IMG/VR virus record: IMGVR_UViG_3300033144_004109
Location: 1-30,049 of that record
Reading direction: 5' to 3' (one strand)
From: a virus
Length of the DNA stretch: 30,049 bases
Below, one piece after another: positions 1-30,049 of the stretch (within the stretch, counting starts at the first letter, position 1; each line of letters opens with the position of its first letter). The notes under the pieces are model-generated. The model saw nothing but the letters and a program-made list of their open reading frames with translations. It was not told the origin of the DNA and did no database searches. The translations under genes were made by a program, and so were the position numbers.

Positions 1-2924
1 CCATCAGCATCAGCAGTTCTCAAATCTCCGCCTGTATCCACTCTTAATGTTGCCCCAAATCCAAAAGCATTTACATCTACTTGATAAGTTATAGTATCGC
101 CACTGGCAGTATGGTCTACAGAAAGAGCACTATCAAGTTTTCTGTTTTCAGACGCTTTAAAATATTCTGAATCAGTAAGTGCTTCAGGAGTAACTGCTCT
201 AGTAGCATCAGTTCCTGTATCTACTTCTGAACCTATAGCTAATTCTACAGTTCCTTGTGTTGTTGATGTTGCTTTATTTACATGTGATACAACCCACCAA
301 TCCCCTGCTTGTCTCTTTAAAATAAGCATCTGAAAAACATCATCTAAATAAATAGATTCTGAATTAGGAGTAAAGATGTTTCCAGTAAATGCTTCAACTA
401 TAATTGTTCGTGAACCGTTTTGTGGAGAAATTATAAGTATATCCCCATCTTGTCCACCAGTAATATCTACTAAAGTATCAGAAGATGCGCTTAAATATGT
501 ATCAATATAATAAGAACCTATTCCGTTTTCTGGTGCTACATCAATAGCACCAGAAACATCTAATGTTAATCCTCCACCAGATATTGCAATTAACCTATCA
601 ATTTTTGTAGCTATTGGGTCATCTTCATCTGTTATTAAAACATCATATTCATCTCCACCATCTTTCATTTTGGCACGTAATTCTCTTACAGAACCAGTAT
701 CATAAAAGTAAAGAGTCGCATAGTTATCTGTATAGTCAGGTTTAGCCTCTAATCTCTCAACACCAAATATATCAGTAAAGATACCACCATCGTCAATTGT
801 GGTGTTTCCATCACCTGCGTTAATTCTCAAACCTTGAACATCATCGAAAGCCATATAGCTGGTAGATTTACCAACAAATAATCCCCATGTCTCTTCTGTA
901 TAGTCCAAAATAGTATTTAGGTTTCCAATTCTAACAACCTCTTCATAGGCATCATAAGTAACACCTGTTCGTGCAGTAACGCCAAAGAAAGGCCCATCTC
1001 CACGAGAACCAAGTAAAGTTAACCATCCACCTTGAGTTGTTGCAAGTGAACCTGCTGGTTGATAACTACCAAGTACTGCGTCCTCTTCACCTGATGCTAT
1101 TGGTAAGGGTGCTTGAGGTTGAATTGCTGAACCATAACGAATAACAGTATCACCAATTAAGTAGTCATATGATGCACCCAAATCAGCATAGTCTCTAGTA
1201 ATGGAATATTGAAAACCTTCTGCTACTACAGTATAATCTGATGTTACTTTAACCCACTCATCACCTGTTATAGTTTTAAGTCTACAAATATCAGAAGATT
1301 GAAAAACTACGTCATCAACTACCATTATAACATCTGTATCAGCTAAGTCTACTGCTAAAATAGCAGCAGGAGTTAAAAGCATATTTCCACTAATTGCTGA
1401 AATTTCAGTTTCTCTGTAAACTACAGCTTCTATTCTACCACGAGCAATAATATTATGTGCAGTTAATGTACCGTCTTGACTCAAAAGCCAACCTTTACCT
1501 GGTGGGCCAGCCTGGTAATTTACAGACCTTAATTGCCCATCAATAATTGCATTTGCTAAATATACAATTCCTGTTTCTGTAATTTTAAATGTTGAATTTG
1601 ATGCAACTGCATCACCAGCCCACATAAGATAAGGCCCAGGACTTCCTGTAACATCAATTGCTGAAAGTGTAATAGCGTTATCACCACTTCCAATGACAAT
1701 TTCTCCTGCGCTCTTAATATCTATACCATTTGAAGTAATGCTGTCTGAATCAACTGCCCATCCACCAATGTCTGCGCTGGTCATAACAACATGACCTGCA
1801 TCTGTTACTGAAAATGGAGCACTTGCTGGTGTTACATGCCCAGACCATAAACGATAACTACCTGTTCCATAAAGGTTAAGTTCTGATGCTCCACCTACTT
1901 GAATAAATGTATCAGATTCATCGTCTTTAAGGAGGATACCACCACTAGAACCAATGCTAATATATGATTCCAATCCACTAGTTCTAATCTCTATTTCATG
2001 GCTATGGTCATAGCTTTGAATTGTTACTCTATCAATATCAACAAGTAAACCACTACCCGTTCCTCCTGTAGTAGCATTATCTGAACTTACAGAATAACTA
2101 TCATCTATAACATAAACGCTAATTGCTGTGACAACACCACTGCTTTCTGCGTCAACTCTAACCTGACCTAACCCACCACCACCTGTAATTATTGGCGTAT
2201 CACCAACTATATACCCTGTACCACCTGATGCGCCTACAGAGACTTCCATTAATGCACCAGCATCTGCGCCTGTAAATGGAATAGATTTCAAACTTGTATA
2301 TGTAGACCCTGGAACAGGTTCATTATTTCCATCTAATACTACGATTGTGTCAAATTCCCAACCAATATACTTATAATATGCATCGATTGCATCTGCTGTA
2401 TTTGTAAATGTCCAGTTTTCTATAATGACTTCTTCTTGTGCCCACTGTGTATACTGTGGATGGTCGTCTGCGGTTAAACCGCCTAATGAACTATGTGTAA
2501 TAACTATACTTCCATACACACCAGAATGGTCATGAAGTCCAATGTCAACATTGTCAATTGTCTTTCCTGCGACTACCGCAAGGTCATCTTCAAGGGTTCT
2601 TGAGCCATCTTTTAATAGTGCTTCTATATAAACAGTTTCAGGAAACTCTGCATTAATATCAAGAGGAAGAAGCATACCTGATGTAGGTGAAGCATCTGCA
2701 TGAAACCCATCTACCGTATCTGCATCTCCACCACCTGGAGCACCACCTGTAATACTGTCTGCATAAAGGTCTTTTACATAAATAGTATCCCACTTTTTAC
2801 CTGCACTACCTAAACCATATGTTTCTGTAGTTTGTGGGTTAATATCACCTGAAATAACAGCATTTCTATCAACACTAAAAAATAGGGTTCTAAGTTCTCT
2901 AATAATTTGTGGAGATAGTGCCAT
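1..2924 (-). CDS. Tail fibre / tail tip protein, 3' end beyond the window
   Basis: The frame opens at ATG 2924 and stays open for 974 codons to base 1, so the C-terminus is missing. The start overlaps the upstream stop as TAATG and has a GGAGG site just before it. Residues 36-50 (TYGLGSAGKKWDTIY) and 67-79 (DADTVDGFHADAS) are motifs common in phage fibre and receptor-binding proteins. Residues about 878-908 contain KATSTTQGTVELA followed by EVDTGTDATRAVTPEAL, the collar-type repeat of many tail fibres. A GTGY-type module at about residues 230-292 is shared with two other structural genes. It is the last gene of the leftward tail block, as expected for a fibre. The family role (host surface contact) is established for these motifs; the exact fibre type is inferred. 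Confidence 0.8.
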   Translation of the reverse strand, partial: MALSPQIIRELRTLFFSVDRNAVISGDINPQTTETYGLGSAGKKWDTIYVKDLYADSITGGAPGGGDADTVDGFHADASPTSGMLLPLDINAEFPETVYIEALLKDGSRTLEDDLAVVAGKTIDNVDIGLHDHSGVYGSIVITHSSLGGLTADDHPQYTQWAQEEVIIENWTFTNTADAIDAYYKYIGWEFDTIVVLDGNNEPVPGSTYTSLKSIPFTGADAGALMEVSVGASGGTGYIVGDTPIITGGGGLGQVRVDAESSGVVTAISVYVIDDSYSVSSDNATTGGTGSGLLVDIDRVTIQSYDHSHEIEIRTSGLESYISIGSSGGILLKDDESDTFIQVGGASELNLYGTGSYRLWSGHVTPASAPFSVTDAGHVVMTSADIGGWAVDSDSITSNGIDIKSAGEIVIGSGDNAITLSAIDVTGSPGPYLMWAGDAVASNSTFKITETGIVYLANAIIDGQLRSVNYQAGPPGKGWLLSQDGTLTAHNIIARGRIEAVVYRETEISAISGNMLLTPAAILAVDLADTDVIMVVDDVVFQSSDICRLKTITGDEWVKVTSDYTVVAEGFQYSITRDYADLGASYDYLIGDTVIRYGSAIQPQAPLPIASGEEDAVLGSYQPAGSLATTQGGWLTLLGSRGDGPFFGVTARTGVTYDAYEEVVRIGNLNTILDYTEETWGLFVGKSTSYMAFDDVQGLRINAGDGNTTIDDGGIFTDIFGVERLEAKPDYTDNYATLYFYDTGSVRELRAKMKDGGDEYDVLITDEDDPIATKIDRLIAISGGGLTLDVSGAIDVAPENGIGSYYIDTYLSASSDTLVDITGGQDGDILIISPQNGSRTIIVEAFTGNIFTPNSESIYLDDVFQMLILKRQAGDWWVVSHVNKATSTTQGTVELAIGSEVDTGTDATRAVTPEALTDSEYFKASENRKLDSALSVDHTASGDTITYQVDVNAFGFGATLRVDTGGDLRTADAD

Positions 2925-4081
2925 TAAGAAATTCCTCCAGGATTAACACCAAGTCTTTGAAGCATAATATCAATTGTTTTTACAGGACTTCCAAGTTCAA
3001 GATTCATAGTATGTGAATCATGATTATAGCTTGTCTTGGAAATAAAACCAATAACTGAACCTGTACCGACAGCCCCATCTGATAACTGCGCTACACTAGC
3101 ATCAAAGTCCGTAATTCTAATTAAGTCTCCAGCTTTCATCTTCCACAAAGGCATTGACATACCATAGGATGTTTTTGGAGTACCTGTTATTTTTAAAGAT
3201 GCTCTCTGTATAGGATATGCATTATACTGAACATAAAGTTCACCTGAAACTTCAGCAATTGTTTGTGTGACTGTTCCAAGATTAACTGTGCCTTCTCTAA
3301 CTCCATATAATACTTGTGAGTTTAAATCTTCATAAGCGGATAATGTAGTATATCCGTCTAATAAAGTATCATTATAAGTAATCCAAATTTTATTATATAT
3401 ATCACGAGAAGACAAAGAAAGGTTAAACCCTTTTGAGCCTGTAAACATTCTACTAGTAATTTCCCAATCTGGGTCAACTGACCTTATATCAGGCTCTGGC
3501 GATAATACACCAATTTGGTCTTCCCAGATTGCAAAATATAAAGGTCGTCTACGAGGACTATTATTTAAGGTATCTAAGTATCCTGTCTTCGTTGCTTCCT
3601 CAATTGCAGAATTTATTTTAATGTTTCGCTCAAAACTAAGTGGGCCAATCTCTACTAAATCGTCCTCACCAAGTCTTGAAAAATCGTCTTGCCAGTCAGG
3701 ATGAAGGTCAACCATAAATTCTACAATATCTCTTGCTGTTGCGTCAGGCGCAAAATTTGATGGGCCTGCGGTTGCAGCCGTTCCTTTGGCATAATACCCC
3801 GCAGCAGTCACAGAAACGCTTAAACCTGCCATTTTTGTGTCTGTAACCTCTCCTTCATATACTTTGTCACCACGATAATCAAAAAGAACAACGTCTTTAG
3901 CTAAAAGAATCCGATACGCCTGTTCGCCTGAAAGACTAACAAAAGGTACTTGAAAAGAACAAGACTCGTAGCCTCCTGGCATAATTGTATCGAACTTAAA
4001 CTTCTCACCTTTACCTGTAGTAAGAAGAAGCTCTTCTTTTGTTCTAGCTGATGATGTATAAAAAGACGTTATAAATGTCAT
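2924..4081 (-). CDS. Putative tail hub / tail-associated baseplate protein
   Basis: This 385-residue protein lies between the distal tail protein and the fibre. That is the slot of the tail hub (Tal or gp27-like) protein in long-tailed phages. The N-terminal 100 residues are beta-rich and read like a hub domain (a run around VLFDYRGDKVYEGEVTD). The C-terminal part (GDLIRITDF, then SYNHDSHTMNLELGSP) resembles the closing domain of phage late-control D and baseplate hub proteins. No peptidase or lysozyme motif is visible, unlike many Tal proteins. Its ATG at 4081 follows the previous stop by three bases, and its own stop overlaps the fibre start. The assignment rests mostly on gene order and general sequence character. 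Confidence 0.6.
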   Translation of the reverse strand: MTFITSFYTSSARTKEELLLTTGKGEKFKFDTIMPGGYESCSFQVPFVSLSGEQAYRILLAKDVVLFDYRGDKVYEGEVTDTKMAGLSVSVTAAGYYAKGTAATAGPSNFAPDATARDIVEFMVDLHPDWQDDFSRLGEDDLVEIGPLSFERNIKINSAIEEATKTGYLDTLNNSPRRRPLYFAIWEDQIGVLSPEPDIRSVDPDWEITSRMFTGSKGFNLSLSSRDIYNKIWITYNDTLLDGYTTLSAYEDLNSQVLYGVREGTVNLGTVTQTIAEVSGELYVQYNAYPIQRASLKITGTPKTSYGMSMPLWKMKAGDLIRITDFDASVAQLSDGAVGTGSVIGFISKTSYNHDSHTMNLELGSPVKTIDIMLQRLGVNPGGIS

Positions 4082-4084
4082 TGT

Positions 4085-6124
4085 TTAATATACCAAATTT
4101 AAAAATGTTCCTACTGTAAAAACTTGTACGTCAACTGTTCTATCAATCTCCGCAAGTCCAGATGTAGACTCTTGTAAGAAATAAATTCTTTGGTCTTCAT
4201 TTGGAGATAATTGAATCGCCAGCATATAAGCATTAAGAATAGACGCTCTGCCCATACTATCGCCAGAAGGGTAAGATTCTATTTGTTCTACATATGCTAA
4301 GTCCTGCCAACCGTCATCAACAATCTTATCACCACGAGCAATTGGTTCACTGCGAGTTTCTATAACTCTGTAACCATACTCAATTGGGAATAAGTATAAA
4401 TAATCAAGGTTCATATAATATGTAATTGCGTCCAATGAATCATCTAAAACATCATCTGGTTTAATTTGTACTTCTAATGTAATTTTCAAACCAGCAATAT
4501 TATCATTTCCTGGAAACGCAAATGGAGGTAAAGTAACACTACCAAAATCAAATAATTGTACAGTTGTTATTTGTGGTGATTTCCAATCTGTAGTATAAAC
4601 TACTGTATCTAAAGCACTTCTTCCTGTATAAGAAAATGTTAATCTATAATTAATTTCTCTACGCCAGAAACGCCCTGCAGCAGTTCCAACATTCGCAAGT
4701 CTTCCGAAAATTCTAATCAATCCTTTTTGTGCTGCTACTTGGTCTTGTGTCATTGTCCAAGAAACTACTGACTTAACGCCAGCTTGTTCTAAAGTAATTG
4801 CTTCATATTCTCCACCAGATGAACCTGCATCTGCTGAATTAGTATGGTCATCGTCTTGAACATCCTCAATATCAATTGTACAACCAGTACCACCTGAAGG
4901 TACTACTGTTGTTGATGCGCCTACAGTTTCTGAATAACCACTACCAACAGTTAAAATAATAAAAGTCAAAACCTCACCACTACCACCGACTGTAGATACT
5001 AAAAGGGTACAACCTGTACCTCCACCACCTGTAATTGTAAGTACATCGTCTTCTGAATAATCTGTACCTTGTGCATTAACAGATGCACCAATAACCAAAC
5101 CACCAATAAGGTCACTAAAATCTCCGTCTTCTGCTTCTAATACAGTATTCAAAGAAATTAATTCTAAGTCATCTCCTGCTGTGTGTGAAGCTGGAGTTGT
5201 ACTATTATGACCTCTTACAATTGTAAGTTTTCGAGTTGCATTCTCTTTTACAGTTATTAAAATTTCCTCTGTTCCAATAAGCATCACCAAAGGAGTAGCA
5301 TAATGATACACTTCTTGGTCTACATACATTGTTGTTACTGAATCATCAATATTTGCTGTAAGAGTATAAAAATAATTTCCTGGTGCTGCGCCAATATAAA
5401 GTTTTCCCATAGTCTCATATGTTGCAGACTCATTCGTAAGCACTAAAGTAGTAGCATTCTTTTTGTCTCCAATAACAGAACTTGCTTCTAAACTTACAAA
5501 ATTCTGTGCATTTGCATCAAAATGATTGTCTACTTCTACACCACCTGAATCATAGCCTGTAGAGTTTATATTCTGCAACGCAACCTCTAAAGGTCTATCG
5601 CCAGTAACTGATTCCCAGGTATTAAGATTGCTAGAAGAATAAGCAAAAGGTTCTGCTTCTAAGGTCAAAACAATTCCTGTTAATCTATAATTTGTACCAT
5701 CAAAGAAGTGAACACCTTCCATACTAAAAAGATAATCAGGAAGTTTTAGTTCTCCGTTTAAAACTCTAAAATATGATTTAGAATCTGATGAATCTAACTG
5801 AACATAAAGCTCCACATTCTTAGCTTTATCGTCTTCTGAGTTTCTTTCTTTAGCTCTGTCAAGCATATCATTAATAGTCATAATGTTTTGGATTATGGTA
5901 TTATATGAAGATGCTGTAATATCAAACGTAATCTTTAAAACCCTATTCTGATAAATAGAGGTAACTATTTTTTCTCCATGAATCCCAAAGACTGGGCCTG
6001 CTGTAACATCTTTTCTTCTTGGAGGTGGAAAAGTAAATCCACTCTCTACTAAGGCATACTCATCCGTGCCAAGAAAGTCAATTACTACTCCTGTATCGTC
6101 TTGTAATACTAGTTCAAATCCCAT
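4085..6124 (-). CDS. Putative distal tail protein with inserted beta modules
   Basis: This 679-residue protein follows the tape measure gene with a 3-bp gap, the usual position of a distal tail (Dit-like) protein. The first 170 residues (for example GFTFPPPRRKDVTAGP and later FRVLNGELKLPDYLFS) look like a Dit or gp15-type domain. Around residues 245-325 is a small module ending LTIVRGHNSTTPASHTAGDD, a motif recurrent in phage structural proteins. Around residues 345-421 is a double GTGY/GSGY module (QGTDYSEDDVLTITGG, later VGSGYSETV) that recurs in the fibre and in one tail tube paralogue. The C-terminal third is beta-rich and may bind carbohydrate, which is inference. The length is about twice that of a simple Dit, because of these insertions. 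Confidence 0.6.
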   Translation of the reverse strand: MGFELVLQDDTGVVIDFLGTDEYALVESGFTFPPPRRKDVTAGPVFGIHGEKIVTSIYQNRVLKITFDITASSYNTIIQNIMTINDMLDRAKERNSEDDKAKNVELYVQLDSSDSKSYFRVLNGELKLPDYLFSMEGVHFFDGTNYRLTGIVLTLEAEPFAYSSSNLNTWESVTGDRPLEVALQNINSTGYDSGGVEVDNHFDANAQNFVSLEASSVIGDKKNATTLVLTNESATYETMGKLYIGAAPGNYFYTLTANIDDSVTTMYVDQEVYHYATPLVMLIGTEEILITVKENATRKLTIVRGHNSTTPASHTAGDDLELISLNTVLEAEDGDFSDLIGGLVIGASVNAQGTDYSEDDVLTITGGGGTGCTLLVSTVGGSGEVLTFIILTVGSGYSETVGASTTVVPSGGTGCTIDIEDVQDDDHTNSADAGSSGGEYEAITLEQAGVKSVVSWTMTQDQVAAQKGLIRIFGRLANVGTAAGRFWRREINYRLTFSYTGRSALDTVVYTTDWKSPQITTVQLFDFGSVTLPPFAFPGNDNIAGLKITLEVQIKPDDVLDDSLDAITYYMNLDYLYLFPIEYGYRVIETRSEPIARGDKIVDDGWQDLAYVEQIESYPSGDSMGRASILNAYMLAIQLSPNEDQRIYFLQESTSGLAEIDRTVDVQVFTVGTFLNLVY

Positions 6125-6127
6125 AGT

Positions 6128-9100
6128 TTAGTACCTCATCCTATTGTCTGCGTTTTCATTTACTATTCTAAGAACCTCATCTGCAATTCTATCAAGGTCA
6201 GAATCATCTCTTACTGTAGTATCATTAAAGTCAATATTAACATTTGGTCTGCCATCTCCACTTGCTCCAGGAGCATTTGCATAAAGAGCTTCGAATGTAG
6301 CATTTGCAATTTCTGTTAATCTTGGAATTTCACCAGCTATACCAACCTCTAAACCAGCAACAATATTATATCCAATATCCTCAAAAACTCTAGATGGAGA
6401 TTCAGTCATGTATACAGCCTTTGCTGTAGCAATTATTCGGTTCATCTGCCCTCTAAACTTTGTTATAAATCCTGGAAACTTTGCATTAACTCCTTTCTCA
6501 ATACCATCAATGATGCCCTGACCTATGCCACTAAACTCGTTAATCCAAGATTCTCCTTCTCCAATAAGTCCTAGCTTTACAGCAAGTGAGTAAATCTCAG
6601 CATAAAGTTCGGGGCTAGATTCTTTCCAACCAGCAATAATTCCTTGTACCATAGAAAAACCAAGAGGTTTCATATTTGCTCTTACTTCCTCTTTCATTGC
6701 CATGTCAGCAAGCATTGCGTCAAGTGCTTCCTGACCCATTAATTTGCCAAGGTCAATACCAAATTGTGATTTTCCTTCCTCATCTTCAAACGTAAAGAGG
6801 TCTCCAATATTAGCAATAGGTTTTTCAAATTCTTCTTCCCAAAGCCTTGCTCCTGCGTCTTTTACTAACCCCAATCCTTTTTCAATTTCTGGTACAATAA
6901 CATTATATAATTCTGTTGCAATCTCAGCAACTTTCATTACACCAAGAGCAGCAACTATAACTGCTGCAATAGCACCAGCTACAGGACTTACAAGCGCAGT
7001 ACCTGCTAAACCAAGAGCTTTTATAAGCCAACTACCAGAAGCTCCTTCTGCACCAATAGCTAATCCTTTACCGCCAAGAGCACTAGCTCCACCAAATAAA
7101 CCACCCAATAAACCTAAACCTTTACCAAATCCTGTGCCTATTGCAAGACCTGCTAAAGCAGGGCCAAACAATTTTAAAGCTCCTATAAAATAAATAAGCT
7201 CATCGGCTAAATTGTTATCAGCTATAAACTGTATAAAATCTGTTAGAGCTTCAAGAACATCAATAACAGTATCAATTACAACAAAATTTCCAGCCTCATC
7301 TTGAGTTAAAAGCAAATCCAAAAATGCCATTCCCATATCAGAGAAAGCTTGAATAATAGCAGGAGCATTTTCTGCAAGTGCTGCGCCTAATTGACCAATA
7401 CCATTTGCTAATTTAATAATTGGCAATTCATCTTCACCTATACCCTCGCCTGAAAAGCCCAAAGAGAAAGCTTCCATAATCTTGGGCCAAGTATTCTCAT
7501 CAAAAGCATCAAAAATGCCAGTAAAACCTTCGGCAATTGCAAGTAAACCTTCACTTAGACCACCAGCCAAAGTTTCCTCTGGTATGAGCCACTTTTGACC
7601 TCTAGGCCCATACTTAAATTTATCAACGCCAGAGAAATCAATTGTATCTATTTGGTCAGTAATTTCTTTAACGCCATCTGCCCCTAATTCACCCATTAAC
7701 AAAATAGCTTCGTCATAAAAATCACCAAAAACTTCATCAGCGTTTAATGTTTTCTTAACATTTTCTTCTAAGTTTATTAAGTCGGTCATATCGCCTGTAA
7801 AAATGGCTTTAAACAATGCGCTTACTGCCATGCCAAATGAGACCATTCCCACTTTAGCTTTAAATGCAGCAATTCTCAACAACAAAAGTCTCTTATTTAG
7901 ATTTGCACTAAGCATTTCCTGCTGTAAATCAAGATTATCTTGAAGCTTTTCTGCTTCTTTGTCTAGACTATTAATTTCAGCATTAATTATACGCAACTCA
8001 TCATCACGAGCCTTTCCTGCTTCTGCCAAAAGTTCTACTTTTTCTTCAGCAGATAAGGTATCGTCTGCTCCAATAGCACTTGCAGTAGATGCGTAGTCCC
8101 CTAATACTTTATTTCGATTATTTTCTAAGTTTCGAATCTTTGCTATAATAGATTCATATTTAAGAAAATCTTTTATTAACTTTTTAACCTCATCAGAAGC
8201 ATCTCCTAATCCAGAAACTAGACCATCTAACATCTCTTCAGTCACAGAACCAACTTCTCGGAAGACACTCAAAATCTCTGCTAATTTTTCTCTAAACCCA
8301 ATAATCCCCAAAAGAGCTTTCTTGCGTCCCTCAAGTTGTGCACTTGAATCAGTGCTAGATGTAAAAGTTAAAGCGTTAAAAATTCCAGCTACAACACCTG
8401 TAATCTTTTTAAGAATACTAAAGTCTGCGGAAAGCATGCCCTCCATCCAGCCTTTCATTAAGTTTTGTCCCCACATAATTATATTTGAAAGTGGGCCTTT
8501 CTTTGGGGCTGAAAATGCTTGAATAAAATCAGAAATTGCTTGAATAATTACATTAAGCCCTCTAATAATAAAATTAGCACCTGAAGAAATACCTTCAGCA
8601 TATGATTTAGTTAATTTAAGTCCCCATTTTTCTGCTTGTTCAGCTAAACCTTTTAGAACACCAGCAATCATGTCAACAAGACTCATGACGCTTCCTTGTG
8701 CACTCTGGAACATGCCAACAATTACACTAGTAAGAAGAATAACTATTGGATTAAACCTTATAAGTTGTCCTAATAAAACGCCAACGAATCCAATTAGGGC
8801 TGGAATTACGCCAAGAATTTTTGCAAAACCTTGTGCTGCTAAAATCAAACCAAATGCAATTTGGTTGAAGAAGAATGCAGCAGGGCCAATAACAGCAAAT
8901 AAACCAATCATAGTAATTATGGTTTTTTTGGTTTTATCACTTAGGTCAACAAACAGGCTTGTTAAAGCTTTGATAAAAGGAACTGCTTTTGATGCGCTCT
9001 CTGCAATGACAGGCAAAAGGTCATCGCCTATTGCAAGAGCTAATGTTTTAATCGTATTTTGTAAGATTTTTACTTGTGCACCAGTAGATTGTAATACCTG

Positions 9101-10237
9101 TTCATACTCGTACATTAAGGAGTTGCCATCTCGATATGCAGCTTCTGCTATACCAAGAACTCTCAAATATTCAGTTGTGGTTCTTATTACCTCTCCGTTT
9201 TCATCCTTAATAAGTGCTGTTGCATCTGCTTGAGCAACTAAGATTTGGATTAATTTAGCACTTCTTCGACTAAAAATGTCTACAGAATCAGCCATTGCTG
9301 TTAATTGGCTATCATTCTCAGAAAGAGCAAGTACTGTTTGTGTCAATGCATCTGCAAAATCTGTTTCAAAAGCATTACGTGCTTCTGCAACAGAATTCCA
9401 AATTCCTGTTGTTGATGTAAGGTCTTGGAATTTATCAATATTTTGTGCAATAAACGTAGGAATATTTTTAAGTGCTGTTCCTACTTCATCTGCACTCATT
9501 CCAGCTTGTTCTCCAAGTGCTGCCCAACCAGCAACTACATGGAAAGGAACTTCTAATCTTGAATAAATTGCACCAACATCCTGAAGTGCAGTAATCATCT
9601 TACCAGCATTTGTACCTGTTTGGTTTTCAAGGGCGTTCAATGTTTCTGCTGCATTATGCAACCAAGCTACTGCAATTTCAATATTTCCTGCTAATGTAAC
9701 TCCAAAGGAGTTAGCTAAACTGCTTAATTGACGAGCAACATTCTCCAAAGGAATGCCATCAACTGCGTTTCCAAAAACATCAGCAAGAACAACTAATTCT
9801 TTAAGCGCAGGTATACCAGTAGCACCAGCTTGAGCAAATTGCTCTGCAAACTGTGCAAATTCTTCTGGTGCTGCGATACTAACAGTAGAGGCTTCTCTAA
9901 AGAAAGCTTCTAGGTCTTTGAATACTGCTTCTGGATACTGTGCAGCACCCATAACCTTCTTAACTCGAACCATTTGTTGTTCGAATTCAATCGCACTTTC
10001 ATAAGCAGATTTTAAGAAGGCAACAAGGGGGATGGAGACAAAGAATGTCATAGCACGACCAACAGAAAGCAAACCCTGTGTTAATTGACGGAATCCATCT
10101 ACCATTCCACCAATACTAGCACGTACTCTGTTAGCTGCGTCTTTAATTTTCTTAAGACCTGAAACCATACCTTTGATGCCACTAGCATCAAGTACAGACT
10201 TAATATCGATTATAACTTTCTTTCTTTTTATTGCCAT
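6128..10237 (-). CDS. Tail tape measure protein
   Basis: At 1369 residues this is the longest gene in the window. It sits just after the frameshifted tail chaperone pair, the hallmark position of a tape measure protein. The N-terminus is basic and helical, then reads like the TP901-type core (SAYESAIEFEQQMVRVKKVMGA). Long hydrophobic, glycine/alanine-rich stretches lie at about residues 436-516 and 1019-1102, and a charged coiled-coil-like segment at about 700-770. These are typical of tape measure proteins, which span the tail lumen, set tail length and enter the host membrane on infection. No peptidase or lysozyme motif was recognised. If tail length scales at the usual 1.5 angstrom per residue, the tail would be near 200 nm, which is inference. 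Confidence 0.9.
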   Translation of the reverse strand: MAIKRKKVIIDIKSVLDASGIKGMVSGLKKIKDAANRVRASIGGMVDGFRQLTQGLLSVGRAMTFFVSIPLVAFLKSAYESAIEFEQQMVRVKKVMGAAQYPEAVFKDLEAFFREASTVSIAAPEEFAQFAEQFAQAGATGIPALKELVVLADVFGNAVDGIPLENVARQLSSLANSFGVTLAGNIEIAVAWLHNAAETLNALENQTGTNAGKMITALQDVGAIYSRLEVPFHVVAGWAALGEQAGMSADEVGTALKNIPTFIAQNIDKFQDLTSTTGIWNSVAEARNAFETDFADALTQTVLALSENDSQLTAMADSVDIFSRRSAKLIQILVAQADATALIKDENGEVIRTTTEYLRVLGIAEAAYRDGNSLMYEYEQVLQSTGAQVKILQNTIKTLALAIGDDLLPVIAESASKAVPFIKALTSLFVDLSDKTKKTIITMIGLFAVIGPAAFFFNQIAFGLILAAQGFAKILGVIPALIGFVGVLLGQLIRFNPIVILLTSVIVGMFQSAQGSVMSLVDMIAGVLKGLAEQAEKWGLKLTKSYAEGISSGANFIIRGLNVIIQAISDFIQAFSAPKKGPLSNIIMWGQNLMKGWMEGMLSADFSILKKITGVVAGIFNALTFTSSTDSSAQLEGRKKALLGIIGFREKLAEILSVFREVGSVTEEMLDGLVSGLGDASDEVKKLIKDFLKYESIIAKIRNLENNRNKVLGDYASTASAIGADDTLSAEEKVELLAEAGKARDDELRIINAEINSLDKEAEKLQDNLDLQQEMLSANLNKRLLLLRIAAFKAKVGMVSFGMAVSALFKAIFTGDMTDLINLEENVKKTLNADEVFGDFYDEAILLMGELGADGVKEITDQIDTIDFSGVDKFKYGPRGQKWLIPEETLAGGLSEGLLAIAEGFTGIFDAFDENTWPKIMEAFSLGFSGEGIGEDELPIIKLANGIGQLGAALAENAPAIIQAFSDMGMAFLDLLLTQDEAGNFVVIDTVIDVLEALTDFIQFIADNNLADELIYFIGALKLFGPALAGLAIGTGFGKGLGLLGGLFGGASALGGKGLAIGAEGASGSWLIKALGLAGTALVSPVAGAIAAVIVAALGVMKVAEIATELYNVIVPEIEKGLGLVKDAGARLWEEEFEKPIANIGDLFTFEDEEGKSQFGIDLGKLMGQEALDAMLADMAMKEEVRANMKPLGFSMVQGIIAGWKESSPELYAEIYSLAVKLGLIGEGESWINEFSGIGQGIIDGIEKGVNAKFPGFITKFRGQMNRIIATAKAVYMTESPSRVFEDIGYNIVAGLEVGIAGEIPRLTEIANATFEALYANAPGASGDGRPNVNIDFNDTTVRDDSDLDRIADEVLRIVNENADNRMRY

Positions 10238-10239
10238 GT

Positions 10240-10623
10240 TTATCGTTTTTTAATAATCTTACTGTCCTTAAATAATGGGTGTTCTTCGTCCTCACCAGGA
10301 CTTATCATAACAGCCATCTCACCAGGCTTTAATTTTGCTAAACCTTTGCTCTTTAATCTCTTTTTTGCTCGGTAAGCATCCAGTTTTTTCCAAGGAGCAA
10401 ATTGAACTAAATATTTTTTAATTTGTTTTGCATATTTACTCATTGCTCGACCAGACTTTCTATCCATCGCTGTACGTGCAAGAGGAAAAAGCACGGACAT
10501 TACTCTGTAATATTCCTGCTTACCTTCCCTACACATTTTATAGGCTTCCTCTAGCCACCCAATCCCGTAAACTTCTACGTTGTCTAAAATATAATCATCT
10601 GTCCAACCGTAGACACTACGCAC
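10240..10623 (-). CDS. Tail assembly chaperone, downstream frame (T part of G/GT)
   Basis: As a free-standing ORF this would start at GTG 10623, but no good ribosome binding site precedes it. The frame is open upstream without a stop to the slippery heptamer at 10668-10674 at the end of the preceding chaperone gene. It is in the -1 frame relative to that gene. It is therefore best read as the frameshift extension that makes a 267-residue fusion (125 residues of the first protein, 15 linking residues, then these 127). The sequence is basic and helical, with a run KKYLVQFAPWKKLDAYRAKKRLKSK cut here only by its length. In lambda and many other long-tailed phages the G and GT proteins chaperone the tape measure during tube assembly. 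Confidence 0.75.
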   Translation of the reverse strand: MRSVYGWTDDYILDNVEVYGIGWLEEAYKMCREGKQEYYRVMSVLFPLARTAMDRKSGRAMSKYAKQIKKYLVQFAPWKKLDAYRAKKRLKSKGLAKLKPGEMAVMISPGEDEEHPLFKDSKIIKKR

Positions 10624-10646
10624 TTCATGTAAAAACTGTGGTGTTT

Positions 10647-11042
10647 TTATTCGGATTGTGTTGTAGAGAAAAAACGTGATACTACCTCTCGGTAGACACT
10701 CTCAGATTCCCACAAACAAACAATTGCATCAACTAACAAAAGCAAATCAAAATGCTTTTCTACTTCTGCTTCTGAACAACCAAAAACAAACTTAAATAAA
10801 GTTGTTAAGGCTTCATCATCCAATGTTTCCCCAAGCAACCCAATTAATCTAAGCATAGTTGGGGTTGTAATCTTATCACTAATCTCGATACCATCAAGCT
10901 TGCCAATTGAAGGCAATACATATTTTGATAACCACTTGATTAGAATAGGTATCTGTCGTGCTTGCGCACCACCCTTCTTAACAATGTCAAATGTCTTATT
11001 TCCTAGCTCAATAGTTGTTGTGTCTTTAAATCTCTCACTCAT
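10647..11042 (-). CDS. Tail assembly chaperone (G part of G/GT)
   Basis: This 131-residue, mostly helical protein lies between the tail tube and the tape measure. It starts with MSERFKDTTTIELGNKTFDI and ends FFSTTQSE. A leucine-rich middle (TMLRLIGLLGETLDDEALTTLFKFVFG) fits the helical chaperones of long-tailed phages. Its last codons CGT TTT TTC contain the heptamer T TTT TTC, allowing -1 frameshifting into the next ORF. The order tube, frameshifted pair, tape measure is one of the most conserved arrangements in such phages. The gene is preceded by a strong terminator after the tail tube gene, so part of its transcription must read through. The chaperone role is inferred from context rather than a recognised motif. 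Confidence 0.8.
   Translation of the reverse strand: MSERFKDTTTIELGNKTFDIVKKGGAQARQIPILIKWLSKYVLPSIGKLDGIEISDKITTPTMLRLIGLLGETLDDEALTTLFKFVFGCSEAEVEKHFDLLLLVDAIVCLWESESVYREVVSRFFSTTQSE
10668..10674 (-). promoter_or_regulatory. -1 ribosomal frameshift slippery site T TTT TTC
   Basis: On the minus strand the zero-frame codons of the chaperone gene are CGT TTT TTC TCT, so the heptamer T TTT TTC fits the X XXY YYZ rule exactly. After a one-base backward slip the frame reads L-Y-N-T-I-R and stays open through the whole of the next gene. The zero frame stops at 10647. The heptamer rule and its place at the G/GT junction are established knowledge; its use here is inferred. Confidence 0.8.
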
Positions 11043-11068
11043 TTTTTATTCTTCCTTTTTTATAAAAT

Positions 11069-11100
11069 TAAATCCCGATACGCTAAAGTATCGGGATTTA
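11069..11100 (-). terminator. Strong hairpin terminator after the short tail tube gene
   Basis: A perfect 13-bp inverted repeat (TAAATCCCGATAC and its complement) encloses a 6-nt loop. On the minus strand it is followed by ATTTTATA. It lies 41 bp after the stop of the tail tube gene and before the chaperone genes, where many phages reduce expression after the abundant tube protein. Confidence 0.8.
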
Positions 11101-11140
11101 AAATAGTTTATTATTCTGTTTAATGCGTAAATATTACTTA

Positions 11141-11641
11141 TTAAAGGGTAGGTATCTCACTTCTATAAAGTGGCCCACTTCCTTCAAAATCTACATCTAA
11201 TGAAGTAAAGTCTTCGTTTACAATTCCTGTGTCAACGGTTGTTAAAATAGCTTCACCAAACCAATACTTTGCAGTATCTTCTTTTGTGTTAACCACATAG
11301 ATATAAACAAGCTTTCCTTCTTTCATGTCATCAAAGATAGCATCATTTGCATCGTCATAGTATCCTGAAATACTTCCATTCCAGTTCATATATAAACGTG
11401 CTTTATCAACCCATGCGTCCTCAACATTTGGAACATAAACTTTATGTTCTGCTGTATCAACGTTAACTGTAAGAGAAATTTCATTTCTCTCAGACATAAG
11501 TTTCCAGGTATAACCTTCTTTTGCAAGTGTCCAAACCTTTGTACCACTATCCCAAGTGGGTAATGTCAATGTGCCATCTGATACTACTGTTGCTTTGTCG
11601 ATGTACAATATCTCGGCATCAATCCCTACAATAGCTGCCAT
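11141..11641 (-). CDS. Major tail tube protein, short paralogue
   Basis: This 166-residue beta-rich protein opens MAAIVGIDAEILYI and is followed by a strong terminator and the tail chaperones, which places it as a tail tube protein. The ribosome binding site GGAGG lies about 9 bases before ATG 11641. It is a close paralogue of the next gene upstream. Over the shared C-terminal 130 residues about three quarters of positions are identical by eye, including an unbroken run from ARLYMNWNGSISGYYDDAN. It lacks the 86-residue insertion seen in the paralogue. Tube subunits polymerise into the tail channel. Which paralogue is the major subunit is not shown by the sequence, but this one has the plain fold and the terminator. 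Confidence 0.75.
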   Translation of the reverse strand: MAAIVGIDAEILYIDKATVVSDGTLTLPTWDSGTKVWTLAKEGYTWKLMSERNEISLTVNVDTAEHKVYVPNVEDAWVDKARLYMNWNGSISGYYDDANDAIFDDMKEGKLVYIYVVNTKEDTAKYWFGEAILTTVDTGIVNEDFTSLDVDFEGSGPLYRSEIPTL

Positions 11642-11741
11642 AATTTTGTTTCCTCCGAATTATTTTTCGATATAACCTCCGTATTCTCACAATAAGGATT
11701 ATTCTCCAATCTAACTTCTCTCAATTTTTTACTCTTAATAC

Positions 11742-11765
11742 AGTGTAACTCTCTTTTGTTACACT
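11742..11765 (-). terminator. Weak hairpin after the long tail tube paralogue
   Basis: An 8-bp inverted repeat (AGTGTAAC / GTTACACT) with an 8-nt loop lies 7 bp after the stop of the upstream gene. There is no clear T tract on the minus strand, so it may be a weak terminator or an RNA-stabilising hairpin. Confidence 0.35.
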
Positions 11766-11771
11766 ATCTCA

Positions 11772-12536
11772 TTATACATCAGAGGGTTCTTGACTTCTAT
11801 ATAGAGGGCCAGAGCCTTCAAAGTCTACATCCAAAGATGTGAAATCTTCGTTTACAATGCCTGAATCTACAGTTGTTAATAGCGCAGAGCCAAGCCAGTA
11901 TTTGGTGGGGTCTTCTTTAGTGTTAACTATATACAACCAAACCATCTTACCATTCTTCATTGTCTCAAAGATAATATCGTTTGCATCATCGTAATATCCT
12001 GAGATACTACCGTTCCAGTTCATGTAAAGTCTTGCTTTAGTTACCCAAGCATCTTCAACATTTGCAACAAAAACTTTATGTTCTGCGGTATCTACATTAA
12101 CAGTGATATTAATTTCGTTTCTCTCAGTAAATTCTTCCCAATCATAAGCTGAATTATTTACTCCCAAAGTCCATAATTTTGTGCCAGAATCCCATGTTGG
12201 AATAGTGATTGAATTACTGACTTTATCAATATTTAATAGACAACCAGAACCACCTGCGGGTGCTGGTGTATTTGGTTCATCATCACCTTCGACATAACCT
12301 GTTCCTGGTGTAGTAATAGTAAAGGTTTGAACTTCGCCACTACCACCTATTGTGTTAACTGTTACTTCACAATCTGCTCCACCAGATGATATAGTTAGTA
12401 CATCATCTATTGAATATCCAGTACCTTCGTTACCAATGGTTATTGAAACTTCGATAACTGCACCCAATGTTTGGGCTATTAATGTGTCTGTTGAGACATA
12501 AAGAATTGAAGCATCAATTCCTACTATTGCTGTCAT
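11772..12536 (-). CDS. Tail tube protein, long paralogue with inserted module
   Basis: This 254-residue paralogue of the neighbouring tube gene begins MTAIVGIDASILYV and ends with the same FTSLDVDFEGSGPLYRS run. Residues about 22-107 are an insertion absent from the short copy. It contains EGTGYSIDDVLTI, then GGSGEVQTF, then PGTGYVEGDDEP and GGSGCLLNIDKV. That module recurs in the distal tail protein and fibre. After the insertion the two proteins align again at the TIPTWDSGTK motif. The insertion near the N-terminus could project from the tube surface as a decoration, as Ig-like domains do on lambda and SPP1 tubes; here that is inference. A GGAG site lies just before ATG 12536. Confidence 0.75.
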   Translation of the reverse strand: MTAIVGIDASILYVSTDTLIAQTLGAVIEVSITIGNEGTGYSIDDVLTISSGGADCEVTVNTIGGSGEVQTFTITTPGTGYVEGDDEPNTPAPAGGSGCLLNIDKVSNSITIPTWDSGTKLWTLGVNNSAYDWEEFTERNEINITVNVDTAEHKVFVANVEDAWVTKARLYMNWNGSISGYYDDANDIIFETMKNGKMVWLYIVNTKEDPTKYWLGSALLTTVDSGIVNEDFTSLDVDFEGSGPLYRSQEPSDV

Positions 12537-12578
12537 ATCTTTTCTCCTAAGTTGTTATCTGTTATCTTCAATTGTTTA

Positions 12579-12965
12579 TCAGATAGTAAAGATAACATAT
12601 TTCTTTATTTTCTTCTTATTTAGCCCATTAAGATATAATGCCTTGCCTGATAATTCTTCTAGATTAGAAGAAAGTTTCAATTGCCCTTTACTTTTAACAG
12701 CTTTGCTCAACATGTTAATTATTGCAATTATTTCTTTATCTGAAAATTCTTCTTTCGCTTCATCAGATAATTCAAATTTTAATTTTTCAAAAACTCTAAC
12801 AGGAGAAGCACCTGATATAAAATGCTTAACTTGAGAAACACTTAATTTATTAAAATTATCTTTAATAACTTTCTTTTTCTTAGGTGGTTGTGGTATATCT
12901 TCTTTTATTTCAACAACTACCTTATCAGAAATAGAAAGTTTTTCTTTTTTATTCTCTTTATCCAT
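12579..12965 (-). CDS. Unknown protein between neck and tail tube genes
   Basis: I do not recognise this 128-residue protein. It has a very lysine-rich N-terminal third, including PPKKKKVIKDNFNK, and an amphipathic helical remainder, with a basic C-terminus KKKIKKYVIF. Its ATG lies inside the end of the previous gene as ATGGATAA, an 8-nt overlap that suggests translational coupling. In long-tailed phages this slot can hold a head-closure or tail completion protein, but nothing in the sequence shows that. Confidence 0.6.
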   Translation of the reverse strand: MDKENKKEKLSISDKVVVEIKEDIPQPPKKKKVIKDNFNKLSVSQVKHFISGASPVRVFEKLKFELSDEAKEEFSDKEIIAIINMLSKAVKSKGQLKLSSNLEELSGKALYLNGLNKKKIKKYVIFTI

Positions 12966-13440
12966 CTAATACCTCAATTACAAACGGGATTGCATATACA
13001 GGTTTATCATCTAATGTAATAGCTTCTGCTTTTGAAATTGCAATAACATTAAACTTTGAACTTTTAAAATCAGCAGAGTTAAGTCCTCTTGAACCTGGCG
13101 CACCAACTATCTCATTATCAAATATTTTTTGTATTTTTTCCATTATTGCTTCTGCTTTTTCTTCCACATTATAATCGACCTCTGCTTGGTCATATGCTAT
13201 AAAAAAGATTGCTGAAAAAACATACTGCCAATGATACCTTGATTTAGGTTCTGGTCGTAGACTTTTATGTGTAATTGTATTTAATGTAAACATACAACCA
13301 AAGTCGCCTTTCATACCAACCAGGAAATTCATAATCTTATCTTCTCTAGAATAAAATGTATTCTCATCTGTTAATTCAGAAAAATAAGAAATAAATGTTA
13401 CTTCTAATTCAGTTTTTATTGCACTCAAATATTTAGACAT
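12958..13440 (-). CDS. Putative neck / tail terminator protein
   Basis: This 160-residue protein starts on ATG 13440 in a TAATG overlap with the connector gene. It has an alpha/beta layout: an N-terminal helix (MSKYLSAIKTELEVTFISYF), a central beta part (YHWQYVFSAIFFIAYDQAE), a helix (VEEKAEAIMEKIQKIFD) and a closing strand segment (KPVYAIPFVIEVLD). The length and layout match tail terminator and neck proteins such as gpU-like proteins. The position between connector and tube agrees. No diagnostic residue is visible, so the function is from context. Confidence 0.55.
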   Translation of the reverse strand: MSKYLSAIKTELEVTFISYFSELTDENTFYSREDKIMNFLVGMKGDFGCMFTLNTITHKSLRPEPKSRYHWQYVFSAIFFIAYDQAEVDYNVEEKAEAIMEKIQKIFDNEIVGAPGSRGLNSADFKSSKFNVIAISKAEAITLDDKPVYAIPFVIEVLDG

Positions 13441-14006
13441 TATCTCACCCTAACATTTTCTCGTTTAAGTGTCTGCTTCATTATTTCCTTAAGATTAGTA
13501 ATTAAGCCAAGATTAATATTAGCAGTTGGCTCTCCAAACTCAGAGTTAGTAGTAGCCCACTTTGTACTACCATCTGCACCTCTACGCCCGTAATGATTAA
13601 ACAATGCAGAAATCATTGAAGCACAAGCAAATCTAACGGTATCAGAAGAATTTCCTGTACCGCCAGATTCGTAAGTTACTTTTATATTATGTGAGCCTTC
13701 TGCAAAAATACCAGTATTCAAAAGAATACCATGTGTATTAAAGCTGTAAGTGTCGGGTGACACTAAAACATCATTAACATAAATACTGGTAATAGATGTT
13801 ATTCTAGGGTGTTGAATCAACAAGATTGTTGTCTTATCCCCAGAGTAAAGCTCATCTGTATACGTTACAGTATCAAGTAAACTTCTGTTGCCCAAGTGGT
13901 CAATAATCAATGCTTCCGCAAATTCTGACCACTCATCTTTTAATACATCAGTATTTATACCATGAAGTGCCCGAACATCATCTTGTGTACATAAAGTCCA
14001 AGGCAT
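13440..14006 (-). CDS. Head-tail connector (adaptor) protein
   Basis: The 188-residue protein begins MPWTLCTQDDVRALHGINTD, a helix-forming N-terminus typical of HK97 gp6 and SPP1 gp15-like adaptors. A beta segment follows with TTILLIQHPRITSITSIYV and then YSFNTHGILL and HNIKVTYESGG. The pattern of strands around an I-T-S-I motif is common in phage connector proteins that bind under the portal. It lies downstream of the capsid gene and one small membrane protein and before the neck and tube genes. A ribosome binding site is weak, and the start follows the previous stop by 7 bases. Function is well supported by pattern and order but not by a search. Confidence 0.7.
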   Translation of the reverse strand: MPWTLCTQDDVRALHGINTDVLKDEWSEFAEALIIDHLGNRSLLDTVTYTDELYSGDKTTILLIQHPRITSITSIYVNDVLVSPDTYSFNTHGILLNTGIFAEGSHNIKVTYESGGTGNSSDTVRFACASMISALFNHYGRRGADGSTKWATTNSEFGEPTANINLGLITNLKEIMKQTLKRENVRVR

Positions 14007-14013
14007 TTACTGT

Positions 14014-14247
14014 TTATACTCCGCTATTTATTGCTGCAACGTCTTCTTGTGCCCAAGCGTTAATTACAAATAACACCGCTGGTTGATACGTCAATATAAG
14101 AAACTTGACTGTTTCAAGTGCTTCTGGGCTATTGTATTTTGCAATAAAGAAAATTAGTGAAGAAACTACAATGTCTAAAACTAGGGTTAAGAACTTTCGG
14201 CTCTTAAATAGTTTTACAAATACGTTTAATTCTCTATACTCTTCCAT
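14014..14247 (-). CDS. Small membrane protein with two transmembrane segments
   Basis: This 77-residue protein has two hydrophobic segments, at about residues 19-36 (FLTLVLDIVVSSLIFFIA) and 46-62, separated by a short polar turn. A charged N-terminus (MEEYRELNVF) and a short polar C-terminus flank them. Two-helix proteins of this size can be holins, but no endolysin lies beside it. Small membrane proteins of unknown role also occur between capsid and connector genes in environmental phages. It is the first gene after a capsid terminator and follows a leader that holds a 12-bp element shared with the portal leader. GGAG lies 13 bases before ATG 14247. Holin is a possibility only. Confidence 0.6.
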   Translation of the reverse strand: MEEYRELNVFVKLFKSRKFLTLVLDIVVSSLIFFIAKYNSPEALETVKFLILTYQPAVLFVINAWAQEDVAAINSGV

Positions 14248-14281
14248 TTTATCTTTTATCTCCTAAGAATTTACTCATTTC

Positions 14282-14293
14282 CTACAATCGTTT
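14282..14293 (-). promoter_or_regulatory. 12-bp element AAACGATTGTAG, copy 1
   Basis: On the minus strand AAACGATTGTAG lies 10 bp after the capsid terminator stem and 35 bp before the ATG of the small membrane protein. The same 12 bases follow the terminator ahead of the portal gene (24182-24193). A phage-specific promoter or antitermination site would fit, but neither is shown. Confidence 0.45.
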
Positions 14294-14303
14294 TGTCATA
14301 AAA

Positions 14304-14332
14304 AAATACCCTATAATAGATATAGGGTATTT
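14304..14332 (-). terminator. Terminator after the major capsid gene
   Basis: A perfect 12-bp stem (AAATACCCTATA / TATAGGGTATTT) with the 5-nt loop is followed on the minus strand by a run of T residues. It lies 25 bp after the capsid stop codon, a usual place for a rho-independent terminator in phage late operons. Confidence 0.85.
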
Positions 14333-14356
14333 GATTTTTGTTTCGTGCTCTACGAA

Positions 14357-15679
14357 TTAGGCAAGTTTTACGTGTCTAATTACAGAGTGAACATTTGGAT
14401 ACACAACTTTCATTGCTAGATAAGACTTAAGCATGTAGTCGTATGTATCTTTTACTTGTGCTAATTCCACAAAAGTAACCAAATTATCAATTTGGCGACC
14501 CTGGCTATCAATCTTTCCAAGGAATTTCGCACCACGTTTTTCACTTCTGTTGGTAAGCATAATCTGTTGCTGTCCAGTCAAAAGAGGTTTAACTACTGTT
14601 GAAGGAGTTTTTGCACCCTCATCAGAGTAGGTTGCTACTGTTGAAAGTAAGCTACCGTCAGCGTTATATGTTTTTGCTGCGATGATGACTAGTAAGAACA
14701 ATTCTGCTGTTACAGTTCCTCTCCAAATCATGTAAAGCAATGCGTTAGCATCTGCTGTAAATGCAAGGTCTACAGAGTTATTTGTAGTTTCGGTTGTGTC
14801 ACTGTCCTCTGTTGCAGACATAATCTGCTCTCCATGTGCGGTAATACTTGAAATTGAGTAGAACCATTCGTCATCAGCCAATGCTCCACCAGCACCTTTC
14901 GTTGCTGCGAATACAGTTGGGGATGAGCCTACTCCTGCTTCAGGTACAAGCATATCTGTTTCAAAGATAGGCATGTTGTCATACTCACTCATGGTGATTT
15001 TACCATCAAACAATTCTTGACTTCGTAGTGGCATGGAAACTCGTGTTTGAAGCCCGTCAACGACTTGCTTCATTCTAAGTCCCATTGTCCAAAACTTGTC
15101 GTCTTTTCGTGCTTGGCGTGTTCCTGATGCTGCAGCGGTTGCTTGGTCAAGCATTCCTAATGTAACTTTTGCATTGCCAGCGTCAATGACGTTAGCTTCT
15201 GCATCAGCGTACAATCTAGGAAGAATACCAGTGTACTGGTATGCGTCTCCAGCATATCCAAGTGATTCGTTAGCATCACCTGAACAACCGTAGATTGCTG
15301 CAAATTCGATTGTATCGCCCATACCTTCAAGTGAACCCTCAAGCTCTGTTGCAAATGCATCAATAAATTCGGCATCAACTACCTGCGCAAATGCTGTTAC
15401 ACCGCCCCAGTTTCTAAGGATTTTCAAAACTACTGACTTACGTGCATACACACTATTTTGCTGTGCTGCAGCGTTTGCCTCTCCTTCAAACCAACCCTTG
15501 GGGTGGGATGAACGTGAGTTGTATTCGTGGGTTTTACCCTTTGCTTGGACGAATCCTAACAACTCAACAAGAGGTTGAAGTCTAAGTAGTTCTTCATGAA
15601 GTATTGGGTCTAAATCGTAAGGAATTAACGCAGCGCCATCACCAACGGATGTAAGCACCTTGTTAAGTTTATTTCTCAT
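14357..15679 (-). CDS. Major capsid protein with inserted Ig-like domain
   Basis: This 440-residue protein follows the prohead protease and is followed by a strong terminator, as expected for the most abundant virion protein. The N-terminal part (HEYNSRSSHPKGWFEGE, then a helical run with LEGSLEGMGDTIEFAAIYG) fits an HK97-fold capsid subunit. Residues about 255-355 form an apparent insertion with EWFYSISSITAHGEQ and ALLYMIWRGTV, the pattern of Ig/FN3-like domains inserted in some capsid proteins. The C-terminus resumes with LTNRSEKRGAKFLGKID. There is no long N-terminal delta domain, so scaffolding is probably supplied by the acidic extension of the protease. GGAG lies 10 bases before ATG 15679. 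Confidence 0.85.
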   Translation of the reverse strand: MRNKLNKVLTSVGDGAALIPYDLDPILHEELLRLQPLVELLGFVQAKGKTHEYNSRSSHPKGWFEGEANAAAQQNSVYARKSVVLKILRNWGGVTAFAQVVDAEFIDAFATELEGSLEGMGDTIEFAAIYGCSGDANESLGYAGDAYQYTGILPRLYADAEANVIDAGNAKVTLGMLDQATAAASGTRQARKDDKFWTMGLRMKQVVDGLQTRVSMPLRSQELFDGKITMSEYDNMPIFETDMLVPEAGVGSSPTVFAATKGAGGALADDEWFYSISSITAHGEQIMSATEDSDTTETTNNSVDLAFTADANALLYMIWRGTVTAELFLLVIIAAKTYNADGSLLSTVATYSDEGAKTPSTVVKPLLTGQQQIMLTNRSEKRGAKFLGKIDSQGRQIDNLVTFVELAQVKDTYDYMLKSYLAMKVVYPNVHSVIRHVKLA

Positions 15680-15704
15680 TGTTAATAATCTCCATTATTA
15701 CTAT

Positions 15705-17105
15705 TTAGTTTTGCCCTTGACTCTTAAAGAACTCGATAATACCTTTCTTCAAAGGTGTAATCTCGCCTTTAGTCTTTTCAACTCTTTCTTCAATGTTATC
15801 GAAATCAGCTTGAGCAGAAACTGATGCTCGATTGGCGGGTGCGCCTCTCTCTTCTTCGACTTCTTCTTCAACAACTTCCTCTTCTTCGGTGGCTTGTTCA
15901 GCATCTGAACCTTCGTCACCCTCTTCAAGAGCAGGTGTTTCTTCTAAAATCTCTTCTAAATCAAGGTCTTTAATTAATTGTCCAGTTACAATTGCAGTTA
16001 AATCTTTAACTACTTGGACTAGAGTTGCAATTTGTTTTGCGGTTGAATCTTGCTCAACTGCTTCTTCTTCAATCGTTTCTTCCTCAACAATTTCCTCGGT
16101 TTCCTCGATAACAGGCTCGTCTTCTACTTCTTCGACAATTACCTCTTCCTCGACTTCCTCTTCGATTGTTGGTTCTATTTCATTTTCATCAAATAGTTTA
16201 TCGATTTGAGATTGTGTGGAAAGACAAACATCTTCAACTTCCGCAACAACTTTCTCTTCCTCGATTTCTTCGGTAACTTCTTCTTCAGAAATTTCCTCTT
16301 CAATAACTTCTTCTTCAAGTTCCTCAACAACTTCCTCTTCAGTAACTTCTTCTTCAGAAATTTCCTCTTCGGATTCTGCTGGAACTTCAAGCTCTAGGGA
16401 TTTTTCTACTTCCTCAATAACCTCTACATCACCATCAGTAATGTACTGAGTATTCTCGTCATCTGCTAACCCCTCCAAAGCAGAATGGTCGCTATCAGCT
16501 ATGATAACTTCTTCAATTTCTTTTGTCATAATTTCATCATCCATTTCTGTATTTTCGTCAGAGTCTATATCTAAAATAAAGCCTTTAAGTCTTAATGCAT
16601 CTTTAGTTATACCTTCCAACTGTTTTGTATCACTTATTGTAGCGTCATAATTTGCAGGATGGTCTACAAGAGAAATTTCTGCAAGAACATAATCATTAAT
16701 CTGCCATCCACCATCGTCTAGAAAATCAATGTCGCCAAAATCAATCATAATTCCAACACTAAAAGCACTAAGAAGTTCTTCTTTTACTTGATTAGCTGCT
16801 TTTTTATCAACGACTTTTATTTCCATCTCGTTCCATTTTAAACCATCGCCTTTACCAATTTTTAAAACTTTGCCTACTGGCTCTGGTCTATGCATGTAAC
16901 GAATATTGCCCCATTGTTTAAATGGGGGCACGGCTCTTTCAGTAGCTTCTTTTGTGATAATATCTCCCAATTGGTCAACTTTATCAGAAGTAAAGAAACC
17001 TGTAACTAAAAGATTTCCATTTTCATCATATTTAAATTCTTTAGTTTTACGTATAGGAGTAGAAAACCGTTTATTAATTACTACTTTATTCGCTTTCTTT
17101 GCCAT
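15705..17105 (-). CDS. Prohead protease fused to an acidic scaffold-like tail
   Basis: Residues 1-160 are a HK97-type (U35) prohead serine protease. YMHRPEPVGKV carries the likely catalytic His72, LLSAFSVGI the likely Ser116, and EISLVDHPAN is the conserved closing motif. Residues about 185-420 are an extremely acidic, glutamate-rich stretch of imperfect repeats such as EEEISEEEVTEE, ending in a short basic helix (TPLKKGIIEFFKSQGQN). No separate scaffold gene lies between protease and capsid. The tail probably acts as scaffold and is removed by the protease itself; that is inference from known protease-scaffold fusions. At 466 residues it is more than twice the length of a plain protease. Confidence 0.85.
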   Translation of the reverse strand: MAKKANKVVINKRFSTPIRKTKEFKYDENGNLLVTGFFTSDKVDQLGDIITKEATERAVPPFKQWGNIRYMHRPEPVGKVLKIGKGDGLKWNEMEIKVVDKKAANQVKEELLSAFSVGIMIDFGDIDFLDDGGWQINDYVLAEISLVDHPANYDATISDTKQLEGITKDALRLKGFILDIDSDENTEMDDEIMTKEIEEVIIADSDHSALEGLADDENTQYITDGDVEVIEEVEKSLELEVPAESEEEISEEEVTEEEVVEELEEEVIEEEISEEEVTEEIEEEKVVAEVEDVCLSTQSQIDKLFDENEIEPTIEEEVEEEVIVEEVEDEPVIEETEEIVEEETIEEEAVEQDSTAKQIATLVQVVKDLTAIVTGQLIKDLDLEEILEETPALEEGDEGSDAEQATEEEEVVEEEVEEERGAPANRASVSAQADFDNIEERVEKTKGEITPLKKGIIEFFKSQGQN

Positions 17106-17123
17106 TATTTTTTTTAAATCTCC

Positions 17124-17396
17124 TTAAAATTCAGTGCGTTCTTCTGCGATTAAACGTAGTTTTTTAGCATCCTTAACTCCGTATACCTTACGTAGTTCTT
17201 TATAATCTACAGCTAAAATCATTTCGCATGTCAAACTAACTTCACCACCTGGACAACTAATTAAATGTTGCCATTCAATCTTATGTTTATTATTGTTCCA
17301 AAGGGCATATACCTTTTTTAACAATCGCTCATCATCAATGCAACTGTCGATTAGCACGTCTCTAGCTATACTTCCTGTTTTATACGTATACTTCAT
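17124..17396 (-). CDS. Small unknown protein upstream of the protease
   Basis: I do not recognise this 90-residue protein, which starts MKYTYKTGSIARDVLIDSC and contains two cysteines in the first third and two (SCPGGEVSLTC) in the middle. The remainder is charged and helical. AAAGG lies 9 bases before ATG 17396. It sits between an Ig-like virion protein and the protease, and the four cysteines are not spaced as a zinc ribbon. A structural accessory role is possible but not shown. Confidence 0.6.
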   Translation of the reverse strand: MKYTYKTGSIARDVLIDSCIDDERLLKKVYALWNNNKHKIEWQHLISCPGGEVSLTCEMILAVDYKELRKVYGVKDAKKLRLIAEERTEF

Positions 17397-17458
17397 AAAT
17401 AATATCCTTTCTCTTCTTACTCTTCAATTGGTTTTTATACTATTTTGTCTAAATCCTA

Positions 17459-17755
17459 TTAGATTACCCGTGAAAATCTAATCTGAAATTCATCTTCTTC
17501 TGCTGCGGTTACTACACCAGTACCTTCCCATCTAACATAGTAAGTACCAGTTGCTGTAAGCGGAATATCAATATAATAAACTCCCGTATCTACCTTCTTT
17601 ACTTCAACATCAGTAAGATACACTTTTACAACAGCATCACCATCGTTAAGTTTATATCTAACAGTTACTGTTGTTGGGTCTGCAACTACATCATTAATGT
17701 CCGTAAAAGTAATTTCACTACGAACCAAATCTCCAATATCATATGTGTTAATCAT
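17459..17755 (-). CDS. Ig-like beta protein, likely virion accessory
   Basis: The 98-residue protein is a single beta-sandwich-like domain. NTYDIGDLVRSEITFTD opens it, DPTTVTVRYKLNDGD forms the next strands, TGVYYIDIPL and GTYYVRWEGTG close it. This pattern occurs widely in small proteins encoded among phage head genes. Its ATG at 17755 overlaps the previous stop as ATGATTAA (8 nt), so its translation is probably coupled to the repeat protein upstream. It may decorate the capsid or assist the repeat protein; the sequence shows only the fold type. Confidence 0.65.
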   Translation of the reverse strand: MINTYDIGDLVRSEITFTDINDVVADPTTVTVRYKLNDGDAVVKVYLTDVEVKKVDTGVYYIDIPLTATGTYYVRWEGTGVVTAAEEDEFQIRFSRVI

Positions 17756-18530
17756 TTGTTAATTCTGTTCCTCCAACTTTTCTATTGGTTACTGCTCCTG
17801 TGCCAGTTTTGTAATTTACAATCAAACTACCAAAGACCTTAGAGTTAGTTATTGTAGCTCTTCCTCTAAGAATAAGTCCTGCAATTTTCAAATAATCAGT
17901 AACTCCAAGCGTCTCTGATAAAAGAACACTAATAAGTCTTGCGTTATTTATAGTATCACTAAGAGAGACATTATCACTAATATTGCGTCTAATTCCTCTA
18001 GCTGTACTCAAAGTATCTACAAGACCAACGGCTTCTAAAATACTTAAGCTCAAAGCTCTAACTGTAGTTACTGAATCTGTAATTCCTACAGTGTCGCTAA
18101 TTGCAACAAAGACTACTGCTGAAATCTTTATTCCTGTTGCAACATCAGTTAAACCAATGGTATCACTTAATAATTTTATTAGTTCTCTAGCTGTTGCAAG
18201 TGTATCAGTTAATCCCACAGCTTCACTTATTGAAATATAAAGTTCTCTAGTTATAGTAAGGTCATCAACAAGCCCAACAGCTTCTATGATAGAAACTACT
18301 TTTATTAGGGCTGTTTGTAAACTATCTGTAACTCCTACTGAATCTGCTAAAGCTACTATAACCCCTCGCATAGCTGAAAGACTATCAGTAATTCCAAGAT
18401 TTTCCTGGAAGAGTTTTACTATAAATCTTGCATTCACAAGAATATCTGTTAAACCTACTGATTCCTGGAAAGTTCTTTTAAGTTCCCTGGAAACTGTAAG
18501 GGAGTCTGTTAGTCCTACAGTCTCTGCCAA
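17748..18530 (-). CDS. C-terminal part of a 20-residue-repeat protein, split by an indel
   Basis: This 260-codon frame starts, as an isolated ORF, at TTG 18530 with no ribosome binding site. It continues the 20-residue repeats of the adjacent upstream ORF: 11 units of the type ETVGLTDSLTVSRELKRTFQ, one of them 23 residues long. A non-repeat C-terminus follows (GRATITNSKVFGSLIV and KTGTGAVTNRKVGG). It is in the +1 frame relative to its neighbour. Removing 13 bases at 18528-18540 would restore one reading frame and the exact 20-residue spacing. I therefore read it as the 3' end of one broken or frameshifted gene rather than an independent gene. Repeats and C-terminus may form a fibrous, surface-exposed protein; the role is unknown. 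Confidence 0.6.
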   Translation of the reverse strand: MAETVGLTDSLTVSRELKRTFQESVGLTDILVNARFIVKLFQENLGITDSLSAMRGVIVALADSVGVTDSLQTALIKVVSIIEAVGLVDDLTITRELYISISEAVGLTDTLATARELIKLLSDTIGLTDVATGIKISAVVFVAISDTVGITDSVTTVRALSLSILEAVGLVDTLSTARGIRRNISDNVSLSDTINNARLISVLLSETLGVTDYLKIAGLILRGRATITNSKVFGSLIVNYKTGTGAVTNRKVGGTELTND

Positions 18531-19977
18531 ACTAACTACTTAGTACAATATAAAGTTTACGTGCAGTAAGAACAATATCAGAAACTCCAACGTCTTCCGT
18601 TAAAGTTTTAAAGATTTCCCTGGCTACCGTAACTACATCGGTCAAGCCAACAGATTCTTGTAGCAATCTTGCTAAGTATCTAATGTTCGAAACAGAATCT
18701 GTAATCCCTACAGTATCTGCCAATGCTACAATAATTAAAAGAATTGCTTGAATGGCATCTGTAATTCCTACAGTATCTGCTAAAGAAATAATAATATTTC
18801 GTGCCGTATTAAGCACATCTGTTATGCTAACCGTTTCTGTAAATGTAAGATAAAGCTCTCTTACAATTGTTATGGAGTCTGTTAACCCTACAGTGTCTGC
18901 AAACAATAATGTTATTTCTCGCATATTACTTATAGAATCTGTAATTCCTACTATATCTGATATGAATATAGTAATTAAAAGAATTGCTTGAATTGTATCT
19001 GTTATTCCAACAGCTTCAGTTAAATTAATATAAAGTTCACGTGCAGTATTAACAGAATCAGTTATACCAACTGTATCTGCCACATTTTTAATAAGGTCTC
19101 TTGCTGTAAATAAAGCATCAGTTATGCCAACCGTATCTATTAAGGATATGCCCCAACCCTTACTTAAAAATAGCGTATCTGTCACACCAACAGATTCACC
19201 TAAACTAACAAAAAGCAGGAGTGCTTCTTGAATAACATCAGTTATTCCTATAGTCTCAAGTAAAGAAATTGCTAAATCTCTAGTATTTGTTGCTACGTCT
19301 GTTAAACCAACAGACTCTGTTATCGTTTTAACAATCTTTCTAAGATTTGTTATTACATCTGTTAATCCTACAGTATCTGCTAAAGAAATTACTTTGTCTA
19401 AAGCTGTACTAACAGCATCTGTTAATCCTACAGTATCAGCTAGGTTAACTATTTTTGTTACAATAGTACTAATTGTGTCTGTCAGTCCTACAGGTTCTGT
19501 GAATATTATAAATAATTCTCTAACGTTTGTTACTACATCTGTTAGCCCTACAGGTTCTGTGAATGTTCTAAATATTTCTCTAACATTTGTTGCTGTATCT
19601 GTTAATCCTACAGGCTCTGTAAATGTTCTAAATATTTCTCTAACATTTGCTATTGCATCTGTTAATCCTACAGTATCAGCTAGGTTAATTATTTTTGTTA
19701 CAATAGAAGAAATTACATCAGTAATTCCAACTGTATCTGCTACTGTAAAATACTTGCCAATAGACAAAACTTGTGCATCAGTTAAGCCAACTGTCTCAGT
19801 AATAGGCAAAACTAAATCTCTTGCCGTTACAAAGGAGTCTGTTAAACCCACAGTATCTAATATTGTTTTAAAAAGTTCCCGTATATTAGAAATTGTGTCA
19901 GATAAACCAACAGTGTCGGTGAGAATTTCATATCTGCCAATTGAATTTAAAACTGAATCGGTAACACCAACTGTATC
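17880..19977 (-). repeat. Array of about 35 degenerate 60-bp repeats
   Basis: The array encodes 24 units in the upstream ORF and 11 in the downstream one. Each unit is 20 residues and starts [DE]-x-V-G-[LIV]-[TS]-D. Only one unit (23 residues) and the split point depart from the 60-bp period. Neighbouring units at about 19497-19676 are nearly identical, suggesting recent duplication there, while others diverge to the motif only. Confidence 0.9.
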
Positions 19978-21057
19978 TTCTAATGTTTCAAAAAAGTCTA
20001 TGCCACTGACAAGCGCATATACTCCGAAATAAACATCACCATCTGTAAGATATAAATAAGGAATTTCATCTGTTGGATGATTGCCTTGATTGTTATAACT
20101 GTAAAATAAATCTGAATGCTCAGCTTCGTTTGTTTCATCTTCGATTGCTGTGTTCTCTGTCCAAGAAACATCATATTCCGCAAGGTTTAATTGAGTTTCA
20201 TCACTATCGTCTGTATAAACTAAATATCTAATTCCATCAACAACAGTTGCTCCCATTGAACGATATTGAGTAGAATCAAGGGCTGTATCTGACCCGTTTT
20301 GATATATATTAAAACCGCTAATTATGTATCTATAATCTGCCTCGTCATAAACAATTTGATTGTGCGAAGGCTCAGTAAATTGTATATCCAAAGACCCAGA
20401 CTCTGTATTTTCAGTCCCCCATGTACCTACATTTCTTTCTCGATAATTCATGTCGTTATCGGTTTCATCAGAATAAAAAGCCTTTACAGATACACCATAA
20501 CCGCCAGCAGCCATTAGTCCCATAACTGCATAGGAATGAGCATCATTTGTGCAAACCAACTCTGGCGTTCCCCAACTTCCCCCCGCCCTTACATTGAAAT
20601 ATGCTTGAGCGTATAATGTGCCTTTTGTTTTTTCATAATCACAATATAAAATGATTGGATTATCGCCACTATCTACATCGATTAAGCAACGCCTGTGGTC
20701 ACCAAGCCCCGTTGATACGTTTGAAAAACTATCGACTGCATCTTCCCATGCACCAAAACTCTCTAAGCCTGTGTCAAATACACAATATCTCGGCACTGCA
20801 TCTGCTGAAGAATTGTTGGTAATAGAAACTAGAATGTGAATATCGTCATTGCTGTCAATCTGAGCATCAATAAACGAACTACTAGAATGTCCCCCATGAG
20901 CATCAGTTTCTGACAATGCTGGCGTTGTGTCCAGATTTTTATATATCGATATATTATCGCCACCTGATGACAGAAAGACAGCCCAATAATTCCCAGAGCT
21001 ATCAATCAATAACTTTGGTTTACCAGTTGCTGTGCCAGCAAATACAAGTGTTCCCAT
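18532..21057 (-). CDS. Large virion-like protein: propeller-like head plus 24 repeats
   Basis: This 841-residue ORF starts on ATG 21057 in a TAATG overlap with the cysteine-rich gene. Residues 1-360 are beta-rich with aromatic and Asp-containing turns (PKLLIDSSGNYWAVFL, DAQIDSNDDIHILVSI, RCLIDVDSGDNPIILY), a pattern like a sialidase-type beta-propeller; no catalytic set is identified. From residue 361 come 24 consecutive 20-residue units such as DTVGLTDAIANVREIFRTFT, ending at an abrupt stop in the 24th. The repeats continue in the next ORF in another frame. Similar long repeat proteins are usually elongated and surface exposed. A head fibre or an adhesin is possible; both are inference. Confidence 0.7.
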   Translation of the reverse strand: MGTLVFAGTATGKPKLLIDSSGNYWAVFLSSGGDNISIYKNLDTTPALSETDAHGGHSSSSFIDAQIDSNDDIHILVSITNNSSADAVPRYCVFDTGLESFGAWEDAVDSFSNVSTGLGDHRRCLIDVDSGDNPIILYCDYEKTKGTLYAQAYFNVRAGGSWGTPELVCTNDAHSYAVMGLMAAGGYGVSVKAFYSDETDNDMNYRERNVGTWGTENTESGSLDIQFTEPSHNQIVYDEADYRYIISGFNIYQNGSDTALDSTQYRSMGATVVDGIRYLVYTDDSDETQLNLAEYDVSWTENTAIEDETNEAEHSDLFYSYNNQGNHPTDEIPYLYLTDGDVYFGVYALVSGIDFFETLEDTVGVTDSVLNSIGRYEILTDTVGLSDTISNIRELFKTILDTVGLTDSFVTARDLVLPITETVGLTDAQVLSIGKYFTVADTVGITDVISSIVTKIINLADTVGLTDAIANVREIFRTFTEPVGLTDTATNVREIFRTFTEPVGLTDVVTNVRELFIIFTEPVGLTDTISTIVTKIVNLADTVGLTDAVSTALDKVISLADTVGLTDVITNLRKIVKTITESVGLTDVATNTRDLAISLLETIGITDVIQEALLLFVSLGESVGVTDTLFLSKGWGISLIDTVGITDALFTARDLIKNVADTVGITDSVNTARELYINLTEAVGITDTIQAILLITIFISDIVGITDSISNMREITLLFADTVGLTDSITIVRELYLTFTETVSITDVLNTARNIIISLADTVGITDAIQAILLIIVALADTVGITDSVSNIRYLARLLQESVGLTDVVTVAREIFKTLTEDVGVSDIVLTARKLYIVLSS

Positions 21058-21548
21058 TATTCCTCACTCCATGTGTAAGAGCAGGCAGGATGAGATACTT
21101 GCCATTCAGCTACTTGTTGGTCGTTAAACCTATTAGGTGGAAGAATTCCACATCTCTCGTCCCATATCCTTGTTTTATATACCATACATTCAGTTGGATG
21201 GTCTTCAGTTTCACCATGTAATTTCAAAAACGGGCATTTCGTGCTATATGCTGATGTGTCGCCATAAGGTGGCAAATCTGTGCAAAAAACGCCATCGTCA
21301 TCGAAAATCCAATAGTAGGTCTTTCCTCTATACTTCACATTATCAGATTGTAAGTTTAATTTATTACGCTCAATAAACTGTGTCAGTTGAACATACAAAT
21401 TAAATGAATCGTCATCCCAAGTCTGTCGTTTGGTTAAAAAGTTTCTGCCCCAAGGTGAGCCATCTGGAGCATCGCCCCCAAAAGTATATCCACTATTACA
21501 GCATTGACCACACCAATTGCACTCGCCTTGTCGTAAATATATAGTCAT
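21057..21548 (-). CDS. CxxCxxCC-type metal-cluster protein
   Basis: The N-terminus of this 163-residue protein contains CNWCGQCC at residues 10-17, the signature of the CxxCxxCC (YkgJ-like) family thought to bind zinc or an iron-sulphur cluster. Further conserved-looking cysteines follow in VFCTDLPPYG, TKCPFLKL, TECMVYKTR and DERCGILPP, and near the C-terminus in HPACSY. The length is normal for the family. Its ATG overlaps the stop of a 26-codon micro-ORF (TAATG) and its stop overlaps the repeat protein start, so it is embedded in a translationally coupled group of virion genes. In bacteria the family has ill-defined, possibly modifying roles. Its purpose in a phage late operon is unknown. 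Confidence 0.75.
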   Translation of the reverse strand: MTIYLRQGECNWCGQCCNSGYTFGGDAPDGSPWGRNFLTKRQTWDDDSFNLYVQLTQFIERNKLNLQSDNVKYRGKTYYWIFDDDGVFCTDLPPYGDTSAYSTKCPFLKLHGETEDHPTECMVYKTRIWDERCGILPPNRFNDQQVAEWQVSHPACSYTWSEE

Positions 21549-21628
21549 TAACCTACAACCTCAAAAGCCCTACAAGGTAGCAGGGCTGTATTAAGTAAGG
21601 TTAAACTTCTATATTGGCTAATAGTCAT
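21548..21628 (-). CDS. 26-residue micro-ORF coupled to the cysteine-rich gene
   Basis: An ATG at 21628 opens 26 codons (MTISQYRSLTLLNTALLPCR and six more) that end in TAA overlapping the next ATG as TAATG. GGAG lies six bases before it, partly inside the loop and stem of a small hairpin at 21627-21645. A second hairpin (AGCCCT / AGGGCT, 21566-21587) lies within it. It could be a leader peptide that regulates entry of ribosomes into the following gene, or merely a short coupling ORF. No similarity is recognised. Confidence 0.4.
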   Translation of the reverse strand: MTISQYRSLTLLNTALLPCRAFEVVG

Positions 21629-21652
21629 CTAAAGCTCCTTTAGATAACTAGA

Positions 21653-22192
21653 TTATGCACCTAATATCGTGATTTCCCAAGTAATCTCTAAGGTATCGGA
21701 TGAGCTAACATCAACTGCTGGATTAATCTCAGCGTATGCTAATGTATCTGTACCATTGGTAAGAATGGCTTCATCAATTCCAGTATCGTCAAGGTCGCCA
21801 GCTTCGAATGTAGCTACGTAAACAACAACATTGTCATCTCCCGCTGCCCATGCACCTTTGGTTTGTGGGTAGCCAACGTCCATAGCTTCGTCTGAACCCG
21901 TTTGGGTTACAAGAACATCGGTTGACTTAAGTTCTGTAGCAAACCCTGTTCCAACACCAATTAATGCATTTGATTCATCTAGCTTAGTTCGCTCTGGTGT
22001 TTCCTGCATAAGGTCTGCAATAAGCGCATCACCTTCGTCAGTAACAATGTTATGATTTACAGAAATCATCTTTCTTCCAGGGCGATTAAACAACTGCTGT
22101 AGTAATGTTTGAGGATGTCGTTTTATTGCGCCAAACTCATCATAAACAATAGCTGTTACTTTTCCTCGGATTATAGCTTTGCTTTTAATCAT
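21653..22192 (-). CDS. Virion protein of unknown role next to the portal
   Basis: This 179-residue protein begins with basic beta strands (GKVTAIVYDEFGAIKRHPQT), followed by SVNHNIVTDEGDALIADLM and ALIGVGTGFA, then a beta-rich C-terminus. The NHNIVTDEGDALIAD segment resembles a motif in uncharacterised proteins found beside head genes of environmental phages. ATG 22192 is preceded by GGAG at a longer than usual distance (about 14 bases). A decoration or fibre-like structural role is likely but is inference. Confidence 0.6.
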   Translation of the reverse strand: MIKSKAIIRGKVTAIVYDEFGAIKRHPQTLLQQLFNRPGRKMISVNHNIVTDEGDALIADLMQETPERTKLDESNALIGVGTGFATELKSTDVLVTQTGSDEAMDVGYPQTKGAWAAGDDNVVVYVATFEAGDLDDTGIDEAILTNGTDTLAYAEINPAVDVSSSDTLEITWEITILGA

Positions 22193-22220
22193 TTTAAATA
22201 TTTTCTCCTGTTATGTATTC

Positions 22221-22511
22221 TTATTCTTCAATTGTCTTTGGTAAGGTTTTTTCAGACAACTTCTTTACGGTACGTGTAGCAAGACCTCCAGAAATAGCTT
22301 CTACTAATTGGTATATAGACCTAGTTATCGGGTCTGCTGTATACCATACTTTTCTTGTTGCGCATCGAGGGCACTTTACCATTAAATTTGGCCCATAACT
22401 ATTTATTAAATCTCCACTAACAGAAGAAGAAAGATACAACTCATTACCACTAACTTCTCCTAAAACTTCATCACACCCAGTACCTACGCAATACCAATTA
22501 TTGTTTCTCAT
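22221..22511 (-). CDS. Small zinc-ribbon protein beside the portal
   Basis: The 96-residue protein has cysteine pairs at residues 8 and 13 (CVGTGC) and 47 and 50 (CPRC), spaced as a small zinc ribbon. A helical basic C-terminus (VKKLSEKTLPKTIEE) follows. The ATG at 22511 overlaps the end of the portal gene by 14 bases. Similar Com-like zinc proteins of Mu-type phages act as RNA-binding translation regulators, but the resemblance is only in the cysteine pattern. Its role here is unknown. Confidence 0.6.
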   Translation of the reverse strand: MRNNNWYCVGTGCDEVLGEVSGNELYLSSSVSGDLINSYGPNLMVKCPRCATRKVWYTADPITRSIYQLVEAISGGLATRTVKKLSEKTLPKTIEE

Positions 22512-24138
22512 ATTCTTCTAATTCCTCAAATACTTTATCAAATACTGTTTTTACATCTTCTTTAGTTACTGCAATGGATAATTCCATCTCAAGCAATGCT
22601 CCGATTTCCATTGGAACATCCCTTAATTCAAAATTTCTAATTTCGTGCATTGGTCTATTCTTATCGAGCCTTCTCAATAAATAATCCTGCCACTGCTTTA
22701 ACTCTTTCCTAATGTCTCTTAATTTAAGAACTTTAGCATCATCATGGTCATCTCCACGAGGGGGGTCTTGGTCATCCAAAGTTGGCTCACCTACATTAGC
22801 TGGTGAATCTGGGTCATCCTCTCTACCTTCTGGGGGACTTCCTTGTTCTTCCTCATCACTAATGCCTTTTGTAGGAACATACTCATCTCCGTCTTCGTCA
22901 TCTCGTGCTGTAAGATGCAATTCTGCTCTAATCTCATTAGCACTAAATACACCTATATCACGATAGCGCATATTTACTGTAGCACGTTCAACGGCTGTAA
23001 GAAAGTCGGGTTGTCCAAATTTAAAATCCCAACCAACAATATCAAATTCTCTAAGATGAATTTGGTCTTTGAATCCCTGTTCAATTAAAGCAAATATAGG
23101 AATCATTGTAGACTCATGGAATTCTCGTCTAATTTCCTTCAAACTTGTTCCAGAAGTTTCTGAAGCAGGTACTCCAAGTTTTTCACCTGGAGTTGCAAGA
23201 ACCGCTAACATCTCAGAACGTGTTTGTGCTCTGGATTCGTTATACGGAAGTGCGTCTGGCATACCACTTAATTCAGTAACTGTCATTTCACCAGATACAA
23301 CCATTGGGTTGTTGCCAATATTTCCAGTACCTGAATATTTTTTATCCATCAACTGTGCAAAAGCTTCAAAAGCTTCATCAGTAATGTCCTCTGGAAGTTG
23401 ATAAATTGCTTCTGGCTTATCTCGATTAATGATATAATTATTTGCTGCGTCCTGCAACAAAATATCTAAAGGTAAGTTAAAGGATGCCAAAGATTCAGCA
23501 TCTGAAGAACCTAAAATAGAACCTGCAAAATCAGGATTTGTTATATATATAATATCTTCAAACTTGCTAAACTCTACTTTTGCCTTTGGGTCAGGGGATG
23601 TATACTGATAAAATGCTGGAGACTTAAAGTTTCCATGTTCATCAATATTAGGTACATTAAGACCATGCAAAAAATCTAAACCTAAAGCATTCCCACTTTC
23701 ATCTCTGATTATATGAAATGCACATTGCCCAAAATAATGCAAGTACATAACAGCAATTTTTATTTTATGTGCAAAAGAATAATAGTCTCTAATATTAGAC
23801 CAATCTCTATTTTCAAAAGCATAAAATCTTTTTAACTTTTTATACTGATACTTTTTAGCATCATTTAAAAAGTCTACATTACGAACTAATTCCCATCCAG
23901 CAGATAATGCTGTTCTACCTACTATGCTAGTTGCTGCACGCAAATAACCATGAATCCTTAGAACTTCCATCATATCCCAGAACATAACAAACTTTCTGGC
24001 AGCCATAGAAACGGGGTCTAAGCGATAGTTTAAAATTGTATCCGTTGAAGGAATACTTAAACCAGCAACCCCTTTTGTTTTAATCAATCTACTCTTCACA
24101 CTCGATTTTTTCTTCGCATTAAGAACCATTAAATCCAC
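22498..24138 (-). CDS. Portal protein
   Basis: This 546-residue protein contains typical portal elements: an early helical region (VMFWDMMEVLRIHGYLRAATSIVG cut short here by length limits), a clip-region segment LGLDFLHGLNVPNID, and the stem-like PNAIYQLPED-type segment followed by SETSGTSLKEIRREFH. Residues 420-470 form a charged, proline-rich linker (EEEQGSPPEGRED), and the C-terminus is helical. GTG 24138 is chosen as start because GGAGG lies 9 bases before it, whereas the next ATG (24129) is 18 bases away. It is the first gene after a terminator and a 12-bp repeated leader element. It forms the dodecameric DNA channel at one capsid vertex. The identification rests on sequence character and order. 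Confidence 0.85.
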   Translation of the reverse strand: MDLMVLNAKKKSSVKSRLIKTKGVAGLSIPSTDTILNYRLDPVSMAARKFVMFWDMMEVLRIHGYLRAATSIVGRTALSAGWELVRNVDFLNDAKKYQYKKLKRFYAFENRDWSNIRDYYSFAHKIKIAVMYLHYFGQCAFHIIRDESGNALGLDFLHGLNVPNIDEHGNFKSPAFYQYTSPDPKAKVEFSKFEDIIYITNPDFAGSILGSSDAESLASFNLPLDILLQDAANNYIINRDKPEAIYQLPEDITDEAFEAFAQLMDKKYSGTGNIGNNPMVVSGEMTVTELSGMPDALPYNESRAQTRSEMLAVLATPGEKLGVPASETSGTSLKEIRREFHESTMIPIFALIEQGFKDQIHLREFDIVGWDFKFGQPDFLTAVERATVNMRYRDIGVFSANEIRAELHLTARDDEDGDEYVPTKGISDEEEQGSPPEGREDDPDSPANVGEPTLDDQDPPRGDDHDDAKVLKLRDIRKELKQWQDYLLRRLDKNRPMHEIRNFELRDVPMEIGALLEMELSIAVTKEDVKTVFDKVFEELEEYEKQ

Positions 24139-24181
24139 AAAAAAATACCTCCACTGTAATCTCTATTACACTCATCACATG

Positions 24182-24193
24182 CTACAATCGTTT
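24182..24193 (-). promoter_or_regulatory. 12-bp element AAACGATTGTAG, copy 2
   Basis: The element lies 7 bp after the terminator stem and 44 bp before the portal GTG. It is identical to the copy at 14282-14293, and in both cases ATGAGT follows 3-8 bases later. Looser relatives (AAACAATTGAAG at 12566-12577) precede the long tail tube gene. Confidence 0.45.
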
Positions 24194-24200
24194 AAAAACA

Positions 24201-24225
24201 AAAAAGGCTCGTAATGAGCCTTTTT
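24201..24225 (-). terminator. Terminator between the small ORF and the portal gene
   Basis: A perfect 10-bp stem (AAAAAGGCTC / GAGCCTTTTT) with a 5-nt loop is followed on the minus strand by TGTTTTT. It ends the transcript that begins at the promoter after the large terminase gene. The symmetric A and T runs could make it work from either side. Confidence 0.9.
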
Positions 24226-24251
24226 AACACAGCTAAATGGGAAAATTTTCT

Positions 24252-24488
24252 TTATTTAATTAGTTCTAAAATAGATACTTTTTCAGCATTAATGATTGCT
24301 AACCTAATATCCTTTTCTTCTAAATCCAATTGCCTACTTAATTCCTCCAGGTCTTCACCTGTCAAAGTTTTACTTTCTGGAAGAAGCAATAAGTATCTCC
24401 CACCAGGAACTAATTCTTTGTATAGTATGTCTATAATAAATTCCTCCCTTATCTTTTGTATTACCTTATCTATTATTTTCTGTATCAT
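24252..24488 (-). CDS. Small unknown protein after the non-coding segment
   Basis: This 78-residue protein is charged and helical (MIQKIIDKVIQKIREEFIID, later TGEDLEELSRQLDLEEKDIR) and has no recognised motif. There is no clear ribosome binding site directly before ATG 24488. The nearest good purine-rich site (AGGAGGGG) is about 50 bases upstream and locked in the 11-bp stem at 24539-24587. It lies alone between a structured leader and a terminator, so its translation may depend on that leader. A regulatory or packaging-accessory role would be a guess. Confidence 0.55.
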   Translation of the reverse strand: MIQKIIDKVIQKIREEFIIDILYKELVPGGRYLLLLPESKTLTGEDLEELSRQLDLEEKDIRLAIINAEKVSILELIK

Positions 24489-24538
24489 ATTATATTTATC
24501 TACACTTTCATACTATATTTTTACTAACACTTGATACA

Positions 24539-24587
24539 CCCCTCCTATACTGACTATATAAAAATATATAATCTAATATAGGAGGGG
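24539..24587 (-). other. Hairpin that sequesters an AGGAGG sequence
   Basis: The 11-bp stem CCCCTCCTATA / TATAGGAGGGG encloses a 27-nt AT-rich loop with a further TATATA self-complement. On the minus strand the 3' arm contains AGGAGG, a perfect anti-16S sequence, and the 5' arm masks it. No T tract follows, so it is not a normal terminator. No ORF starts at the right spacing after it. Confidence 0.5.
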
Positions 24588-24589
24588 CA

Positions 24590-24945
24590 TAGTTTTTCTA
24601 ACTAATGGCATTTATTGAGAAGCTTTATCTCAATTGACGTTTAATGGTAGAATCACTACCAGCCATACGCCCTACCACCCTATGCTGTATAGAACCTATT
24701 ACCTAATGGTACGCATCCCAGGTCTCGCTTTACATGCATTTCAGTTCTATCTCCGTAACGAGTACAGGAGTGACTTAATCGTTTACTGTCTATTAATGAA
24801 TAGAATTCGACAGTTCTGGGTTCTATTCATAAAAATTAGGGAAGTTTTAATCCCTTGTCCGTTGGCAACAAGACACAACACTCTCGTCATGCCCAACCCC
24901 ATATGTGAAATAAGTTTCCAACCAGCTTATTTATTTTCTTGTATC
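24590..24945 (-). ncRNA. Candidate structured non-coding RNA after the large terminase
   Basis: Between the stop of the large terminase and the small ORF lie about 490 bases with no convincing gene. A consensus promoter (24949-24977) would start a minus-strand transcript at about 24942-24945. The transcript contains many perfect inverted repeats: 24908-24914/24926-24932, 24796-24805/24821-24830 (10 bp), 24751-24770 (bulged), 24689-24695/24744-24750, 24660-24687 (7 bp with a bulge), 24645-24650/24656-24661 and 24614-24620/24628-24634. Two pairs interleave like pseudoknots. It may be a free RNA or a very long structured leader of the following ORF. No known RNA family could be assigned by eye. 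Confidence 0.55.
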
Positions 24946-24948
24946 TTA

Positions 24949-24977
24949 ATTATACCATAGAACAAATGTGCTGTCAA
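24949..24977 (-). promoter_or_regulatory. Consensus sigma-70 type promoter after the large terminase
   Basis: On the minus strand TTGACA (24977-24972), a 17-bp spacer and TATAAT (24954-24949) match consensus exactly, with TGG just before the -10 as an extended element. It begins 9 bp after the terminase stop and points into the gene-free segment. Confidence 0.85.
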
Positions 24978-24985
24978 GAAATTGG

Positions 24986-26722
24986 TTATCTAATTCTTAA
25001 AGCTCGTTTGGGTGCAACAGTTAAATCTTTATCTCCAACACCACCACTAGCACTCTGACCAATAATTCTTGCTCTAAATTTTGTACCCTTGCCAATTTCA
25101 ACGGCAGTTTTTAAATAACCTGCAGCATGCGCAAAGTGGTCTGCACCAACACTTCTGTATACAGCTAATTCTACTTTTTCACCATCTGATTTTGTTTTAA
25201 ATTCAACATCTCTTTTAATTTTTGTCCATTGACTCATAACAGTTTCTATGTGTGGGTGAATAGGTGTTGTACCACCTGGAAGTCCCCACATGCCCTCATT
25301 AACTGATTCAATAAAAGCGTCAAAAGAGTCGGTGCGGTTAATTGCAACATTTGTTTTTGTCTTACTTTTTATAACACTCTTTCCATCATTATCTTTTGCA
25401 GACACTTGCCAGGTTCGTTCTGTTTTAGCGTAATCTGCAAGAAGAATTCTTCCAGGAAAAGCTTTTCTCAAAGTTTTTACTGAATTTCTGTTGGGGTCTC
25501 CATCTATTACAGCTTTTCTAATTTCGTAAAGACGCATAAGTTGTCCAAGTCTAACAAAGTTATCCTCTTCACTAGGCGGAATAATTTCCGTATGAACAAC
25601 GTTAATTCTATTTTTTTCTTTATCATATCTGCCAATCATTACCTGAAGAGCATTTCCTTGGTCAACACCCATATAATATTGTTCTTCGGGATTAGCAAAA
25701 GCTTCGAATTCAAAATGCTCTCTAAAACAGTTTAATAAAATGTCTTCCCGTTCTAATTGACCACCACTAAGCTCATAAGGCAAACCAAGACGCTTTCTCC
25801 AGAACTCAACTAGGGTTTGTTTGGGGTCTAACAAGTGTATATATAATTCAAAAGCTGTTTTGTTCATCAATTGTGATATGTGAAAACCAACTCTATCTTT
25901 AGTTATTGACGGTTTTTCTGCAACCCATTTTCCTGTTTGGATAAAATCAAGTTCGAATCTATTATTACATTTAACACAACCAAAATAAACATCTGTAGGC
26001 TTATCTAGATTTCCTACAATTTTAACATGTTTATCCCACTCAAGGTGTTGCCATGTACCACAGCTTTCACATTTTAACATCCATCTTTGCATATCACTGC
26101 GTTTATACATTGAATCGATACCAAAGTTGGATATTGTAGGTGTTCCAAATTGGTTAATAATTCTCCAATTAGATGCATCCAAACGGTTTAATGCTGTACC
26201 AAGATGTCCCTGGTCAGACAAGTCTACTTCATCAATATAAAGAGCATCTGCTGGCATCATTCTTGGCTCAACAGAAAGCTCCATAAAGAATACATAAGAA
26301 TTTCCAATTGATTTAACTCTTGTACTATCTGGTTTTCCTAAAAGTTCAGTGAGTCTTTCTGAAGCCCGAATCATAGGGTCTACACGTGTAGAAACTAAAT
26401 CGATAACATCTTGTTGTCTAGGGAGTGTGTAGATAGCACGAATATCCCAATAATCAGCAAAATGAAACATTTTAACTAAGCCCATAGTTGACATTCCAAC
26501 TTGTGTAGGCTTCATTAAACACATCTCATGTGCACGACCAATGGGGTCTTTTTCTAAGTAATAGGGGTTAATAGCGTCATAGACTCCCTCAATCCACTTT
26601 CGCTCTAACACTTCCCATTTTTTATTTTCTAACAAATCTACATTTGCTATTCCATACGCAAGGGGACTTTTTAGAGTTGCAGAATTGATTCTGTCTCCGA
26701 TATTGTATTTAGCTTTAGTCAA
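24986..26722 (-). CDS. Terminase large subunit, GpA type
   Basis: This 578-residue protein has the GpA-type terminase layout. KPTQVGMST at residues 71-79 is the Walker A-like motif, and ALYIDEVDL (Asp164-Glu165) the Walker B and catalytic acid. A zinc finger follows with CESCG (218-221) and CVKC (249-252), usual in GpA proteins. The nuclease domain has YMGVDQGN (Asp354), AVIDGDPNRN (Asp406/408) and the late GADHFAHAAGYL helix with its acidic residue. It cuts and pumps DNA into the prohead through the portal. The start is TTG 26722, overlapping the previous stop as TTGACTAA, with AAGGA four to five bases before; no other start exists before the ATPase motif. Confidence 0.9.
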   Translation of the reverse strand: MTKAKYNIGDRINSATLKSPLAYGIANVDLLENKKWEVLERKWIEGVYDAINPYYLEKDPIGRAHEMCLMKPTQVGMSTMGLVKMFHFADYWDIRAIYTLPRQQDVIDLVSTRVDPMIRASERLTELLGKPDSTRVKSIGNSYVFFMELSVEPRMMPADALYIDEVDLSDQGHLGTALNRLDASNWRIINQFGTPTISNFGIDSMYKRSDMQRWMLKCESCGTWQHLEWDKHVKIVGNLDKPTDVYFGCVKCNNRFELDFIQTGKWVAEKPSITKDRVGFHISQLMNKTAFELYIHLLDPKQTLVEFWRKRLGLPYELSGGQLEREDILLNCFREHFEFEAFANPEEQYYMGVDQGNALQVMIGRYDKEKNRINVVHTEIIPPSEEDNFVRLGQLMRLYEIRKAVIDGDPNRNSVKTLRKAFPGRILLADYAKTERTWQVSAKDNDGKSVIKSKTKTNVAINRTDSFDAFIESVNEGMWGLPGGTTPIHPHIETVMSQWTKIKRDVEFKTKSDGEKVELAVYRSVGADHFAHAAGYLKTAVEIGKGTKFRARIIGQSASGGVGDKDLTVAPKRALRIR

Positions 26723-27521
26723 TGCTTCCTTCTTCTAACTCAAACTCAGTTTCATAAATGTCGGCTTTAAGATTGTGTACTGTCTGAACATGCAATGCTA
26801 GTTTAGCATATCGTTTACCACAAATATGACATAAAGCACCTTTCTTAGAAATATCTAACTTTCCAATTTCACCATGAAATGGCTTACCATCTTGGTCTAC
26901 TAAAGGTGCACTGGTTCTAATAGTTCTTATATCAACATCTATGATATTTTCTTCATTCACTCTTTTAGCAACATACTCAAGAGCACCTTTGTTTGCCTTT
27001 AAAATTAAATCACTAGCATCATCTGTTTTAATGATAATAACATCTTTATGCTTAAAAAACAAATCAATAATATATCTTGCTTGCTGTGCTTGCACAGCTA
27101 ATAACTTAGCATCTGGCTCATGATAAATAACCTGTCCATCGTCATTTAAATATGGATTTCCGTCACTATCCATTAAAACCCTTGTTTCAGAAGTTAAAAC
27201 TTTTTCTGAGATGTCGGCAGCATGCATGAACTGTTGTTCGATTCTAGCTAAACGCCATCGAATCAACAGGTCTCTTCCATTTTTAATTAATAAAGTTAAT
27301 GCGGGGTATTTTTTTAACCAGCTTTTTAAAGTCCTGGTTTGTACTTCAAGTTTTTTAGAGATTTTATACATTGGATAATTAGACATCATCATTTCTGCCA
27401 TTCTAATTACCTTTTCTGGAAGTTCGTCCGTATCTATTTTTTCAACTATTGTGTCGATAATTTCACGCCATTCCAGAACACCCAACGTATCAACATTAAA
27501 AGGAACTAATTCTTTACTCAT
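26715..27521 (-). CDS. Putative small terminase with C-terminal C2H2-like zinc finger
   Basis: I take ATG 27521 (MSKELVPF, 268 residues) because it overlaps the previous stop as ATGAGTAA and a GAGG lies 12 bases before. The longer start at 27560 lacks a ribosome site. Residues about 49-69 (NYPMYKISKKLEVQTRTLKSW) form a helix-turn-helix like that of small terminases. A helical oligomerisation-like middle follows. The C-terminus has CHICGKRYAKLALHVQTVHNL, with Cys231, Cys234, His244 and His249, resembling Ros/MucR or C2H2 fingers. It lies directly before the large terminase, the usual place of the small subunit that recognises the packaging site. The finger is not usual in small terminases and may add DNA specificity. 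Confidence 0.65.
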   Translation of the reverse strand: MSKELVPFNVDTLGVLEWREIIDTIVEKIDTDELPEKVIRMAEMMMSNYPMYKISKKLEVQTRTLKSWLKKYPALTLLIKNGRDLLIRWRLARIEQQFMHAADISEKVLTSETRVLMDSDGNPYLNDDGQVIYHEPDAKLLAVQAQQARYIIDLFFKHKDVIIIKTDDASDLILKANKGALEYVAKRVNEENIIDVDIRTIRTSAPLVDQDGKPFHGEIGKLDISKKGALCHICGKRYAKLALHVQTVHNLKADIYETEFELEEGSID

Positions 27522-27750
27522 CTTTAAAAAGTACCTCAAAATCACTTTCCGTGATTTCATTTCTAGCTATTTTGTAATGCCTTCTTCTTTCCCTCTGTAT
27601 ATCATTCCACTTAAACCTTAACCAATCGGGCCAATTAACAGCCCGATTTCCGTATATTTTTTCGCAATTTGCACAAATAGCAAACTGCCATGTTATTTGT
27701 TTTCTACAGCTACAACACGAATGTATTCTAAATCTACCGCCATTACTCAT
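27514..27750 (-). CDS. Small zinc-ribbon protein
   Basis: The 78-residue protein has a compact zinc ribbon: cysteines at 12, 13 and 15 (SCCSC) and at 26 and 29 (CANC). A tryptophan-rich and basic second half follows (WPDWLRFKWNDIQRERRRHY). ATG 27750 lies within the end of the sigma-like gene as ATGAGTAA, and its own stop overlaps the next start in the same way. It may bind nucleic acid; HNH endonucleases also carry such ribbons, but no HNH core is visible. Confidence 0.6.
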   Translation of the reverse strand: MSNGGRFRIHSCCSCRKQITWQFAICANCEKIYGNRAVNWPDWLRFKWNDIQRERRRHYKIARNEITESDFEVLFKDE

Positions 27751-27994
27751 CTTTAATTATATCCTTAATTTTTTCAATTGCGGATTTTCTTATTTGCCAA
27801 ACTGAAGTGCGACTTATATAAGGGTGTATTATTAACCCAACTTCTTCTTGTGTGTAACCACTTAGAGTATATAAAATTACCTTCCTTTCCTTTTCTGGTA
27901 ACTTTTTCACTGCTTGTTGGAAAATTATTTTTTGTTCTGCATCATTCGCATTTTCCGTATTTTCTTCTACTTTTAAATATTCATCGAATCCCAT
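27743..27994 (-). CDS. Sigma-70 region 4-like protein
   Basis: Starting at ATG 27994 (MGFDEYLKV) gives 83 residues. AAGG lies eight bases before, and the promoter -10 element lies between this and the earlier in-frame ATG at 28036, which would then be untranscribed. The C-terminal half (KKLPEKERKVILYTLSGYTQ, then EEVGLIIHPYISRTSVWQIR) is a helix-turn-helix of sigma region 4 type that contacts -35 elements. It lacks region 2, so it could be an autonomous -35-binding partner, an anti-sigma-like co-factor or a late-gene activator. As first gene of the leftward operon it is well placed to control late transcription, which is inference. Confidence 0.7.
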   Translation of the reverse strand: MGFDEYLKVEENTENANDAEQKIIFQQAVKKLPEKERKVILYTLSGYTQEEVGLIIHPYISRTSVWQIRKSAIEKIKDIIKDE

Positions 27995-28015
27995 GTTATT
28001 TACCTTGATACTATA

Positions 28016-28044
28016 ATTATACCATAGTTTATCCAATTTGTCAA
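28016..28044 (-). promoter_or_regulatory. Leftward consensus promoter (packaging and late side)
   Basis: On the minus strand TTGACA (28044-28039), 17 bp and TATAAT (28021-28016) match consensus, preceded by TGG as an extended -10. The predicted start is about 28009, giving a leader of about 15 bases to ATG 27994 of the sigma-like gene. Confidence 0.9.
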
Positions 28045-28061
28045 GATTACAAAATCCACTC

Positions 28062-28090
28062 TTGACAGGGGTAAAATAGTATGGTATAAT
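28062..28090 (+). promoter_or_regulatory. Rightward consensus promoter (early side)
   Basis: TTGACA (28062-28067), a 17-bp spacer ending TATGG, and TATAAT (28085-28090) match consensus exactly. It is back to back with the leftward promoter, their -35 boxes 17 bp apart. It drives the SSB gene and the genes to its right. Confidence 0.9.
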
Positions 28091-28104
28091 TATATTATAA
28101 TATG

Positions 28105-28136
28105 TTGATTATGTTTCTTACAGAAACTACAATCAA
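28105..28136 (+). other. Hairpin in the SSB leader
   Basis: TTGATT and GTTTCT pair with AGAAAC and AATCAA, giving two 6-bp stems separated by a small internal loop, with a 3-nt loop TAC. It starts about 8 bases after the predicted transcription start, so it may stabilise the mRNA or be an operator or autoregulatory site for SSB. Confidence 0.5.
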
Positions 28137-28165
28137 TTATAAATACTATTTTTTGGAGGGTTCAG

Positions 28166-28573
28166 ATGAACCAATGTATGTTTGTATCAAAAATTCCAGC
28201 ATGGACACTAAATGAGTCAAAGTCCAGCGCAACTTCTACAGGAGCAAAGAAACTAAAACTTAGAGTGCCTGTTAAGAACAGAGTTAAACGTGGAGATGAC
28301 TGGGAAAATGAAAGTATCTGGATTCCACTTACTTTGTATGGTGGAAAAGCAGATACATTTTTAGAACACGTTAATCCCAACGCAGTAGTTTCTTTTACTT
28401 GCAAGTACAATTCTTATGAATATAATGATAGTTATTATCATGAATTTGTAGTAGCTACTTGGGAGATTGAGTCTTGGGGAGATTCTAAAGAAGAAACAGA
28501 TGAGGATGAATTCGAAGATTTTGAAGAATTTCCTGAAAGTGATATTGACCCTGAAGACGATGTTCCGTTCTAA
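28166..28573 (+). CDS. ssb: Single-stranded DNA-binding protein
   Basis: This 135-residue protein has an OB-fold-like N-terminal two thirds (KLKLRVPVKNRVKRGDDW, then IWIPLTLYGGKADTFLEHV and VSFTCKYNSYEY). A long acidic tail follows, ending DDVPF, the hallmark of bacterial-type SSB tips that recruit replication partners. GGAGGG sits five bases before ATG 28166, and a consensus promoter lies about 75 bases upstream. It protects single strands in phage replication and is the first gene of the rightward operon. The OB part is more divergent from E. coli SSB than the tip, as usual in phages. Confidence 0.88.
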   Translation: MNQCMFVSKIPAWTLNESKSSATSTGAKKLKLRVPVKNRVKRGDDWENESIWIPLTLYGGKADTFLEHVNPNAVVSFTCKYNSYEYNDSYYHEFVVATWEIESWGDSKEETDEDEFEDFEEFPESDIDPEDDVPF

Positions 28574-28575
28574 AA

Positions 28576-29019
28576 ATGGCTACAACCTTCAGGTATACAC
28601 TAGATAAATTAATACGTGTTTTTAAACTACGTACTGAGGAAACTAAGGGGCGTAATTGGCTTACAGATGCTATTCTAGCACTGGGGAGAATATATGTATA
28701 CCTGGAGTACGTAGAACGAGCAGAGGGAACAACTCAACCCTCTGCTCATATTCTTATGGACAAGTTGTATAAAGAATTACTAAAAATCCATAGAACAACA
28801 GAAATAAAAGATGAACCAAATTTTAAAAGAGAAATTACACTAAACGAATACGGACATGTTCAGGAAAATACAAAAAAACTTTCTGCTAAAAAATGGTCTG
28901 ACCTTGCAAACAGAGGTGAAGGTGAAATTGAAGCTGAACTTATCCAAAAGAAAAAACGCAGAGGAAGACCAATTTCAAATAGACACCGAAGAACTAAGCG
29001 ATACCCAAAAAAGGATTGA
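28576..29019 (+). CDS. Unknown protein with basic AT-hook-like end
   Basis: The 147-residue protein begins two bases after the SSB stop (ATG 28576). Its N-terminal 75 residues are helical (FRYTLDKLIRVFKLRTEETK, WLTDAILALGRIYVYLEYVE), and its C-terminus is strongly basic with KKKRRGRPISNRHRRTKRYP, containing an RGRP AT-hook core. This suggests DNA binding. No ribosome site precedes it other than purines within the SSB end, so translation is probably coupled. Location between SSB and RNase H fits a replication or recombination accessory. I do not recognise a family. Confidence 0.65.
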   Translation: MATTFRYTLDKLIRVFKLRTEETKGRNWLTDAILALGRIYVYLEYVERAEGTTQPSAHILMDKLYKELLKIHRTTEIKDEPNFKREITLNEYGHVQENTKKLSAKKWSDLANRGEGEIEAELIQKKKRRGRPISNRHRRTKRYPKKD

Positions 29020-29086
29020 AGGGTTTGCTGATGACATCCAAGCAGAACTTGATACTTTAGTGGAGCAAAATTTTAATGTCTCATAA
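28922..29086 (+). CDS. Possible small overlapping gene
   Basis: A frame in the +1 register of the previous gene is open to TAA 29086. GTG 28922 has AGAGG five bases before it and would give 54 residues, ending in an acidic helical stretch (EELSDTQKRIEGFADDIQAE). The first 98 bases overlap the previous gene. An earlier ATG at 28856 has no ribosome site. The acidic second half reads more like real protein than antisense noise, but support is modest. Confidence 0.4.
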   Translation: MKLKLNLSKRKNAEEDQFQIDTEELSDTQKRIEGFADDIQAELDTLVEQNFNVS

Positions 29087-29255
29087 AAAATCATTAGAAA
29101 ATTTAAGAAAAAAAAGTGTAAAAGAATTAGAAAAACTTTTAACAGTTTTGATGTCTTCTTTTTATAAAAATAAAATGACTTCTTATATTATCCAAATTGG
29201 ACAAATAATAAATGAAAAAACTGAGGAAGAACCCCAGGAAGAACCGTATAGATAA
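29076..29255 (+). CDS. Small lysine-rich protein before RNase H
   Basis: ATG 29076 opens 59 codons, MSHKKSLENLRKKSVKELEK and on to EEEPQEEPYR, ending at TAA 29255. It overlaps the preceding small frame by 11 bases and the start of RNase H by 44 bases. A GGAG lies about 11 bases before the ATG. The product is helical and basic with an acidic end. No function is evident. Confidence 0.5.
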   Translation: MSHKKSLENLRKKSVKELEKLLTVLMSSFYKNKMTSYIIQIGQIINEKTEEEPQEEPYR

Positions 29256-29808
29256 CCTACCCTTTGTAGAACTATGGGCAGATGGAAGTGTCAAAGACAC
29301 CAACCCATCTAACATAGGTGGAGTAGGGGTTCTTCTAATTCATAAGGGGTCTTCTAGTTATAGACTTTATGGAGCACATTTCAAAGAAAAACCACGCAAA
29401 GCAACTAACAACGTTGCAGAACTAAATGCAGTATACACAGGATTAGCTTTGTTAAAGAAACCTTGTACTGTTAGTATTTTTACTGACAGTGCGTATGTAA
29501 AACGTGGAATCATAACTTGGCAAAAGTATCAACGAAAATTCAAAAGTAACTTAAAGTATTGGGATAAAACGCTTGCAATGGTGGATTTCCATAACATAAA
29601 CATTTACCATGTTTCTGGTCACTCTGGAAACTTGGCAAATGAAGTTGCTCATATGTTAGCTTACGGTTCTGCAAAGTACTTAACATGTCATGAAGGTTTA
29701 GAAAACTCATTAAACGATGCATATGAAAACGCAAAGAAATTTAAGAAAACAACAACAAAGATTAGAAATCAGAAAGCACAGGAAAGAGCAAAGAGAACTT
29801 GCAAGTGA
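29212..29808 (+). CDS. Ribonuclease H, type 1
   Basis: The 198-residue protein has the RNase HI layout: ELWADGSVKD with Asp24, NNVAELNAVYTGL with Glu70, IFTDSAYV with Asp92, and VSGHSGNLANEVAHMLA at residues 134-150. The fourth metal-site residue, normally aspartate in NExAD, is His147. RNase HI degrades the RNA strand of RNA-DNA hybrids, removing primers in phage replication. A short basic N-terminus (MKKLRKNPRKNRI) precedes the fold and a lysine-rich tail follows it. ATG 29212 lacks a strong ribosome site and overlaps the preceding small gene, so the exact start is uncertain. Activity with histidine at the fourth site is known for E. coli mutants; here it is inferred. Confidence 0.88.
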   Translation: MKKLRKNPRKNRIDNLPFVELWADGSVKDTNPSNIGGVGVLLIHKGSSSYRLYGAHFKEKPRKATNNVAELNAVYTGLALLKKPCTVSIFTDSAYVKRGIITWQKYQRKFKSNLKYWDKTLAMVDFHNINIYHVSGHSGNLANEVAHMLAYGSAKYLTCHEGLENSLNDAYENAKKFKKTTTKIRNQKAQERAKRTCK

Positions 29809-30049
29809 TAGAGATGCGGGTTATTGTGTAATTTGTTTCTTCAAAAATAAAAAGTTAGTAAAGGCAGTAGAAGCGCATCATGTATATGGAAGAGGTGTAA
29901 AGATAGACTCTGAGAAAGAAAAATTTACATCTCTTTTCTGCGTCTGTAGGGAGTGCCACCCACCACCAATTAAGGTCTTAAGTGACAAAAATAAATGGCA
30001 GGTCGAATTGCTAGAGAAAGCAAATAACACACCAATTAAGGAATTAATA
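29723..30049 (+). CDS. HNH endonuclease-like protein, cut by the right edge
   Basis: An open frame from ATG 29723 runs 109 codons to the last base. After a basic helical start, CVICFFKNKK gives a CxxC pair, EAHHVYGRG the HH of an HNH core, and CVCRECHPPP a second cysteine group, the pattern of a zinc-containing HNH nuclease. The first 86 bases overlap RNase H, and the ATG has no clear ribosome site, so the true start may be later. HNH proteins near phage replication genes may be homing, packaging or recombination nucleases. The C-terminus lies beyond the window. Confidence 0.7.
   Translation, partial: MKTQRNLRKQQQRLEIRKHRKEQRELASDRDAGYCVICFFKNKKLVKAVEAHHVYGRGVKIDSEKEKFTSLFCVCRECHPPPIKVLSDKNKWQVELLEKANNTPIKELI

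Follow-up and report, generated by a model that had tools for sequence, protein, structure and literature searches.

EGFOA (RF02955) is a known, curated and poorly understood RNA family, and in the literature searched no paper dealing with it was found. Further structured RNAs encoded by phages are ROOL and GOLLD, the function of which is unknown (PMC12286853), and phage K was described to encode the long RNAs lnc001 and lnc002 (PMC9241854). The RNA analysed here is encoded in a 30,049-base IMG/VR virus record, and this whole stretch of DNA is referred to as the window. With EGFOA, the RNA shares the core hairpin with the GUAAAGC-NAGACCUGGG loop, the upstream CC(C)AG and CCGUNCUNG elements and the outer helix, and three syntenic relatives of the window exceed the cutoff of this family. 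It differs in hairpin B, for which the Rfam consensus has an additional inner stem that the window lacks, and in two kissing pairings which are absent from the cmscan consensus line; this line cannot show pseudoknots, and the pairings may be contained in the original description of the family. ROOL and GOLLD are likewise phage-encoded structured RNAs, but their conserved sequence is unlike that of the window, and neither a tRNA nor a tmRNA is present in the window. The covariance models of GOLLD, ROOL and HEARO left the window unmatched at all Rfam thresholds used. The lnc001 and lnc002 RNAs of phage K are also long, and the phage K TerL is distantly related to the one encoded here; however, their regions contain no core-like motif, even with up to 3 mismatches allowed, and a kinship with them was rejected, since no motif is held in common. 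Like the phi29 pRNA, the RNA of the window's clade adjoins packaging genes, whereas its family occurs also without packaging machinery.

In the window, the order of genes on the minus strand is that of a TerS-like protein (26715-27560), TerL (24986-26722, PHROG terminase large subunit match with 4e-88), the RNA segment and the portal gene (22498-24138). The TerS-like protein was designated by its position beside TerL in the gene order; it gives a weak C-terminal match to a ROS/MUCR zinc finger, below the Pfam cutoff, and is kept in all four relatives described below. An extended sigma70/sigmaA promoter, TTGACA-17-TATAAT with a TG before the -10 element, is located at 24977..24949 (-), 8 nt downstream of the TerL stop codon (24988-24986). 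It matches the consensus in 12 of 12 positions, as had been stated in the initial annotation for a promoter behind the terminase stop, and from its position an RNA start near 24942 (-) is predicted. Perfect TTGACA-(16-18)-TATAAT sites occur three times in the window, in comparison to 0.02 expected per shuffled window, and all three end alike with TATGGTATAAT. The other two have the same spacing of 17, are divergent (28016-28044 on the minus and 28062-28090 on the plus strand) and probably serve the transcription of the two gene blocks that oppose each other. The strong terminator claimed for the end of the unit was identified at 24225-24201 (-), with a 10-bp stem followed by a T run. Between promoter and terminator, a unit of about 350 bases free of genes had been proposed; the gene-free stretch was found, but it makes up only the first half of the predicted transcription unit, which continues through a 49-nt hairpin and an ORF of 78 amino acids (24252..24488, -) to the terminator.

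The structured RNA domain of the EGFOA type extends over 24590..24942 (-), as judged by the Rfam alignment, synteny, covariation and a model match. No gene was found in this interval: the sole ORF, 24634-24960 (+), with a TTG start and coding for 108 amino acids, gave no tblastn match in the relatives fetched, in agreement with the earlier statement that the interval holds no supported gene. Three non-overlapping perfect stems of at least 7 bp are present, in comparison to 0.28 in shuffled sequences (0 of 200 shuffles reach that number), and four of at least 6 bp, in comparison to 1.16 (2.5% of shuffles). Of the at least seven hairpins counted initially, the excess of strong stems thus holds, while a number of seven is reached only when weak ones are included. 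The minimum free energy (MFE) of the 364-nt segment is modestly low (z of -1.9). For the whole 743-nt unit, a z of -5.7 was obtained, partly because of the strong 49-nt hairpin CCCCUCCUAUA/UAUAGGAGGGG at 24539..24587 (-), which in a 71-nt window has a z of -8.7. The 3' arm of this hairpin contains the Shine-Dalgarno-like (SD-like) AGGAGGGG (24546-24539). Within 24513-24546 (-), this element lies 8 nt ahead of a GTG, which opens a frame of five codons ending in TAG; it is in register with the 78-aa ORF, and the homologues of that ORF have longer N-termini.

At the Rfam gathering thresholds, no match was obtained in the window. With relaxed thresholds, EGFOA was found at 21.1 bits (E of 0.24), a sub-threshold match which arises because a stretch of the window is identical to the EGFOA core GUAAAGC-N-AGACCUGGG. 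The initial view that the segment could not be assigned to a known family is therefore superseded, and the Rfam search proposed there, which was negative for GOLLD, ROOL and HEARO, did reveal this one tie. Because 21.1 bits fall short of the curated cutoff of 37.7 bits, the RNA is named a divergent EGFOA relative and not a curated member. The 17-nt core GUAAAGC-NNG-ACCUGGG is present as an exact, single copy in the window, with a chance expectation of 0.00. Also present are the EGFOA core loop GUAAAGCNAGACCUGGG, closed by a 6-bp stem, the outer helix around the core hairpin, aligned by cmscan as AUAGAAC/GUUCUAU, and the CCGUNCUNG element with its small hairpin, in the form CUCC-U-GUACUCG-UUAC-GGAG, with a reduced inner stem and a 4-bp pairing with the core. 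A covariance model (R1), built from 22 members with the window left out, finds the window at 24.2 bits (E of 6.9e-4), the next best match having 6.3 bits. The core, this leave-out model, the relatives at the same site and the covariation together identify, on the level of sequence comparison, the segment as encoding a real structured RNA that is a divergent relative of EGFOA. This is in line with the dedicated structured RNA inferred initially, the transcript of which is predicted.

The core hairpin is located at 24711..24739 (-) and consists of a 6-bp stem and the 17-nt loop GUAAAGCGAGACCUGGG (24733-24717); it was identified by the exact core, the EGFOA alignment and the R1 match. Sequence comparison shows that its loop pairs with the loops of two upstream hairpins. 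Hairpin A (24798..24828, -) has the stem GAAUAGAA/UUCUAUUC and CCCAGA in its loop, from which the kissing strand CCCAG (PK2, 24816..24820, -) pairs with CUGGG at 24721-24717 of the core. Hairpin B (24751..24770, -) has the stem CUCC/GGAG and GUACUCG in its loop, from which CUCG (PK1, 24759..24762, -) pairs with CGAG at 24727-24724. As a rule, PK1 joins the final four bases of GUN-NNNN to core positions 7-10, and PK2 joins NCCAG to core positions 13-17. The outer helix is formed by AUAGAAC (24744..24750, -) and GUUCUAU (24695-24689); in the MFE structure of the window it competes with a longer alternative helix, and in all four relatives its equivalent lies directly 3' of hairpin B. In the structure given by this comparison, the three loops meet, and the invariant unpaired GUAANG and ACC are fixed in a compact hub.

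Four phages share the order TerS-TerL-RNA-portal with the window, and the RNA is present in all of them. In one (L011), the TerL and portal proteins that flank the RNA are each 47% identical to those of the window. At the TerL-portal site, the EGFOA cutoff is exceeded in L011 (38.5 bits), L054 (42.9 bits) and L056 (40.8 bits), while the RNA of L053 at this site stays below it. In each of the four, a consensus promoter with 10 to 12 of 12 matches is found at the TerL stop or immediately behind it. In L053, a tRNA-Gly (TCC) gene (7496-7567) with its own promoter is located between TerL and the RNA. When compared across the five syntenic phages, the sequences of hairpin A, hairpin B and the outer helix differ, and all of them pair in five of five; the stem of hairpin A, too, varies yet pairs in each. 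For PK1, the combination CUCG/CGAG occurs in the window and L011, UGCG/CGCA in L053, and CUGC/GCAG in L054 and L056.

The members of the family were gathered by pattern, synteny and model searches, and 33 were aligned. Neither the window segment nor other members had a BLAST match in 50,697 phage records, and a search of viral contigs with a single TerL sequence was negative, too; a search with a two-sequence TerL alignment identified L053, L054 and L056, which were picked without reference to any RNA. The core pattern search matched other virus contigs, L011 among them, several being EGFOA above the cutoff. Fourteen first-round members were chosen by the core motif plus the Rfam score or by eye, and PK1 pairs in all of them. 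Two loose gapped scans gave many chance matches; among 38 distinct core-pattern matches in the newly fetched loci, 13 could form PK1, 10 of these also with a stem of at least 3 bp. Eleven of the 13 were kept, in addition to L124 and L141, in which one PK1 pair is missing; L120 and L136 were kept despite 2-bp stems, L131 was dropped, and L148, which is nearly the same as L152, was not included in the alignment. The candidates L006, L010, L024-L030, L032, L034-L037 and L039-L047 were rejected as chance matches, with the core letters present and a flanking stem and/or the pairing missing, or with the match inside reading frames. The R1 model gave no match in 391 genomes of one class, in a search that had no positive control.

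For the 33 members (alignment A3), 91.2% of the cells are paired, in comparison to at most 41.4% in slid controls, and the covariation is 0.613, in comparison to 0.156 +/- 0.019 in shuffled alignments; both kissing pairings covary strongly, and this includes the window. In PK1, 98.5% of the cells are paired and double changes occur at all four pairs; all four are formed in 31 of 33 members, whereas 20,000 permutations gave 7.0 on average and 16 at most. The count of 31 is inflated because some later members were admitted partly for their pairing, while the synteny set is not inflated. In PK2, 96.9% of the cells are paired, and its outer pair, which was left free in the two loose gapped search patterns, covaries, being C-G in 21 and U-A in 6 members. 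A chromosomal-looking member (L169), found by the Rfam EGFOA model, which carries no pseudoknot term, has PK1 in the new combination GUAG/CUAC. The pair counts took no rows from the full-length MAFFT alignment of the five syntenic RNAs, which misplaces the cores, and for the same reason the extent of the RNA beyond the core is uncertain. In L112, L149, L154, L005, L009 and L163, a common stretch containing GGCUCC is located about 30-60 nt 3' of the core, which hints at a conserved 3' domain outside the Rfam model.

Outside the terminase-portal site, members were identified near TerL (L003, L012), capsid genes (L013, L023), DNA polymerase and endolysin (L007), an endolysin-like gene (L005), primase-helicase or DnaB-like genes (L152, L160), a helicase (L038), ssDNA-annealing proteins (L136, L154), ParA or ParB (L014, L061) and an FtsK-like gene (L112). 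BLAST of the members against plasmids revealed one on a complete 29.8-kb conjugative plasmid of Brevibacillus borstelensis (L165, NZ_CP144923.1), which scores 61.9 bits for EGFOA. The annotations of this plasmid include MobC, relaxase, VirD4, VirB4, TraX and ParA, with no terminase or capsid gene; the RNA lies near 22390-22506, upstream of TraX and ParA, and its core overlaps none of the genes in the PLSDB table. A search of 399 Bacillota genomes with the Rfam EGFOA model gave one match (63.8 bits), which is the chromosomal-looking member L169. Its contig carries NfeD, FloA and RHS genes; the RNA (2393-2502) is positioned at the contig end, with RHS-repeat and DUF2380 genes nearby.

On balance, the window is likely to encode a divergent EGFOA RNA with its own promoter and three meeting loops, which would act in trans on a conserved host component. 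In this proposal, the host RNA polymerase with its housekeeping sigma factor would transcribe the RNA from its own promoter and continue past the hairpin and the 78-aa ORF as far as the terminator; the invariant GUAANG and ACC bases would be exposed as a contact site for the host component, and diverse mobile elements would carry the RNA because its target is a host function and not packaging. The presence of members in many contexts and the promoter at the TerL stop in five of five syntenic phages are in favour of this proposal; the score of only 21.1 bits against 37.7 and the helix competing with the outer helix speak against it. The same predicted transcript would also suit a leader, in which the RNA or the hairpin at 24539-24587 controls translation or termination of the 78-aa ORF. 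This ORF has no Pfam or PHROG match, but is homologous to the small ORF 3' of the RNA in L011 (BLASTP, E of 8e-5), matches L056 in tblastn (E of 1.5e-4) and aligns with similar small ORFs in L054 and L056, so that a small ORF follows the RNA in four of five syntenic phages; no terminator separates it from the hairpin region, and the SD-like element lies within an arm of a very stable hairpin. However, L053 has the RNA without an ORF of this type, the hairpin that would block the SD-like element is separate from the EGFOA core, and the downstream genes differ across the members, with no co-oriented conserved gene across the homologues. By crude ORF calling in the 33 members, the next gene 3' of the RNA shares its strand in 20 cases and is oriented oppositely in 8, with a contig edge in 5. 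Since 8 of the 28 assessable cases are on the opposite strand, the RNA is not generally a leader; the large cis-regulatory leader considered initially thus stays possible for the clade and not for the family, and we regard it as rather unlikely for the window.

A packaging-linked role, suggested initially from the place of the segment, would make it an RNA working with the terminase, like the phi29 pRNA. That TerL and portal flank the RNA in five related phages agrees with this, as does a terminase or capsid gene nearby in L003, L012, L013 and L023. However, phage members are also located at lysis, replication or partition genes, the conjugative plasmid carries the RNA together with relaxase, VirD4 and VirB4 and without a terminase or capsid gene, the chromosomal-looking contig has the same RNA, and no match to a known pRNA family was found. 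Because other phages, a conjugative plasmid and a bacterial chromosome-like contig carry it elsewhere, the RNA is probably not a packaging RNA, and we consider that role very improbable; the location beside the terminase would rather be a peculiarity of the phages in this group. As a special case, the trans-acting RNA would be a decoy or counter-defence RNA which sequesters a bacterial immunity factor. Phages and a conjugative plasmid would have a common need to survive entry, and the promoter is of the host type, but the RNA is also found on the chromosomal-looking contig, and such a decoy appears improbable. That the hairpins arose by chance in an AT-rich spacer without a functional RNA would suit the z of only -1.9 for the 364-nt part; it is contradicted by the conserved core, the covariation and the synteny, so that its probability is negligible.

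Most likely, the RNA is a structured RNA that mobile elements carry and that acts in trans. More tentatively, the kissing-loop hub may be one RNA device common to phages, conjugative plasmids and some chromosomes, acting in trans on a conserved host component, possibly as a catalytic or counter-defence RNA, in a class far wider than the curated family. The finding also shows that proximity to packaging genes does not by itself make an RNA a packaging RNA. Both covarying contacts between loops, together with the wide and divergent membership in phage records, provide a compact and testable structure, and with the isolate member on the complete B. borstelensis plasmid, a laboratory organism for a knock-out of the RNA is at hand.
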